Below the pieces are notes generated by a model. That model did no database searches, was not told where the DNA came from, and saw only the letters and a list, made by a program, of their open reading frames with translations. Of a stretch of 64,000 bases of DNA, positions 1-64,000 are shown in pieces. Position 1 is the first letter of the stretch, and each line of letters starts with the position of its first letter. This DNA comes from Sphingosinicella sp. LHD-64 (GTDB lineage: Bacteria; Pseudomonadota; Alphaproteobacteria; Sphingomonadales; Sphingomonadaceae): NCBI RefSeq assembly GCF_031157375.1, contig NZ_JAVIFV010000003.1:434001-498000 (forward strand). The letters run 5' to 3'. The position numbers were made by a program, and so were the translations under genes.

Positions 1-1
1 C

Positions 2-1675
2 GGCGCCATCGCCCTCGCCGTCGGCCAGCGCCTCGTCACCACCGATGGACGCCTGCGCCGCTGGGATGGCTATGTCGCGAGCGGTCTCGGCGCCGCGGCG
101 GCCGAACGGCTGATCCGGGTCAACCGCCTCGCCGAGATCGAAACCGCCCTCCCCGCCGCCTCCGCCGCGGTCGAAGCTGCCGAGGCGCGGTCCGCCGGAG
201 CGCGCTCGGCGATGGACGCTGCCCGTGCCGCCACCGAGGCGGGGCGCCGCGCCGAGGCCGAATCGACCGCCGCGATCCGCGACGCCGGCCGGGCCGAGGA
301 CAGCGCCGCGGTCGAGATCGAGCGGTTGGAACTGCGCCGCACCGGCCTCACCGAACGGGCCGACGCCGCGGAGGCCGACCTGCGTGATGCAGCCAAGGCG
401 CGCGATGACGCGGAAGCTCAGTGGGCCACCCTGCCCGATGCCGCCGCCACCGAGGCGAAGGTCGCCGAGCTTCGCGTCGCCGCGGAGACGGCCCAGGCGG
501 CGCTGGCGGAGATTCGGGCCGAGGCGGCAACGCAGGCGCGTGCCGTTGCCGCCGACCGCCAGCGCGCCGAGGCGGCGAAGAAGGAGCAGGCCGACTGGCG
601 GGCGCGCTCGGCCGAAGCCGACAAGCGCAATGCCGAGTTCGCCCGTCGCATCGCCGAAGCCGAGGCGCAGGGTGAGGAGCTGGCCGCGGCCCCCGGCGAC
701 TACGAGCGGCGCATCGGCGCGCTCACCGACGAGTCGATCGCCGCCTCCGAAGCCGCGCAGGCCGCCGCCGCCCATGAGCGCGCCGGCGAGGACGCGTTGC
801 GCGCCACCGAGGCGAAACTCGCCGAGGCCGGCGAGGCGCTCGCCGCCTGCCGCGAAGCGCGGGCCGGCGCCGCCGCGCGCGCCGAGGCGCAGGATGCCCG
901 GCGGATCGAGATGGGTCGCATCTCCGGCGAGAAGTTCGAATGTCCACCGCCGCTCCTGCCCGAACGGGTCGGCTTCGAGGAGGAGTCGATCGAGGCCGTC
1001 GCGTCCGAATCCAGCCGCCTGGAGCGCGCCACCCAGGAGCGCGAGCGGATCGGTCCGGTCAACCTCGTCGCCGAAAGCGAGCTCAACGAGCTGGAGGAAA
1101 GCCGCCTCGCCAGCCAGTCCGAGCGCGAGGAACTGGGCGTCGCGATCCACCGGCTGCGCGGTTCGATCGGCAGCCTCAACCGCGAGGGCCGCGCCCGGCT
1201 GCTCGCCGCCTTCCAGGACGTCGACCGCCATTTCCGCAGCCTCTTCACCACCCTCTTCGAAGGTGGCCAGGCGCATCTCGAGCTGGTCGAATCGGACGAT
1301 CCGCTGGAGGCGGGCCTCGAAATCATGGCCCAGCCTCCAGGCAAGCGCCTCGCGACCCTCACCCTGCTCTCCGGCGGCGAGCAGGCGCTGACCGCCATCG
1401 CGCTGATCTTCGCCCTCTTCCTCACCAACCCGGCGCCGATCTGCGTGCTCGACGAGGTCGATGCGCCCCTGGACGACGCCAATATCGAGCGCTTCTGCGA
1501 CCTGCTCGACCGCATGACCGGCGAGACCGACACCCGCTATCTGATCGTCACCCATAATGCCGTGACGATGAGCCGGATGCACCGCCTGTTCGGCGTCACC
1601 ATGATCGAGAAAGGTATCAGCCGCCTGGTCAGCGTCGATCTCGGCGGCGCCGAGCGGCTGCTGGCGGCGGAGTAG
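2..1675 (+). CDS. smc: Chromosome partition protein SMC, C-terminal part (5' end outside window)
   Basis: Structural maintenance of chromosomes ATPase that organises and segregates the chromosome in the cytoplasm. The frame is open from base 2, so the N-terminal Walker A head and first coiled-coil arm lie upstream. The visible part begins at the end of the hinge ([17 protein letters not shown]) and continues as a long Ala/Glu/Arg-rich coiled coil. It ends in the C-terminal head, with [15 protein letters not shown], the ABC signature [14 protein letters not shown] and a Walker B followed by the D-loop ([13 protein letters not shown]). The last residues carry the switch histidine ([12 protein letters not shown]). 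This domain order is diagnostic for bacterial SMC. The Met at 212 is internal to the coiled coil and is not the start. Confidence 0.95.
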
Positions 1676-1695
1676 GCAGGGAGAGGATCGGGCGC

Positions 1696-2232
1696 ATGCG
1701 CAACCTGATCCTCGTCGCCGCCTTTCTGATATCCGGCTGCTGGACTGGAGACATGTTCTATGCCGCAACCGAGTTGCGCGCCCCTGTCGCGCCCGGTGAC
1801 TATCGGCTTCTGAGCCCGGATGGCCAGAGCGACGACGCGCGCGTTTCGATCCTCCCGGATGGTCTTACGCGCTTCACCCCGCGCGATGATCGGGAACCCG
1901 TCGGCGTCGGTTTCGCGACGCTGGATGCGGACCGTGGCATCTTCGTCGCCTGGGTGGCGACGATAGGCGAGGAAGCGGCGCCGTCCGACACGACCGTTTA
2001 TGGCCTGCTGGAAGCGCGGCCGGATGGAGAGTACGCAATCCTGATGCCGTCCTGCCTGGAGATGGAAACCCTTGCCACATCCGCAGGCGCCACCATTGTT
2101 CCCGATTCCAAGGTCCGAAGCTGCCGCTTCCCGGACCGGGCCAGTCTCGAAACCGCACTCCGGCAGCTAGTCCCGCGTCTCCCTACGGAGGGTGCGAGAC
2201 TGGTTGCACTCCGTGACGCCGGACGTGACTGA
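1696..2232 (+). CDS. Small putative lipoprotein, unknown function
   Basis: Product of 178 residues beginning with a short hydrophobic signal and a lipobox (LISGC, acylated Cys at about residue 15), so probably a lipid-anchored envelope protein. The remainder is soluble and has no motif I recognise; it contains three further cysteines, which could form disulfides in the periplasm. A GGGAGAGG stretch about 10 nt upstream supports the ATG at 1696. It lies 20 bp after smc, and its stop overlaps the start region of the P450 gene, so it may be cotranscribed with both. Function not assigned. Confidence 0.7.
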   Translation: MRNLILVAAFLISGCWTGDMFYAATELRAPVAPGDYRLLSPDGQSDDARVSILPDGLTRFTPRDDREPVGVGFATLDADRGIFVAWVATIGEEAAPSDTTVYGLLEARPDGEYAILMPSCLEMETLATSAGATIVPDSKVRSCRFPDRASLETALRQLVPRLPTEGARLVALRDAGRD

Positions 2233-3574
2233 ACGCTTCATCCCGCCCCATCCACCACGCTCGGCCGGGCCGGTGCCGGTGTGGCGGGGCTTCGTCGGGG
2301 AGCGGGCGCGGACCGCCGTCTACGGCTGGTCGGAGCGGGCGTTCGAGCTGCCCTATTTCGGCCGCAAGGTGTTCGGCTACAACGTCCACATTCCGCTGAC
2401 GCCCGACGCGGTGCAGCGCGTGCTGCTCGACAATGCGGCGAACTACGTGAAGCCGGACATCGTCAAGACGCTGCTCGACCCGACGATCGGCCGCGGCCTG
2501 CTGAGCTCGGACGGCCAGCTCTGGCGCGATCAGCGCAAGATCGTCGCCGCCAATTTCGCCCCCGCCGCGATCGACGCCCTCATCCCGGTCTTCGCGCGCA
2601 CGGCCCGCAACGCTTCCGAGGCGTGGAGGGCCGCGGACAGGCTGGACATGGCCGAAGCGGCGACCGCGACGACGATGCGGATCATCGCCGACGCCCTTTT
2701 CGCCGGCGACCCGCGGCTCGCCACAGACGCCGCCATGGCCCATATCGCCGCTGCGCTGGAGGGGGTGAGCGAAGCGCGCCTGCAAGCCCTGCTCGGCCTG
2801 CCGCTCTTCCCGTGGAGCCGGCGCGGCCGGCGTGCGCTCAGGGGCCGGACCTATTTGCGCCAGACGCTGACCGAGGTGGTGAAGGACCGGTTGCCCGATG
2901 GCGGGCCCGATGATTTCCTCGGCCGCCTGATCCGCGCCCTGTACGACAAGTTCGAGTCCGCCGAAGCGCTGGCGCTCGCCGTCGACAATGCCGCGACCTT
3001 CTATCTCGCCGGCCACGAGACGACCGCGAACACGATCACCTGGACGCTCTTCCTCCTCTCCGAGCAGCCCGATCTACAGACCCAGGCGGCAGACGAAGCG
3101 CGGGCGGCGCTCGCCGCCGGCGCGGACGATCCCGCCCTTCCCGACCGGCTGCCGCTGCTGCGCCGCATCGTCGAGGAATCGATGCGCCTCTACCCGCCCG
3201 TGCCCCGCTTCGATCGCCAGGCGGTCGCGGCCGACCAGCTTGGCGAGGCGCTGGTCTCGCCCGGCGACATCGTCTCGATCTGGCCTTGGCTGCTCCATCG
3301 CCACCGCAAGCTCTGGGACGATCCCGACGCGTTCGATGCCGACCGCTTCGCGCCGGGGCGGGAGCGGCACCGCTTCCAGTACATTCCGTTCGGCGGCGGC
3401 CCGCGCGTCTGCGTCGGCAGCCGCTTCGCCACCGCCGAGGCGCTGACCGTGCTGGCCCACTGGCTCGCCCGCTGGAGCTTCGCGCCGGAGCCGGGACGCG
3501 AGGTGCGCCCCTCGGGCATGGTGACGCTGCGCCCGGCTGGCGGCCTGCCGCTCCGCCTTACGGCTCGTCCCTAG
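2225..3574 (+). CDS. Cytochrome P450
   Basis: Haem-thiolate monooxygenase, soluble, needing a separate ferredoxin/reductase that is not in this window. Diagnostic motifs are all present: I-helix oxygen-binding segment AGHETTANT, K-helix ExxR (EESMRLYPPVPRF), and the haem-ligand loop FGGGPRVCVGSRFA with the axial Cys. Length of about 449 residues fits the family. Two GTG starts are possible: 2225 (product begins VTERFIPPHPP, overlapping the lipoprotein stop by 8 bp) and 2192 (11 residues longer, with a GGAGG placed too close to the codon). I prefer 2225 because the shorter N-terminus runs straight into the proline-rich segment seen in bacterial P450s. Its 3' end overlaps the convergent regulator gene by 17 bp. 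Substrate unknown. Confidence 0.92.
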   Translation: MTERFIPPHPPRSAGPVPVWRGFVGERARTAVYGWSERAFELPYFGRKVFGYNVHIPLTPDAVQRVLLDNAANYVKPDIVKTLLDPTIGRGLLSSDGQLWRDQRKIVAANFAPAAIDALIPVFARTARNASEAWRAADRLDMAEAATATTMRIIADALFAGDPRLATDAAMAHIAAALEGVSEARLQALLGLPLFPWSRRGRRALRGRTYLRQTLTEVVKDRLPDGGPDDFLGRLIRALYDKFESAEALALAVDNAATFYLAGHETTANTITWTLFLLSEQPDLQTQAADEARAALAAGADDPALPDRLPLLRRIVEESMRLYPPVPRFDRQAVAADQLGEALVSPGDIVSIWPWLLHRHRKLWDDPDAFDADRFAPGRERHRFQYIPFGGGPRVCVGSRFATAEALTVLAHWLARWSFAPEPGREVRPSGMVTLRPAGGLPLRLTARP

Positions 3575-4271
3575 CTGCATCGTCGTCATAGCGATCACGA
3601 AGCTGCCTCAGCCAGCGCGCCCGGAGCGCCGCAGGGCGATCGGGATAGCGTTCGTCGAGAAACTCGGCCGCCGTCACGCGATCAGCGCGGAAATCGCGGA
3701 AATCCCGCCGTAGCTCGCACCAGCCGACCAGCACACGCCGCGCCTCCATATAGCCGATCGCGACCGGCCAGATCGTCCGCCGGCTCTCCCGCCCCTCGCC
3801 GTCGCGATAGTCGAGGACGATCTTGCGACCCGCCCGAATCCACGCCCGCGCCATCGCGACGTCGAAGCCGTCCGGCGGGATCTTCCAGCCCGGCGCGGTG
3901 CGCGCGCCGGCGCTCTCGACCAACGGCCGCAAATCCTCCGGCAACACCGCCGCGATCTTGGCGATGAGATCGCGCGCCGCCCGCGCCAGCGCCGGATCGC
4001 CATGGCCCGCCACCCATTGCGCGCCGAGCACCGCCGCCTCGGTCTCGTCCTCGGTCAGCATCAGCGGCGGCAGATCGAACCCGCCTTCCAGCACATAACC
4101 GATCCCGGCCTCGCCCCGCACCGGCACGCGCTGGCCGATCAGCGCTGCAATGTCGCGGTAGACCGATCGTTTCGACGTCTCCAGTTCCGCGGCCATCGTC
4201 TCCGCCGTCACCGGCTTCGAGGAGCGGCGGAGGATCTGGACGATCTGGAACAGACGTTCGGCGCGGCGCAT
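3558..4271 (-). CDS. YafY-type transcriptional regulator (HTH plus WYL domain)
   Basis: DNA-binding regulator of 237 residues. Residues 1-60 form a helix-turn-helix of the HTH_11 type (RRAERLFQIVQILRR, then TAETMAAELETSKRSVYRDIAAL). The C-terminal half (about 130-215) is a WYL-type sensor domain (IVLDYRDGEGRESRRTIWPVAIGYMEARRVLVGWCELR). The ATG at 4271 is chosen over a TTG six bases upstream because homologues begin MRRAERLF. It is transcribed away from the GFA gene, and a perfect 12-bp inverted repeat in the shared 90-bp gap is the likely operator, so autoregulation and control of the neighbour are expected. It converges on, and overlaps, the P450 gene. The inducing ligand is unknown. Confidence 0.88.
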   Translation of the reverse strand: MRRAERLFQIVQILRRSSKPVTAETMAAELETSKRSVYRDIAALIGQRVPVRGEAGIGYVLEGGFDLPPLMLTEDETEAAVLGAQWVAGHGDPALARAARDLIAKIAAVLPEDLRPLVESAGARTAPGWKIPPDGFDVAMARAWIRAGRKIVLDYRDGEGRESRRTIWPVAIGYMEARRVLVGWCELRRDFRDFRADRVTAAEFLDERYPDRPAALRARWLRQLRDRYDDDAARDEP

Positions 4272-4285
4272 TTGCAAACCCTACT

Positions 4286-4321
4286 GCCATGCTGCTGACA
4301 ACATGCTGGCAGCAGCATGGC
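4286..4321. promoter_or_regulatory. Perfect 12-bp inverted repeat, candidate operator of the WYL regulator
   Basis: GCCATGCTGCTG at 4286-4297 is exactly mirrored by CAGCAGCATGGC at 4310-4321, with a 12-bp spacer. It lies between the divergent starts at 4271 (regulator) and 4362 (GFA gene). The size and symmetry suit a dimeric HTH regulator. Seen in sequence; the operator role is inferred. Confidence 0.65.
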
Positions 4322-4361
4322 GCTATGTCGAGCCGGCAACAGCGAAAGAGGGACGCACGAG

Positions 4362-4766
4362 ATGCTCAAGACCTATCAGGGAAGCTGCCATTGCGGCGCC
4401 GTCCGTTTCGAGGCCGACATCGATCTCGCCGCCGGCACCGGCAAGTGCAATTGTTCGATCTGCACCAAGCGCCGCGCCTGGGGCGTGCTGCTGAAGCCCG
4501 AGCAGTTCCGGCTGCTCACCGACGAAGGCGCGCTCACCGACTATCAGTTCGGCACGATGCAGGGCCACAGCCTGTTCTGCTCGACCTGCGGCTGCGCGGC
4601 GTTCAGCCGCGGCCATGTCGAGGAGATCGGCGGCGACTTCGTCTCGGTCCAGCTCGGCAGCCTCGACGATGCGACACCCGAGGAACTGGCCGAGGCCCCG
4701 GTCAGCTACGGCAATGGCCGCGACAACAAATGGTGGGAACCGCCCGCCGAGACGCGGCACCTCTAG
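4362..4766 (+). CDS. GFA family protein (glutathione-dependent formaldehyde-activating enzyme fold)
   Basis: Small zinc protein of 134 residues with the characteristic cysteine pattern: [10 protein letters not shown] near residues 9-18, CNCSICTKR near 32-40 and CSTCGCAAF near 73-81. The family is named after the enzyme proposed to condense formaldehyde with glutathione, but most members are uncharacterised and the real substrate is unknown. The ATG at 4362 is preceded by GAAAGAGGGA at a normal Shine-Dalgarno distance; in-frame codons upstream cross the inverted repeat and are unlikely to be translated. Divergent from the WYL regulator and probably controlled by it. Confidence 0.88.
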
Positions 4767-4791
4767 TTTCATGACCTTTCCGACCACAAAA

Positions 4792-4908
4792 CCGTTCGGG
4801 CTGAGCCTGTCGAAGCCCTGTCCTTCTCTTCTGCCTCAAGAAAGAACAGCCCCCTTCGACTGCCTTGCAGGCGCTCAGGACAGGCTTCGACAAGCTCAGG
4901 GCGAACGG
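4792..4908. repeat. Imperfect palindromic intergenic repeat (CCGTTCG...CGAACGG family)
   Basis: Begins CCGTTCGGGCTGAGCCTGTC and ends with the opposing arm CAAGCTCAGGGCGAACGG; an additional half-copy (CCTTCGACTGCCTTGCAGG) lies inside. A closely related element with both arms is at 63423-63506. It sits between the convergent GFA and PepSY genes, where its hairpin could act as a bidirectional transcription barrier. Typical of short dispersed palindromes in sphingomonad genomes. Confidence 0.8.
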
Positions 4909-4942
4909 GAGTGTTTGCGAAAGAAGGCTCGCCGTTACCCGG

Positions 4943-6025
4943 TCACTCCGCCGGCTGGAGCGCAGGCGGTGCTGTCCGTTTGGGCCTGGGCCGGCGGAAC
5001 CAGAAGGTCCAGACGGTGAGCGTGCCGAGCAGGGTCAGCGTCAGGCCCGCGAACGTCAGCGCGAGATGCCAGAGGAACCCGCCGACCTTGCCGGCATGGA
5101 CCGGGTAGAATTTCTCGGTGATGGCGCTCGCCGTATCGCTGGTCGCGGGGTCCTCGACGGCCAGGACCTCGGCCGTGGCCGGATCGAGATAGACATAGGT
5201 GCGGCCGTTCGGCGTCCATTCGAAAGCCTGCCGCAGGCGCAGGACGACGGGCGCGCCGGGGCGCGTCGGCAGCATGATGCGGCGCGGCAAGGCCTCGGGG
5301 AAGGCCGCCTGAGCGCTCACCATGAGCCGCCGCCAGTCCGTCTGCGGCGTCACGGCACCCGCTCCGGTCGGCGGGGCTGGAGCGGCTTTCGCCGGGTCAG
5401 CCCAGGGCGCCAGCAGCGCGTCGGCCATGGGGGGAAAGACCATCAACGAGCCGGTCAATGCGGCGAGGATCAGCAGCGGCGAGGCGACGACGCCGATGTC
5501 GCGGTGCTGGCGCACGATCGCGCTGCGGCTCATCCGTTTCGGCCACAGGCGGAATTTGAAGGTCTTGCGCGTCTGCCACCACAGGATCAGGCCGGTGATC
5601 GAGAAAGCGAGGAGCAGCAGGCCGAGCACGCCCGTCGTGTATTTTCCGGGTTCGCCGAGAAGCAGATAGTGGTGGAGATCGAACAGCCAGAGCTCGGGCC
5701 GGCCCCACAGGCTGCCCCAACGGTCGACCACTTCGCCGGCCTGCGTGAGATAGGCCCCGCCGCCATCGGCATAAATGGCCTGGTGGAGCCCCATGTCATG
5801 ATCGGCGAAGGTGATGCGGCTGAGCGCGGGATCGATTGCGATCGCCGCCTCCACCGCCGCGCCGGTCGCCGCTGCATCCACTTGCAGAGGATCATCGGCG
5901 CCGGGGAGGCCGATCCACGCCTCCTCCCACACCAGCAATGTGCCGCTGAGGCCGATGACCGCCAGCAGCAGGCCGACAACGCCGCCCGTCCAGCGGTGGA
6001 GCAGATCAAGCCAGCGCAGGATCAA
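4943..6025 (-). CDS. PepSY-domain inner-membrane protein, siderophore utilisation type
   Basis: Product of about 360 residues with an N-terminal transmembrane helix (GGVVGLLLAVIGLSGTLLVW), a central pair around GVLGLLLLAFSITGLILWWQTRK and VVASPLLILAALTGSLMVF, and a C-terminal helix, separated by periplasmic PepSY segments (RTYVYLDPATAEVLAV). The repeated HRWTGG and LWHLAL/FDLHHYLLL histidines resemble those of the FoxB/PiuB group, proposed to reduce ferric iron or help release it from siderophores. The start is a TTG whose TTGA overlaps the stop of the TonB receptor upstream, implying translational coupling. The pair therefore forms a receptor plus inner-membrane module under the Fur-like box at 8335. 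The exact biochemical role of this family is not settled. Confidence 0.85.
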   Translation of the reverse strand: MILRWLDLLHRWTGGVVGLLLAVIGLSGTLLVWEEAWIGLPGADDPLQVDAAATGAAVEAAIAIDPALSRITFADHDMGLHQAIYADGGGAYLTQAGEVVDRWGSLWGRPELWLFDLHHYLLLGEPGKYTTGVLGLLLLAFSITGLILWWQTRKTFKFRLWPKRMSRSAIVRQHRDIGVVASPLLILAALTGSLMVFPPMADALLAPWADPAKAAPAPPTGAGAVTPQTDWRRLMVSAQAAFPEALPRRIMLPTRPGAPVVLRLRQAFEWTPNGRTYVYLDPATAEVLAVEDPATSDTASAITEKFYPVHAGKVGGFLWHLALTFAGLTLTLLGTLTVWTFWFRRPRPKRTAPPALQPAE

Positions 6026-8283
6026 AAGCGATAGTCCCAGCCCAAAGTGAAGGTCCGCCCGCGCCCGGCGAAAAAGGCGAGATTGTCGGTCGGCAGCCGG
6101 GTGTCGCTGCTATAGTCGATATATTGCTCGTTGAGCAGGTTCTGGACGCCGAGGCTGAGCCCGCCGAAGCCGGTATCGTAGCGGACATAGGAATCGACCA
6201 CCGCATAGCCGCCGAAATTGTTGCGCGGATCGGGCCGCGGCTTGCCGGCATCGGCGCCGAAGCTGCGCGACAGGAAGAATTGCGCCTGCAGCAAGGCGGT
6301 GAGGCGGCCGCGATTGAAGGCTGCCGACAGGTTGAGGCGGTCCGGCGAGATGTTGACGCCGTCGAGGTCGGTATCGACGATGCCGTCCGGCGCGTTGCGG
6401 TTCGCGTCGCTGTCGAAGCGGCCGTTGATATGGGCATAGCCGACGCCGAGCGTCAGCCCCTCGAGCGGCGTCCGCACGCGCAGGTTCACCTCGAGCCCGT
6501 CAATCTCGACGCGCAGGCGCTGGACGTCGAAATTGCGGTCGATGCCCGGAACCAGCAACTGGCCCTTGTCGCTCGACGACCAGAAATAGGTGACGCTGGC
6601 CTCCAGCGGCCCGCGGTTCACCTCGACGCCGATCTCGCGATTGTTCGAGACGATCGGGGCGATGTCGAGGAAGGTGTCGATATCGACGTTCGGCGTCCCG
6701 ATCGCGCGGGTGATGCGGCCGACGTCGGGCACGGTGAAGCCCTCGGCATAGCTCGCATAGGCGCGGATGCCCGGCAGCGGCTCGATGATGATGCCGCCGT
6801 TGATCAGCACGTCGTCGAACTTCGGCGACCCGCCCGCGACATCGACGCCGCCATAGGTCGAGGGGCCGCACGGCGTGCCTACCGGCAGGGTCGGCGCGCA
6901 GGCGACGAAGGTGGTCGAGGCGATCGAGCGATAGTCGCCGATCTTGATCTGGATATTCTCCCAGCGCGCGCCGCCGGCGAGGCGGAGCAGGCCATCGAAC
7001 AGGCGCAGGTTGAGCTGACCGAACGGCGCGAGGCTGCGGAAATCGGTCGGCGGCACATAGGTGCGGTCGGTCGCGATCAGCCTTTGCTCGGTCCGGTCGA
7101 ACAAAGCGTCGAAGCCGATCGTCGCGGTGAGGTCCTCGAAGCCGGGAATCACGCGCTCATAGCTGAACCGGGCGCCGATCTTGCGCGAGCTGTTCTCGGT
7201 CTGGTCGAACAGGGTGCCGATCGGCGCGATCGCCGGATCCTGCTGGGAGATTTGCGGGGTGACGTCGGCGCCGAACGTGTCGCGGGTGCGGCTGACGAAG
7301 AGCTGGCTGACGAAATTGCCGCCCCACAAATTGGTGTCGGTGAGCGACAGTGCGGCGCTCTCGGCGAGGTTGGCGGCGGGCATGAGCGGCGGATCGCCGC
7401 GGCGCTGGCTGGTCGGAAGGCCGGTCGCCCGGCTGCCCGCCACCGGCACGTAGCGGCCATTGCCGCCGAGGTCGAAGCGGGAGAGGATGAGATCGAGCCG
7501 TGCGCTCGACGACAGCGCGTAGCCGAATCGCCCGAACAGCGAGACCGCCTCGGAATCCATCGTCTCGCCCTGGGTGAGGTTGATGCCGACCGGGCGCCCG
7601 TCCGCGTCGTAGAAGATTCCGCGCGTCTCATAGGCGGCGCCCACCGAGGCGTCGAAGCGGCCGGCGCGATACTGGAGCAGCCCGGCGATCTTGCCGCCCA
7701 GGCCATCGCTGTTGAAATCATTGTCCGCCGTGCCCTGGACGAGCGCGCGGCCGGACCAGCCCTCCTGGCGCGGCGCGCCGGCCGTCACCTGGTTGACGAT
7801 GCCGCCGGTGCCGCCGATCCCCTGCAGGGCATTCGAGCCGTAGATGAGCTCGACCCGATCGACGAAGAAGCCGTCGATGGTGAAGCCGTCGCGGCTGCCG
7901 TCGCGCAAGGGTGTCGATTGCGGGATGCCGTTGATCGCGTAGAGCGGCGAGCGGCCGCGCAGCGTCTCGCCGGCGCCGGACAGCTTCTGCCGGGTCGGCG
8001 AGAAGGACGGGGTGAGGGTCGCGACGGCGTCGGTGACCGACCCCGAGATCGCGAGCTGCTGGTTCAGCGTCTCATTGTCGATGACATCGACTGTCAGCGG
8101 CAGCGCCGAAGGTGGCAGGATGGTGCGCGCCGCGGTGATGATGATGTCGTCGCGGTTCTCGTCGCCGGCGACCTGCGTGTCGGCACCGACATCCTCGCTC
8201 TCCGGCGCCACTCCTTGCGCCAACGCCGGCATCGCCCAAGCGAGAGCGACGGCCGACAAACCCAGACCCAGGAACGTGCGCAT
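6022..8283 (-). CDS. TonB-dependent outer-membrane receptor, iron-siderophore type
   Basis: Outer-membrane beta-barrel of 753 residues for energised uptake, probably of a ferric siderophore. It has a signal peptide (FLGLGLSAVALAWAMPALAQ), a TonB box-like DDIIITAAR, a plug domain (TLRGRSPLYAINGIP, VDRVELIYGSNALQGIGGTGG) and a barrel ending in aromatic WDYRF. The ATG at 8283 is chosen because it begins the signal peptide and is preceded by GGGGGA; a longer reading from 8340 would run into the Fur-like box. A 17-bp box lies 52 nt upstream. The stop overlaps the TTG start of the PepSY gene by 4 bp. The substrate cannot be read from sequence; the PepSY partner and box argue for iron. Confidence 0.92.
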   Translation of the reverse strand: MRTFLGLGLSAVALAWAMPALAQGVAPESEDVGADTQVAGDENRDDIIITAARTILPPSALPLTVDVIDNETLNQQLAISGSVTDAVATLTPSFSPTRQKLSGAGETLRGRSPLYAINGIPQSTPLRDGSRDGFTIDGFFVDRVELIYGSNALQGIGGTGGIVNQVTAGAPRQEGWSGRALVQGTADNDFNSDGLGGKIAGLLQYRAGRFDASVGAAYETRGIFYDADGRPVGINLTQGETMDSEAVSLFGRFGYALSSSARLDLILSRFDLGGNGRYVPVAGSRATGLPTSQRRGDPPLMPAANLAESAALSLTDTNLWGGNFVSQLFVSRTRDTFGADVTPQISQQDPAIAPIGTLFDQTENSSRKIGARFSYERVIPGFEDLTATIGFDALFDRTEQRLIATDRTYVPPTDFRSLAPFGQLNLRLFDGLLRLAGGARWENIQIKIGDYRSIASTTFVACAPTLPVGTPCGPSTYGGVDVAGGSPKFDDVLINGGIIIEPLPGIRAYASYAEGFTVPDVGRITRAIGTPNVDIDTFLDIAPIVSNNREIGVEVNRGPLEASVTYFWSSSDKGQLLVPGIDRNFDVQRLRVEIDGLEVNLRVRTPLEGLTLGVGYAHINGRFDSDANRNAPDGIVDTDLDGVNISPDRLNLSAAFNRGRLTALLQAQFFLSRSFGADAGKPRPDPRNNFGGYAVVDSYVRYDTGFGGLSLGVQNLLNEQYIDYSSDTRLPTDNLAFFAGRGRTFTLGWDYRF

Positions 8284-8334
8284 GAAATCCCCCCGTACGG
8301 CGAACGCCGTGCGGCTAGCGTCTCGCCATCTCTC

Positions 8335-8351
8335 TTGCAAGTTATTATCAA
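8335..8351 (-). promoter_or_regulatory. Fur-like box upstream of TonB receptor 6022-8283
   Basis: Reads TTGATAATAACTTGCAA on the minus strand, flanked by GCTA. It matches the boxes at 9620, 12885 and 13044 at most positions. It lies 52 nt before the receptor start, where repression by a Fur-type regulator would be expected. Confidence 0.7.
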
Positions 8352-8364
8352 TAGCGGACGGGAC

Positions 8365-9585
8365 TCACTCCGCCGGCTGCGGCACCGCCTGTCCGGCTTT
8401 CGCTCTGGCCTTGCGCTTCTTGGCGAGCTCGGCCTTCCAGCCGCGGCTGCGCCACCACATGACGAGGCCGGTGATCGACAGCAGAGCCGGTATGATTCCG
8501 CCGATGAAGATCACGATCTGCCAAACCACGCCCATGCCGGTGCCGTCATGCCAGCGCCGCATCAGCCGCGCGTTCGTCTCGGGCCGCGGCGGGCGCGGCG
8601 GCGTGACTTCGCCCGAGGCGTCGGCGACGGAGATCTCGGCCGGGCCGCCGGCGCGCGCGAAGCTCACCTTCCAGCTCTCTTCCTGGTCGGTCGGCCAGGT
8701 GACGAGGACGAGCGGCCCGGTCGCATGCGGTTGCGCGGCGGCGAGCGCTGCTTCCGGGGTCAGCGCGGTCCGCTCCAGCGGCTGGGCGCGCATCGCCCGC
8801 ATCCGGTCCGGCGCGCCGCCTTTTTCGGCCCCCTTGCCGCGGCCCTCGCGGCCCTCGCGGCCGCCACCCTTCGCCTTGCCCTCCGCGCGCGGTTGGCTTG
8901 ATTCGAAGACGCCGAACACGCTCGGGAAGGAGATCCAGAAGCCGGTGAAGCTCAGCATCGCCAGCGGCACAAGGATCCAGAAGCCCATCTGGTGGTGGAG
9001 ATTGGCATTGAGGGAGTTCTGCCGCTTCCAGCGGAAGCCGCGCTTCACGCTGCCGGTGATCGGCCACCACAGCCAGATGCCGGTGAGGCAGGAGACGAAC
9101 ATGAAGATGCCGACCCAGCCGACGATCGGCCGCCCCCAACCGCCGGGAATCATCATGCTGCCGTGAAGGACGTGGAGAACCCGCACCGCGCCCGCGTTGC
9201 TGCCGGCCGTGTCGAGCACCCGCCCGTCGGCCGGATCGAGCCAGACGTTGGTGCGCACCGGCCGGCCGCCGGCGCCGGGCTGCGGCGGACGCGCCGCCTG
9301 GACCAGCACCGCGCCCTCGCCCTCCGGATAGCGCACCGACATCACCCGCTCGCCGGGCGCCAGCGCCGTGCGCGCCGCATCGGCATAGGCGGACGGCGTC
9401 AGTGCCGGCGTCCCGGTCACCACCCGCTGCGGATTGAGCGTCTCGTCGAGCCAGTCATGCCAGACCAGGGCGGATCCGGTCACCGAGATCGGAATGATCA
9501 GCACCGCGAGCAGGATGCCGATCCATTTATGGACCCATAGCCACCAGCCCCTGAGGCGCAACGTCGTCGATTGGGCCACGATCAT
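8365..9585 (-). CDS. PepSY-associated transmembrane protein (PiuB-like)
   Basis: Inner-membrane protein of about 406 residues. It has an N-terminal helix (WIGILLAVLIIPISVTGSALVWHDW), two central helices (IVGWVGIFMFVSCLTGIWLWWP and MGFWILVPLAMLSFTGFWISF) and a last helix near the C-terminus (IVIFIGGIIPALLSITGLVMWW), with periplasmic PepSY regions between. Conserved histidines in HKWIG, LHVLHGS and HHQMGF resemble putative haem or metal ligands of the PiuB/FoxB family. Residues about 230-265 form a Gly/Arg/Lys-rich insert. ATG 9585 directly abuts a GGGGG tract, whereas GTG 9579 has that tract at ideal spacing, so the true start may be six bases in. It has its own Fur-like box at 9620 and sits between two TonB receptors. 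Confidence 0.85.
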   Translation of the reverse strand: MIVAQSTTLRLRGWWLWVHKWIGILLAVLIIPISVTGSALVWHDWLDETLNPQRVVTGTPALTPSAYADAARTALAPGERVMSVRYPEGEGAVLVQAARPPQPGAGGRPVRTNVWLDPADGRVLDTAGSNAGAVRVLHVLHGSMMIPGGWGRPIVGWVGIFMFVSCLTGIWLWWPITGSVKRGFRWKRQNSLNANLHHQMGFWILVPLAMLSFTGFWISFPSVFGVFESSQPRAEGKAKGGGREGREGRGKGAEKGGAPDRMRAMRAQPLERTALTPEAALAAAQPHATGPLVLVTWPTDQEESWKVSFARAGGPAEISVADASGEVTPPRPPRPETNARLMRRWHDGTGMGVVWQIVIFIGGIIPALLSITGLVMWWRSRGWKAELAKKRKARAKAGQAVPQPAE

Positions 9586-9619
9586 CCCCCGATAGCGTTC
9601 GGGCTCTCCTTAAAAGCTA

Positions 9620-9636
9620 TTGAGAATGGATTGCAA
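9620..9636 (-). promoter_or_regulatory. Fur-like box upstream of PepSY gene 8365-9585
   Basis: Reads TTGAGAATGGATTGCAA on the plus strand, with GCTA before it. It lies 35 nt before the PepSY start and matches 15 of 17 positions of the box at 13044 read on its minus strand. It also falls just after the end of piuC. Confidence 0.7.
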
Positions 9637-9679
9637 CGTTAAGGTTGTATCAGACCCCGCGGCAGCGTGGCCTGCGCCT

Positions 9680-10363
9680 TCAGGTGCTCGCCCAGCGCCG
9701 CAGCAGATTGTGATAAATGCCGGTCAGCCGCACCACCTCGGCGTCGCCCTGGCCCTGCCGTGCGGCGATCGCCTGGATCGACCGGTCGAGGTCGAACAGG
9801 AGGGTGCGCGCGGCATCGTCGCGGACCATCGATTCGATCCAGAAGAAGCTCGCCACCCGCGCGCCTGTCGTCACCGGCTCGACCCGGTGCAGGCTCGATG
9901 CGGGATAGAGCAGCAGATGGCCGGCCGGCAGCTTGGTGGCATGGACGCCGAGATTGTCCTCGACCACCAGCTCGCCGCCTTCATAGGCCTCCGGTTCCTC
10001 GAGGAAGAGCGTCGCCGAAAGGTCGCTGCGCACCCGGAATTCGCTGCCGCGCAGGATGCGGATCGCATTGTCGACATGGGTGCCGAACGCCTCGCCGCCC
10101 TGGTAGCGGTTGAACATCGGCGGGAAGATCTTGAGCGGCAGCGCCGCCGCGATGAACACAGGCGAGCGCCCGATCGCGTCGAGCACCAGCTGGCCCGCCT
10201 CGCGCGCCGCCGCGCTGGCTTCGGGGAGCTGCTGGTTCTTCTTGGCGAGGGCCGACTGGTGGCCCGAGGTCACGTTGCCGTCCACCCACTCGCCCGCATC
10301 GACGATCGCCCGGACGCGCGCCACCGCCGCCTTGTCGAGGAGATCGGGAATGGCGAGCATCAT
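9680..10363 (-). CDS. piuC: PiuC-type Fe(II)/2-oxoglutarate dioxygenase (PKHD-type hydroxylase)
   Basis: Iron-regulated hydroxylase of 227 residues, found beside siderophore receptors in many proteobacteria; the substrate is unproven. The double-stranded beta-helix fold shows its iron triad: HVDNAIR gives the HxD pair at about residue 96-98, and the distal His is in [20 protein letters not shown], followed by the Arg that binds 2-oxoglutarate. The ATG at 10363 (MMLAIPDLL) is chosen because homologues start at that segment and GGGGGATC lies upstream. It is the second gene after the TonB receptor at 10496-12838, separated by 132 bp holding a GC-rich hairpin, and is probably in the same iron-repressed transcript. 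Confidence 0.93.
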
Positions 10364-10396
10364 GGCGTGGGATCCCCCGGCGGGTGCATGTCTCAC

Positions 10397-10424
10397 CGTC
10401 ACTCCCGCAAAAGCGCGAGTCCAG
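10397..10424. repeat. Half copy of the CGTCACTCCCGC...GCGAGTCCAG palindromic repeat
   Basis: CGTCACTCCCGC, then AAAAGC, then GCGAGTCCAG: an imperfect hairpin of the family that also occurs inside the ABC-F gene at 58611-58675. It lies between piuC and the TonB receptor. Confidence 0.65.
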
Positions 10425-10452
10425 CTTTCTTTATGCGGCCGCGGGCCAGAAC

Positions 10453-10487
10453 GCCTCCCCGCCCCGGGGGTTCGAGGGCGGGGAGGC
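10453..10487 (-). other. 12-bp perfect GC hairpin between the TonB receptor and piuC
   Basis: GCCTCCCCGCCC (10453-10464) pairs exactly with GGGCGGGGAGGC (10476-10487) across an 11-nt loop. It starts 9 bp after the receptor stop. Only a weak T-rich stretch follows in the minus-strand direction, so it may be an attenuator or an mRNA-stabilising hairpin rather than a full terminator. Confidence 0.6.
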
Positions 10488-10495
10488 TCCCCCTG

Positions 10496-12838
10496 TCAGA
10501 AGCTGTAGAACAGGCTGAACACGGCCGAGCGGTCCTCGCCCGGCACCGCCCAGCCGTTGTTGCGGATGCCGGTGAAGTAGCGCTCGTTGAACGCATTCTG
10601 GACATTGACCTGCGCGGTCAGCCCGTTGGCGAATGCATAGGCCGCATAGAAACGATGTGTCATGTAGCTGTCCGCCCGGAACTGCTGCGGCGCGGCGAGC
10701 GTGCTCTGGTTGAGCGCGATGCTGCCCTGATAGGTGAGGCCGTAGCCGACCTGCAGCCCGAACGGGAAGCTGTAGGTGGTGAACAGGCTCCCCGAATGTT
10801 TCGGGGTCTGCTGCAGGATGTTGCCGCGCTGCGGATCGGGATTGGCGACGCTGTTGCCGCAGCCGGCCGCGCCCGGATTGGCCAGGCAGAAATCGGAAAT
10901 CGCCTGGAGCACGTCGCCGTCCAGATAGGTGTAGTTGGCGAAGATCGACCAGTTCTCGGTGATGTTGCCGGTGGCGCCGAGCGCGATGCCGTCGACCCGC
11001 GAGCGGCCGTCCAGCACCTGCGGATCTGGCACGCCCGGCTCGTTGGAGGCGACGCGGAAATTGGTGCGCTCGTTGCGGAACAGCGCCGCGGTGAGCTGCA
11101 GGCGGCGGTCGAACAGGTCGATCTTGCCGCCGATCTCGATGTTGCGCGCCGTTTCCGGCGCCACCCCGCAGAAATCGACGAGCGTCGCCCCGGAGCCGCT
11201 GGTGCAGCCGGCCCGGACGGTGTTCGAGCTCGGCGTCTTCGAATTGGCGTAGGCGACGTAGAGGCTCGCCGTCGGGATCGGATGGAAGACGAGACCGGCC
11301 CGGTAGGAGAAGAGCGATTCGTCGCTGACCTGGTCCGTGCCGCGGGTATAGGCGCCGCCGCTCGCCGGCGTGGCATAGGTGTCGGCGCGGAAGATGTTGC
11401 GGACATTCTCCCAGCGGACGCCGCCGTTGATCTCGAACAACGGGCCGATCTCGAGCGTGTCGAACGCATAGACGGCGGCGTTGCGGCTCTCGCCATAGGA
11501 GATGCCGGTCAACACGAAGTTGACCGGGCCCGTCCAGGTCGTGTCGGGGTTGGAGAGCGGGATCGGCGGCAGCACCGGATTGGGCGTCGCCCCGCCCGGG
11601 TTGCGCAACAGCTGCGCATTGGTGAGCTGATAGTCTTCCCGCGCGAAGGAGGCGCCGACGACCAGGGTGTTGCGCAGCCGCCCCGCCTCGCCGCTCGCCC
11701 AGCGCAGGTCGGTCTGGTTGTAGAGGAGCTGGTTCTCCTGGTCGCGCACCAGTCCGCGCGGGCCGCTCGGATAGTAGAAGCCCGGCGCGTTCTGGCCGGC
11801 CGGGCAGGCGACGCCGAGCGGCGTGAGACCGGTCGGCAGGCACCAGGTGCCCTGCGGCGCCGAAGTCTGGCTGTATTGCGCGACGCGCTGCCAGCGGGTC
11901 AGGTTGCGGATCGAGAGGGCGTCGCTGAACTCGTGGTTGAAAGTCGCGGTCAGCCGGTCGACGGTGATCTCCTGCTCGTCGAGATTGACGATGCCGAAAT
12001 AGTCCGAATCGTCGACATAGGGGTCGAGCGGGCCGCCGAACGCGGCGTAGTAGGGCACGCCGAAGACCGGAACATTGTCGTCGCGCTGGTGGACGTAGGC
12101 GAGGGTCAGGCTGGTCGGCGATCCGATCCCGAAGGTGATCGACGGCGCGACGCCCCAGCGCTCGTTCTCCTCGACGTCGCGGCCGGGAATGTCGTTGCGA
12201 TGGTACATGGCGTTGAGCCGCACCGCGATCAGATCGGTGACGCGCTGGTTGGTGTCGATCGTCGCGCGATAATAGTTGTCGGTGCCGATCGCGGCCTGGA
12301 GGATCGTCAGGTCCTCGGCCTGCGGCACCTTGGAGACGAGGTTGATCGTGCCGCCGACGCTGCCCGACCCGTTGAACACGGAATTGGCGCCGTTGTAGAC
12401 CTCGATCTGCTGCAGGTTGAAGGGGTCGGTGCGGCTGTACTGGGCGCTGTCGCGCACGCCGTCCACCGTGATGTCGTTGTTGGCGGAATAGCCGCGCAGG
12501 TTGATCGAGTCGCCGTAGCCGCCGCCGCCTTCGCCGGCGCCGAAGGTGATGCCGGGCACGGTGCTGAGCGCGTCGCGCAGGCTGAGCAGGTTCTGCCGTC
12601 TCAGTGTCTGGTCGCTGATCACGGTCACCGTCTGCGGCGTGTCGAGCAGCGGCGCCGTCGCCTTGGGCGACTCGAGCTCGCGCATCTGCTCGCCGGTGAC
12701 GATGATCTCGTCGGTGTCGGACGAGCGCACGTCGCTCTGGCCGGCATCATCGGCATAGGCCGGCGAGGAAATGAAGCCGACGCAGCTCAGCGCCAGGAAC
12801 AGGGAGGCGGCGCCGCGCGCGCCCGTCGACTCGTGCAT
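10496..12838 (-). CDS. TonB-dependent siderophore receptor (catecholate, Fiu/PiuA-like)
   Basis: Outer-membrane receptor of 780 residues. It has a signal peptide (SLFLALSCVGFISSPAYA), a TonB box-like DEIIVTGEQM, and a siderophore-receptor plug (TPQTVTVISDQTLRRQNLLS, INLRGYSANNDITVDGVRD, IEVYNGANSVFNG). The barrel ends AVFSLFYSF. The plug phrase TVDGVRDSAQYSRTDPFN is typical of the catecholate receptor group associated with piuC. The ATG at 12838 fits the signal peptide and has AAAGGGG upstream; the longer frame from 12910 would translate across the Fur-like box. Predicted ligand is a ferric catechol; this is inferred from similarity and the piuC neighbour. Confidence 0.93.
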   Translation of the reverse strand: MHESTGARGAASLFLALSCVGFISSPAYADDAGQSDVRSSDTDEIIVTGEQMRELESPKATAPLLDTPQTVTVISDQTLRRQNLLSLRDALSTVPGITFGAGEGGGGYGDSINLRGYSANNDITVDGVRDSAQYSRTDPFNLQQIEVYNGANSVFNGSGSVGGTINLVSKVPQAEDLTILQAAIGTDNYYRATIDTNQRVTDLIAVRLNAMYHRNDIPGRDVEENERWGVAPSITFGIGSPTSLTLAYVHQRDDNVPVFGVPYYAAFGGPLDPYVDDSDYFGIVNLDEQEITVDRLTATFNHEFSDALSIRNLTRWQRVAQYSQTSAPQGTWCLPTGLTPLGVACPAGQNAPGFYYPSGPRGLVRDQENQLLYNQTDLRWASGEAGRLRNTLVVGASFAREDYQLTNAQLLRNPGGATPNPVLPPIPLSNPDTTWTGPVNFVLTGISYGESRNAAVYAFDTLEIGPLFEINGGVRWENVRNIFRADTYATPASGGAYTRGTDQVSDESLFSYRAGLVFHPIPTASLYVAYANSKTPSSNTVRAGCTSGSGATLVDFCGVAPETARNIEIGGKIDLFDRRLQLTAALFRNERTNFRVASNEPGVPDPQVLDGRSRVDGIALGATGNITENWSIFANYTYLDGDVLQAISDFCLANPGAAGCGNSVANPDPQRGNILQQTPKHSGSLFTTYSFPFGLQVGYGLTYQGSIALNQSTLAAPQQFRADSYMTHRFYAAYAFANGLTAQVNVQNAFNERYFTGIRNNGWAVPGEDRSAVFSLFYSF

Positions 12839-12884
12839 GGAAATAGCCCCTTTCGCATGCCGGTTTTCCGGCTTGCGGGCGCTA

Positions 12885-12901
12885 TTGATAGTCATTCTCA
12901 A
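12885..12901 (-). promoter_or_regulatory. Fur-like box upstream of the siderophore receptor/piuC operon
   Basis: TTGAGAATGACTATCAA on the minus strand, flanked by GCGC, 47 nt before the receptor start at 12838. It matches the other boxes of the island. A small GCCGG/CCGGC hairpin lies at 12859-12872 in the predicted 5' untranslated region. Confidence 0.72.
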
Positions 12902-12942
12902 CATTGTCAACAGATGTGTCGACGAACGTCAGGCGTGTTATC

Positions 12943-13020
12943 TGTCATTTCGCGCGAGCGAAGCCACCAAGCTAACCGGCCAAGGCCATGCCGGGCTGCG
13001 TCGCCATATCGCAATGACGG
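12943..13020. repeat. Degenerate copy of the CGTCATTGCGAG palindromic repeat
   Basis: Arms TGTCATTTCGCGCGAGCGAA and GTCGCCATATCGCAATGACGG face each other across a GC-rich centre. A better conserved relative lies at 55352-55438. The 393-bp gap 12839-13231 holds this element, two Fur-like boxes and the small RNA candidate; I see no protein gene in it. Confidence 0.6.
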
Positions 13021-13043
13021 GTTGAACCGTGTGAAAAACCCTA

Positions 13044-13060
13044 TTGCAACTCATTCTCAA
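13044..13060 (+). promoter_or_regulatory. Fur-like box overlapping a predicted plus-strand promoter
   Basis: TTGCAACTCATTCTCAA on the plus strand (TTGAGAATGAGTTGCAA on the minus), enclosed in the longer inverted repeat CCCTATTG (13039-13046) and CAATAGGG (13058-13065). TTGCAA at 13044-13049 can serve as a -35, with a 17-bp spacer to TAGAGA at 13067-13072 as a weak -10. The box thus covers the spacer of a plus-strand promoter. No plus-strand protein gene follows. Confidence 0.65.
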
Positions 13061-13078
13061 TAGGGCTAGAGACATTTC

Positions 13079-13192
13079 AACGAGGCCGCCGCAGCGTATC
13101 CGCGGCCCTCTGACCAGGTGGACGACTCTCCCCATTTGCTCGTCCATCCGCGCCGGCGTGGAAGCAGCCTCCACGCCGGCGCTTTTGGTTTT
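13079..13192 (+). ncRNA. Candidate Fur-repressed small RNA
   Basis: Plus-strand unit of about 114 nt running from the predicted start (A at 13079-13080) to the T-tract of an intrinsic terminator. By eye it folds into three stem-loops. The first is 8 bp with one bulge (13082-13089 with 13102-13110). The second is 9 bp (13117-13125 with 13140-13148) and displays a 14-nt loop CUCUCCCCAUUUGC. The third is the terminator. The C-rich loop is complementary to Shine-Dalgarno sequences, as in many trans-acting small RNAs. There is no convincing ORF and the flanking genes are on the other strand, so the promoter and terminator have no other obvious client. A Fur box over the promoter predicts expression under iron limitation, a role analogous to RyhB. 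This is inference. Confidence 0.6.
13150..13192 (+). terminator. Strong intrinsic terminator, plus-strand direction
   Basis: GCGCCGGCGTGGA (13150-13162) pairs perfectly with TCCACGCCGGCGC (13170-13182): 13 bp with a 7-nt loop, followed by TTTTGGTTTTC. On the minus strand no T-tract follows, so it does not serve the metallopeptidase gene that ends at 13232. Confidence 0.88.
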
Positions 13193-13231
13193 CAGAAGCC
13201 GGGAGATCGCTCCCCCGGCCCTCCGTCTTGG

Positions 13232-14158
13232 CTAGACTCCCTGCATATAGGTGTCGCAGGCGGCCGGATTGCCGCCATTGAAGCCGCGCATCAGCGCTTC
13301 CTGGCGCTGCGCCGAGGTGCCGTGGGTGAAGGTCTCCGGCACCACCGTGCCCTGGGCGGCGCGCTGCAGCGTGTCGTCGCCGATCGCCGCCGCCGCGGTC
13401 ATGCCTTCCTCCATGTCGCCGGGCTCCAGCGCGACGCGCTCGCGCGCCGCCCAGACGCCGGCATAGCAATCCGCCTGCAGCTCCATGCGCACCTGCAGCG
13501 CGTTGCCTCGGGCCTGACTCACCGCCTGCTGGGCCTGGCGGATGCGCCCGGCGGTGCCGGTGATCGTCTGGATGTGATGGCCGACCTCGTGGGCGATCAC
13601 ATAGGCCTGGGCGAAGTCGCCGGGGGCGCGGAAGCGCTGGGCGAGCTCGCGGAAGAATTCGGTGTCGAGATAGATGCCCTGGTCGGCCGGACAGTAGAAC
13701 GGCCCCATCGCCGAGTCGGCCGCGCCGCAGCCCGAGCGTCCGGCGCGTGAATAGACCACCATCTTGGGCGGCTGATATTGCCGGCCGTTCTCCCGGAAAA
13801 TCTCGGTCCAGCGGTCCTCGGTCGAGCCGAGCACCTGACAGGCGAAGCGGGTCGCCGGATCGGACTGGCAGACATTGCCGCCGGCCTGCGCGCCCTGCTG
13901 CTGTTGCTGGGTCGGCTGCGGACCGACCGCGCGCTGGCCGCCGGTGCCGAAGATGTCGCCAAGGCCGCCGCCGAAGATCAGGAAGATCGCGACGAGGACG
14001 ATGATGCCGCCGATGCCGAACCGGCTCGCCACGAGGCTGATCAGCATTCCGGCGCCGGCGCCCAGACCGCCGCCGCCACCGCCGAACCCGCCGCCGCCGA
14101 AATTCTGGCCGCGCTGGCTTTCCACATTGTCGCTGGTCCTGCGGTCCCCGAAACGCAT
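13232..14158 (-). CDS. Neutral zinc metallopeptidase (YpfJ family)
   Basis: Predicted membrane-anchored metalloprotease of 308 residues. A glycine-rich N-terminus (about residues 20-40) precedes one transmembrane helix (FGIGGIIVLVAIFLIFGGGLGDIF), a Gln-rich linker and a catalytic domain with the zinc motif HEVGHHIQ and the downstream MELQADCYAG. The ATG at 14158 is preceded by GAGGAGGG, an excellent Shine-Dalgarno site, so the 13 residues possible upstream are not used. The family is widespread, but its physiological substrate is unknown. It is divergent from the patatin gene and ends 40 bp before the small RNA terminator on the opposite strand. Confidence 0.93.
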   Translation of the reverse strand: MRFGDRRTSDNVESQRGQNFGGGGFGGGGGGLGAGAGMLISLVASRFGIGGIIVLVAIFLIFGGGLGDIFGTGGQRAVGPQPTQQQQQGAQAGGNVCQSDPATRFACQVLGSTEDRWTEIFRENGRQYQPPKMVVYSRAGRSGCGAADSAMGPFYCPADQGIYLDTEFFRELAQRFRAPGDFAQAYVIAHEVGHHIQTITGTAGRIRQAQQAVSQARGNALQVRMELQADCYAGVWAARERVALEPGDMEEGMTAAAAIGDDTLQRAAQGTVVPETFTHGTSAQRQEALMRGFNGGNPAACDTYMQGV

Positions 14159-14259
14159 GGCACCCTCCTCATCCGGCGGACCGTGAAATCTGCGCACCCG
14201 GCCGGCGCAAGTCCGATACGGCTTGCATAACCCTTTGCGCCGGGCAAGGGAACGCCGCG

Positions 14260-15399
14260 ATGGCCGATGTCGAGTCCCGTCGCCGCGCCAAGACGCCCGA
14301 GCGGCTGCCGCTCCCGGACACGGTGGCGCTCGTCCTGCAGGGTGGCGGGGCGCTCGGCGCCTATCAGGGCGGCGTGTTCGAAGGCCTCCAGGACAAGGGC
14401 ATCGAGATCGACTGGATCGCCGGCATCTCGATCGGCGCGGTCAATGCCGCGATCATCGCCGGCAACCCGCCCCGCAACCGCCTCGTCAGGCTCCGCGCCT
14501 TCTGGGAGGAGGTGACCGCCGCCCTGCCGACGCTGCCACTCGCCGGCGGCGAGGAATGGCGGGAGCTCGTCCACATCCTCTCGGCCGGCTACGTCGCCGC
14601 GCAGGGCGTGCCGGGCTTCTTCACGCCCCGACTGCTCAACCCGATGTTCGCGCCGTCGAAGAGCACCGGCGCGCTGAGCTTCTACGACAGCGCGCCGCTG
14701 GCGAGGACGCTCGATTCCTACGTCGACTGGGAGCTCTTGAACGAAGGACCGATCCGGCTCTCGGTCGGCGCGGTCAATGTCGAGACCGGCAATTTCCGCT
14801 ATTTCGACACCCGCCGGGAGCGGCTCGACGCGCGCCACATCATGGCGTCGGGCGCTTTGCCGCCCGGCCTGCCGCCGATCGAGATCGACGGCGCCTGGTG
14901 GTGGGACGGCGGCATCGTCTCGAACACTCCGCTCGCCCATGTCCTCGACAACCAGCGCGAGGACCTGCTCGTCTTCCAGGTCGATCTCTTCCCGGCCCGC
15001 GGCGCACTGCCGGCGACGATCATGGACGTCTATTCCCGCGAGAAGGACATCCGCTATTCAAGCCGCACCCGCCAGGTCACCGACCAGCGCATCCGCCTGC
15101 GCAAGGAGCGCGAGGCGATCCGCAAGGTGCTCGCCAAGCTGCCGCCCGAACTCGCCAGCGATCCCGACGTCGCCCACCTGACGAAGCTCGCCGCCGAGCA
15201 TGCGGTCAACGTCGTCCACCTCATCTACCGCCGCCACGGCTGGGAGGGGTCGGCGAGCGACTTCGAATTCTCCCGCGCCACCATGGACCATCACTGGCAG
15301 GAGGGCGTTGCCGCCATCGCCGAGACGATGCGCCACGACAGCCTCCTTGCCCGCAACATCGTCAGCGGCCACACCGCCGCCTTCGACCTCGCCCAATAG
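14260..15399 (+). CDS. Patatin-like phospholipase with DUF3734 domain
   Basis: Predicted serine acyl hydrolase of 379 residues. The patatin domain shows the oxyanion hole GGGALGAYQGG (about residue 29), the nucleophile elbow GISIGAVNAA and the second catalytic element WWWDGGIVSNTPL (catalytic Asp-Gly). The C-terminal third (TRQVTDQRIRLRKEREAIRK onward) corresponds to the DUF3734 extension. This architecture commonly sits directly upstream of 3-hydroxybutyrate dehydrogenase, as here (17-bp gap), suggesting a role in polyhydroxybutyrate granule or ketone-body metabolism. Whether it acts on phospholipid or on polyester is not known from sequence. Confidence 0.92.
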   Translation: MADVESRRRAKTPERLPLPDTVALVLQGGGALGAYQGGVFEGLQDKGIEIDWIAGISIGAVNAAIIAGNPPRNRLVRLRAFWEEVTAALPTLPLAGGEEWRELVHILSAGYVAAQGVPGFFTPRLLNPMFAPSKSTGALSFYDSAPLARTLDSYVDWELLNEGPIRLSVGAVNVETGNFRYFDTRRERLDARHIMASGALPPGLPPIEIDGAWWWDGGIVSNTPLAHVLDNQREDLLVFQVDLFPARGALPATIMDVYSREKDIRYSSRTRQVTDQRIRLRKEREAIRKVLAKLPPELASDPDVAHLTKLAAEHAVNVVHLIYRRHGWEGSASDFEFSRATMDHHWQEGVAAIAETMRHDSLLARNIVSGHTAAFDLAQ

Positions 15400-15416
15400 A
15401 AAGGACCCCCGCTCCG

Positions 15417-16202
15417 ATGTTCCTCAAGGGAAAGACCGCGCTGGTCACCGGCTCGACCTCCGGCATCGGCCTCGCTTACGCGAAGGCGCTGGCCGGCGAA
15501 GGCGCCAATGTGATGATCAACGGCTTCGGCGATACCGCGGCGATCGAGGCGGAGCGCAGCGGTATCGAAAGCCAGTACGGCGTCAAGGCCGCCTATAGTG
15601 GCGCCGATCTCACCAAGGTCAGCGAAATCGAAACGATGATGAAACAGGCGGCCGACACGTTCGGCACGGTCGACATCCTCATCAACAATGCCGGCATGCA
15701 GCATGTCGCCCCGGTCGACCAGTTCCCGGTCGACAAATGGGACCTGATCCTCGCCCTCAACCTTTCCGCCGCCTTTCACGCGACCCGGCTCGCGGTGCCC
15801 GGGATGCGCGCGAAGAAATGGGGCCGCATCATCTCGACCGCCTCGGCGCACAGCCTTGTCGCCAGCCCCAACAAGTCCGCCTATGTTGCCGCCAAGCACG
15901 GCATTGCCGGCTTCACCAAGACGGTGGCGCTGGAGACCGCGACCGACGGCATCACCGTCAACTGCATCAGCCCCGGCTATGTCTGGACGCCGCTCGTCGA
16001 GAACCAGATCCCGGACACGATGAAGGCGCGGAACATGACCCGCGAGCAGGTGATGAACGATGTCCTGCTCGCCGCCCAGCCGACCAAGCAGTTCGTCCAG
16101 CCCGACCAGGTCGCCGCGCTCGCCGTCTTCCTGTGCCGCGACGAGGCCGCGTCCATCACCGGCGCGAACCTCTCGATGGACGGCGGCTGGACGGCGGGAT
16201 AG
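15417..16202 (+). CDS. bdhA: 3-hydroxybutyrate dehydrogenase
   Basis: NAD-dependent short-chain dehydrogenase of 261 residues that interconverts (R)-3-hydroxybutyrate and acetoacetate in the cytoplasm. It has the Rossmann motif TGSTSGIG, NNAG (in ILINNAGMQHVAPV), the catalytic Ser (STASAHSLVAS) and YxxxK (SAYVAAKHG), and the typical C-terminal TGANLSMDGGWTAG. The sequence AGMQHVAPV...FP and the HSLVASP loop are characteristic of this enzyme rather than generic SDRs. The ATG at 15417 begins MFLKGKTALVTG; GAAAGGAC lies upstream. Cotranscribed with the patatin gene. Confidence 0.93.
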   Translation: MFLKGKTALVTGSTSGIGLAYAKALAGEGANVMINGFGDTAAIEAERSGIESQYGVKAAYSGADLTKVSEIETMMKQAADTFGTVDILINNAGMQHVAPVDQFPVDKWDLILALNLSAAFHATRLAVPGMRAKKWGRIISTASAHSLVASPNKSAYVAAKHGIAGFTKTVALETATDGITVNCISPGYVWTPLVENQIPDTMKARNMTREQVMNDVLLAAQPTKQFVQPDQVAALAVFLCRDEAASITGANLSMDGGWTAG

Positions 16203-16205
16203 GCT

Positions 16206-17753
16206 TCAAAACGTGCTCCAGGAAGTTCGGGCGAGCGGAAGCTGCAGAATCCGGCCGACCCGTTCAAGCTCGATGGCGACTGCGGGCCGCGACCGCAGCA
16301 CCCGCAATTGCGCAAGCAGCCAAGCCTCTTTCGGAGGCCCGCTTCCCGGCAACCAGTCCTGAAGGACCCGTACCGCCTGCGACGGATCGCTGGAGCGCAG
16401 TCGACGCAGCAGCACGGCCTCGGCAGCTGCCATATCGCCCAGGCAAAGATGAGCCAGCATCATTGCGCCTTCATTGGCGGTTGCAATATCGCGCATCCGC
16501 TCGATCCAGGGCCGCGCGTCGGCCGCACGATCGAGACCGGTGAGTGCGCAGACCACATGGCTCCAGACCCGCATCTTGCCGTAGTTGTTCACGAATTGCA
16601 GCATTTCCCCGTCGATCCGCTGCGCTTGGGCGAGCGCCTCTTCGACCCGATCTGCCTCCCATAGCATCTCGGCCAAACTGACGTTCGGACCAACAAGTTG
16701 GATCCGTTCCGCCACCGGAAGAGCGGCCAGCTGCGCCATCAGCCCGAAGGCAACATCGGAACGCCCGAGATCAATCAGGGCCCGGGCCGCCTCGGTCACC
16801 AACCACATCCCGTCCTCACTCGCGGCGATCGTTTCGGCGACGTCGGAGAGATAAGGCTGGAGCAGGGCGAGCGCTTCCGCATCGCGATCGAGATCGCGCA
16901 AATGCTGCACGCGATCCAGGACCACGCGGTGATTCTGCGGCGCAGCAGCAACAGCTTCGGCGGTTTCATCTTCCCGATGTCCAATTGCACGGCGCAACAG
17001 GGCAAGGCGATCCTCGCCGGGCGAAAGGATATCATCATATCGCTTGAGGAGAATCATCGATAAAACGCTCGATGGGGTCGAGAGGCCGGCAGCGAATTCG
17101 GTGGCGCTGGCGTGGTCAGCTCGATTCAACCGGTCCTCGACGAGGATCGAGCGCAGGGAGTCTGCCATGCGCGTATCGCTGTTGCCGGGCCAGCCGATCC
17201 TGAACAGCGCTTCGGCGAGGCGCGCGCGGGAGCGCATGTCCCCTCGCTCCCACATATCCTGAAGCAAGGAGCGCCAACCGTCGCGCGGCATCAGCTCGCG
17301 CAACGTTGACCATTCGCTGGCCCGCACATTCCGGCTGGCGTGATCCATGATTTCCGCAAGCAGCGGATGATTGTTGAACCGGCCCGCGGCCGCCAGGACG
17401 GCGAGATATTCCACGGCAGTCCGCGGCCGTGCGGCCAGAGTACGGTCGATGATTTGGTGAATCTCGGCGTTCCGTCCCAGCGTGCCCAGCGCGGCGAGAC
17501 GTATGCTGTCGACGGCCACCCGCAACTCGGCATTCTCTGGAACTTCGGTTACCGTCCGCGAGAAATAATCAAGTGTTTCCTGTGCATAGGCTCGATCCGT
17601 GAGCAGGCGGTGCATGTCGACGGCGCGACGGGTGCCAGTGGAAAGCTCGACATCTGACTCCGCCCGCTCCAGGACTTGAGTCGCCAAAGCCGCTGCGGGT
17701 GTGAAAAAGACGGCGCTTGCCACCAAGGCTGCGAACCATGCCGAACGTATCAT
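16206..17753 (-). CDS. Secreted helical-repeat (TPR-like) protein, unknown function
   Basis: Product of 515 residues with an N-terminal signal peptide (WFAALVASAVFFTPAAALA), so probably periplasmic. The rest is almost wholly alpha-helical with loosely repeated helix pairs (for example LRDLDRDAEALALLQPYLSD, ARALIDLGRSDVAFGLMAQL), resembling degenerate TPR units. No catalytic motif is visible. GGAGGCTCC upstream of the ATG at 17753 supports the start. It lies 25 bp behind the secreted protein gene 17779-18246 on the same strand, so the two may form an operon, and it converges on bdhA with a 3-bp gap. Codon use looks slightly less GC-biased than its neighbours, hinting at a lineage-specific gene. 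Confidence 0.7.
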   Translation of the reverse strand: MIRSAWFAALVASAVFFTPAAALATQVLERAESDVELSTGTRRAVDMHRLLTDRAYAQETLDYFSRTVTEVPENAELRVAVDSIRLAALGTLGRNAEIHQIIDRTLAARPRTAVEYLAVLAAAGRFNNHPLLAEIMDHASRNVRASEWSTLRELMPRDGWRSLLQDMWERGDMRSRARLAEALFRIGWPGNSDTRMADSLRSILVEDRLNRADHASATEFAAGLSTPSSVLSMILLKRYDDILSPGEDRLALLRRAIGHREDETAEAVAAAPQNHRVVLDRVQHLRDLDRDAEALALLQPYLSDVAETIAASEDGMWLVTEAARALIDLGRSDVAFGLMAQLAALPVAERIQLVGPNVSLAEMLWEADRVEEALAQAQRIDGEMLQFVNNYGKMRVWSHVVCALTGLDRAADARPWIERMRDIATANEGAMMLAHLCLGDMAAAEAVLLRRLRSSDPSQAVRVLQDWLPGSGPPKEAWLLAQLRVLRSRPAVAIELERVGRILQLPLARTSWSTF

Positions 17754-17778
17754 GCAGGAGCCTCCAGGCTCGAAATGG

Positions 17779-18246
17779 CTACTGGCTGTACAGCTCGGAA
17801 ATGTGGAGCTGCGCTTCCTGGTAGCTCGAATTGCCGTAGGTGCCGATCCAGATCTCGTAGCGGCCCGACGACGGCTTGTCGAAGCGCAGCGACGGGTTCA
17901 GCCCCTCGTTGCCGCCGTCGTCGTCGCAATACCATTGGCCGTCCGGGCCGTTGACGACGAGCGTGGTGTCGGCGCTCGAGTTGACCGACAGGATCAGCGG
18001 CAGGTTCCCCGCCTCGAAATTGAGTCGCACGTCGGGCGCGTTCGAGATGAAGCCGCGGCAATTGCTGCTGAGGTTCTGGACGTCGAGCGCGCCGCCCGAG
18101 CGCACTGCGATGACCTGCGGATCGGGCGTGAAGCCGGTCCTCAGGTTCACCGTCCCGAAGTTCGGCTGTGCATTGAAATCCTGCGCTGCGGCCGGCAGTG
18201 CCGCGAGCGCCAGCGCAGCGCCCACGAAACATCGTGCAAAAGACAT
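17779..18246 (-). CDS. Small secreted beta-rich protein (PPC-like fold), unknown function
   Basis: Product of 155 residues with a clear signal peptide (FVGAALALAALPAAAQ) and a mature part containing two cysteines (SSNCRGF and QWYCDDDGG). The second half resembles bacterial pre-peptidase C-terminal beta-sandwich domains: LILSVNSSADTTLVVNGPDG, then NPSLRFDKPSSGRYEIWIGTY. Such stand-alone copies are often mis-annotated as peptidases; there is no protease motif here. The ATG at 18246 is chosen because it opens the signal peptide; a longer frame upstream shows no signal. Divergent from the DUF4893 gene. Confidence 0.75.
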   Translation of the reverse strand: MSFARCFVGAALALAALPAAAQDFNAQPNFGTVNLRTGFTPDPQVIAVRSGGALDVQNLSSNCRGFISNAPDVRLNFEAGNLPLILSVNSSADTTLVVNGPDGQWYCDDDGGNEGLNPSLRFDKPSSGRYEIWIGTYGNSSYQEAQLHISELYSQ

Positions 18247-18375
18247 CGAGCCCCCTTCCCCCGGCCGATTTCCCGTCCGGCCGCCACCCCGACACGTGCC
18301 TGAAATCGCGACACCGTGCAATGCGAGCGCGAAGCGGCTTGCCGCCGCCGGATGGATGGCCCAAGATTCGACCCG

Positions 18376-18993
18376 ATGTTCCTGCCCCTCATCGCGACGG
18401 CCGCGCTGGCGGCACTCCAGGCGGCCGAATGCCCCGATCCGGCGAGCGCCCCGGGCGCGACCTGGCGCGGGCGCGCGACCGAGGAGGACCGGCACCGCCT
18501 GCACGACTGGCGCGACGCCTGGACCGACGGGCTTGCCGCCGCCCGCGCCCAAGGCCATCAGGCGGAGATCGCCGCCGAGGGCGCCCTGCTCGATCCCGAC
18601 GCGGCGCAGACCGAGCCGGCGCCGCCGCCCGGCGACTATGCCTGCCGCACCTTCAAGCTCGGCAGCCGCGCGCCCGGCGGCCTCGCCTATGTCGCCTATC
18701 CCGCCTACACCTGCCGGATCACCGCCGATGCGAGCGGCAATGCGCTGGGCTTCACCAAGATCGACGGATCGCAGCGGCCGATCGGCCTCATCTATCCCGA
18801 CAACGACCTGCGCCTCGTCTTCCTCGGCACGATGCAGCTTGGCGACGAGGCGCGCGCCTACCAATATGGCATCGACGGGGAGCGCGACATGATCGGCTTC
18901 GTCGAGCGCGTCGGCGCCAATCGCTGGCGCCTTGTCCTGCCTCGCCCGAACTACGAATCCCAGATCGACGTGATCGAGCTCACGCCCCGCTGA
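18376..18993 (+). CDS. DUF4893 family secreted protein
   Basis: Product of 205 residues with a short signal peptide (MFLPLIATAALAALQAAE). It carries family hallmarks: TEEDRHRLHDWRDAW, PPGDYACRTFKLG, YPAYTCRI, GSQRPIGLIYPDNDLRLVFL and a C-terminus rich in conserved charged residues (QIDVIELTPR). The family is known mainly from sphingomonads and has no established function. Met at 18376 is chosen over 18316 because it begins the signal peptide. It is 14 bp upstream of the M20 amidohydrolase and likely in one operon with it. Confidence 0.8.
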   Translation: MFLPLIATAALAALQAAECPDPASAPGATWRGRATEEDRHRLHDWRDAWTDGLAAARAQGHQAEIAAEGALLDPDAAQTEPAPPPGDYACRTFKLGSRAPGGLAYVAYPAYTCRITADASGNALGFTKIDGSQRPIGLIYPDNDLRLVFLGTMQLGDEARAYQYGIDGERDMIGFVERVGANRWRLVLPRPNYESQIDVIELTPR

Positions 18994-19007
18994 GAGGACC
19001 TTCTACA

Positions 19008-20327
19008 ATGCGACGCAAATTCCTCGCGGCCATGCTATTGGCCACGGCCATGGCCAGCCCCGCACCTGCCCAGGACCTCCGCCAGGCGATCCGCCAGGAC
19101 ATGCCGCAGCTGCTCGAACTCTATCGCGATCTCCACGCCAATCCCGAGCTCTCGATGCAGGAGACGCGCTCGGCCGGCCTGATGGCCGATGCGGCGCGCG
19201 AGCTGGGATTCACCGTCACCACCGGCGTCGGCGGCACCGGCGTCGTCGCGGTGCTGGAGAACGGCCCCGGCCCGGTGCTGATGCTGCGCGCCGACATGGA
19301 CGCGCTGCCGGTCGAGGAGCAGACCGGCCTGCCCTTCGCGAGCCGCGCCCGCGGCACGACCCGCGAGGGCCTCGCCACCGCGATCATGCACGCCTGCGGC
19401 CACGACACCCACATGGCCGCGTGGGTCGGCACCGCGCGCCGCCTCGTCGCGCTCAGGAGCCAGTGGTCCGGCACGCTGGTGATGATCGCCCAGCCCGGCG
19501 AGGAGACCAGCCAGGGCGCCAAGGCGATGCTGGAGGACGGCCTCTTCACCCGCTTCCCCAAGCCGACCCACGCCATCGCCTTCCACGATTCGGCGACGCT
19601 TCCCGCGGGCATGATCGGCTATTCGGACGGGCCCGCGCTCGCCAATGTCGATTCGGTCGACATGACCGTCTTCGGTGTCGGCGGCCACGGCGCCGCGCCG
19701 CACACGACGCGCGACCCGATCGTGCTCGCCAGCCGCATCGTCACGTCGCTCCAGACCCTGGTCAGCCGCGAGCTCGATCCGCTCGACAGCGCGGTCGTCA
19801 CCGTCGGCAGCTTCCAGGCCGGGACCAAGCACAACATCATTTCGGACGAGGCGCGGCTGCTGATCACCGTGCGCAGCTACACGCCCGAGATCCGTCGACA
19901 GCTGCTCGACGGCATCGCCCGCATCGCGCGCGGCGAAGCGATCGCGGCCGGCGTACCGGAAGACCGGATGCCGCGCGTCACCGTCCGCGAGGCGGAAGCC
20001 ACGCCGGCGACGGTCAATTCGGACGACCTCACCCGTGCCACGGCCGAGCGGTTCCGGACCCATTTCGGCGCCGAGCGCGTCCGCCAGGTTCGCCCGGTCA
20101 TGGCCGGCGAGGATTTCGGCCGCTACCGCATCGCCGAGCCCGGCCTGCAAAGCCTGATGTTCTGGGTCGGCGGCGTGCCGCAGGCGCGCTGGGATGCGGC
20201 GCAGCGCGACGGCACCGTCCTGCCCTCGCTGCACAGCCCCTTCTGGGCGCCAGAGCCAGATCCCACCATCTCGACCGCGGTCGAGGCGATGACCGTCGCG
20301 GCGCTTGGCGTGCTGGGCCGGCAGTAG
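19008..20327 (+). CDS. Secreted M20 family amidohydrolase/carboxypeptidase
   Basis: Zinc-dependent amidohydrolase of 439 residues of the hippurate/IAA-amino-acid hydrolase group, exported by an N-terminal signal peptide (FLAAMLLATAMASPAPAQ). Metal-ligand motifs are visible: LRADMDALPVEEQTGLPF, HACGHDTHMA, PGEETSQGA and, near the C-terminus, MAGEDFGRY with LHSPFW. The dimerisation lid begins around GVGGHGAAPH. Likely substrates are N-acyl amino acids or small peptides in the periplasm. GAGAGGACC upstream supports the ATG at 19008. It converges on msrA. Confidence 0.92.
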   Translation: MRRKFLAAMLLATAMASPAPAQDLRQAIRQDMPQLLELYRDLHANPELSMQETRSAGLMADAARELGFTVTTGVGGTGVVAVLENGPGPVLMLRADMDALPVEEQTGLPFASRARGTTREGLATAIMHACGHDTHMAAWVGTARRLVALRSQWSGTLVMIAQPGEETSQGAKAMLEDGLFTRFPKPTHAIAFHDSATLPAGMIGYSDGPALANVDSVDMTVFGVGGHGAAPHTTRDPIVLASRIVTSLQTLVSRELDPLDSAVVTVGSFQAGTKHNIISDEARLLITVRSYTPEIRRQLLDGIARIARGEAIAAGVPEDRMPRVTVREAEATPATVNSDDLTRATAERFRTHFGAERVRQVRPVMAGEDFGRYRIAEPGLQSLMFWVGGVPQARWDAAQRDGTVLPSLHSPFWAPEPDPTISTAVEAMTVAALGVLGRQ

Positions 20328-20350
20328 CTTACGTCATCCCGGCGGTGAAA

Positions 20351-20977
20351 TCAGTGTCCGGCCGCCTGGTCGCCCCAGACTTCGCGCAGCCGTGCGTCCT
20401 TGCGGCAGCCGGTGCGATAGCGATCGTAGCGCTCGGAATTGCGCCGTGCATAATCCTGATGCTCGGGTCCCGCCGGATAGAAGCGACCCGAATTGATCAC
20501 CGGCGTCACCACCCGTCCGCCGAGCGCGCGGTTGGCCTCGGTGATCGCGGCCATGGCCTCGCGCCGCTGGATCGGGTTCATCGCGAACACGGCGGTGCGA
20601 TAGCCTGGGCCCCGGTCGCAGAACTGCCCCTCCGCATCGGTCGGATCGATCGTCCTCAGGAAACGGCGGACGAGCTCGGCATAGGAGATTCGCGCCGGAT
20701 CGTAGGTGACCAGCACCGCCTCGCGATGGCCGGTATCGGTGCGGAGCGACTGCTCGTAGGTCGGATTCGCGGTCCGCCCCCCGGTCAGTCCCGACACCGC
20801 CGAGATCACGCCCGGCACCGCCTCCATGTCGCGCTCGGTCGACCAGAAGCAGCCGCCGGCGAAAATGGCGCGTTCGGTTCGCGCGGGCTGGCCTTGTGCG
20901 GCCGCATCCGCCGTCCCGGCGCTGCTCTGGCCGCAGGCGGCGAGCAGCAGGAAGGCAAGAAGAAGCCGGCGAGTCAT
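20351..20977 (-). CDS. msrA: Peptide-methionine (S)-S-oxide reductase, lipoprotein form
   Basis: Repairs oxidised methionine. The product of 208 residues has a lipoprotein signal with LLAAC (Cys 15), so it acts at the envelope rather than in the cytoplasm. The catalytic Cys lies in FAGGCFWSTERDME; other family motifs are GGRTANPTYEQ, DTGHREAVLVTYDP and PAGPEHQDY, with a C-terminal GCRKD that may supply the resolving Cys. In most MsrA proteins the second motif reads TGHAEAV, so DTGHREAV is a minor variant. It is convergent with the M20 gene and separated from it by 23 bp. Confidence 0.95.
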   Translation of the reverse strand: MTRRLLLAFLLLAACGQSSAGTADAAAQGQPARTERAIFAGGCFWSTERDMEAVPGVISAVSGLTGGRTANPTYEQSLRTDTGHREAVLVTYDPARISYAELVRRFLRTIDPTDAEGQFCDRGPGYRTAVFAMNPIQRREAMAAITEANRALGGRVVTPVINSGRFYPAGPEHQDYARRNSERYDRYRTGCRKDARLREVWGDQAAGH

Positions 20978-21054
20978 TGCGCCAATCTAGCCCGGGCCTC
21001 GCGTGCCTGCCCAGTCTCGTTCGACGAACGCACCATTGGCGCCGCCCGACGCAC

Positions 21055-21720
21055 TCAACTTTCGCCCCGCCGATTCGGCATGAGGCCGCGCAGCGCCTCC
21101 CGGCGCGCCGCGATCATGTCGGCGAGGACGAGGCGGCCGTCGCGCGCGGCATCGAGCATCGCGAAGCGGCGATCGGCCGCCGCCGCGAATTCGGCACGGC
21201 TGACACCCCGGTTGAAGTCCGCATCCGCGTCCATGACCGGATGGGCGATCGACAACAGGCTGAAGCGGGCCGCGCCCTGCAGCATGGCCCGTGCCGCCTG
21301 CGCCCGTTCGCCATTGCCGCGGCGCTGGGCCAGCCGCCGGCCGAGCCGGCCGCCGCCCCGCCCCTGCATCGCGCGACCCGGGCTGGTCGCCATCTCCGGC
21401 AGGGTCACCTGCTCGTAGTGCTGGACATCCTCCGGGTCGATCTCGCCATCGCCGTCCCGGTCGAGTTCGGCAAAAGCCCGTTCGAAATCGGCGCCGAACT
21501 CGGCGAGATCGAGCACGCCGTCGCCATTCGCGTCCGCCGCGGCGAACCAGCGCTCGGCCGGCCGGGCGCTCTCGCCGTCAGGCCGGAACACCTGCCCCGC
21601 CGGACTCACGAACGGCCGCGTCGCCGCCGCCTCGGCGATCCGCTCGGATCGGTCCTGACCAGGGGCCGGCGTGCCGGCGACGAACAGGACCGACAGGGAG
21701 ATCAAAAGGGGGATGCGCAT
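21055..21720 (-). CDS. Secreted EF-hand protein
   Basis: Product of 221 residues with a signal peptide (LLISLSVLFVAGTPAPGQ). Two canonical calcium-binding loops are visible, DANGDGVLDLAE (about residue 62) and DRDGDGEIDPED (about 88). There are two degenerate ones further on, MDADADFNRGVSRAEF and DAARDGRLVLAD. A Gly/Arg-rich segment (GRAMQGRGGGRLGRRLAQRR) separates the pairs. Probably a periplasmic calcium-binding protein; no enzymatic motif is seen. CGGAGAA precedes the ATG at 21720. Confidence 0.85.
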   Translation of the reverse strand: MRIPLLISLSVLFVAGTPAPGQDRSERIAEAAATRPFVSPAGQVFRPDGESARPAERWFAAADANGDGVLDLAEFGADFERAFAELDRDGDGEIDPEDVQHYEQVTLPEMATSPGRAMQGRGGGRLGRRLAQRRGNGERAQAARAMLQGAARFSLLSIAHPVMDADADFNRGVSRAEFAAAADRRFAMLDAARDGRLVLADMIAARREALRGLMPNRRGES

Positions 21721-21782
21721 ACGGGTTCTCCGGAGCGAGGGTGTCGCACTCCTAACGCCGGTCCGCGTTCGATCCTTCGCGT

Positions 21783-22715
21783 TCAGGCCGAGGCCGCGTT
21801 CAGCCTCTCGACCTGGCTGTCGTCCAGCTCGAGCGTCATGACGCCCAGCAGCTCCTCGAGCTGCGCGATGCTCGTCGCGCTTGCAATCGGGGCGGTGACA
21901 CCGGGCTGGGCGGCGAGCCAGGCCAGCGCCACTTGCGCCGGCGTCACGTCCGTCTCGGCCGCAACGTCATCGAGCGCGGCCAGCACCGTACGGCCCTTGT
22001 CGTTCAGATAGCGCGCCATGCCCTGTCCGCGCGGGCTCTTCGTGAAATCGGCTTCCGAGCGATATTTGCCGGTGAGAAAGCCGGAGGCGAGGCCGAAATA
22101 GGGCAGCACGCCGAGGCCCCGCTCGACGCAGAGTGCCTGCAGCGCTCCTTCGAAGCCGGCGCGCGCGATCAGATTGTATTCCGGCTGCAGCACGGTGAAG
22201 GGGGCGAAGCCCTCGCGCTCCGACACCGCCAGCGCCTCGGCCAGTCGCTCGGCCGAATAATTGGAGGCGCCGAGCGCCTTGACCTTGCCGCCCTTCACCA
22301 GCCGGTCGAACGCCGCGAGCGACTCCTCGAGCGGGGTCTCGGGATCGTCCTTGTGCGCATAATAGAGGTCGATCGCCTCGATCCCCAGCCGCCGCAGCGA
22401 GCCTTCCACCGCGGTCTCGATCTGCTGCGCGGAGAGACCCGCATCCCACCCGACCTTGGTGGCGACGGCGAGCTTGCCGGCGCCGCCATGGCGCGTGATC
22501 CATTCGCCGAGCACGGTCTCGGATTCCCCGCCGACATGACCCGGCACCCATTTCGAATAGACGTCGGCGGTGTCGACCATCGTTCCGCCGCCTGCGGCAA
22601 ACCGGTCCAGAACCGCGAACGCCTCCGCTCCCTTCAGCGTGTAGCCGAACACATTGCCGCCAAGCACGAGGGACGGAGTCGCCAAGCCACTCTTGCCCAA
22701 CTTCCATGTTTCCAT
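21783..22715 (-). CDS. Aldo/keto reductase
   Basis: NADPH-dependent oxidoreductase with TIM-barrel fold, 310 residues. The family tetrad appears as Asp in MVDTADVYSKW with Tyr four residues later, Lys in AVATKVGWD and His in LYYAHKDDPETPLEE; the cofactor site shows GASNYSAERL and the late PIASATSIAQLEEL. The ATG at 22715 is preceded by AAGGAGG, a perfect Shine-Dalgarno site. It lies 97 bp downstream of the lanthipeptide synthetase on the same strand, so readthrough is possible, but a role in peptide tailoring is speculative; generic members of this family reduce small carbonyls. Confidence 0.93.
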   Translation of the reverse strand: METWKLGKSGLATPSLVLGGNVFGYTLKGAEAFAVLDRFAAGGGTMVDTADVYSKWVPGHVGGESETVLGEWITRHGGAGKLAVATKVGWDAGLSAQQIETAVEGSLRRLGIEAIDLYYAHKDDPETPLEESLAAFDRLVKGGKVKALGASNYSAERLAEALAVSEREGFAPFTVLQPEYNLIARAGFEGALQALCVERGLGVLPYFGLASGFLTGKYRSEADFTKSPRGQGMARYLNDKGRTVLAALDDVAAETDVTPAQVALAWLAAQPGVTAPIASATSIAQLEELLGVMTLELDDSQVERLNAASA

Positions 22716-22812
22716 CGTCGGCCTCCTTGTCCGCACCCACGCGCCGAAATGCGATTACGGCGTCGTCGCCCCGGACGGAAGGGCGGGTCGCCATTGTGCT
22801 CCGAAGCGCGGT

Positions 22813-25743
22813 TCAGGCGTGCATTGCAGCAGAAACGACGGATCTTTCAAACCGGCTCCCGACCCGTGCGAGGCCGTCGCCGGGCACGAGGAAGGAGGGG
22901 AGATCGCATTCGGCGTGGAAGCGCAGCAGCTGGTAGGCGATTCCCCCGAGGCCGCCGAGCAGGCCCGGCACGAACGCGTCGCGCAGCATGCCGCAGCTCG
23001 GGCCGTGATCCTCGAGCCCGGTCACGATCGCGGCCTCGAGGCCTGCACGCGACATGCCTGGCGGCCCTTCGCCGAGTCGAATGGCATGATCGAGCAATTC
23101 CCACGCGCCGACGTCGCCATGGCAGGCGCAATGGTTCCAGCCCAGCCCCATCCGAAGGGTCGCTGCGGCGGCCCGCCGCAGCGCCAGCCGTGTCCCCGGA
23201 TCCGCCAGGTCCGGATCGAGATCGAGCCGGGCAAGGCCGATGCCGACCGCGCCATGACACCACGCGGCAGCGGACCTGGGGCCGAGCCCGCGCAGGTCGA
23301 TCCAGTTCTGCTCCTCCTGATCGAACAGCGAGTCCTCGAAGGCCAGCGCGGCGGCCGCGGTCCGGCGATGGCGCTCGTCCCCGGTCACATGGGCGAGCCG
23401 CGCGAGCGCCCAGCCGACGCCGCTCACGCCATGCGCGAATCCGCCCAGCCCTTCCGGCCAGTCGCGATGCGTCCATCGCACGGTCGCGCCCCGCAGATCC
23501 GCCTGCCGGCACAGACGATCGCCCAGTTCGGCGGCGATCGCCACGAAGTCTGCATCGCCGGTCCGCTCGGCCAGCAGAAGCAGCGGCGGGATCGCCCCCG
23601 CCGGCCCGGAGAGGACGTCCGGTGCGTCGTCGTTGGTTAGTGTCTGGGGTATCCGGCGCGCCATCGCGGCGGCGCGCGAAACCTGGCCGTCCACACCGAG
23701 GCAGTCGAGCACGAGCCGCACCCAGACCTGACCGGCAAGCCCCATATAGGCGCCAGGTGCGGGCGGCCGCATTTCCGGGCCGCGGCCCGTCAGCTCCGCC
23801 TGCTTCGCCTCGGCGAGATCGAGCGTGCGAAGCAGGGCATCACGCAGCGGCGCGATGCCGGCGACGGGATCGGCCCGGCCCGCGTCCGTTTCCCGGCAAT
23901 AGGCGGCGGCGAGAAGGGCGACGCCCGAAATACCGCCATAAAGGTCGGGATCGAGCGGTTGGACCGACCAGCCGGCCGGCGTCAGCATAGGGGCGATCCA
24001 GGTCACGGTGCCGTCATGCCCGCGGATCGCGGTCTCCACGAAGCGCCCGGCGATCGCCGCCGCCTGCGCGCGCCGGCGGGCATCGAGATCGCTGCTGCGC
24101 ACCACGTCCGGCCAGCGCCGCTCGCCGGCAGAACTCCAGCCGTCGCTGACATAGGCGCAGACCAGGGCCGACCGCACATAGTTGCGCTCCAGCGTGAGGT
24201 CGGCACCGCGCCAGTCCTGCCATGCGGCATCGACGAGATTTGCCGACTCGCCCCACGTCGTTCCGCCCGGCCCGTCGAACCGGCCTTCGTCGGCAATGGC
24301 AGAGAAATAGGGCACGTCGCCGGCGAGCATGTCCTCGATCTCCGCAGCGATCACGGCCGGATCGCCCGGCGCGGTGGAGACGTTGCCGGCCATGCGGGCA
24401 AGCAGATCGTGGGCCGTTTCCCGAGCTTTCGTTTCATCGTTCAGCGATACCGGATGCCAGAGCATGCGCAGGATCTGGGCATAGACTTCGGTGTTGCGCA
24501 GCACGGCGCGGACGCGGCAGGATTCGAATCGGCCGAGGGCGCTCCGCAGCACGCCGCGCCCGTCGAGCCGCCGCAGCAGGGCCGACATCTCGTCGAAACC
24601 GGCCAGCACGTCCGGCCAATGGTCGGCCAGGACCGGTCGGGGCGCCGGATGGTTCTGCGCGGCCGGAGCCTCGACCTGGCGCTCGCCCAGCCGGGCCTCA
24701 TCGGTGCCGGCGCCGATGATCGTGGGGATCGTCATCATCGGCTGCTGGCCGGGCAGAGCGCCGATTCCCGACGCATCGACCCCGCGCCACACCAGCCCCT
24801 GACCGCGGCTCGGCAGCAGCCCGATGGCGAGCACGGTCCCGCGCACGAACTGGATGGCGATGTCGGTGGCGTCGCCGTAACCGGACGGAAACGGATCGAT
24901 CCGGGGCGTGAACAAGGTTTCGCAATCGATGACCGATGGCCGCGCGCCATGGGCGATCAGATTTTCGGCGTGGAGATCGCTGCCGCCGAGCAGCCGCATC
25001 AGCGCCAGCCACTGCCCGATGCCGACATAGAAGCGCGCAAGCTCAGCCGCATCGGCGGCATGGACATGGGGCACGAATTCGGCCCAGCCATAGCCGTCGC
25101 CGGGGGTCACACGCGGCACATGGATCGGCAGCGTCCGGCCGACGTCCTGCCGCAGCCAATCGATGAAGCCGGCGAGCGCCACATCGATCGCGACCGAGCG
25201 CGGCTTGTAGACGATCCGGCCCCGCGCGCAGTGGGCGATCGCGACGGTATGCCCGCCACCATGCGTGTCGCCGGCACCGAAGCGAAGCTCCGTCAGCGTG
25301 CCCGGATCACCGCCGCACAGTGGCGCGAGCCGATCGCGATCCGCGGTCCAGCGGCGCGCGAAATCCAGCGCCGCGCCCGCATGATTGTCCATGACCCGCG
25401 CGATTCGTCGCGAGAGAGCTGGATAATGTCTTCCAAGGTCCGACCAAAAGGCCGGCCGGGCCGTGAGATCGAGAAAATGCCGCCAGCGGGCTTCGGGGCT
25501 GTCACCCTGTAGCCGCCCCTCGACCCGTGCCGCATTGAGTTCGACCAGCAGCAGCCGGGTGAGCTTGCGGAGCAGCGATCGATCGAGCGCGACGCTCCAG
25601 CCGGCCAGGACGGCATCGGCTTCGCCCGCCCCGAGATTGGGAAGGCGCGAAAGCTGGGCTGCCAGCCGCGCCTTGGCCGGCGCGGTCAGGCAACCCAGCG
25701 AGGCTTGAAAGCTTTCTGCGTCTGCGTCTGACGCTTCGGTCAA
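22813..25743 (-). CDS. lanM: Class II lanthipeptide synthetase LanM
   Basis: Bifunctional enzyme of 976 residues that phosphorylates and dehydrates Ser/Thr in a precursor peptide and then couples them to Cys as lanthionines. The N-terminal dehydratase (DUF4135) shows IVYKPRS (about residue 178), GGSDLHAENLIAHG, VIDCETLF and NTEVYAQILRMLWHPVSL. The C-terminal LanC-like cyclase has GISGVALLAAAY, GFAHGVSGVGWALA and the zinc ligands in WCHGAVG (about 828) and CACHGDVG (about 873). All catalytic signatures are intact. It starts at TTG one base after the stop of the precursor gene, which suggests translational coupling; no ATG or GTG is available nearby. Length is normal for LanM. No transporter or leader peptidase gene is adjacent. 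Confidence 0.93.
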   Translation of the reverse strand: MTEASDADAESFQASLGCLTAPAKARLAAQLSRLPNLGAGEADAVLAGWSVALDRSLLRKLTRLLLVELNAARVEGRLQGDSPEARWRHFLDLTARPAFWSDLGRHYPALSRRIARVMDNHAGAALDFARRWTADRDRLAPLCGGDPGTLTELRFGAGDTHGGGHTVAIAHCARGRIVYKPRSVAIDVALAGFIDWLRQDVGRTLPIHVPRVTPGDGYGWAEFVPHVHAADAAELARFYVGIGQWLALMRLLGGSDLHAENLIAHGARPSVIDCETLFTPRIDPFPSGYGDATDIAIQFVRGTVLAIGLLPSRGQGLVWRGVDASGIGALPGQQPMMTIPTIIGAGTDEARLGERQVEAPAAQNHPAPRPVLADHWPDVLAGFDEMSALLRRLDGRGVLRSALGRFESCRVRAVLRNTEVYAQILRMLWHPVSLNDETKARETAHDLLARMAGNVSTAPGDPAVIAAEIEDMLAGDVPYFSAIADEGRFDGPGGTTWGESANLVDAAWQDWRGADLTLERNYVRSALVCAYVSDGWSSAGERRWPDVVRSSDLDARRRAQAAAIAGRFVETAIRGHDGTVTWIAPMLTPAGWSVQPLDPDLYGGISGVALLAAAYCRETDAGRADPVAGIAPLRDALLRTLDLAEAKQAELTGRGPEMRPPAPGAYMGLAGQVWVRLVLDCLGVDGQVSRAAAMARRIPQTLTNDDAPDVLSGPAGAIPPLLLLAERTGDADFVAIAAELGDRLCRQADLRGATVRWTHRDWPEGLGGFAHGVSGVGWALARLAHVTGDERHRRTAAAALAFEDSLFDQEEQNWIDLRGLGPRSAAAWCHGAVGIGLARLDLDPDLADPGTRLALRRAAAATLRMGLGWNHCACHGDVGAWELLDHAIRLGEGPPGMSRAGLEAAIVTGLEDHGPSCGMLRDAFVPGLLGGLGGIAYQLLRFHAECDLPSFLVPGDGLARVGSRFERSVVSAAMHA

Positions 25744-25744
25744 A

Positions 25745-25927
25745 TCAGCAGCAATCGCAGCAAGCCGAGCCCGTGCAGATCGTGCCGCACTGGACCGTCA
25801 GCGCGCGGGCATCGTTGACGATGTCGCCCATCGTCAGTGCGCCGCCGGCGAACAGCGGACCGGCCGGGCTGGTTTCGTCCGCCTGTGAACGCCACTGGGT
25901 GGTGAGGTCGGTAGCTTGCTTCGTCAT
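25745..25927 (-). CDS. lanA: Lanthipeptide precursor peptide LanA, cysteine-rich core
   Basis: Peptide of 60 residues immediately upstream of lanM. The leader is acidic and polar (MTKQATDLTTQWRSQADE...) with a GG at 28-29 that could be a C39-type cleavage site. The C-terminal end carries all six cysteines (47, 51, 56, 57, 59, 60) and ends SACCDCC. Thr44, Thr49, Thr52 and Ser54 are the only Ser/Thr close to them. AGGGAG is well placed before the ATG at 25927. Small size, a Cys-only C-terminus and the position beside LanM make the assignment firm; the cleavage site, ring pattern and activity are unknown. I do not recognise the core from any named lantibiotic. Confidence 0.88.
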   Translation of the reverse strand: MTKQATDLTTQWRSQADETSPAGPLFAGGALTMGDIVNDARALTVQCGTICTGSACCDCC

Positions 25928-26152
25928 GAGATTTACTCCCTAGGCTTTGCTACAGTCACGCCGAGATCACTGGTATTTGTTTTGATCGACCAATGACTCG
26001 ACGCGACCTTTCTAGGGACAGGCTATTCTGAGTCAATTCGATTGCGGTTATTACCGTATCTTACTTTGTCTATTTAAATGATCATATATAATTTGTTATT
26101 TCATTAGGACTTTTATGTAAAATCAACTTACTCAATCCACCAAACAGCTCGC
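25928..26152 (-). promoter_or_regulatory. AT-rich leader/promoter region of the lanthipeptide operon
   Basis: In 26041-26100 I count only 14 G or C in 60 bases, in a window where genes are mostly two-thirds GC. It includes TTTAAATGATCATATATAAT on the plus strand with an embedded TGATCA. No ORF is present. It must contain the lanA promoter, but I could not fix a convincing -35/-10 pair. The base composition suggests acquired DNA or a nucleoid-protein target. Confidence 0.55.
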
Positions 26153-28051
26153 TCAGATCAGATAGTCCGAAGGTGCAAGAAAGGTGACGCCGATCAATGT
26201 GACCTGGCCGCTGCCGAAATCGACGATGCAGTCGTCGCCTACGTAGCGGATGTCGAGATTGCCCTGGAACGCCGCCTCGGTCTGGCGAAGGTCGAGCAGG
26301 TCGTTGTCACCCTCTTCCTGGCCGAAATCGTGGATCACGTCCGCATAGGTGAGCCCCTTGAACACGAAGCGGTCGTTGCCGCCGCCCCCCCAGAGCTCGT
26401 CGAAGCCGAGGCCGCCGTCGATCGTGTCGTTGCCGCCGCGCCCCGCGCCGACCGCCCCATCGCCATATATCCGGTCGTCGCCGTCGCCGCCGGTCAGGAC
26501 GTCGTTGCCGCCGGTCCCGCCCGCCAGGATCATCTCCGCGTCGCCGTAGAGGATATCGTCGCCCTCGCCACCGAACAGCCGGTCGTTCGCGCCGCGGCTG
26601 CCGGCGGCGATCGCAGTCAGGTCGCCATACAGGATGTCGTTGCCGAGCTCGCCCCACAGGCTGTCGCCCTGCCAGCCGCCGATCAGCCGGTCGTCGCCGA
26701 CGCCGCCGTAAAGCGCATCCTCCCCCTTGTCGCCCCAGAGGCGATCGTCGCCGAACCCCCCATAGACGGTATCGGCGCCTGCACCGGCGCGGATCAGGTC
26801 ATCGCCGAACCCGCCGGTGAGCGTCTCGCTCGCGCCGGTGCCGTTGATCGTCTGGCCTTCCGGCATCTCGTCGACCGCGAAGAGCTGGACCTTGATGCCG
26901 CCGTCGAGGCCGTCCTGGCCCTCGTCGGCGTTCCAGGCGATGGCGAACCGGTCGCCGCCGAGGCTCGCGACGCTGGGATCGATCGAGAAATAGGGCGAAT
27001 CGGCATGGACCTGGAATTCCTCGCCGATCCGGCCGCCGGCCGCGTCGAACACCTGGGCGCGGATCGTGATCAGCGGCTGCAGCCCCTCCGGATCCTCGGC
27101 GCCGTTCTGCCAGACCACGACGAAGCGGCCGTCCGACAAGGCGGCGATGTCGGCATTGTGTTGATCGGCGGCGATCTGGTCGTGGACGGTGAAGGCTTCG
27201 CCGAGCGCGGCGCCGTCCGGCGCGAAGAGGCGCGCCTTCACGTCGGCGCCGGGATCGTTGAATGCATCCTCGCCGAACGCGCCTTCCGTCCAGACCACGA
27301 CGAAATTGCCGTTGGAGAGGCGGGTGATGGTGGGATCGGGCCGCCCGCCCGCGCCCTCGCCGATCTCGAAGATCGTGCCGCCGAGGCCGTTCTTCTGCAT
27401 GATCTGGCCGTAGAAGGCCGCCTCCGCGCCCCCGAACGCCTCCTCCTCGCTGCGATAGCCGTGCCAGGCGACGACGAAGCTGGTGTCGGAGAGGACAGCG
27501 AGGCCCTTGGCGCCGGGCATGCCTTCATAGCCGAAGTCGAAGGCCGCGCGGACCGAGCTGCCGTCAGGCGAGCGGACCTCGCCCTCGCCGACATATTCGC
27601 CGCTCCACACCGTGACCACGCTGCCGTCGGCGAAGGAGGCGCTTTCCGGGTTCCAGTGATAATAGTCGTAATCGGTGAGATGTTCGGGGCCGGTCCGGAC
27701 GCCGTTCGCATCGAGATACTGGGTGTTCACCGACGTACCGGGGAGCTGATTCTCCTCGCCGCTTGAATAGGAGATGGCGAAGCTGCCGTCCGGGCGCGCG
27801 GCAACGGTCGGGCTCCACTGCTGATCCTGGGTGATCGTGTTCACCGTGAATTCGTCGGCGAGCGCCTGGCCGGGGAGGATGGCGCGCGCCTGGATCTCGA
27901 TGCCGAACCCGGTTTCCTCGTTCGGGCGGAACTGACTGCGCCAGGCGACGACGAAGCCGCCTTCGGGCGTGCCGGCAATGTCGGGCTGGGTCTGGGGCCC
28001 GACGAGGTTGCCGGTGTTGATGACGAATTCGGGGCCGATCCGGACGGGCAT
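26153..28051 (-). CDS. RTX-type calcium-binding secreted protein
   Basis: Product of 632 residues without an N-terminal signal peptide, as expected for type I secretion. Residues 1 to about 400 contain spaced repeats with the core G-x-FVVxW (TPEGGFVVAWRS, SDTSFVVAWHGY, SNGNFVVVWTEG, SDGRFVVVWQNG), probably blades of a beta-propeller-like fold. From about 405 to 560 there are RTX calcium nonapeptides (GGFGDDLIRAGAGAD, GGVGDDRLIGG, GGDGDDRIYGDG, GGGGNDRFVF). The C-terminus is an uncleaved secretion-type tail. No catalytic motif is evident. GGAGGAAC precedes the ATG at 28051. It lies directly upstream of the lanthipeptide genes on the same strand; no type I secretion genes are in the window. Confidence 0.88.
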   Translation of the reverse strand: MPVRIGPEFVINTGNLVGPQTQPDIAGTPEGGFVVAWRSQFRPNEETGFGIEIQARAILPGQALADEFTVNTITQDQQWSPTVAARPDGSFAISYSSGEENQLPGTSVNTQYLDANGVRTGPEHLTDYDYYHWNPESASFADGSVVTVWSGEYVGEGEVRSPDGSSVRAAFDFGYEGMPGAKGLAVLSDTSFVVAWHGYRSEEEAFGGAEAAFYGQIMQKNGLGGTIFEIGEGAGGRPDPTITRLSNGNFVVVWTEGAFGEDAFNDPGADVKARLFAPDGAALGEAFTVHDQIAADQHNADIAALSDGRFVVVWQNGAEDPEGLQPLITIRAQVFDAAGGRIGEEFQVHADSPYFSIDPSVASLGGDRFAIAWNADEGQDGLDGGIKVQLFAVDEMPEGQTINGTGASETLTGGFGDDLIRAGAGADTVYGGFGDDRLWGDKGEDALYGGVGDDRLIGGWQGDSLWGELGNDILYGDLTAIAAGSRGANDRLFGGEGDDILYGDAEMILAGGTGGNDVLTGGDGDDRIYGDGAVGAGRGGNDTIDGGLGFDELWGGGGNDRFVFKGLTYADVIHDFGQEEGDNDLLDLRQTEAAFQGNLDIRYVGDDCIVDFGSGQVTLIGVTFLAPSDYLI

Positions 28052-28297
28052 GAACGTTCCTCCGCTCGCCGCCCGCCCTTCCGGCAGCGCGGCCGTTGGT
28101 CCCCGCCCACGGCGACGCTAGGCCGATTCGTGTGACAGACGGCATCGGACCACTACGGTAGCCGAGCCGTCCCGCCCCGTTTTCGCGACCAGTTCGAAGG
28201 CCCGGCAGACACCCGGTGAAAAGCCGCGACTCCCCCCGGGGTCTGGCGAATGCGCCGAGCGATTCCTACGTCGCTGTCCCCCGACCGGAGACCTGCC

Positions 28298-29206
28298 ATG
28301 GCCGACACCGAAGACGCCCCCGCCAACCAGCCGCCGGGCTATGTTCCGCCAAGGGTGTGGACTTGGGACAGCCCGAGCGGCGGCCAGTTCGCCAACATCA
28401 ACCGGCCCGTCTCCGGCGCCACCCACGAGAAGGCTCTCCCGGTCGGCACGCACCCGCTCCAGCTCTACTCGATGGGCACGCCGAACGGCGTCAAGGTCAC
28501 GATCCTGCTCGAGGACCTGCTCGCGCTCGGCCATTCGGGCGCCGAATATGACGCCTGGCTGATCGAGATCGGCGAGGGCGACCAGTTCGCCAGCGGCTTC
28601 GTCGAGATCAATCCCAATTCCAGGATCCCGGCCCTGCTCGACCGCTCGACCGACCCGCCGACGCGCCTGTTCGAGAGCGGCTCGATCCTCTTCTATCTCG
28701 CCGAGAAGTTCGGCGCCTTCCTGCCGACCGAGCATTACAAGCGCGCCGAGACGATGAACTGGCTGATGTGGCAGATGGGCTCGGCGCCGTTCGTCGGCGG
28801 CGGCTTCGGCCACTTCTTCACTTATGCCCCGTTCAAGATGGAATATCCGATCAGCCGCTACGCGATGGAGACGAAGCGGCAGCTTCACGTGCTCGACACC
28901 CATCTGGCGAAGAACCAGTTCATGGTCGGCGATGACTATACCATCGCCGACATGGCGATCTGGCCCTGGTATGGCGGCCTGATGCGCGACGCCTATGGCG
29001 CGCAGGAATTCCTCTCGGTGCAGGACTATCCGAACCTGCGGCGCTGGACCGCGCAGCTCTGGAGCCGCCCGGCGGTCCAGCGCGGTCGCATGGTGAACCG
29101 CACGTCGGGCACGCCCGACACCCAGTTGCGCGAACGCCACGACGCCGGCGACTTCGAGTCCAACCGGCAGGACATGGTCGAGGCACGGGGCCGCGTGCGC
29201 GTCTAG
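28298..29206 (+). CDS. yghU: Glutathione-dependent disulfide-bond oxidoreductase (YghU-type GST)
   Basis: Glutathione transferase homologue of 302 residues. The N-terminal extension PPRVWTWDSPSGGQFANINRP is diagnostic of the Nu-class YghU group, which binds two glutathiones and has disulfide reductase activity. The thioredoxin-fold part shows NPNSRIPALLD and FESGSILFYLAEKFG; the helical C-terminal domain shows MNWLMWQMGSAPFVGGGFGHF and YTIADMAIWPW. The ATG at 28298 (MADTEDAP) has CCGGAG upstream. Divergent from the RTX gene; cytoplasmic redox role. Confidence 0.93.
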   Translation: MADTEDAPANQPPGYVPPRVWTWDSPSGGQFANINRPVSGATHEKALPVGTHPLQLYSMGTPNGVKVTILLEDLLALGHSGAEYDAWLIEIGEGDQFASGFVEINPNSRIPALLDRSTDPPTRLFESGSILFYLAEKFGAFLPTEHYKRAETMNWLMWQMGSAPFVGGGFGHFFTYAPFKMEYPISRYAMETKRQLHVLDTHLAKNQFMVGDDYTIADMAIWPWYGGLMRDAYGAQEFLSVQDYPNLRRWTAQLWSRPAVQRGRMVNRTSGTPDTQLRERHDAGDFESNRQDMVEARGRVRV

Positions 29207-29260
29207 CCGGGGTTCGCGACACCCCTTACGCCCGCCTCCGGGTTCGCCTATGCGCGGGCC

Positions 29261-30655
29261 ATGCATCAGCCGCGCACCCCTGCCGCCGGGCTCTGGCGCG
29301 CCGAAGCGCGCGCGACGCTGCTGCTCGCCTATCCGCTGGTGCTCACCAACCTCGCCCAGTCGCTGATCCACGCGACCGACGTCATGCTGCTCGGCCATGT
29401 CGGCCCGGAGACGCTCGCGGCGGCGGCTTTGGGGGTCAACCTCTACGTCTTCTGCCTGGTCTTCGGCATGGGCCTGATGACCGCGGCCGCGCCGATGATC
29501 GCGCGCGAGCGGGGGCGCCGCTTCAACAGCGTGCGCGACGTGCGGCGCACCGTCCGCCAGGCGATGTGGTCGGCGGTGCTGCTCGTCCTGCCGATGTGGG
29601 CGTTCCTCTGGAACGCGAAGGCCATCCTCATGTTCATCGGCCAGGACCCTGTGCTGGCCGGGGAGGCGCAGGTCTTCGTGCGCCACCTGATGTGGGCGCT
29701 GCTGCCGGCCTTCCTCTACCTCGTCCTGCGCAACTTCCTCGCCGCGCTGGAGCGGCCGCTCTGGTCGCTCGCCGTCGCCGCCGGCGCGGTGGCGGTGAAC
29801 GCGGTGATCAACACCTGCCTGATCTACGGCGTGCCTTCGATCGGCCTACCCGCCTACGGCCTCGCCGGAGCGGGCACCGGCAGCTCGATCACGGTAACGC
29901 TCGAGTTCCTCGCCCTCGCCTTCATCATCGGCCGCCACAAGCGCTTTCGCCGCTATCACCTGTTCGGCCGCTTCTGGCGGCCGGACTGGCCGCGCTTCCG
30001 CGCGTTCTGGCGGCTCGGCACGCCGATCGCGATGACGCTGGCGCTGGAGGTCGGCGTGTTCAACTCGGCGGTCTTCCTGATGGGCCTGATCGGCGCCGCG
30101 AGCCTCGCCGCCCACCAGATCGCGATCCAGATCGCCAGCCTCTCCTTCATGGTGCCGATGGGCCTCGCCCAGGCGGTGACCGTCCGGGTGAGCCACCAGC
30201 TCGGCCGCGGCGATCCGGCCGGCATCGCCCGCGCCGGCTGGACGAGCTTCGTGCTCGCCACCGGCTTCATGGCGATGATGGCGGTGGTCATGTGGATCGC
30301 GCCCCACCAGCTCGTCGCGGTCTTCGCGGACATGAGCGATCCCCGCAACGCCCCGGTCATCCCGCTCGCCGTTTCCTTCCTCGCCGTCGCGGCGCTGTTC
30401 CAGATCTTCGACGGCGCCCAAGCGGTCGGCGCGGGCATGCTGCGCGGGCTGCACGACACCAAGGTGCCGATGGCCTTCGCGCTGGTCGGCTACTGGGTCG
30501 GCGGCTTCGGCACCGCGGTCGCCTTCGGCTTCGGGCTGGGCTGGCAGGGGGTCGGCATCTGGGCCGGCCTCGCGACGGGCCTCGCGATCGTCTCGGTGCT
30601 GATGCTCGCGCGCTGGCTGCGGCGCGTGCCGCTCGGCCTCGTCCCGGGCCAGTAG
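29261..30655 (+). CDS. MATE family efflux transporter (NorM-like)
   Basis: Multidrug and toxin extrusion antiporter with about 12 transmembrane helices, 464 residues. Typical segments are YPLVLTNLAQSLIHATDVMLLGHVG at the start, AAGAVAVNAVINTCLIYG in the first half and its counterpart LAAHQIAIQIASLSFMVPMGLAQAVTVRVSHQLGRGD in the second. It would export cationic drugs or metabolites in exchange for sodium or protons at the inner membrane. It follows yghU by 54 bp on the same strand. Although near the lanthipeptide genes, MATE proteins do not process or export leader peptides, so a link is not assumed. Confidence 0.92.
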   Translation: MHQPRTPAAGLWRAEARATLLLAYPLVLTNLAQSLIHATDVMLLGHVGPETLAAAALGVNLYVFCLVFGMGLMTAAAPMIARERGRRFNSVRDVRRTVRQAMWSAVLLVLPMWAFLWNAKAILMFIGQDPVLAGEAQVFVRHLMWALLPAFLYLVLRNFLAALERPLWSLAVAAGAVAVNAVINTCLIYGVPSIGLPAYGLAGAGTGSSITVTLEFLALAFIIGRHKRFRRYHLFGRFWRPDWPRFRAFWRLGTPIAMTLALEVGVFNSAVFLMGLIGAASLAAHQIAIQIASLSFMVPMGLAQAVTVRVSHQLGRGDPAGIARAGWTSFVLATGFMAMMAVVMWIAPHQLVAVFADMSDPRNAPVIPLAVSFLAVAALFQIFDGAQAVGAGMLRGLHDTKVPMAFALVGYWVGGFGTAVAFGFGLGWQGVGIWAGLATGLAIVSVLMLARWLRRVPLGLVPGQ

Positions 30656-30737
30656 CGGAACCTGGCCTCCGGCCGATCTCCAGTCATTGATGTCGGTCGC
30701 GGCGTGAGGCTATGTCCGGCGGAGGAGAGCGCACCCG

Positions 30738-32783
30738 ATGAAACATGTTCCGTGGATCGCGATGGCCATCGTCGGCGGCCTGGCCCTGTCGGTGGTCGCG
30801 GTCTCGCGCGGGGAGCCGATCAACGCATTGTGGATCGTGGTCGCGGCGGCATGCAGCTTCCTCGTCGCCTACCGCTATTATGCGCTCTACATCGCCCGCA
30901 ACGTGATGCACCTCGATCCGGCGCGGCCGACGCCGGCGATCTACCGCGCCGACGGGCTCGACTATGTCGCGACCGACAAGCGGGTCCTGTTCGGCCACCA
31001 TTTCGCGGCGATCGCCGGAGCGGGGCCGCTGGTGGGGCCCGTGCTCGCCGCTCAGATGGGCTATCTGCCCGGCACCTTGTGGATCATCGCCGGCGTCGTG
31101 ATCGCCGGCGCCGTACAGGACTTCATGGTCCTGTTCATCTCGATGCGGCGCGACGGCCGGTCCCTGGGCGAGCTCGTGCGCATGGAGATGGGCGCCGTCG
31201 CGGGCACGATCGCGCTGATCGGCGCCTTCATGATCATGGTGATCATCCTCGCCGTTCTCGCCTTGATCGTCGTGCGCGCCCTGGCCGAGAGCCCCTGGGG
31301 CATGTTCACCGTGGCAGCGACGGTGCCGCTCGCGATGGCGATGGGCGCCTATACCCGCTGGATCCGCCCCGGCCGGATCGGCGAGGTCTCGCTGCTCGGC
31401 TTCGTCGGCCTCATCCTCGCCATCGTCTACGGCCAGCAGGTCGCCGCCTCGCCCTTCTGGGGGCCGCTCTTCACCTTCACGCCGCTGCAGCTGTGCTGGA
31501 TCCTCGTCGCCTATGGCGCGGTCGCTTCCGTGCTGCCGGTCTGGCTGCTGCTCGCGCCGCGCGACTATCTCTCGACCTTCCTCAAGATCGGCGCGATCGT
31601 CGCGCTGGCGATCGGCATCGTCATCATGGCGCCGCCGCTCCGGATGCCGGCGCTCACCCAGTTCGTCGACGGCGGCGGGCCGGTCTGGTCGGGCGCGCTC
31701 TTCCCCTTCCTGTTCATCACCATCGCCTGCGGCGCGGTGTCCGGCTTCCACTCGCTGATCGCGAGCGGGACGACGCCCAAGCTGATCGCCAACGAGATGG
31801 ACGCGCCGGTGATCGGCTATGGCGGCATGCTGATGGAGGCGTTCGTCGCGATCATGGCGCTGGTCGGCGCCTCGATCCTCGATCCCGGCCTCTACTTCGC
31901 GATGAACAGCCCCGCCGCGCTGACCGGCGGCGATCCGGTGACCGCGGCCGCCGCCGTGACCGCGATGGGCTTCCCGGTCTCGCCCGAATTCCTCGCGCAG
32001 ACCGCGCGGGACGTCGGCGAATCCACGATCATCTCGCGCACCGGCGGCGCCCCGACGCTCGCCGTCGCGATGGCCGAGATCTTCAGCCATGTCGTCGGCG
32101 GCCCGGCCTGGAAGGCGTTCTGGTACCATTTCGCGATCCTGTTCGAGGCCCTGTTCATCCTGACCGCGGTCGACGCCGGCACACGCGCGGGCCGCTTCAT
32201 GCTGCAGGACCTGATCGGCCTCGCCGTCCCGGCCTTCCGCGCGACCAACTCGCATGTCGCCGGCGCGATCGCGACCGCCCTGTGCGTCGGCGCCTGGGGC
32301 TTCTTCCTCTACCAGGGGGTCACCGACCCGCTCGGCGGGGTCAACACGCTCTGGCCGGTGTTCGGCATCTCCAACCAGATGCTCGCGGCCGTCGCGCTGA
32401 TGCTCGCGACCGCCGTACTGTTCCGCATGAAGCAGGACCGCTTCGCCTGGGTGACGATCGTCCCCACCGCCTGGCTGCTCGTCTGCACCGTGACCGCCGG
32501 CGCGCTGAAGCTGGTCTCGGCCGATCCCGCGGTCAGCTTCGTCGCCCATGCCCGCAGATTCTCCGAGGCCGCGGCGCGCGGCGAGGTGCTCGCGCCCGCC
32601 ACCTCGATGGCCCAGATGGAGCGGATCATCTTCAACGACTGGGTCGATGCGGGCCTGTGCGCGCTGTTCCTCGCCGTCGTCCTCTCGATCCTCGCCTTCA
32701 CCATCCGCACCTGCCTCGCCGCCCGTCGCGCGGAGAAGGTCACCACGCGCGAGATCGCGCCCGAAATGGTGCCGGCCGAATGA
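30738..32783 (+). CDS. cstA: Carbon starvation protein A, peptide/pyruvate transporter
   Basis: Large inner-membrane transporter of 681 residues with about 16-18 helices. Family hallmarks include YRYYALYIARNVMHLD, DKRVLFGHHFAAIAGAGPLVGPVLAAQMGYLPG, FHSLIASGTTPKLIANE and FILTAVDAGTRAGRFMLQDL. CstA in E. coli is induced on carbon starvation and linked with peptide and pyruvate uptake. GGAGGAGAG precedes the ATG at 30738. The stop overlaps the start of the YbdD-like gene (ATGA), the arrangement normally found for this pair. Its position just before the peptide-catabolic operon fits a peptide diet. Confidence 0.95.
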   Translation: MKHVPWIAMAIVGGLALSVVAVSRGEPINALWIVVAAACSFLVAYRYYALYIARNVMHLDPARPTPAIYRADGLDYVATDKRVLFGHHFAAIAGAGPLVGPVLAAQMGYLPGTLWIIAGVVIAGAVQDFMVLFISMRRDGRSLGELVRMEMGAVAGTIALIGAFMIMVIILAVLALIVVRALAESPWGMFTVAATVPLAMAMGAYTRWIRPGRIGEVSLLGFVGLILAIVYGQQVAASPFWGPLFTFTPLQLCWILVAYGAVASVLPVWLLLAPRDYLSTFLKIGAIVALAIGIVIMAPPLRMPALTQFVDGGGPVWSGALFPFLFITIACGAVSGFHSLIASGTTPKLIANEMDAPVIGYGGMLMEAFVAIMALVGASILDPGLYFAMNSPAALTGGDPVTAAAAVTAMGFPVSPEFLAQTARDVGESTIISRTGGAPTLAVAMAEIFSHVVGGPAWKAFWYHFAILFEALFILTAVDAGTRAGRFMLQDLIGLAVPAFRATNSHVAGAIATALCVGAWGFFLYQGVTDPLGGVNTLWPVFGISNQMLAAVALMLATAVLFRMKQDRFAWVTIVPTAWLLVCTVTAGALKLVSADPAVSFVAHARRFSEAAARGEVLAPATSMAQMERIIFNDWVDAGLCALFLAVVLSILAFTIRTCLAARRAEKVTTREIAPEMVPAE

Positions 32784-32965
32784 AGGCCCTGCTCGACAGG
32801 CTGCGCGCGACCGCCCGGCTGATGGTCGGCCAGCCGGACTATGGGGCCTATCTCGCGCACATGGCCGCGCATCATCCGGAGCGCGCGCCGATGACCAGGG
32901 TCGAATTCTTCCGGGACCGGGAGCAGGCCCGCTACGGCGCCAGGGGCGGAGGACGCTGCTGCTGA
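32780..32965 (+). CDS. YbdD/YjiX family small protein, CstA partner
   Basis: Product of 61 residues starting MKALLDRLRATARLMVGQPDY and containing HMAAHHPERAPMTRVEFFRDREQARYG, the conserved core of the family. It is always found behind cstA-type transporters and is thought to be needed for transport, though the mechanism is unknown. It overlaps the cstA stop by 4 bp. The C-terminus GGGRCC is typical. Convergent with the XRE-cupin regulator, 22 bp apart. Confidence 0.92.
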   Translation: MKALLDRLRATARLMVGQPDYGAYLAHMAAHHPERAPMTRVEFFRDREQARYGARGGGRCC

Positions 32966-32987
32966 TCGGCCCCGATCGACCCCCGAA

Positions 32988-33641
32988 TCATCCCTTGTCG
33001 GGTTCGGGGCCGTGCAGGTTCAGCAGCGAATCCATCAGGCCTTCGTCCGCGCTCGAGCAGACACCCAGCACGGTCGCCTCCTCGCAGCCCTCGGCGACGA
33101 CATAGGCGTGGCCCATCTGGGAATCGATGTAGATCGATTCCCCGGCGTCGAGCACGACCGGATCGTAGAACTCGGTGTGAACCGCGATCCGCCCTTCCAG
33201 CACGTAGATATATTCCTCGCCCGTGTGGCGGACGAGATCGCCGAACTCCTCGACGGTCTTGGCGCGGATGCTGGTGAGCACCGGGATCATGCGCTTGCGG
33301 CGCAGCTCCGGGCAGAGATAGTGATAGTCGTAATTGGGCGTCGTGACCTGGATCGCCTTGTCGAGGCGGCCGATGCTGCGGCGCGCCGTGACCGGCGCCT
33401 GGCCGCTGTCCTCGTCCTCAGCGAACAACTCCGACATGCGCATGCCGAGCCGCTGGCTCAGTTGCTGGAGCTTATCGTAGGTCAGGGTCAGCCGGTCGTG
33501 CTCGACCTTGGACAGGGTCGAGACCGGTATGCCACTGCGGTCGCTCATCTCCTTCAGCGTCCAGCCATTGTGTGCCCTCAGGCTCCTCAGCAGCTGGCCC
33601 AGCGTCGGCTGACCGCCTTTGTCCAGATCGGAACGTGCCAC
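32988..33641 (-). CDS. XRE-family regulator with C-terminal cupin sensor domain
   Basis: DNA-binding regulator of 217 residues. An N-terminal HTH_3 domain (LGQLLRSLRAHNGWTLKEMSDRSG, then STLSKVEHDRLTLTYDKLQQLS) is followed by a double-stranded beta-helix cupin (EEYIYVLEGRIAVHTEF, LDAGESIYIDSQMGHAY), the architecture of regulators of amino-acid and amine catabolism such as PuuR. I prefer the GTG at 33641, which has GGGGA at good spacing and gives MARSDLDKG; the TTG at 33659 would lie in the promoter. The palindrome at 33671-33683 is 30 nt upstream, so it probably represses itself and the divergent operon, responding to a catabolite of that pathway. Confidence 0.88.
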   Translation of the reverse strand: MARSDLDKGGQPTLGQLLRSLRAHNGWTLKEMSDRSGIPVSTLSKVEHDRLTLTYDKLQQLSQRLGMRMSELFAEDEDSGQAPVTARRSIGRLDKAIQVTTPNYDYHYLCPELRRKRMIPVLTSIRAKTVEEFGDLVRHTGEEYIYVLEGRIAVHTEFYDPVVLDAGESIYIDSQMGHAYVVAEGCEEATVLGVCSSADEGLMDSLLNLHGPEPDKG

Positions 33642-33652
33642 AAATCCCCGCG

Positions 33653-33683
33653 TTGACAATTTTCCAATTAGGACATTATGTCC
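33653..33683 (+). promoter_or_regulatory. Promoter with palindromic operator, first copy
   Basis: TTGACA at 33653-33658 is a consensus -35; TATGTC at 33677-33682 is a possible -10 after an 18-bp spacer. The perfect palindrome GGACATTATGTCC (33671-33683) covers the -10. The stretch TCCAA-T-TAGGACATTA is repeated at 38107-38138, before the dipeptidase gene. The likely binder is the adjacent XRE-cupin regulator. Confidence 0.78.
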
Positions 33684-33777
33684 TGTTTGGGATCAAACAA
33701 GATCGCCATAGCAACTTTAGCCGGTCACGTCGCGAGAGGCAAACGCCCGCGCCGGCTCGAAGCCAAGGGGAAGAGGC

Positions 33778-35769
33778 ATGCATTACCTCAAGGGACTGGC
33801 CGCCGGGGTGCTGGCGCTGGCGGGACTCGCCGCCGTCGCGCAGCAACCGAATCCGCTCGCGCCGGCGCCGACTCGGCCGACAGCGGAGACGCCGGCCACC
33901 TCCGCGCCGACTCCGGCAGCTGCCGGCCAGCCGCAACTCACACCGCAGGACGTGAATGCCTGGCTCGACGGCTTCATCCCCTATGCGCTGGCGAGCGGCG
34001 ACATTGCCGGCGGCGTCGTGGTGATCGTGCACAACGGCCAGGTGATCGCCCAGCGCGGCTACGGTTTCGCCGACGTCGCACGGCGCACGCCGGTCGATCC
34101 GGCGCGGACCCTGTTCCGCCCGGGCTCGGTCTCCAAGCTCTTCACCTGGACCGCGGTCATGCAGCAGGTCGAGCAGGGCCGGCTCGATCTCGACGCGGAC
34201 GTGAACCGCTATCTCGATTTCGAGATCCCGCCCTACGAGGGCCGGCCGATCACCCTGCGCAACATCATGACCCACACGGCGGGCTTCGAGGAGGCGATCA
34301 AGGGCCTGATCTCGACCCGCGACTCCGGCGCGTCTCCCTATGAGGACCTGCTCAAGGAGTGGATCCCGCACCGCGTCTTCGCGTCGGGCACGACGCCCGC
34401 TTATTCGAACTACGCGACGAGCCTCGCCGGCTATATCGTCCAGCGGGTCTCGGGCGAACCGTTCGACACCTATGTCGAGCGCCACATCTTCGCGCCGCTC
34501 GGCATGGCGAACTCGACCTTCCGCCAGCCGTTGCCGCCGCGCCTCAGGCCGATGATGGCGACCGGCTATCAGCTGGCCTCGGGCGAGCCGGTCGGCTTCG
34601 AACATGTCGGGGCGCGCCCCGCCGGCTCGCTGTCGGCCACCGGTGCCGACATGGCGCGCTTCATGATCGCGCATCTCAATGGCGGGCAACCGCTGCTGCG
34701 GCCGGAAACGGCGCGGCTGATGCACACGACCGCGGCGCGCGGCGTCGGGCCGCTCAACCGGATGATGCTCGGCTTCTACGAGACCGACATCAACGGCCAT
34801 CAGGGGATCGGCCACGGCGGCGACACGATCGGCTTCCACTCCGATCTCCAGCTCTTCCCCGACGACGATGTCGGCATCTTCGTGTCGTTCAATTCGGGCG
34901 GCCGCGAGGGCGCCGTCCACGGTCTCAGGAGCGCGATCGTCGAGGAGTTCGCCGATCGCTATTTCCCCGCGCCGGCCGACACGCGCCGCGTCGACGCGGC
35001 GACCGCGCGCCAGCACGCCGAGCTGCTCGCCGGCACCTGGACCAACTCGCGCGGCGCCTTCACCAGCTTCATGAACATCCTCGACCTGTTCGGCCAAGTG
35101 AAGACGAGCGTCGATGCGGAGGGGCGGCCGGTCGTGCCCTTCCTGAACGGCCTCAACGGCCAGCCGCGCACCTGGGTCGAGGTCCAGCCGTTCGTCTGGC
35201 GCGACCTCAACAGCCATGAACGGCTCGCGGCCCAGGTGGAGAATGGCCGGGTCGTCCGCTTCAGCGTCGATACGATCGCCCCCTTCATGGTGTTCGATCG
35301 GACCCCCTGGTACCTGTCCTCGGCCTGGCTGGTGCCGGCGCTGCTGGTCAGCCTCGCCATCCTCTTCCTGACCGCATTGTTCTGGCCGGTCCGTGCGCTG
35401 GTCCGCCGCAGGTTCGGGGCGACGCTGGCGCTCGAGAAGCGCGACCTCACGAGCTACCGGCTGGTCCGCGGCGCGGCTTGGCTGATCCTGCTGGTGCTGA
35501 TCGGATGGGCGGTCACGCTCATCACGATGATGGGCGACTTCAACAATCTCAGCCCCGGCTTCGATCCGATCATCTACGTCCTGCAGAGCCTGAGCTTCGT
35601 CGCTTTCCTGGGCGGCCTCGCGGTGATGCTGTGGGATGCCTGGCTGATCTGGCGCGGCAATCGCGGCTGGAAGGCGAAGGTCTGGAGCCTCGCGCTGGTC
35701 TTCGCCGCCTTCATCATCGTCTGGATCGGCTTCGCCTTCAACCTCTTGAGCCTGGGCGCGAACTACTGA
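33778..35769 (+). CDS. Secreted/membrane serine hydrolase, beta-lactamase class C family
   Basis: Product of 663 residues with an N-terminal signal (LKGLAAGVLALAGLAAVA) and a Pro/Ala/Thr-rich linker. The penicillin-binding-type hydrolase domain has the nucleophile SVSK (in FRPGSVSKLFT), YSN (PAYSNYATSLAG) and HGG (GIGHGGDTIGFHS). The last third carries four hydrophobic helices (SSAWLVPALLVSLAILFLTALFW, AAWLILLVLIGWAVTLITMM and two more). The enzyme domain is therefore periplasmic and membrane-anchored. Relatives include D-aminopeptidases, esterases and peptidoglycan peptidases. As first gene of the DgcA/DgcN operon it plausibly frees D-amino acids from peptides. Its stop overlaps dgcA (TGATG). 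Confidence 0.88.
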   Translation: MHYLKGLAAGVLALAGLAAVAQQPNPLAPAPTRPTAETPATSAPTPAAAGQPQLTPQDVNAWLDGFIPYALASGDIAGGVVVIVHNGQVIAQRGYGFADVARRTPVDPARTLFRPGSVSKLFTWTAVMQQVEQGRLDLDADVNRYLDFEIPPYEGRPITLRNIMTHTAGFEEAIKGLISTRDSGASPYEDLLKEWIPHRVFASGTTPAYSNYATSLAGYIVQRVSGEPFDTYVERHIFAPLGMANSTFRQPLPPRLRPMMATGYQLASGEPVGFEHVGARPAGSLSATGADMARFMIAHLNGGQPLLRPETARLMHTTAARGVGPLNRMMLGFYETDINGHQGIGHGGDTIGFHSDLQLFPDDDVGIFVSFNSGGREGAVHGLRSAIVEEFADRYFPAPADTRRVDAATARQHAELLAGTWTNSRGAFTSFMNILDLFGQVKTSVDAEGRPVVPFLNGLNGQPRTWVEVQPFVWRDLNSHERLAAQVENGRVVRFSVDTIAPFMVFDRTPWYLSSAWLVPALLVSLAILFLTALFWPVRALVRRRFGATLALEKRDLTSYRLVRGAAWLILLVLIGWAVTLITMMGDFNNLSPGFDPIIYVLQSLSFVAFLGGLAVMLWDAWLIWRGNRGWKAKVWSLALVFAAFIIVWIGFAFNLLSLGANY

Positions 35770-36779
35770 TGACCACACGCACCCTGACGGTGAGGACGGA
35801 GCAGCTCCGCCTCACCGTCCCCTTCCGCATCTCCGGCTATGTCTTCGAGCATTCCGATGTCGTCGTCGTCACCATCCGCGACGGCCCTCGTTCGGGCCGC
35901 GGCGAGGCCTCCGGCGTCTATTATGTCAGCGATGACGCGCCGCACATGCTGGCCGGGATCGAGTCCTGCCGAACGGCGATCGAGGGTGGCGCAAGCCGCC
36001 ATGACCTTCAGGCCCTGCTGCCGCCGGGCGGCGCCCGCAACGCGCTCGATTGCGCGCTCTGGGAGCTGGAGGCGGCCCAGCGCGGGGTGCCAGTCTGGGC
36101 ACTGGCCGGCCTCGAGGCGCCGAAGCCGCTCGTCACCACCTTCACGCTCGGCGCCGACGATCCCGAGACGGTCGCGGCCGGCGCCCGGCGCTATGCCGAT
36201 GCGCGGGCGATCAAGCTGAAGCTCACCGGCGAGATCGAGGCGGACCTCGGGCGGATCGAGGCGGTGCGCACCGCCCGTACGGACGTCTGGCTCGGGGTCG
36301 ACGCCAACCAGGGGTTCGCACGGCGCGATCTCGACCGGCTGGTCGAGGCGCTCGTCGAGCACCGCGTCGCGCTGCTCGAGCAGCCGCTGGCGCGCGGACG
36401 CGAGGCCGATCTGGAGGGCTATGCCTCGCCGGTCCCGATCGCCGCCGACGAAAGCGCGCTCAGCCTCGCCGACGTGCCCGGGCTGGTCGGCCGCTTCGAC
36501 GTGGTCAACATCAAGCTCGACAAGTGCGGCGGCCTGACCGAGGGCCTCGCCATGGCGGCCGAGGCGCGCCGGCTGGGCCTTCAGGTGATGGTCGGCAACA
36601 TGGTCGGCACCAGCCTTGCCATGGCCCCGGCCTATCTGCTCGGGCAGCTCTGCGACTATGTCGATCTCGACGGGCCGACCTTCCTGACCGAGGACCGGCA
36701 GCCGGCCGTCGTCTATCGCGACGGCTTCATCACGTGCGGCGAAGGCGTGTGGGGCGGCGGCGGGAGGCTCGTCGCGTGA
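35769..36779 (+). CDS. dgcA: N-acetyl-D-glutamate racemase / dipeptide epimerase (DgcA)
   Basis: Enolase-superfamily epimerase of 336 residues. The muconate-lactonising-type barrel shows the catalytic KLKLTG (first Lys pair), the metal ligands VDANQGF, LLEQPLA and ADESALS, and the second base in NIKLDKCGGL. This subgroup includes L-Ala-D/L-Glu epimerases and DgcA, which racemises N-acetyl-D-glutamate. Presence of a DgcN-type gene four genes downstream favours DgcA. It overlaps both neighbours by 1-4 bp, in a tight operon. Epimerisation of a dipeptide such as L-Ala-D-Glu remains possible. Confidence 0.9.
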   Translation: MTTRTLTVRTEQLRLTVPFRISGYVFEHSDVVVVTIRDGPRSGRGEASGVYYVSDDAPHMLAGIESCRTAIEGGASRHDLQALLPPGGARNALDCALWELEAAQRGVPVWALAGLEAPKPLVTTFTLGADDPETVAAGARRYADARAIKLKLTGEIEADLGRIEAVRTARTDVWLGVDANQGFARRDLDRLVEALVEHRVALLEQPLARGREADLEGYASPVPIAADESALSLADVPGLVGRFDVVNIKLDKCGGLTEGLAMAAEARRLGLQVMVGNMVGTSLAMAPAYLLGQLCDYVDLDGPTFLTEDRQPAVVYRDGFITCGEGVWGGGGRLVA

Positions 36780-38110
36780 GCACGGCCCCGGCGCCGACCT
36801 GGTTCGGGCAGCCCAAGGGCCTCACCATCCTGTTCCTCACGAACATGTGGGAGCAATTCTCCTATTTCGGCATGCGGGCGTTGCTCGTCTACTACATGAC
36901 CCGCGAGCTCCTGATCGCGCAGGAGACGTCGTCGTTCATCTACGGCCTCTACACGGCCTTCGCCTATTTCACCCCGATCGTCGGCGGCACGATCGCCGAT
37001 CGCTGGCTGGGCAAGAAGCGCGCCGTGATCATCGGCGCGAGCGTCATGGCGGCCGGCCATTTCCTCATGGCGTTCGAGCCGGCCTTCTACCTCGCGCTGG
37101 CGACGATCGCGCTCGGCAACGGCCTGTTCCTGCCCACCCTGCCGAGCCAGATCAACGACCTCTACCGGGCCGGCGATCCGCGCCGGCCCTGGGCCTACAA
37201 CGTCTATTATGTCGGCGTGAACATCGGCGGCTTCCTCGCGCCCCTGATCTGCGGGATCCTGGGCGAGTTCTATGGCTGGCACTGGGGCTTCGGCGCGGCC
37301 GGCATCGGCATGCTCGCCGGGCTCGCCATCTATCTCGCCGGCGCGAAATATCTGCCGCCCGAGCCGCCGCGCGCCGAGCCGGAGGTCGTGCGGGCGAGCC
37401 GCGGCAGCGGCCGCCGCGACGTGATCCTGCTGCTGCTCGCGATCGGCCTCGCCGTCACCGTGTTCCGCGGCGCCTATGAGCAGATCGGCAACACCGTCGC
37501 CTTCTGGGCGGGAAGCGGCGTCGACCGGGCGGTGGCGGGGCTCACCATCCCGATGACATGGTTCATGTCGCTCAATCCGCTGCTCGTCATGCTGATGACC
37601 CCCTTCCTGCTCGCCCGCTGGAAGCGCAAGGCTGAGGCGGAGCGCGAGCATTCGCCGCTGCAGAAGATGGCGATCGGCGCGCTCATCGTCGCAGCCGCCT
37701 ATCTGCTGCTCGCCCTCGCCGCTGCGCTGGCGGGCGACGGCCAGGCGAGCTGGCTGTGGCTCGCTGCCTTCTTTGTCGTCTTCACCCTGGGCGAGCTCTA
37801 CATCCTGCCCAACGGGCTCGGCCTGTTCGCCCGCCTGGCCCCGCCGCGCTTCGGCGCGACGACGGTGGCCGCCTGGTATCTCGCCATCTTCACCGGCAGC
37901 CTCACCGCGGGCCTGGTCGGCACCTTATGGAGCGGGATGGGGCCCGCGCCCTTCTTCACCATGCTGGCCGTCATCGCGACGGCCGCGGCCGGGTTCCTGA
38001 TCCTGCTCGACCGGCCGGCGCGCCGCATCGTTGCCGGCGCGGACGACGCCAATTCCGCCCGGCCGTCGGCTGACGGCCCGAAAGAGGGCGACTTGGCCCA
38101 ATCGATTTGA
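36776..38110 (+). CDS. Proton-dependent peptide transporter (POT/PTR2 family MFS)
   Basis: Inner-membrane di/tripeptide symporter of 444 residues. The N-terminus has the family signature MWEQFSYFGMRALLVYYMT (the ExxER-like region of helix 1, here EQFSYFG) and FAYFTPIVGGTIADRWLGKKR; YNVYYVGVNIGGFLAPLICG is the classical PTR2 motif 2. There are about 12 helices. The GTG start at 36776 overlaps the dgcA stop (GTGA). It would bring peptides produced in the periplasm into the cytoplasm. The 3' end of the gene contains the start of the second operator copy (38107-38138). Confidence 0.92.
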   Translation: MSTAPAPTWFGQPKGLTILFLTNMWEQFSYFGMRALLVYYMTRELLIAQETSSFIYGLYTAFAYFTPIVGGTIADRWLGKKRAVIIGASVMAAGHFLMAFEPAFYLALATIALGNGLFLPTLPSQINDLYRAGDPRRPWAYNVYYVGVNIGGFLAPLICGILGEFYGWHWGFGAAGIGMLAGLAIYLAGAKYLPPEPPRAEPEVVRASRGSGRRDVILLLLAIGLAVTVFRGAYEQIGNTVAFWAGSGVDRAVAGLTIPMTWFMSLNPLLVMLMTPFLLARWKRKAEAEREHSPLQKMAIGALIVAAAYLLLALAAALAGDGQASWLWLAAFFVVFTLGELYILPNGLGLFARLAPPRFGATTVAAWYLAIFTGSLTAGLVGTLWSGMGPAPFFTMLAVIATAAAGFLILLDRPARRIVAGADDANSARPSADGPKEGDLAQSI

Positions 38111-38138
38111 CAAATCTCCAAATAGGACATTAGTGTCC
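38107..38138 (+). promoter_or_regulatory. Promoter with palindromic operator, second copy
   Basis: TTGACA (38107-38112), an 18-bp spacer, TAGTGT (38131-38136) as a possible -10, and GGACATTAGTGTCC (38125-38138). It aligns closely with 33653-33683, differing by one inserted base in the palindrome centre. It allows the dipeptidase-receptor-dgcN half of the operon to be transcribed separately under the same regulator. Confidence 0.75.
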
Positions 38139-38165
38139 CGATCAGAAAATATAGGCCGGAAGGGG

Positions 38166-39320
38166 ATGAGGGTGAGTCGCACGGGCCTCAGCCGTCGCAA
38201 CATGCTGAAAAGCGCGGCCGCCCTGGGTGCCTGCGCCTTCCCGATGATCAACATCGGCCGCTATGCGATGGCGGGGGCTGAGGAGCGGACCTATTCCGCC
38301 CGCGCGATGGGCCTCGTCGAGCGCTCGCTCGTCATCGACATGCTGGCGATCCCCAGGCTCGACTTCCGCCCCGAAGCCTATAGCCGGCCGCTGTCCGAAG
38401 CGGCGGTGGCCGAGTTCCGCGCCTCGGGCATCAATGCGATCCACAATGCTGTCGGGCTTATCGGCCGCGACGACGCCCTGACCTTCCTCGCTGCCCAGCA
38501 GGGCTTCGCCGGCCGCCAGCCCGGGCTGTTCCAGCTGGTCGATACCGCCGAGGATCTCGACCGGGCCAAGCGCGACCGCCGCGTCGCGATGATCATGGGC
38601 TTCCAGAACGCGCCGTTCGATGCGGTCGAGGACGTCGCCTTCTTCCACGGCCTCGGCCTGCGCTGCGCCCAGCTCACCTACAACAACCAGAACCTGATCG
38701 GCTCCGGCAGCACCGACCGCGTCGACGGCGGCGTCAGCACCTTCGGCACCGAGATCGTCCGGGCGATGAACCAGGCCGGCATGCTGGTCGACGTCTCGCA
38801 TAGTGGCGACCGCACAACGCTGGACGCGATCGAACTTTCGACCGGGCCGATCGCCTTCACCCATTCCAACTGCCGTGCGCTATGCAACCACCCGCGCAAT
38901 AAGACCGATGATGCAATCCGCGCACTCGCCGCCAAGGGCGGGGTAATGGGGATCACCGGCGTGCGCATGTTCATCCGCGACCGCGACCCCACCAATGTCG
39001 GCCATATGGTGGATCATATCGAGCATGTGATCCGGCTGGCCGGCATCGAGCATGTCGGCATCGGCTCCGACGCCGATCTCAACGGCTATGACGACATGCC
39101 GCCCGATCAGTACCGGCAGCTCAAGGCCTCCTACGATCGGTCCTACGCCTTCCGCGAGAAGATCGACATCGATGGCTTCGATCACCCGCGCAAAATCTAC
39201 GATCTCACCGAGGAGCTGATCCGGCGCGGCCACAGCGACGCGCACATCGCGCTCATCCTCGGCGGCAATTTCAGGCGCCTGCTGGGCGCCGTCTGGACGC
39301 GACCGCAAAGCGGCGCGTGA
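38166..39320 (+). CDS. Membrane dipeptidase-like protein (peptidase M19 family), Tat-type signal
   Basis: Product of 384 residues. The N-terminus SRRNMLKSAAALGACA is a twin-arginine export signal, so it is periplasmic or membrane-bound. Family motifs: LTYNNQNLIGSG, VDVSHSGDRTTLDAIE, FTHSNCRALCNHPRNKTDD and HVGIGSDADLNGYD. The usual first metal ligands are missing: the HxD normally found in DGHNDL is replaced by DMLAIP, and the bridging Glu by Gln (MGFQNAPF). M19 enzymes cleave dipeptides, including those with D-residues; the changed metal site makes activity uncertain. ATG 38166 is close to AGGGG; GTG 38172 is an alternative with better spacing and keeps the signal. Confidence 0.85.
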   Translation: MRVSRTGLSRRNMLKSAAALGACAFPMINIGRYAMAGAEERTYSARAMGLVERSLVIDMLAIPRLDFRPEAYSRPLSEAAVAEFRASGINAIHNAVGLIGRDDALTFLAAQQGFAGRQPGLFQLVDTAEDLDRAKRDRRVAMIMGFQNAPFDAVEDVAFFHGLGLRCAQLTYNNQNLIGSGSTDRVDGGVSTFGTEIVRAMNQAGMLVDVSHSGDRTTLDAIELSTGPIAFTHSNCRALCNHPRNKTDDAIRALAAKGGVMGITGVRMFIRDRDPTNVGHMVDHIEHVIRLAGIEHVGIGSDADLNGYDDMPPDQYRQLKASYDRSYAFREKIDIDGFDHPRKIYDLTEELIRRGHSDAHIALILGGNFRRLLGAVWTRPQSGA

Positions 39321-39340
39321 TGAGGGGAAGGACGAAGGAA

Positions 39341-41683
39341 ATGACCAGGACCACGGGCGCGCGGCGCGCCACCTTGGCAGCATCGGCAGGCTTGCTGGCG
39401 CTCGGCGTCGCCATGCCCGCCGCGGCGCAGGACACCCAGCTGGCGGCGGCCGATACCGACCAGAACGAGATCATCGTCACCGCGCAGCGACGCACCCAGA
39501 CCCTGCTCGAAGTGCCCCAGTCGGTCTCCGTGGTCGGCGGCGAGACGCTGGAGCGGCAGCAGGCGACGAGCTTCCTCGATTATGCCCAGCTCGTCCCCGG
39601 CCTCAGCATCACCCAGGACAATCCCGGTGAATCGCGCGTCATCCTGCGCGGCATCAACACCGGATCGGTCGCCTCGACCGTGTCGATCTACGTCGACGAT
39701 GTGCCGTTCGGATCGAGCGGCAGCCTCTCCAATGCCGGCGAGCTCGCCGGCGACTTCGACACGTTCGACGTCGCGCGGATCGAGGTGCTGCGCGGGCCGC
39801 AGGGGACGCTCTACGGCGCCAACTCGCTCGGCGGCACGCTCAAGTTCGTGACCGCCGCGCCCGCCTTCGACCGGTTCGAGGCGCGCGGGCAGGCCGGGGT
39901 CGAGTTCGTCGACGACGGCGGCACCGGCTGGTCAGGCAACGCGCTGGTCAACCTGCCGGTCACCGACATGCTCGCGATCCGGGCGAGCGGCTTCTATCGG
40001 CGCAATGCCGGCTATGTCGACACGGTCGGCCGGTCGGGCGAGGACGTCAACCGGTCCGACAGCTATGGCGGCCGCGTCTCGGTGCTGTTCGAGCCGACCG
40101 ACAATTTCTCGGTCCGGCTGTTCGCGATGGCGCAGAATATCCGCACCGATTCGCCCTCCACCTACGAGGTCGATCCTGCGACGCTCGAGCCGGTCAATGC
40201 GCTGACCGGTCTCGCCAGCGACGAGCGGACGCGCTTCGAGCGGATCGCCGAGTTCAACGATTTCGACTACCGGCTCTACAGCGGCACGCTCGACTGGGAT
40301 CTCGGCTTCGCGACGCTGACCTCGGTCACCAGCTATGCCACGCTCGACCAGCGGTCGATCACCGATTTCAGCAACACCGCCGAACGGGATCTGGTCAACG
40401 CGTTCGTCGCACCGACGGCACCGGGGACGGTCGGCCTCGCCTTCCAGGCCGACATCGACACCGACAAGTTCACCCAGGAGGTGCGTCTCGCCTCGCCCGA
40501 TTCCGGCACGATCGAATGGCTGGTCGGCGCCTATTACACCCGCGAGAACGCGCTGCTGTTCCAGCGCTTCCAGCCCTTCGATCTGGCGACGCAGGCACTG
40601 CTCCCGACCGAAGTCACGCTTGCGCCCGGCGTGACGGTGCCCGAGATCGTCTTCGTCACTCTCGATTCCAACTATGAGGAGGTTGCCGGCTTCGCGAGCG
40701 CGACCTGGCACATCTCGCCGCGCTTCGAGGTTACGGCGGGCGGCCGCTACAGCCACAACAGCCAGGATTCGGTGCAGTTCACCTCGATCTTCGGCGGGGA
40801 CGAGACGATCACCGGCGACTCGTCCGAAAGCGTCTTCACCTGGTCGGTCGCGCCGCGCTTCGAGATCAACGAGCGCACCTCGCTCTATGCGCGCGTCGCC
40901 AAGGGCTATCGCCCCGGCGGGCCGAATGCGGTGCCGCCCGGCGCGCCGGCCGATTTTCCGGCCACATTCCGGGCCGACACCCTGGTCAGCTACGAGATCG
41001 GCCTGCGCGGCGAGACGGAGGACCGGACCTTCGCCTTCGACGCATCGCTCTTCTACCTCGACTGGAAGAATATCCTGATCAACACGGTGTTCATCGATCC
41101 GGACACCGGCACCGCCTTCGGCACCAACGGCAACGGCCGGCGGGCGCGCAGCCTCGGCGCCGAGGCGACCGCGACGCTGCGCCCGATGCGCGGCCTCACC
41201 GCGGTCCTCAACCTCGCCTATACCGACGCCGAGCTGCGGGACGACACCACGCCGGAGGACGGCGCGCTCAATCTGGTCGGCGGCCTCAGGGGCGACAAGC
41301 TGCCCTACACGCCCGAATTCTCGATGAGCCTCTCCACGGACTATGAATGGACGCTCTCGGGCTCGACCCGCGCCTTCGTCGGCGGCAATGTCCGGCTGGT
41401 GAGCGATCAGACCGGCGGCTTCGATCCCGACTACCGCGCCGTGTTCGGACGGCGCCCGGAGCTCGACGGCTATACGACCGTCGACCTGCGCGCCGGCGTC
41501 GATTTCGAGCATTTCTCGGTCACCGCCTATGTCCGCAACCTCACCAATTCGCGCGGGCTGGTCAGCACGAGCGGCTATCCGCGGCAGATTCCGCCAGTGG
41601 TGGGCGGCAACGACGTGCCGCTGGCCTTCGCCTCGTCGATCCGGCCGCGCACCATCGGCTTCACGCTCGGCGCGCGCTTCTAA
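39341..41683 (+). CDS. TonB-dependent receptor, peptide/catabolic operon
   Basis: Outer-membrane receptor of 780 residues with a signal peptide (LAASAGLLALGVAMPAAAQ), TonB box-like NEIIVTAQRR, a plug (VILRGINTGSVASTVSIYVDD, IEVLRGPQGTLYGANSLGGTL) and a barrel ending in FTLGARF. The RTQTLLEVPQSVSVV plug start is of the broad group annotated as catabolic receptors, not the siderophore group. No Fur-like box is nearby and it is embedded in the peptide operon, so it most likely imports oligopeptides or a D-amino-acid-containing compound. The ATG at 39341 has GAAGGAA upstream; an ATG at 39317 overlaps the previous stop but lacks a ribosome site. Confidence 0.9.
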   Translation: MTRTTGARRATLAASAGLLALGVAMPAAAQDTQLAAADTDQNEIIVTAQRRTQTLLEVPQSVSVVGGETLERQQATSFLDYAQLVPGLSITQDNPGESRVILRGINTGSVASTVSIYVDDVPFGSSGSLSNAGELAGDFDTFDVARIEVLRGPQGTLYGANSLGGTLKFVTAAPAFDRFEARGQAGVEFVDDGGTGWSGNALVNLPVTDMLAIRASGFYRRNAGYVDTVGRSGEDVNRSDSYGGRVSVLFEPTDNFSVRLFAMAQNIRTDSPSTYEVDPATLEPVNALTGLASDERTRFERIAEFNDFDYRLYSGTLDWDLGFATLTSVTSYATLDQRSITDFSNTAERDLVNAFVAPTAPGTVGLAFQADIDTDKFTQEVRLASPDSGTIEWLVGAYYTRENALLFQRFQPFDLATQALLPTEVTLAPGVTVPEIVFVTLDSNYEEVAGFASATWHISPRFEVTAGGRYSHNSQDSVQFTSIFGGDETITGDSSESVFTWSVAPRFEINERTSLYARVAKGYRPGGPNAVPPGAPADFPATFRADTLVSYEIGLRGETEDRTFAFDASLFYLDWKNILINTVFIDPDTGTAFGTNGNGRRARSLGAEATATLRPMRGLTAVLNLAYTDAELRDDTTPEDGALNLVGGLRGDKLPYTPEFSMSLSTDYEWTLSGSTRAFVGGNVRLVSDQTGGFDPDYRAVFGRRPELDGYTTVDLRAGVDFEHFSVTAYVRNLTNSRGLVSTSGYPRQIPPVVGGNDVPLAFASSIRPRTIGFTLGARF

Positions 41684-41725
41684 CGCGCGCCTGTCGGCTT
41701 AACCCCGTGTCCGGAAAGTAAGGCG

Positions 41726-42802
41726 TTGCATAACTCAGCCCACAAGAGACCGGCCCAGCCAGCGCAAGGCAGGCACTCCGGCTCGGTCGGCCAGCTCGAC
41801 CTGCCGACGCCTTACCTGCTGTTCCTCGGCGACGTCACCGAGGCGGGATATGCCAAGACCGCCTTCGGTCTGCGGGACTGGGCACCGGACAAATGCGTGG
41901 GCGAGTATGCGCTGCCGGGCGCGACCGTCTCGGCGGACCTGCCCCGTCTGTCGCCCACGGACGCGGCGGCGCAAGGGGCGAAGGCGCTCGTCATCGGCAT
42001 CGCCAACACCGGCGGGGTGCTCGCCCCGAGCTGGATTCCGGCGCTGCTCGAGGCGCTGGACGTCGGGCTCGACGTCATCAGCGGCATGCACAGCCGGCTC
42101 GGCGATCATCCGCTGCTGCGCGAGCGGGCCGAGCGGCTCGGCCGGCGCCTGATCGACGTCCGCCGCCCGCCCGCCGGCATTCCGATCGCGACCGGCCTCA
42201 AGCGCAGCGGCATGCGGCTGCTCACCGTCGGCACCGATTGCGCGCTCGGCAAGAAATATACAGCGCTGGCGATCGCCCGCGGCTTCTCGGAACGCGGGCT
42301 GACGGCCGAGTTCCGCGCGACCGGCCAGACCGGCATCATGATCGCCGGCAGCGGCATGCCGATGGACGCGGTGGTCGCCGATTTCGCCGCCGGCGCCGCC
42401 GAGCTGCTGAGCCCCGATACGGACCCGGGCCACTGGGATGTGATCGAAGGCCAGGGCTCGATCCTCCATCCCGCCTATTCGGGCGTGTCGCTGGCGCTGT
42501 TGCACGGCAGCCAGCCGGACGTCATCGTCGTCTGCCATGACACGTCGCGCGCCATGCTGCTCGGCCACGAGCCCTTTCCAGTGCCCGGGGTGGGGGAGGT
42601 GATCGACCTCACCATCCGGCTTGGGCAGCGCGTCAATCCGGCGATCCGCTGCGGCGGCGTGACGATCAACACCTCGGCGCTCGATCCGGATGCGGCGGCA
42701 GTGCTTCTGGACCGCGAGGCCAGCCGGCTCGGGCTCCCGGTCGCCGATCCGATGCGCGGCGGCGATCGGTTCGCGCGCCTGCTCGACGCCTGCCTCGCCT
42801 GA
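41726..42802 (+). CDS. dgcN: D-glutamate N-acetyltransferase type protein (DgcN, DUF1611)
   Basis: Product of 358 residues of the DUF1611 family. It has an N-terminal Rossmann-like domain (PYLLFLGDVTEAGYAKTAFGL, ALVIGIANTGG) and a P-loop-like GTDCALGKKYTAL at about residue 172 in the C-terminal domain, followed by VIEGQGSILHPAYSGVSLALLHGSQPD. DgcN acetylates D-glutamate so that DgcA can racemise the product; both types are present in this operon. The start is a TTG at 41726 with GGAAAGTAAGG upstream; there is no better in-frame ATG before the conserved LPTPYLLFLGD. Overlaps the next gene by 1 bp. Confidence 0.88.
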   Translation: MHNSAHKRPAQPAQGRHSGSVGQLDLPTPYLLFLGDVTEAGYAKTAFGLRDWAPDKCVGEYALPGATVSADLPRLSPTDAAAQGAKALVIGIANTGGVLAPSWIPALLEALDVGLDVISGMHSRLGDHPLLRERAERLGRRLIDVRRPPAGIPIATGLKRSGMRLLTVGTDCALGKKYTALAIARGFSERGLTAEFRATGQTGIMIAGSGMPMDAVVADFAAGAAELLSPDTDPGHWDVIEGQGSILHPAYSGVSLALLHGSQPDVIVVCHDTSRAMLLGHEPFPVPGVGEVIDLTIRLGQRVNPAIRCGGVTINTSALDPDAAAVLLDREASRLGLPVADPMRGGDRFARLLDACLA

Positions 42803-43932
42803 TGTCCGCCGCGACGGGATCGAGATCGAGCTTCTTCCAGCGCTTCCTGCTGCCCGGCCTCGCCTTCAAGGCGGTGGTGATCGGCGGCGGCTATGCCACG
42901 GGGCGCGAGCTGGTCGAGTTCTTCCTGCCGAGCGGCCCCTGGGGCGGTATCGCCGCGATCGCGCTCGCCACTTGCGTGTGGAGCCTGGTCTGCGCCGCCA
43001 CCTTCCTGTTCGCCCGTGCGACCGGGGCGCTGGACTATCGCACCTTCTTCCAGCACCTGCTCGGGCCGGCCTGGGTGCTGTTCGAGGTCGCCTATTTCCT
43101 GTTCATCATCCTCGTCCTCGCCGTGTTCGGCGCCGCGGCCGGCGCGCTCGGCGCGGCCGCGCTCGGCTGGCCGGAGATCGCCGGCACGCTCGTCCTGATG
43201 GCCGGCATCGTCTCCTTCGCCGCCTTCGGCAACAGCTCGGTCGAGCGCCTGTTCAAGTGGGTTTCGGTGCTGCTCTACGGCGTCTACGCCGCCTTCCTCG
43301 TGCTCGCGCTGCTCAGCTTCGGCGACCGGATCGCGGCCAATTTCTCGCTGCCCGCGCAAAGCAGCGGCTGGGCGCTGGGCGGCCTCACCTATGCCGGCTA
43401 CAATGTCGTCGGCGCCGTCGTCATCCTGCCCGTGGTCCGGCACATGACCAGCAACCGCGACGCGATCGCCGCCGGGCTGATCGCCGGGCCGCTGGCAATG
43501 CTACCCGCCCTGCTCTTCTTCGTCTGCATGATCGCCTATTACCCTGCGATCGGTGCCGAGACGCTGCCGTCCGATTTCCTGCTCGCCCAGCTCGATCTGC
43601 CTGCCTTCCGGCTGCTCTTCCAGCTGATGATTTTCTCGGCCCTGCTGGAGAGCGGGACCGGACTCGTCCACGCCATCAACGAGCGGATCGACAAGACCTG
43701 GCGGGCGCGGCGCGGGACGGCGCTCTCCGCCACTGCCCGGCTCGTGGTCGCAGGGCTGATCCTGATCGGCTCGATCTTCCTCGCCACCCGCTTCGGCCTC
43801 GTGGCACTCATCGCCGAAGGCTATGGCGTCTTCGGCTACGTCATCCTGGCGATCTTCGTCCTGCCGCTCGCGACAATCGGCGTCGCGCGGATCCTCAAGT
43901 CATCTCCCGGAGGCGCTCATGCTGCGACTTAA
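42802..43932 (+). CDS. YkvI-like integral membrane protein, probable amino-acid permease
   Basis: Product of 376 residues with about ten hydrophobic helices, resembling the uncharacterised YkvI group of the amino acid-polyamine-organocation superfamily. Recognisable parts are LPGLAFKAVVIGGGYATGRELVEFFL at the start (the unwound helix-1 region GGGYATGRE), LTYAGYNVVGAVVILPVVRHM in the middle and LESGTGLVHAINERIDK near the end. No substrate is assigned for the family. In this operon glutamate, another amino acid, or their export is the natural guess. It overlaps both neighbours (1 bp and 14 bp). Confidence 0.8.
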   Translation: MSAATGSRSSFFQRFLLPGLAFKAVVIGGGYATGRELVEFFLPSGPWGGIAAIALATCVWSLVCAATFLFARATGALDYRTFFQHLLGPAWVLFEVAYFLFIILVLAVFGAAAGALGAAALGWPEIAGTLVLMAGIVSFAAFGNSSVERLFKWVSVLLYGVYAAFLVLALLSFGDRIAANFSLPAQSSGWALGGLTYAGYNVVGAVVILPVVRHMTSNRDAIAAGLIAGPLAMLPALLFFVCMIAYYPAIGAETLPSDFLLAQLDLPAFRLLFQLMIFSALLESGTGLVHAINERIDKTWRARRGTALSATARLVVAGLILIGSIFLATRFGLVALIAEGYGVFGYVILAIFVLPLATIGVARILKSSPGGAHAAT

Positions 43933-45511
43933 GAGCCTTGCCCTTTGCCTGCTGCTGATCCTGCCCGCGCCGGCACTGGCCGATCCGCCGGCGGGCTTCG
44001 CCGAGCGGGTCGAGCGGCTGCGCGAGAGCCTCGGCGTGCCCGGCGCGACGATCGCGATCGTCGAGAACGGCCGCGTCACCATGACCCAGGGCTTCGGCAT
44101 CCGGCAGATCGGGCGGACGCAGCGGGTCGATGCCGACACGATCTTCGCCACCGGATCGACCGGCAAGGCCTTCACCGTCGCCGCGCTCGCCCTCCTCGTC
44201 GACCAAGGCCGGATCCGCTGGGACGACAAGGTCATCGATCACATGCCCGATTTCCGCATGTGGGATCCCTGGGTGACGCGCGAGATGACCATCCGCGACC
44301 TCCTCGTCCACAGAAGCGGCCTCGGCCTCGGCGCCGGCGACCTGCTGTTCGTGCCAAGGAGCGATCTCTCCCGCGCCGAGACGGTGCGGCGTCTGCGCCA
44401 CATCCGCCCGGCGACGAGCTTCCGCAGCGGCTATGCGTATGACAACGTCCTCTACATGGTCGCCGGCCAACTGATCGAGGAGGTCACCGGCCAGACCTGG
44501 GAGGCGTTCGTCCGCCGCAACATCTTCCGCCCGCTCGGCATGACCAATTCGACCGTCGACGACGCAGGTCGCCTCGCCAGCCGCAACTATGCCCGGCCCC
44601 ATGCCCGGCTCAACGGGCCGATCCGCGGCACCGGCGACCAGGAGATGCTCGGCCCGGAAACCGACATTGCGGCCAATGCCGCGCCCGCCGGAGGCTTGGC
44701 GATCAGCGCCAACGACATGGTCCACTGGCTCAATGCCCAGCTTGCCCGCGGCGCGCTGCCGGACGGCGGTCGCCTGTTCAGCGAGGCGCAGGCGCGGGAG
44801 ATGTGGCAGCCGGTGGTGATCCAGCCGATCGGCGAAGTGCCGGAGAATTTGCGCGCGACCCAGCCGATGTTCGACACCTATGCGCTCGGCTGGGACGTGC
44901 GCGACTATCGCGGCGCCCGGATCATCTGGCATGGCGGCGCCGTGTTCGGCTCGCTCGCCGCGGTCGTGCTGATCCCCGAGCGCCATGTCGGCTTCTACAT
45001 CGCGGTCAACAGCGAGGAAGGCGAGATGGTCCGCGGCTTCATGTACGAGCTCATCGACCATTATCTCGGCCTGCCGCGGGACAGCTGGCCGGAGAAGCTC
45101 CACGACTTCGTCACCCAGCGCCGCCAGGCGGCGGTCGCCAGCCTGCAGGCGCCGCAGGCGCAGCCCGCCGACATCGGTCCCTCGCTGCCGCTCGCCCGCT
45201 ATGCCGGCGACTATAGCGATCCCTGGTACGGGACGATCAACATCCGCGAGGAGAACGGCGCCCTCACCGTCGCCTTCCCGCACACGCCGGGCCTCACCGC
45301 CACGCTGGAGCACTGGCAGTACGAGACGTTCCGCACCCGCTTCAACGACCGGAACATGGAGCCGGCCTACGTCACCTTCCAGCTCGACGCGGAGGGCAAG
45401 GTCGATCGCATCACGATGCGCGCCATCTCGCCGCTCGCCGATTTCAGCTTCGACTATCACGACCTGCTGTTCACGCCGGTCGCCGCAGCGGGCGCGGCGC
45501 CGTCGCCCTGA
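43919..45511 (+). CDS. Secreted serine hydrolase, beta-lactamase class C family (second copy)
   Basis: Product of 530 residues with a signal peptide (LALCLLLILPAPALA). Active-site motifs: STGK in ATGSTGKAFTVAA (SxxK), YDN in SGYAYDNVLYMVAGQ and HGG in IIWHGGAVFGSLA. After residue 400 a DUF3471-like beta-barrel extension follows (LARYAGDYSDPWYGTINIREEN). The architecture fits D-aminopeptidases and related hydrolases. It differs from the first operon gene in lacking membrane helices, so it is soluble in the periplasm. The ATG at 43919 has CGGAGG upstream and overlaps the permease gene by 14 bp. Last gene of the operon; convergent with the PHP hydrolase. Confidence 0.9.
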   Translation: MLRLKSLALCLLLILPAPALADPPAGFAERVERLRESLGVPGATIAIVENGRVTMTQGFGIRQIGRTQRVDADTIFATGSTGKAFTVAALALLVDQGRIRWDDKVIDHMPDFRMWDPWVTREMTIRDLLVHRSGLGLGAGDLLFVPRSDLSRAETVRRLRHIRPATSFRSGYAYDNVLYMVAGQLIEEVTGQTWEAFVRRNIFRPLGMTNSTVDDAGRLASRNYARPHARLNGPIRGTGDQEMLGPETDIAANAAPAGGLAISANDMVHWLNAQLARGALPDGGRLFSEAQAREMWQPVVIQPIGEVPENLRATQPMFDTYALGWDVRDYRGARIIWHGGAVFGSLAAVVLIPERHVGFYIAVNSEEGEMVRGFMYELIDHYLGLPRDSWPEKLHDFVTQRRQAAVASLQAPQAQPADIGPSLPLARYAGDYSDPWYGTINIREENGALTVAFPHTPGLTATLEHWQYETFRTRFNDRNMEPAYVTFQLDAEGKVDRITMRAISPLADFSFDYHDLLFTPVAAAGAAPSP

Positions 45512-45521
45512 CGTCGCGCCC

Positions 45522-47960
45522 TTACTGCCCGCCGCGCGCCTCGAGCAGGCGACGGGCCTCGGCGAAACGGGCGCGGATGCGCGGAATCTCCGCGTCGCGA
45601 TAGCCCGTGTCGAGCCGGGCCTCGGCGACGGCCATCCAGCGCAGCAGATCGGCGGCCGCCCGGCGCGCGGCGGCGGGGTCGCTGCTGCCGACCGCGCCGA
45701 ACCAGATCGGCGCGGTATGGGCGAAGGGATAGCTGTCCTGCACCGGCCACCGCGTGGCGCCGCCATGGACGCGCGCCGCCACCCAGCCGCCCGGCGGGAC
45801 GTCGATCCGGCCTAAATAGCGGCGATGTCCGGCGTCGCCGAGGCCCTCGCCGCGCCATACGACCTCGCCATTGACCAGGATCTCGACCTCCTCGACCGGC
45901 GTCGGCGACCAGGCATCGAGCTGCCACTCGACGCTGGCGGGGCCGGCCGCGACCACGCCGCCGGGCCCGCTGCCGGCCACGTGGAAATCGAGCTGCGGCC
46001 CGGTCGAGACGAAGCTGCGGCCGCGGCGGACGGCGTCCAGGAAGCTCGCCAGGCTGAGCGGCCCTTCGGGCCTGGCGTAGATCCGGGTCGATCCGACCGC
46101 CATCGTGCGGTGGAAATTGTGCATGGCGTCGCTGCCGGCCGACGGCATGACCGGCAGGCCGAGATTGAGCAGCCGGTACCAGGCGGCGCTCGATCCCAGT
46201 TCGTCGCTCCACAGGCAGACGATGTCGATCAGGTCGACGTCGCCGAGCAGGGCATCGGGGACGAGCTCGAGCGGCAAGCCAGTCGGCGGGCCCCCGGCCG
46301 GGAAGGGATCGCGCTCGTTGACCGGATGGACATAGGCGTTCACCCCGCCATGGGCGCGGGCGAAGCCGAGCGCGTCGGCATTGGGCCGGTCCAGCGCGCC
46401 GTAGACCGGATAGCCGGGCCCGGAGAACCAGGGCGCATAGAGCGCGTCGGCGCCGATCACCGCGACATGACCGAGGAAATGGGAACGCACTTCCTGCGCG
46501 AAGGCGATGAGCGGCGGCTCGGTGCGCCGCCAGCCCCACCAATGCTGGTCCATCAGCTGGGTGTGGAGATTGGCGAGTTGCGGCGTCGCGACGTCGAGCC
46601 CCTCGCCCCGCATGTCGAGGACGAGATCCTCCGGGGTCAGCTGATAGGGGCCGCCGTAGTTGAGATGGGTGTGGAGGTCGGCCGAATACCAGCCGCGGCG
46701 CGCCCCGTCGAAGCCGGTGAACGGAATGTCGAGGTCGACGGTCGCGGTCTCGCCCGCCCGCAACGTGCGCGAGACGGTGGCGGCACCGTCGAAACCGTGG
46801 CTCGCCGCAACGCGCACCGGGCCCGCCGGCACCTCCAGCGTGACGATCCCGGGGCTGTAGAAATAGACCATCCCGTTCTGGCCGTCGAAGCGCGCCATGC
46901 CGTCGGTCGGAACGAGCGGATGGCCGCCCGCGCCGGTCACCGACAGGCGGGCCGCGACATGGGCGCCGCTGTCCCCACGACGCGTGCGGATCGACAGGTG
47001 CGCCGTCGCCGCGCCCCATTGCCACGACAGCGGCGAGACGTCCTCCGGCGCGCCGCCGACGGCCGGGACGCGATAGAGCCGGAAGCGCTCGTCCTGTCCG
47101 GCCTCGACGAAATAGACGAAAGTCCCGTCGCGGCTCCAGCTCGGGGTGAGTGGATAACGTGCCGACGGCGCGAGACGGATCGTCGATCCACCGTCGGCGT
47201 CGGCGAGCAGCAGCTGCCAGCCTTCGCCGTCCGGCACGGTGGCGGCATAGCTTCGGACGGCCGCGGAGGTGCGCAGGTGCGGCGCGATACCGTCCTGGCG
47301 CAGCGCCCGTCGCGATCCGTCGCCGAGGTTGAGGAGCACGAGGCCCTCGGCCGACCCTCGCTTGTCGACGATCAGCAGCTCCGCGCCATTGGCGAGCGGC
47401 TGGGGCTGGAGCTCGGGTTGCTCGGCGGTAGTGAGGCGGGTCCGTTCGCCGCTCGCCAGATCGATCCGCCAGATGTCGAGGCCGCCGGCTTCCGCCGAAC
47501 TGTAGAACAGGCTGCGGCCGTCCGGTGCGAAGGCCGGGTCGAGATCGAGGCCGGGGCTGTCGACCAGCACCCGCTCGCGCCCTGATCCGGCATCGATCAG
47601 CATGATCGAGGTGTCGCGGCTGTCGTCGCGCACGAAGGCGATCTGCCGGCCGTCGGGCGACCAGGCGGGCCGCGAATCCACGCCGGCACCGCGCGTCAGC
47701 CGGCGCGCCTCGCGCGTCTCGGCGTCCATCAGCCAGAGCCAGCCGCGTGCCGCCAGCGCGATCGTGCGGCCGTCGGGCGACGGCGCCGGATCGGTCGGCC
47801 CCGCCGCCAGCGTCGGCAGGTTGTAGCCCTCCAGATAGACATGATGCCGGACGCCCGCGACCTTGGGATAGCGATTCGTCCACTGTCCGTCGGCCGGGGC
47901 GGCGAGGAGAAAGGCCGGCAGCAACGCCGCGATCAGCCGAGACCTGGTCGAGCCGGACAT
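45522..47960 (-). CDS. CehA/McbA family metallohydrolase with N-terminal PD40 propeller
   Basis: Secreted protein of 812 residues. After a signal peptide (RLIAALLPAFLLAAPADGQ) come WD40-like PD40 repeats (DPAPSPDGRTIALAA, SRPAWSPDGRQIAFVRDD, DPAFAPDGRSLFYSS, TPSWSRDGTFVYFVE). From about residue 410 a PHP-type metal hydrolase follows with HxH in YSADLHTHLNYGG, HPVNERDPF and GSDAMHNFHRT. The family is named after carbaryl hydrolases (CehA, McbA), but most members have unknown ester or amide substrates. The ATG at 47960 has AAGAGGGG upstream. It is convergent with the D-peptide operon; a role in it is not established. Confidence 0.88.
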   Translation of the reverse strand: MSGSTRSRLIAALLPAFLLAAPADGQWTNRYPKVAGVRHHVYLEGYNLPTLAAGPTDPAPSPDGRTIALAARGWLWLMDAETREARRLTRGAGVDSRPAWSPDGRQIAFVRDDSRDTSIMLIDAGSGRERVLVDSPGLDLDPAFAPDGRSLFYSSAEAGGLDIWRIDLASGERTRLTTAEQPELQPQPLANGAELLIVDKRGSAEGLVLLNLGDGSRRALRQDGIAPHLRTSAAVRSYAATVPDGEGWQLLLADADGGSTIRLAPSARYPLTPSWSRDGTFVYFVEAGQDERFRLYRVPAVGGAPEDVSPLSWQWGAATAHLSIRTRRGDSGAHVAARLSVTGAGGHPLVPTDGMARFDGQNGMVYFYSPGIVTLEVPAGPVRVAASHGFDGAATVSRTLRAGETATVDLDIPFTGFDGARRGWYSADLHTHLNYGGPYQLTPEDLVLDMRGEGLDVATPQLANLHTQLMDQHWWGWRRTEPPLIAFAQEVRSHFLGHVAVIGADALYAPWFSGPGYPVYGALDRPNADALGFARAHGGVNAYVHPVNERDPFPAGGPPTGLPLELVPDALLGDVDLIDIVCLWSDELGSSAAWYRLLNLGLPVMPSAGSDAMHNFHRTMAVGSTRIYARPEGPLSLASFLDAVRRGRSFVSTGPQLDFHVAGSGPGGVVAAGPASVEWQLDAWSPTPVEEVEILVNGEVVWRGEGLGDAGHRRYLGRIDVPPGGWVAARVHGGATRWPVQDSYPFAHTAPIWFGAVGSSDPAAARRAAADLLRWMAVAEARLDTGYRDAEIPRIRARFAEARRLLEARGGQ

Positions 47961-48001
47961 GCGCACCCCTCTTGGCTGGCGGGAAGACGAGGCGGTCATG
48001 C

Positions 48002-48050
48002 CCAATCGTGGCGCGCCTGTCCAATCGCCGATCAATCGCTCGTCCAATCG
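48002..48050. repeat. Four short direct repeats of (C/T)CAATCG in a divergent promoter region
   Basis: Copies at 48002, 48021, 48032 and 48044, the last three spaced 11-12 bp, about one helical turn. They lie between the divergent starts at 47960 and 48076. Possible regulator sites; could also be chance. Confidence 0.35.
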
Positions 48051-48075
48051 CTGGCAAGGGCGGCGCAGCCATGCG

Positions 48076-48471
48076 ATGATCCCACGCATGTTGTTGCTCG
48101 CGCTCGCCCTTTTCGCTGCACCGCCCGGCATGGCCGGGGACTGGCGGACGGAGGACGGGTCGGCGATCGTCCGGATCGGCGACTGCGGCAACAGGGTGTG
48201 CGGGCGGATCGTGCGGGTGCTGAATCCGGCTGCGCCACCCAATGATGCCAACAATCCCGATCGCGCGCAGCGCAACCGCCCGTTGGCGGGTCTCGCCGTG
48301 CTGAGCGGCTTTTCGCGCAACGGCGCGGGCGACCTTCAGGGCACCGCCTACGATCCCAAATCGGGCCGCAGCTATCGCGCCTATCTCGCCGTCGGCGCCG
48401 ATGGCACGCTGCGCGTCACCGGCTGCATCGCCTTCCTCTGCCGCTCCCAGACCTGGCGCCGGGTGCGCTGA
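48076..48471 (+). CDS. DUF2147 family secreted protein
   Basis: Product of 131 residues with a signal peptide (MLLLALALFAAPPGMAGDW). Typical DUF2147 features follow: W-R-TEDG-SAIVRIGDCGNRVCGRIV with two cysteines, GLAVLSGFSRNG and the C-terminal GCIAFLCRSQTWRRV with two more. The family is periplasmic and uncharacterised; one structural relative binds fatty acids. Two Met codons, 48076 and 48088, are possible; neither has a strong Shine-Dalgarno site. Confidence 0.88.
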   Translation: MIPRMLLLALALFAAPPGMAGDWRTEDGSAIVRIGDCGNRVCGRIVRVLNPAAPPNDANNPDRAQRNRPLAGLAVLSGFSRNGAGDLQGTAYDPKSGRSYRAYLAVGADGTLRVTGCIAFLCRSQTWRRVR

Positions 48472-48512
48472 AGCCCAAAAACGGCGCCTTCATCCTTTCT
48501 TTGTCAATTTCT

Positions 48513-48534
48513 CCGACACTGCGCCAGGTGTCGG
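48513..48534. promoter_or_regulatory. Inverted repeat upstream of the Xrt glycosyltransferase gene
   Basis: CCGACAC (48513-48519) and GTGTCGG (48528-48534) with an 8-bp spacer, 41 bp before the start at 48575; GTGT also pairs with a later ACAC (48544 region). Candidate operator, possibly for PrsR, whose family name refers to a conserved box upstream of PEP-CTERM genes. Inference only. Confidence 0.4.
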
Positions 48535-48574
48535 ACGGGCTTACACCTGACGCGACGGCCGGGGCGGCGACGCC

Positions 48575-49963
48575 ATGATCCGGCTGTTCAAGCATTATAT
48601 CCCCTATGCGGTGCTGCTGCTGGGGGCGATCGACTTCGCCCTGCTGCTGCTCGCCGCCGAGGCCGGCTGGGCGCTCAGGGTCTGGCAGATTTCCGGCACC
48701 TTCGATCCGGGCGGCGAGCGGCTGCCCAACATGCTCGCTTTCGCGCTGACGCTGCAGGGCGCGATGGTCGCCGTCGGCGTCTATGGCGTCGAGGCATTGC
48801 AGTCGGCGCGCTTCGCCATCGCCCGGCTCGTCGTCGCGGCGATGCTCGGCTTCCTGCTTCTCAGCCTCGTCTTCTTCGTCGTGCCGCCGGTCAGCTTCTG
48901 GCGCTCCAGCCTGCTCTACGCGATGTGGTTCGGCCTGGCCGGCCTGGCGATCGTCCGCACCCTCCTGCGGGACGTGCTCGGCGGCGAGCGCTTCAAGCGG
49001 CGTCTGCTCGTGCTCGGGGCCGGCGGGCGCGCCGGCCGCATCGAGGCGCTGGCGAAGCGCCCGGGCGCCGGTTTCGCGGTGGTCGGCTTCGTCGGCATGA
49101 ACGACGGACCGACGCAGGTGACCAGGGCGGTGAACCGCGCCGACATCGCCAGCCTGCCCGTTCACCTGCTGAGACTCGGCGCCAGCGAGGTGGTGCTGGC
49201 GCTCGAGGAACGGCGCAACGCCTTGCCCTTGAACGACCTGCTCAGGATCAAGACCACGGGCGTCGAGGTCCACGACTTCTCCAGCTTCCTCGAACGCGAG
49301 ACCGGGCGTGTCGACCTCGACAGCCTCAATCCCTCATGGCTGATCTTCTCGGATGGCTTCTCCGCCGGGCGACGGCTGTCGAGCTGGGGCAAGCGGCTGT
49401 TCGACGTCGCGGCGAGCCTGCTGCTCCTGCTCGTCACCTGGCCGGTGATCCTCCTGACCGCGATCGCGGTGAAGCTGGAGAGCCGCGGCCCCGCCTTCTA
49501 TCGCCAGCGCCGCGTCGGCCTCTACGGCGAGACGTTCGAGGTCATCAAGCTGCGCTCGATGCGCACCGATGCCGAGGTCGGCGGCAAGGCGGTCTGGGCA
49601 CAGAAGGACGATCCGCGCGTCACCCGGATCGGCCGCTTCATCCGCAAGGTCCGGATCGACGAGCTGCCGCAGGCATGGAGCGTGCTCAAGGGCGAGATGA
49701 GCTTCGTCGGCCCGCGTCCCGAGCGCCCCCAGTTCGTCGCCGATCTGGAGGCGCGCCTGCCTTATTATGCCGAGCGCCACGTCGTGAAGCCGGGCATCAC
49801 CGGCTGGGCGCAGATCAATTATCCCTATGGCGCCAGCATCGAGGACGCGCGCGAGAAGCTCGAATACGATCTCTACTATGCCAAGAACTACACGCCCTTC
49901 CTGGACATCCTCATCCTGCTCCAGACCTTCCGGGTGATCATTTGGCCGGAGGGCGCGCGCTGA
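48575..49963 (+). CDS. XrtA/PEP-CTERM system polyprenyl glycosylphosphotransferase (TIGR03013 type)
   Basis: Membrane sugar transferase of 462 residues that starts exopolysaccharide repeat synthesis on undecaprenyl phosphate. Four or five N-terminal helices and a CoA-binding-like domain ([20 protein letters not shown]) precede the catalytic bacterial sugar transferase domain: [71 protein letters not shown] and [16 protein letters not shown]. The last motif set and the PrsK/PrsR/PrsT genes behind it identify the exosortase-linked subfamily. Stop and start of prsK overlap by one base. Confidence 0.92.
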
Positions 49964-52058
49964 TGTTGCAGCTGCTGTCCCTGTGGAGCCATGTGCTGGC
50001 CGCCGCCCTGTTTGGCGCGCTGGCGCTGGCGCAGCTTCAGCACTGGAATGGCGCCCCGCATAACCGGCCGCTCGCCATGGCCTTCGCCGTGGTTGCCGTC
50101 TGGTCCGCCGTCATCGCGATCGCGGGCGGCGAGACGGTGTTCGCTCAGGTTGCGGAAGGCGGGCGCAACCTTGCCTTCCTCGCTTTCATGTACGGACTGA
50201 TGCGCGAGGCCGACGACGACGGCAGCCAGCGCGGGGTCAAGGCGGTCTATGCGGCGCTGGCCGCCGCGATCGGCTGCCAGACGATAGCGGGCGGCCTCAT
50301 GGCCTTCGCCGGAAGCCTCCCGGGCACGCTGGACGCGCTCGTCTCGACCGGCCGGCTGCTTGGCCTGCTCGTCGCCGCCGGATCGCTGATCCTGGTGCAC
50401 AATCTCTACGGGCAGGCCGCGCCCGGCTCGCGCAGCGCCCTGCGTTTCCCGATGCTCGCGCTGGCGGCGATGTGGGCCTACGATCTCCATCTCTACACAT
50501 TGGCCTATTTCACCCACGGCCTCGCCGCCGACCTGTTCGCGACGCGCGGCCTCGTGCTGGCGCTGCTCGCACCCCTGTTCGCGCTCGGCCTGCGGCGCCA
50601 CGCCGCCTGGCAGTTCCAGCTCTCGCGCGCGGCAACCTTCCAGTCGGTCTCGGTCATCGCGATCCTCGCCTATCTGCTGGTGATGGTCTCGGCGGCGCGG
50701 ACCGCGGAGGCCGTCGGCGGCAATCTCGGCCTCGTCGCCCAGTTCGGCGTCCTCTTCGTCACCACCCTCGCCGTGCTGGCCCTGCTGCCGTCGGGCCGGG
50801 CGCGGGCCTGGCTCAAGGTGTTCCTCGCCAAGCATGTCTTCGAGCATCGCTACGATTATCGCCGCGAATGGCTGCGCTTCGTCGCGACGCTCGATCGGGA
50901 GGGCGCCGACGGCGCGCCGCTCGAGCAGCGCGTCGTGAAGGCGCTTGCCGACATCGGCGATTCCCCGGCCGGCCTGCTGCTCACCGTCGACGACCAGTAT
51001 CGCCTGACCCTCTGTGCCCGCTGGAATTCGGACGCGAAGCTGCCGTCGACGGGCCTCGGCGCGGAACGGCTGCTGCGCTTCATCGAGGCCGGAACCCATG
51101 TGCTCGACTTCGCGGCGATCGGCGGCGGCAGGTTGAGCGCGAGCGGCGAGGCCTTCCCGGTTCCCGGCTGGCTGAGTGAGCTGGAAAATGCCTGGGCAGG
51201 CATTCCGCTGATTCACTCGAGGCGGCTGGTCGGGCTCGTCCTGCTGGAGCATCCGGCCCAGCGCCGGCCGCTGGACTGGGAGGATTTCGACCTGTTCCGC
51301 ACCGCGGGCGTCCAGGCGGCGAGCTACATCGCCGAGGCGCGGGGGCAGCAGGCGCTGGCCGACGCGAGCCGCTTCGAGGAGTTTAACCGGCGCTTCGCCT
51401 TCATCCTTCACGACATCAAGAATCTGGTGAGCCAGCTCAGCCTCGTCGCGCGCAATGCGGAGCGTCACGCCGACAATCCTGAATTCCGCGCCGACATGGT
51501 CGCCACCCTGCAAAGCTCGGTGAAGAAGATGAACGACCTGCTCGTCCGCCTGTCGCCGGGCGCCGCGCGCGAGCTCGAGGCGCCGCGCGCCGTGCCGATC
51601 GAGCCGATCCTCGGCCGGCTTGCCGGCGCGAAGGGGCGCCGCCACCCGGTCGGTTTCGCCTGCGACGACGGCCTGGCGGCGACTGCCAATCCGGACGGCC
51701 TCGAACAGGCGCTCGCCCACCTTCTCCAGAATGCGATCGACGCCAGCGCGCCCGATCGGCCGGTCGAGCTGCGCGCCTATGAAAGCGGCGGCGACGTCGC
51801 GATCGAGGTCGTCGATCGGGGGCGCGGGATGTCGGGCGAGTTCGTCCGCACCCGCCTGTTCCAGCCGTTCGTCTCCACCAAGGATTCGGGGTTCGGCATC
51901 GGCGCCTATGAGGCGCGCGCCCTGATCCATGGCATGGGCGGCCGGCTGGAGGTGGAAAGCGCCGAAGGCGAAGGCACCTGCTTCACCATCTTCCTGGCCG
52001 GCGTCCAGCGCCAGCCGAACCCCTTCCATGACCGCCTGACCCGCGAACGGATGCGCGC

Positions 52059-52062
<4 letters not shown>
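49963..52062 (+). CDS. prsK: XrtA/PEP-CTERM system histidine kinase PrsK
   Basis: Sensor kinase of 699 residues. About eight transmembrane helices form the N-terminal third. A GAF-like domain follows (about 300-450; LLLTVDDQYRLTLCARWN), then the phosphoacceptor His in FILHDIKNLVSQLSLVARNAERH and the ATPase domain with an N-box (LAHLLQNAIDASAP), G1 (DRGRGMSGEF) and G2 (KDSGFGIGAYEARALI). The HDIKN form of the H-box is typical of PrsK. The signal sensed is unknown. The partner regulator PrsR overlaps its stop by 4 bp. Confidence 0.93.
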
Positions 52063-53419
<1,357 letters not shown>

Positions 53420-53423
<4 letters not shown>

Positions 53424-55324
53424 GGATTTGGGCGCCGCTCATTGCCGTGGCCCTGATCGCTGCCTGCTCGGGCGGACCCGGAGCGGCGTACCAGCGCGGC
53501 GTCGCCGCGTTCGAGGCGGGCGACGTGCGCACCGCGCGGGTCGAGTTCATGAACGCGCTGCAGGCCGATCCCGACAACCGCCCCGCTCGGGTGATGCAGG
53601 CGCGGGTCCTGCTGGCGCTCGGCGACGGCGCCGCCGCCCAGGCCGAGATCGAGCGCGCTCGCCAGTCCGGGGTCGCGCCCGCCCAGACGCATCACCTCCT
53701 CGCCCATGCCCGGCTGCTGCAGGGCGATGCGCAGGGCGCGCTCGCCGAACTGGCCGACGTGCCCCCCACCCACGCCGCCTATGCCGCGCGCATCCGCGGC
53801 CGCGCCGCGATGGCGCTAGGCGACATTGCAACTGCCGCCCAGGCGTTCGACGAGGCGCTCAGGCTGTCCCCGAACGACAGCGCGCTCTGGACCGACATCG
53901 CGCGCTTCCGCCGCGGTGGAAACGAGATCGGCGGCGCGATCCAGGCCGCCGACCGGGCGGTGGCGGCCAATCCGCGCAACACCGATGCCCTGCTGCTGCG
54001 CGGCGAACTCACCCGCACCCAATATGGCCTCGCCGCCGCCTTGCCCTGGTTCAGCCGCGTGCTCGAGGTCGACGGCAATCATGTCAACGCGCTGCTCGAG
54101 CGCGCGATCACCTATGGCGACATGGGCCGGATGCGCGAGATGCTGGCGGACGTGCGCACCGTCCACCGGCTGACCGGCGGCCATCCGATGGCCTACTACC
54201 TTCAGGCCATGCTCGCCGCCCGCGCCCGCAACTACACGCTGGCGCGCAGCCTGCTCGATCGCACGCGCGGCGCCTTCGCCGACATGCCAGCCGCGATGCT
54301 GCTCGCCGGCGCGATCGATTTCGGATCGGGCAACCTGCCGGAGGCCGCCGAGCGCCTCGGCCGGCTGGTGCAGCTCCAGCCCGGCAACCGCAAGGCGCGC
54401 CGCCTGCTCGCCGCGACCCAGTCGCGGATGGGCAATGCCGCGGCCGCGGTCGAGACGCTGATCCCGATCGCCAACCGGCCGGACGCCGACAGCTACAGCC
54501 TGACTTTGATGGGTCGCGCCCTCGCCGCCCAGGGCGATGCGGGACATGCCTCCTTCTATCTCGCCCGCGCCGCCCAGCCGCGGCCGCCGGTGCTGGCCGC
54601 GATCGAGCAGGTCGACGACCGCGCCTTCGCCGATCTGCGCACCGCCGCGTCCGAGCGGCCGGGGGAGGTGCTGCTCCAGGTCCGTTTCGTCTCCGCCTTG
54701 CTCGCCCGCGGGCTTGGCGGCGAGGCGCTGGCACGGGCCCGACAACTGCAGGCCGCCAATCCGGGCGCGCCGGAAGTCCATATGCTGGCCGGCGATGCGC
54801 TCGGTATGCGCGGCGATTTCCGGGGCGCCGCCGAGCAATATCGCCGCGCCGCCAACATCGCCTTCTCCGAGCCGGTGGCGCTGCGGCTGATCGAGGCGCT
54901 GCAGCGCTCCGGCCAGATCGAGGCGGCGGACGGCGTCCTCCGGCTGTTCCTCCAGCAGAATCCGCGCAACGTCCCCGCGCTCGTCCTCTACGCCGCCCGC
55001 GCGATGCAGGCGGAGGACTGGCCGCACGCGATCCGTGTCTACGAGAGCCTGCAGCGCCGCCTCGGCAGCAACGACGCCACCATCCTCAACAATCTCGCCT
55101 GGGCCTATTCCGAGGAGGGCGACTATGACCGCGCCATCCCGCTCGCCCGCCGCGCCTGGTCGCTCGACCGCGACAATCCCGCGACCGCCGACACCTATGG
55201 CTGGATCCTGTTCAAGAGCGGCACCGACCGCGCCCAGGGCCTCGTCCTGCTCGAGCAGGCAGCGCGCGGCGCCCCGAGCGACGCCGAGATCCGGCGCCGC
55301 CTGGAACAGGCCCGGCGCAGCTAG
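53420..55324 (+). CDS. prsT: XrtA/PEP-CTERM system TPR lipoprotein PrsT
   Basis: TPR-repeat protein of 634 residues with a lipoprotein signal (VALIAAC, Cys 16). More than ten tetratricopeptide-like units follow, from GAAYQRGVAAFEAGDVRTARVEFMNAL to the well-formed last ones (ATILNNLAWAYSEEGDYDRAIPLARRAW, PATADTYGWILFKSG). In this system PrsT is thought to serve exopolysaccharide export or PEP-CTERM protein handling at the outer membrane. The GTG start at 53420 overlaps the prsR stop, so all four genes from 48575 form one operon. The gene ends at the repeat 55352-55438. Confidence 0.92.
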
Positions 55325-55351
55325 GGTTGTCCATTCTACATTGGACCAGGA

Positions 55352-55438
55352 TCGTCATTGCGAGGAGCGTAAGCGACGAAACAATCCAGACTGACTCGAC
55401 GGCCGCACTGGGTTGCTTCGTTACGCTCGCAATGACGA
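55352..55438. repeat. CGTCATTGCGAG-type palindromic repeat
   Basis: TCGTCATTGCGAG (55352-55364) faces CTCGCAATGACGA (55426-55438), with inner arms GTAAGCGACGAAACAATCCAG and GGGTTGCTTCGTTACG also pairing. It fills most of the 135-bp gap between the convergent prsT and M16 protease genes, where the hairpin could act as a bidirectional terminator. Confidence 0.82.
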
Positions 55439-55459
55439 TTCTTTGAACTCGGAAAGACT

Positions 55460-58297
55460 CTAGCGCAAGGTCGGCGTGTCGAGGTTGAGCGCGCTGAGCG
55501 GGATCACGATCAGGTTCGGGTAGCGCTGACGCAGCCGGTCGGCGAACTGCGAAGCCTCGCCGACGATGACGATCGTCGACCCGTCACCCGGCAGCAGCTC
55601 CGCCGCGACAGACTGCACGTCGGCCGGCGTCACTGCGAGCACCGACGGCAGATAGGTGTCGAGCGTTTCCGGCCCGATGCCGCGCAGGACATAGCCGGCG
55701 ATCAGCCCGGCCACGCCGGACGTGGTCTCGATGCTGCGCCCGAACCCGCCGGTCAGCGAGGCGCGCCGCGCGGCGAGATCGGCTGCCGTGGGAGCCTCGC
55801 TGCCGAGCCGCTGCATCTCGCTCAAGGTCAGCGCCAGCACTTGATCGGCGGCGGCGTTGCGGGTCTGCGTCACTGCGAGGAACGGTCCGGCCTCGCGCCG
55901 CGCGTCGATGCTGCTGCCCGAGCCGTAGGAGAGGCCGCGGCGGATGCGGATCTCCTGGTTGAGCCGCGCCGAATAGCCGCCGCCCAGGATCGCGTTGGCG
56001 ACCAGCGCCCGATAGAAGCGCGGATCGCGCCGCGACAGGCCCTCGCGCGCCACTGCGACCGCCGCCTGGCCGGAGCCCGGCATGTCGACCACCACCACAT
56101 TACCGCGCGCCGGGGCGCTGGCGTTCGACGCTGCTGCCGTAGCCGCGGAGGCTTGAGCGTTCCAGTTGCCGAAATGCCGTTCGGCCAGTGCGCGCGCCTG
56201 TGCCGGATCGATGTCGCCACTGAGGATCAGGGTTGCATTGGCCGGCGCCCAGGCCGACCGGTAGGCGCCCTCGATGTCGGCGCGGGTGATCGCGCGCAGC
56301 GAGGCGACCGTGCCGCCCGACGGATGCCCGTAGGCCCCGGCGCCGTAGAGCGCCCGCATCGCCGCCATCTGCGCGACCTCGCCGGGATCGCTCATCGAGA
56401 CGGTGACGCCGTCGATCGCGGTCGTGCGCTGCCGCTCGATCTCCTCGTCCGGCAGCGAGGCGTGCCGGGCGACGTCGGCGACGATGCCGAGCGCCGCGTC
56501 GATCTCGCCGGTCTGGACGGTGAGGCCGAGCTGCGACCCGTCCCAGCCGGCGCCGCTGTCGAGCGACGTGCCGAGCGCCTCGACCGCGCGATCGATCTCG
56601 GTCGCGGATCGGGTCGCGGTGCCCTCGGTCATCACTGCGGCGGTGAGGCCCGCGGTGCCGGCCCGTCCCGCGGTGTCGGCGGCCGATCCGCCCCGCGTGA
56701 CCAGGCTGGCGGTGACCAGCGGCAGCATGTGGTTCTCGACCGTGATGACGGTGAGGCCGTTGGCGAGCCGCTGCGTGTTCGGGCGCGGCACCGTCGGCAC
56801 GATCTCGGGTCCCGGCGCCGGCGGCGCGACGCGCTCGGCCTCGCTTGCTGGCTGGATGATCGGGATGTCGGCCGGCGCGGTCAGCGCGGCGGTCTGCACC
56901 GTATCCGCGGTCGCGATCGTATCCTCGCCCGCGCCTTCCTGCGCCGTGTCGGGCAGGTAGCGGACCCCGGCGCTGGCATCCTCGCGCAGCCAGGTGAGCG
57001 CGACCCTCTGAATGTCGGCCGGAGTCACCGCGGCGATGCGCGCCAGCCGCTCATCGGCCGCGCGCGGATCGCCGTCGACGATCACCGCCTGGGCGAGCGC
57101 CGAGGCCTGCCCGTCGACCGTCTCGCGCTCGCCCAGTGCGCTGGTCAGCAGCTCGTTCTTCGCCTCCTCCAGCTCGGCCGGGGTGACCAGGCCGTCGCGG
57201 AACCGCGCGATCTCGCGACGCAGCCCCGTCTCGCCGGCCTCCGCCGTCTGGCCGGCCGAGAGGATCGCATAGACGCCGAGATTACCCCGCCCCTGCCTGG
57301 TCTCGAGGAACGAGCTCGCCTGCGCGGCGATACGGTCGCTGTAGACCAGGCTCTGGTGAAGCCGCGAGCTCTCACCGGTCGAGAGGACGCCGTCGAGCAC
57401 CTCCATCGCCGCCGCATCATCGCTGCGCGCCGGCGGCGCCGGGTAGGAGATCAGCACTGCGGGCAGCGGCGTGTTGGGCTCGTAGACCGTATAATTTCGC
57501 GCCTGCCGCCGCGCGGGTTCCTCGACCGTCACCCGCGGGATCGCCGTCGCCGGGCGGGTGAGCGGCGCGAAATACTGGTCGACCCAGCGATCGAGCTCGG
57601 CCTGGTCGAAATTGCCGGCGACGACGAGCACCGCATTGTCGGGCCGGTAGTAGGTGGCGTGGAAGGCGCGCACGTCGTCGATGGTCGCTGCATCGAGGTC
57701 TTCGATGCTGCCGATGCCGGGGCGGGCATAAGGATGCACGTCGTAGGAGATCTGCGGCAGATAGAGGTAGAAGAGCCGGCCGTAGGGCGCCGCGAGCACC
57801 CGGCTCCTGAACTCCTCCTTCACCACGTCGCGCTCGGAGTTGAAGAAGCCCTCCTCCACCACGAGCGAGCCCATCCGCTCCGCTTCCGCCCAGAGCAGCC
57901 GCTGGAGATGGTTGGCCGGGACGACCTCGTAATAATTGGTGTAGTCGTCGTTGGTCGACGCGTTGTTGAAGCCGCCGACATCCTCGGTCAGGCGATCGAA
58001 CTGCTCGGGCACCATGTTGCGCGTCGCCTTGAACATGATGTGCTCGAACAGATGCGCGAAGCCGGAGCGGCCGCGCGGGTCGTCCTTGGAACCGACGTCG
58101 TACCAGACCTGCACCGACACATTGGCGCTGTTGGCGTCGCGGATGGAATAGACGCGCAGGCCGTTGGCGAGCGTCCGCGTCTGATAATTGAGCGGCGCGA
58201 TTGCCGGGGCGGGCGTCGATGCGCCCTGCGCCAGCGCACCGGCGGAAAAGGTGAAGGCCAGCGCGGCGAGCGCCACGCGCGAGATCGAACGCTTCAT
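55460..58297 (-). CDS. Periplasmic M16 zinc metalloprotease, two-domain form
   Basis: Pitrilysin/insulinase family protein of 945 residues with a signal peptide (RVALAALAFTFSAGALAQ). The first half holds the inverted zinc motif HLFEH (GFAHLFEHIMFKAT) with the downstream Glu in SERDVVKEEFR. The second half (from NTQRLANGLTVITVENH) is a homologous but inactive domain, as usual in the fused type, and keeps the R/Y region IRIRRGLSYGSGSS. The halves are joined by an Ala/Pro/Glu-rich linker (about 470-530). It probably degrades small peptides in the periplasm. The ATG at 58297 (MKRSISRVAL) is chosen as the start of the signal peptide. Confidence 0.93.
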   Translation of the reverse strand: MKRSISRVALAALAFTFSAGALAQGASTPAPAIAPLNYQTRTLANGLRVYSIRDANSANVSVQVWYDVGSKDDPRGRSGFAHLFEHIMFKATRNMVPEQFDRLTEDVGGFNNASTNDDYTNYYEVVPANHLQRLLWAEAERMGSLVVEEGFFNSERDVVKEEFRSRVLAAPYGRLFYLYLPQISYDVHPYARPGIGSIEDLDAATIDDVRAFHATYYRPDNAVLVVAGNFDQAELDRWVDQYFAPLTRPATAIPRVTVEEPARRQARNYTVYEPNTPLPAVLISYPAPPARSDDAAAMEVLDGVLSTGESSRLHQSLVYSDRIAAQASSFLETRQGRGNLGVYAILSAGQTAEAGETGLRREIARFRDGLVTPAELEEAKNELLTSALGERETVDGQASALAQAVIVDGDPRAADERLARIAAVTPADIQRVALTWLREDASAGVRYLPDTAQEGAGEDTIATADTVQTAALTAPADIPIIQPASEAERVAPPAPGPEIVPTVPRPNTQRLANGLTVITVENHMLPLVTASLVTRGGSAADTAGRAGTAGLTAAVMTEGTATRSATEIDRAVEALGTSLDSGAGWDGSQLGLTVQTGEIDAALGIVADVARHASLPDEEIERQRTTAIDGVTVSMSDPGEVAQMAAMRALYGAGAYGHPSGGTVASLRAITRADIEGAYRSAWAPANATLILSGDIDPAQARALAERHFGNWNAQASAATAAASNASAPARGNVVVVDMPGSGQAAVAVAREGLSRRDPRFYRALVANAILGGGYSARLNQEIRIRRGLSYGSGSSIDARREAGPFLAVTQTRNAAADQVLALTLSEMQRLGSEAPTAADLAARRASLTGGFGRSIETTSGVAGLIAGYVLRGIGPETLDTYLPSVLAVTPADVQSVAAELLPGDGSTIVIVGEASQFADRLRQRYPNLIVIPLSALNLDTPTLR

Positions 58298-58356
58298 ATC
58301 CGTTAACTCCCCAGCGACCCCGCTTGCTGCGCCCGCGCGCGGGGCCGCGTCAAGCG

Positions 58357-60159
<1,803 letters not shown>

Positions 60160-60244
60160 GGTCGGCGATGTAGTCGGCCCCGCCGCCGATCTCCAGCCCA
60201 GCGCGCGAACAGTGTTGACCGAAACGATCTCTGCGCTATTAGCG

Positions 60245-60263
60245 AATGAGAATCATTCTCATT
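60245..60263 (+). promoter_or_regulatory. Classical Fur box upstream of the haem-type TonB receptor
   Basis: AATGAGAATCATTCTCATT, a 19-bp palindrome perfect around its central base, followed by ATC so that it matches the standard GATAATGATAATCATTATC consensus well. It ends 22 bp before the receptor start at 60286. This is a stronger and different box from the 17-bp version used in the 8-13 kb island. Confidence 0.85.
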
Positions 60264-60285
60264 ATCAGACGAAGCGGGGACATCG

Positions 60286-62475
60286 ATGACACGCGCCACT
60301 CTCATGCTCGGCACCGCCATGGCGATGCTGCCTCACGCCGCCTGGGCGCAGGTGGAGCTTGCCTCGGCGGATGCGGCCGAGCAGGCGATCACCGTCACGG
60401 CGACGCGGACGCCGACGCCGGTCGATCGGGTGCCGGCGACCGTGACGGTGATCGACGAGGAACAGATCGCCGACCAGCTCGCGACCGACGCCAACGACCT
60501 CGTCCGGTTCGAGCCGGGGGTCAGCGTGCCGCGTTCGCCGGCGCGGTTCGGGGCAGCGCTGGGGTCGACCGGCCGCGACGGCAATTCGGGCTTCACGATC
60601 CGCGGCATCGGGGGGAACCGCGTCCTCATCCAGGTCGACGGCATCCGCATTCCGGACAGCTTCGGCTTCGGCGCGCAGCTCACCGGGCGCGGCGACTATG
60701 TCGATCTCGGCATCGTCCGCTCGGTCGAGATCCTGCGTGGACCCGCCTCGGCGCTCTACGGCTCGGACGGCCTCGCCGGCGCGGTGAGCTTCCAGACCTC
60801 CGATCCGTCCGACCTGCTCGGCGACGGCCGCGACGTCACCGGCATGGTCCGCGCCGGCTATACCAGCGACAGCGACGAATTTTCCGAAACCGCTTTGGTC
60901 GCCGCCCGCTCCGGGGCCTGGTCGGGCCTCGTCTCCTACACGCGCCGCGACGGGCACGAGCTCGAAAACCAGGGCGAGAATGATGCGGAGAACTCGACCC
61001 GCACCACGCCCAATCCGCAGAACACCCGCTCCAACGCGGTGCTCGGCAAAATCGTGTTCGCGCCCAACGACAACCACCGCTTCCGCGTCACCGCCGAATA
61101 TGGCGACAGCTTCGTCTTCACCGACGTGCTGAGCGGACGCAGCGCGACCGTCGTCGACCTCTACGGGCGCGACACGAGCGAGCGCAAGCGGGTCAGCTTC
61201 GACTGGCGCTACACCGGCGACGGCGTGATCGATTTCGCCCAGCTCGCGCTCTACTGGCAGGACAGCGACAACCGCCAGTTCACCTTCGAGGACCGCCAGC
61301 CCGCGGTCGATCGGACCCGCATCAACACGTTCGACAACCGCATCGTCGGCGGCAGTGCCGAGGCCCGCTCGACCTTATCCACGGGGGCGATCCAGCACAC
61401 GCTCGTCTTCGGCGGCGACCTTTCCGTCACCCGCCAGGAGGGGCTGCGCGACGGCACCGTGCCGCCGGCCGGCGAGACCTTCCCGACCCGCGCCTTCCCG
61501 GTCACCGATTTCACGCTGGCGGGCGTGTTCATCGGCGACGAGATCGGCTTCGCCGGCGGTGCCTTCACCCTCCATCCGGCCCTGCGCTTCGACTATTACG
61601 ACCTCGATGCCAGCGACGATCCGCTGCTGCCGAGCTTCCAGGGCGCGGACCAGAACGGCTCGCGCGTCACGCCGCGGATCGGCGCGGTCTGGCGGTTCGC
61701 GCCGAACCTCAGCCTCTACGGAAATTACGCGATGGGCTTCAAGGCGCCCTCGCCGACCCAGGTGAACCAGTTCTTCGAGAATCTGACTTCGCCCTTCTTC
61801 TCCTACCGCACGATCCCGAACCCGGATTTGAGGCCCGAGACCAGCGAGACCTGGGAGGCCGGCATCCGCTATCGGGGGCCGATCGCCTCCGCCTCGATCA
61901 CCGGCTTCATCGGCCGCTACGACGATTTCATCAGCCAGGAGCAGATCGGCGGCGCCGGGACGATCGCCAATCCGATCCTCTTCCAGTTCGTCAATCTCGA
62001 CCGGGTCGAGATCGAAGGGGTCGAGGCGCGCGGTGGGCTCGACTTCCCGAACGGCTTCAACGCCGATTTCTCCTTCGCCTGGGCGACCGGCGACATCGTC
62101 GAGCCGGGCAACGTCACGCGGCCGCTCGCCAGCATCGATCCGATCAAGCTCGTCCTCGGCGCCGGCTATCGCGATCCGGGCGGGCGCTTCGGCGCGCAGC
62201 TCCATCTGACCGCGATCGCGCGCAAGCCACTCGAGCGGACGACGGGGGTGTGTACCGGCACTTGTTATCGCCCGGACGCCTCGACGGTGCTCGACGCGAC
62301 CGCCTTCTGGCGGATCAACGACAATTTCACGCTGCGCGCCGGCCTCTTCAACATCACCGACGAGCGCTACGCCTATTGGAGCGACGTCGCCGGCCTCGCC
62401 GCCGCAACCGCGGTGGCCGATGCCTATACCCGGCCGGGACGCAACGTGCGCGTGTCGCTGACTGCGCGCTTCTAG
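60286..62475 (+). CDS. TonB-dependent receptor, haemoglobin/transferrin/lactoferrin (haem) family
   Basis: Outer-membrane receptor of 729 residues. It has a signal peptide (LMLGTAMAMLPHAAWAQ), TonB box-like QAITVTATRTPTPVDRVPATVTVI, a plug with NSGFTIRGIGGNRVLIQVDGIRIPD and VEILRGPASALYGSDGLAGAV, and a haem-family barrel segment (YGNYAMGFKAPSPTQVNQFFENL, NPDLRPETSETWEAGIRY). It ends RVSLTARF. FKAPSPTQVN and NPDLRPETS are the conserved boxes of this group. The strong Fur box predicts repression by iron. It begins an operon with the CbiX-like and DUF6607 genes. Confidence 0.92.
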   Translation: MTRATLMLGTAMAMLPHAAWAQVELASADAAEQAITVTATRTPTPVDRVPATVTVIDEEQIADQLATDANDLVRFEPGVSVPRSPARFGAALGSTGRDGNSGFTIRGIGGNRVLIQVDGIRIPDSFGFGAQLTGRGDYVDLGIVRSVEILRGPASALYGSDGLAGAVSFQTSDPSDLLGDGRDVTGMVRAGYTSDSDEFSETALVAARSGAWSGLVSYTRRDGHELENQGENDAENSTRTTPNPQNTRSNAVLGKIVFAPNDNHRFRVTAEYGDSFVFTDVLSGRSATVVDLYGRDTSERKRVSFDWRYTGDGVIDFAQLALYWQDSDNRQFTFEDRQPAVDRTRINTFDNRIVGGSAEARSTLSTGAIQHTLVFGGDLSVTRQEGLRDGTVPPAGETFPTRAFPVTDFTLAGVFIGDEIGFAGGAFTLHPALRFDYYDLDASDDPLLPSFQGADQNGSRVTPRIGAVWRFAPNLSLYGNYAMGFKAPSPTQVNQFFENLTSPFFSYRTIPNPDLRPETSETWEAGIRYRGPIASASITGFIGRYDDFISQEQIGGAGTIANPILFQFVNLDRVEIEGVEARGGLDFPNGFNADFSFAWATGDIVEPGNVTRPLASIDPIKLVLGAGYRDPGGRFGAQLHLTAIARKPLERTTGVCTGTCYRPDASTVLDATAFWRINDNFTLRAGLFNITDERYAYWSDVAGLAAATAVADAYTRPGRNVRVSLTARF

Positions 62476-62487
62476 GGGAGAGAGACG

Positions 62488-63411
62488 ATGACCAGACTGG
62501 CCCAGACCTTGTTCGCCGCGCTTCTGGCCTTCGCGGCGCTGGTGTCGCCGGCGACGGCGCAGACGCAGGCCGGGGATGGCTTCGGCGTGCTGGTGATGGC
62601 CCATGGCGGCGGCCCGGCCTGGAACCGCGAGGTGGCGGCGATGCTGGAGCCGGTCGGCCGCGACCATCCGCTGGAGCTCGCCTTCGGCATGGCCGATCCG
62701 GCCACGCTGCAGGAGGCCATCGGCCGGCTGGAGGCGCGCGGGGTCAGCCGCATCGCGGTGGTCCGCCTGTTCATCAGCGGCGACAGCTTCCGCGAGCGCA
62801 CCGAGCAGATCCTGGGCCTCAGGCCCGGCGCGCCGCCGCGACCCGCCGACGCCGCCCATGCCGGGCATGGCGGCGATCATGGCGGCCACAGCATGGCACT
62901 GTGGCGGATCACATCGAACGCCCGCTTTGCGCTCAGCGACGAAGGCCTAGCGAATGCGCCCGAAATGGGCGCGGTGCTGGTCGAGCGCGTCCGGGCGCTG
63001 AGCCGCGAGCCGGCGCGCGAGAGCGTGCTCGTCCTCGCGCACGGCCCCGGCGACGACGCGGAGAACGAGCGCTGGATCGCCGAGATCGGCCGCCGCGCCG
63101 AAGCGGTGCGCGGCTTCGCGCCGTTCCGCGAGGTTCGGGTGGACACGCTGCGCGAAGACTGGCCGGAAAAGCGTGAGGTGTCGCAGGCGCGCATCCGCGC
63201 CTTCGTCCAGGAGGCGAGCGCGTCGGGCGATCGCGTGATCGTCATCCCCTACCGGGTGCAGGGCTTCGGCCCCTATGGCCGGGTGCTCGAAGGTCTCACC
63301 TACGAGGCCGACCGGCGCGGGCTGATCCCGAGCGGTGAGGTCGAGCAATGGGTGCGCCGACAGATCGAGGCGCTGCGCCCGGCCCTCGCCGCGCAGCAGC
63401 CCGCATCCTGA
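62488..63411 (+). CDS. Secreted CbiX/sirohydrochlorin chelatase-like protein
   Basis: Product of 307 residues with a signal peptide (FAALLAFAALVSPATAQ), hence periplasmic, unlike cytoplasmic CbiX/SirB chelatases. Two lobes repeat the chelatase pattern. The first starts FGVLVMAHGGGPAWN (His 39) and ends VVRLFISGDSFRER. The second starts VLVLAHGPGDDAENERW and ends VIVIPYRVQGFGPYG. The lobes are joined by a His-rich loop (HAGHGGDHGGHS), a likely metal or haem contact. Twelve bp behind the Fur-controlled haem receptor, it may insert or remove iron from porphyrin, or just bind it, during uptake. The function is inferred. Confidence 0.82.
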   Translation: MTRLAQTLFAALLAFAALVSPATAQTQAGDGFGVLVMAHGGGPAWNREVAAMLEPVGRDHPLELAFGMADPATLQEAIGRLEARGVSRIAVVRLFISGDSFRERTEQILGLRPGAPPRPADAAHAGHGGDHGGHSMALWRITSNARFALSDEGLANAPEMGAVLVERVRALSREPARESVLVLAHGPGDDAENERWIAEIGRRAEAVRGFAPFREVRVDTLREDWPEKREVSQARIRAFVQEASASGDRVIVIPYRVQGFGPYGRVLEGLTYEADRRGLIPSGEVEQWVRRQIEALRPALAAQQPAS

Positions 63412-63422
63412 CACCCACAACA

Positions 63423-63506
63423 CCGTTCGCCCTGAGCTTGTCGAAGGGCTGTCCTTTCTTTGGAAAGAAGAGAAGAACAGGGCTTCGACAGGCTCAGCCC
63501 GAACGG
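63423..63506. repeat. Imperfect palindromic intergenic repeat (CCGTTCG...CGAACGG family), second copy
   Basis: Begins CCGTTCGCCCTGAGCTTGTC and ends CAGGCTCAGCCCGAACGG, with GGACAG/ACAGGGCTTC inner arms and a GAAAGAAGAGAAG loop. Same family as 4792-4908. It lies between the CbiX-like and DUF6607 genes within one apparent operon, so it may modulate relative expression by processing or attenuation. Confidence 0.82.
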
Positions 63507-63529
63507 AATTTCAGATAGGAATTCTACAC

Positions 63530-64000
63530 ATGAAGCGCAGGAACATTTTCATCCTCCTCGCCGCACTGGCTCCGCCCCAGGTTCCTGCGCTCGCACAGGC
63601 GCCCAATCCCCCCGTCGTCCAGCAGGCGGATTTCGAGGCGGCGCGGCGGGCGATCCTCGCCATGGCGGGCAATTACCGCGTCCGCTTCGACATGCGCGAG
63701 ACAACGCCGTGGCGCGAAGGCTACACGCCGCTGGAAGCGAAGACCTCGGGCGGCCACGAGGTCGTGCGGGTGATCGCCGACACCGGCCGCTTCATCAGCC
63801 TGCAGCACATGCTGGTGATCGCCCATGAAGGCCAGACCCACGTCATCAAGCACTGGCGGCAGGACTGGACCTACGAGCCCGAGAGCGTGCTCGTCTATGC
63901 CGGCCCGAACCGCTGGACGGTCGCGCCGGTCCCGGCGGCCGCCCGCCGTGGCGCCTGGTCTCAGACCGTCTGGCAGGTCGACGATTCGCCCCGCTACGGC
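63530..64000 (+). CDS. DUF6607 family protein (3' end outside window)
   Basis: Frame open from the ATG at 63530 to the window end, 157 residues visible. A signal peptide (MKRRNIFILLAALAPPQVPALA) is followed by the family core: FEAARRAILAMAGNYRVRFDM, SGGHEVVRVIADTGRFISLQH, VIKHWRQDWTYEPESVLVYAG and the WSQTVWQVDDSPRYG segment at the end. GATAGGA precedes the start. The family has no assigned function but often follows haem-type TonB receptors with a CbiX-like gene, as here, suggesting a part in haem acquisition. Confidence 0.85.
   Translation, partial: MKRRNIFILLAALAPPQVPALAQAPNPPVVQQADFEAARRAILAMAGNYRVRFDMRETTPWREGYTPLEAKTSGGHEVVRVIADTGRFISLQHMLVIAHEGQTHVIKHWRQDWTYEPESVLVYAGPNRWTVAPVPAAARRGAWSQTVWQVDDSPRYG

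Follow-up and report, generated by a model that had tools for sequence, protein, structure and literature searches.

The lanA-lanM gene pair on the reverse strand of the window (i.e., the whole 64,000-nucleotide stretch of Sphingosinicella sp. LHD-64 DNA that was analysed) is read here, with high but incomplete confidence that extends to the mechanism proposed below, as a two-gene class II lanthipeptide locus of the DUF6229 family. Its gene content and family membership are clear, its enzyme is intact, and the pairing of the two genes is conserved. Judged from its genes, the locus is very likely to produce a small peptide with closed rings, belonging to a family recognised before. What is special about it is modest: it stands out mainly by its extra cysteines and by its rarity among related bacteria. 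A preliminary description had proposed a class II lanthipeptide locus at this position, and the family models, the intact enzyme and the conserved lanA-lanM pairing all back that assignment.

The LanM synthetase

The lanM gene (22813..25743, reverse strand) starts with TTG, contains no internal stop, and encodes a class II lanthipeptide synthetase of 976 amino acids, identified by TIGR03897, by its DUF4135 and LANC_like domains, and by similarity to LicM2. The TIGR03897 model (lanti_2_LanM) scores 582.5 bits against a cut-off of 304, and the Pfam models PF13575 (DUF4135) and PF05147 (LANC_like) both exceed their cut-offs within the one chain, which unites dehydratase and LanC-like cyclase as in a class II synthetase. 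Alignments of the window enzyme with the closest homologues (L034, L005, L006 and L017) begin at residue 4 on both sides, consistent with translation from the TTG. The best solved relatives are LicM2 (6st5, E 1.5e-69) and CylM (5dzt, E 4.3e-23), both two-domain enzymes like the window LanM, and the window's catalytic and zinc residues align with those of LicM2; the substrates of LicM2 and CylM carry other leaders, not DUF6229.

Comparison with LicM2 and 34 relatives shows that K180, D256, H258, N261, D273, R416, T418, C829, C874 and H875 are all present; we take their catalytic (K, D, H, N, D, R, T) and zinc-binding (C, C, H) roles from work on CylM. A conservation alignment of the window LanM with 34 others (it omits L004, L021, L037 and L041-L045) shows no difference between the window and its relatives at the 11 catalytic and zinc positions checked, apart from T418, which is Thr in 33 and Ser in two of the 35 rows. 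The enzyme also keeps 130 of the 131 columns that are invariant in the other rows, its sole deviation being N533S. This retention argues against decay, and the window LanM looks functional from its sequence, despite its long branch. The earlier claim of a complete LanM with dehydratase motifs and zinc ligands intact thus holds at every checked position.

The DUF6229 precursor

The lanA gene (25745..25927, reverse strand) encodes a 60-residue peptide, MTKQATDLTTQWRSQADETSPAGPLFAGGALTMGDIVNDARALTVQCGTICTGSACCDCC, that is assigned as a DUF6229 precursor by its match to PF19740 and by homologues lying before lanM in 35 of 41 related loci. The PF19740 match (53.9 bits, E 1.7e-14, gathering cut-off 25) covers profile positions 2-62 of 62, and thus the whole profile, and it is the single match to this model across the whole source genome; no NCBIfam model matched the peptide at values up to E 1. 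A Shine-Dalgarno-like AGGGAG (25936..25941, reverse strand) lies 8 nt 5' of the lanA ATG. With the last base of the lanA stop codon at 25745 and the first base of the lanM TTG at 25743, a single base separates the two genes. The open reading frame with its ribosome-binding site and the single-base spacing were therefore described correctly from the start, while two other early impressions require revision. The C-terminus, first called cysteine-only, is cysteine-rich instead (CCDCC), with T44, T49, T52 and S54 among or just before the cysteines. Likewise, the precursor, first called unfamiliar, is a Pfam DUF6229 peptide, and a member of this family was modified by its LanM in work of 2022, as described in the accessible part of PMC9576775. 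Since DUF6229 members have been published as LanM substrates, the window precursor belongs to a family with a known role.

Alignment with 39 open reading frames of relatives places a leader motif, SPAGPLF, at residues 20-26 (25850..25870, reverse strand), where the family consensus is approximately (N/S)PAGPL(F/Y). The same alignment suggests a boundary for the probable core, residues 42-60, ALTVQCGTICTGSACCDCC (25748..25804, reverse strand). Upstream of lanA, an intergenic region (25928..26152, reverse strand), AT-richer by sequence reading and composition, is the presumed promoter site; a promoter scan found no sigma-70 consensus, and terminator-like sites numbered one versus 1.7 in shuffles. 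A foreign base composition of the gene pair was considered and rejected, as the G+C content of lanA and lanM is about that of their surroundings.

Relatives and conservation of the gene pair

A LanM scan of GTDB genomes yielded 41 loci. A phmmer search with the window peptide against their open reading frames of 25-150 codons found 39 frames in 33 loci (E <=0.019), and a profile built from the alignment of these 39 added L014 and L039; the profile contains Streptomyces-type members, and the assignment of these weaker members depends in part on it. Of 29 genomes scanned, 24 nevertheless match PF19740 itself, those of L022 and L039 among them. Taken together, a DUF6229-like gene lies 0-251 bases before lanM in 35 of the 41 loci, with some pairs overlapping slightly by extrapolated starts. 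Six loci have no such peptide: L021, whose contig begins inside lanM and whose genome has a DUF6229 peptide on another contig, and L041-L045, whose LanMs are only 29-35% identical.

A maximum-likelihood tree was computed for 41 LanMs, including L004 and the window but not L021 or L043. It groups the window with 35 loci in one clade, with support of 100/100. Absence of the peptide from relatives that keep LanM had been named in advance as evidence against the locus; the precursor is present upstream in all 35 other members of this 36-row clade. The placement of the window inside the clade is unsure (support 93/85, long branch). By identity, its nearest LanMs are those of Pyxidicoccus (59%; L005 and L034), where gene order is the same and few bases separate the genes. 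Members of the clade come from Myxococcota, the gamma- and betaproteobacteria, Acidobacteriota, Verrucomicrobiota and Actinomycetota, a taxonomic mixture suggestive of horizontal spread. The alignment reveals a core motif common to peptides from Myxococcota, Xanthomonas, Luteimonas, Verrucomicrobiota and Actinomycetota loci.

Two loci deserve separate mention. In Rhizohabitans arisaemae (L015:4068-5908), seven DUF6229 genes (seven PF19740 matches) stand in a row before lanM, and their diverse cores make up a natural combinatorial array. In addition, a record labelled Comamonas sp. KCTC 72670 (L006) groups with Myxococcus in the LanM tree, and may represent a wrong label or a transferred gene.

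Published DUF6229 lanthipeptides

The accessible part of PMC9576775 describes a DUF6229 peptide of Dyella sp. 333MFSha, made with its LanM, that undergoes four dehydrations and forms three rings (T6-C11, C8-S14 and T12-C23, plus Dhb18), and it proposes the name rhodanocins for products of this type. According to the same text, at least two groups of ring pattern exist within the family, the C39 protease LahT150 did not cut the Dyella peptide, and the AspN-cut product had an MIC of 126 uM against Klebsiella pneumoniae, i.e., weak activity on a Gram-negative. In a preprint (PMC11451712, accessible part), DUF6229 is the annotation given to 21 of 27 unique class II precursors from Lysobacter, and the precursors fall into six clusters. 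The view that class II lanthipeptides of sphingomonads are little explored is fair: antiSMASH counts of such clusters exist for Sphingomonas genomes, as seen in the accessible part of PMC9716278, and no characterised sphingomonad product was found among the open-licence literature matches listed.

Like the rhodanocin (LanII) precursor, the window peptide is a DUF6229 precursor paired with LanM, and the rhodanocin core order C-x(n)-C-T-x-S ... C, compared through the ring description in the accessible part of PMC9576775, recurs in the window. The window order, C-x3-C-T-x-S, is similar to that of the rhodanocin subgroup and spaced otherwise, with C-x3-C in place of the C-x2-C that follows from that description. 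By the same comparison, fewer residues separate the ring Thr from the last Cys in the window, six cysteines stand against the three used by the described rhodanocin rings, and, unlike rhodanocin, the window has no Thr between S54 and the terminal CC. The leader W..(N/H)PAGPLF of the Lysobacter and Xanthomonas DUF6229 precursors (L009, L012-L014 and L040; PMC11451712, accessible part) is also present in the window.

The cysteine-rich core

The window core, CGTICTGSACCDCC, has six cysteines, whereas the 52 distinct tails of its relatives have three (9 tails), four (37) or five (6). These counts cover the loci fetched in this analysis, not all public genomes; 64 precursor tails are distinct over the last 62 residues and 52 over the last 20. 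The closest tails to that of the window, RALTVQCGTICTGSACCDCC, are those of three Xanthomonas loci (L012-L014), AAVTEQCGTICTGSATFQCC, which are identical to it over Q46-A55 and end in TFQCC versus CCDCC in the window. The full motif C(G/S)(T/S)(x)C(T/S)xSxTxxCC occurs in 20 of the 64 precursor tails, and the window keeps the core motif up to S54. In the CGTxC(T/S)GSxTxxCC group, a Thr lies between S54 and the terminal CC; the window has C56 at this position, and a further Cys at 57. With the motif Thr replaced by Cys, the window product differs from those of the relatives compared. The only Ser and Thr in residues 42-60 are T44, T49, T52 and S54, four against six cysteines. Four of the 52 tails likewise have more Cys than Ser/Thr (five versus four), so an excess of cysteine has precedent.

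In the proposed mechanism, LanM would recognise the leader through the conserved W12 and the SPAGPLF region, and its DUF4135 domain would phosphorylate, then eliminate, Ser/Thr residues among T44, T49, T52 and S54. The zinc-type LanC domain would then add cysteines to form probably three, and no more than four, (methyl)lanthionine rings. On the model of rhodanocin, the likely rings would be T44 or T49-C51, C47-S54, and T52-C59 or C60; given the C-x3-C spacing of the window against the C-x2-C of rhodanocin, the transfer of rings is by analogy only. If only residues 42-60 are modified, at least two cysteines would be left as thiols, in a disulfide or in a metal site; if T32 is dehydrated too, at least one would be left outside lanthionines.

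These surplus cysteines invite a tentative reading, possible although on balance unlikely, in which the product is a hybrid, its CGTICTGS part closed by lanthionines and its CCDCC tail held by a disulfide or binding metal, with a role unlike that of its relatives. Six cysteines occur in none of the 52 distinct tails and outnumber the four Ser/Thr of the last 20 residues, the LanM has not decayed, and free Cys has been reported in a modified class II peptide, LanII-2B (accessible part of PMC9576775). Conversely, the excess of Cys is not unique, given the four precedents above, and the CCDCC tail is represented by a single sequence. Somewhat more doubtful still is the broader suggestion of a DUF6229 sub-branch in which a C-terminal dehydration site is replaced by Cys, the middle of the peptide would be closed by thioethers, the CCDCC tail would form a disulfide or bind metal, and a general transporter would serve for export.

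Rarity and origin

DUF6229 exceeds its cut-off in one of 298 genomes of the window's taxonomic family, this being the window's own genome; a second genome of the family (L003, G233) has a partial DUF6229-like match of 20.9 bits, below the cut-off of 25, over profile positions 20-45. With the window's own genome counted in each, the figures are one of 289 for its class and three of 398 for its phylum, and the family of Lysobacter sp. yr284 has DUF6229 in 17 of 247 genomes. LanM matches at E 1e-30 occur in two of the 298 family genomes, the other one being 33% identical, and at E 1e-20 in two of 26 genus genomes, the other one being a separate LanC-like gene. In a genome of the same genus (L111:123-2469, G1213), a HopA1-family gene (PF17914, E 1.1e-33) is directly followed by a LanC-like gene (PF05147, E 7.1e-46), an arrangement that, as we take it, recalls class V lanthipeptide loci.

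The aldo/keto reductase gene behind lanM, by comparison, has relatives in 21 of the 26 genus genomes. Nine stretches of 12-20 kb round this gene, from nine of the 20 other genomes with such a relative, were sampled for synteny, and tblastn found neither LanM nor the neighbouring RTX gene in them (the 60-residue peptide was not a query). The hydrolase gene at 18990-20327 of the window, which we take to encode an amidohydrolase, occurs in six of the nine, MsrA (Pfam) in three, and both in three. The gene pair therefore sits at the edge of a partly conserved block, and is most simply an acquired accessory. A mobile origin was considered and rejected: no plasmid match to the lanA peptide was found, the 17 plasmid records with LanM matches are all below 60% identity, and a scan with six short patterns found no viral contig.

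Export and neighbouring genes

Of the 41 loci, 16 have a homologous ABC exporter immediately after lanM (L005, L006, L007, L012-L015, L017-L021, L033, L034, L036 and L037, with L036 cut by a contig end), including Pyxidicoccus L005 and L034 and Xanthomonas L012-L014. Five of these exporters (L005, L006, L012, L017 and L018) were scanned with Pfam and have ABC_tran but no C39 domain, and no homologous exporter was found in the Streptomyces-type loci. The LanM tree groups 17 loci with the window. Twelve of them have the exporter and three (L008, L009 and L040) lack it; for the other two, L010 and L011, approximately 1 kb of sequence follows lanM, which is not enough for a judgement, and L010 has an ABC match upstream of its peptide instead. 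Unlike the Xanthomonas and Pyxidicoccus loci, and like Lysobacter L009 and L040, the window locus has none: no ABC exporter or C39 protease was seen there, and the sole window matches to the relatives' exporter are partial and about 30% identical (58789-60099). Leader removal and export would thus have to use proteins encoded elsewhere. In the Pyxidicoccus locus L005, the exporter is followed by a FAD-binding, berberine-bridge-like oxidase (L005:10772-12214), with frames of like size and place in L006, L015 and L017; an oxidase of this type may be a further tailoring enzyme.

The source genome has other ABC transporters, the best being 40% identical over part of its length, and one strong C39 match (contig C3, 774523-774918), a second match on C4 being weak. 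The strong match sits in a 728-residue ABC exporter beside an HlyD-family protein (Pfam) and a 288-residue protein whose start looks like a GG-type leader. This cluster (L145:2278-7645; G000 contig C3, approximately 772.8-778.1 kb) looks self-contained, and since the exporter has HlyD and GG-leader neighbours of its own, a link to the window peptide is not indicated and it was set aside as a partner of lanA; a further point against it is that LahT150, a C39 protease, left the related Dyella peptide uncut (PMC9576775).

Upstream of lanA, on the same strand (26153-28051, reverse), lies a gene for a 632-residue RTX calcium-binding repeat protein (PF00353). It was rejected as part of the operon, as no recurring flank family holding relatives of this gene was found in the flanks of the lanM relatives. 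The downstream aldo/keto reductase was similarly rejected, its matches in L018, L019 and L033 being 30-31% identical and kilobases beyond lanM; flank-family comparison also links L007 to this aldo/keto group.

The missing exporter, set against its presence in many relatives and most of those that group with the window, would suit an improbable account in which a transferred locus is decaying, its exporter lost and its core drifting, such that the host neither makes nor exports a mature peptide. Replacement of the motif Thr and the rarity of DUF6229 and LanM in the family and genus point the same way, yet the LanM is intact, the Shine-Dalgarno-like site and tight spacing are preserved, and the same test finds no exporter of this kind in many other loci, the two from Lysobacter for example. 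Finally, the notion that lanA is a chance frame and that the true LanM substrate lies elsewhere, in favour of which no point was found, is hardly credible and was rejected, given the strength of the genome's single PF19740 match and the like gene upstream of lanM in most relatives.

Significance

Nothing at this DUF6229 lanthipeptide locus overturns current knowledge, and what is noteworthy is one change in the core. The locus extends a recently recognised lanthipeptide precursor family to a bacterial group where it is very rare. Its core, with more cysteines than residues to dehydrate, is a natural variant on which the choice of rings by a LanM can be examined. As one DUF6229 peptide is weakly active against a Gram-negative (accessible part of PMC9576775), such variants, including the window peptide with whatever antibacterial role it may have, are worth expressing.
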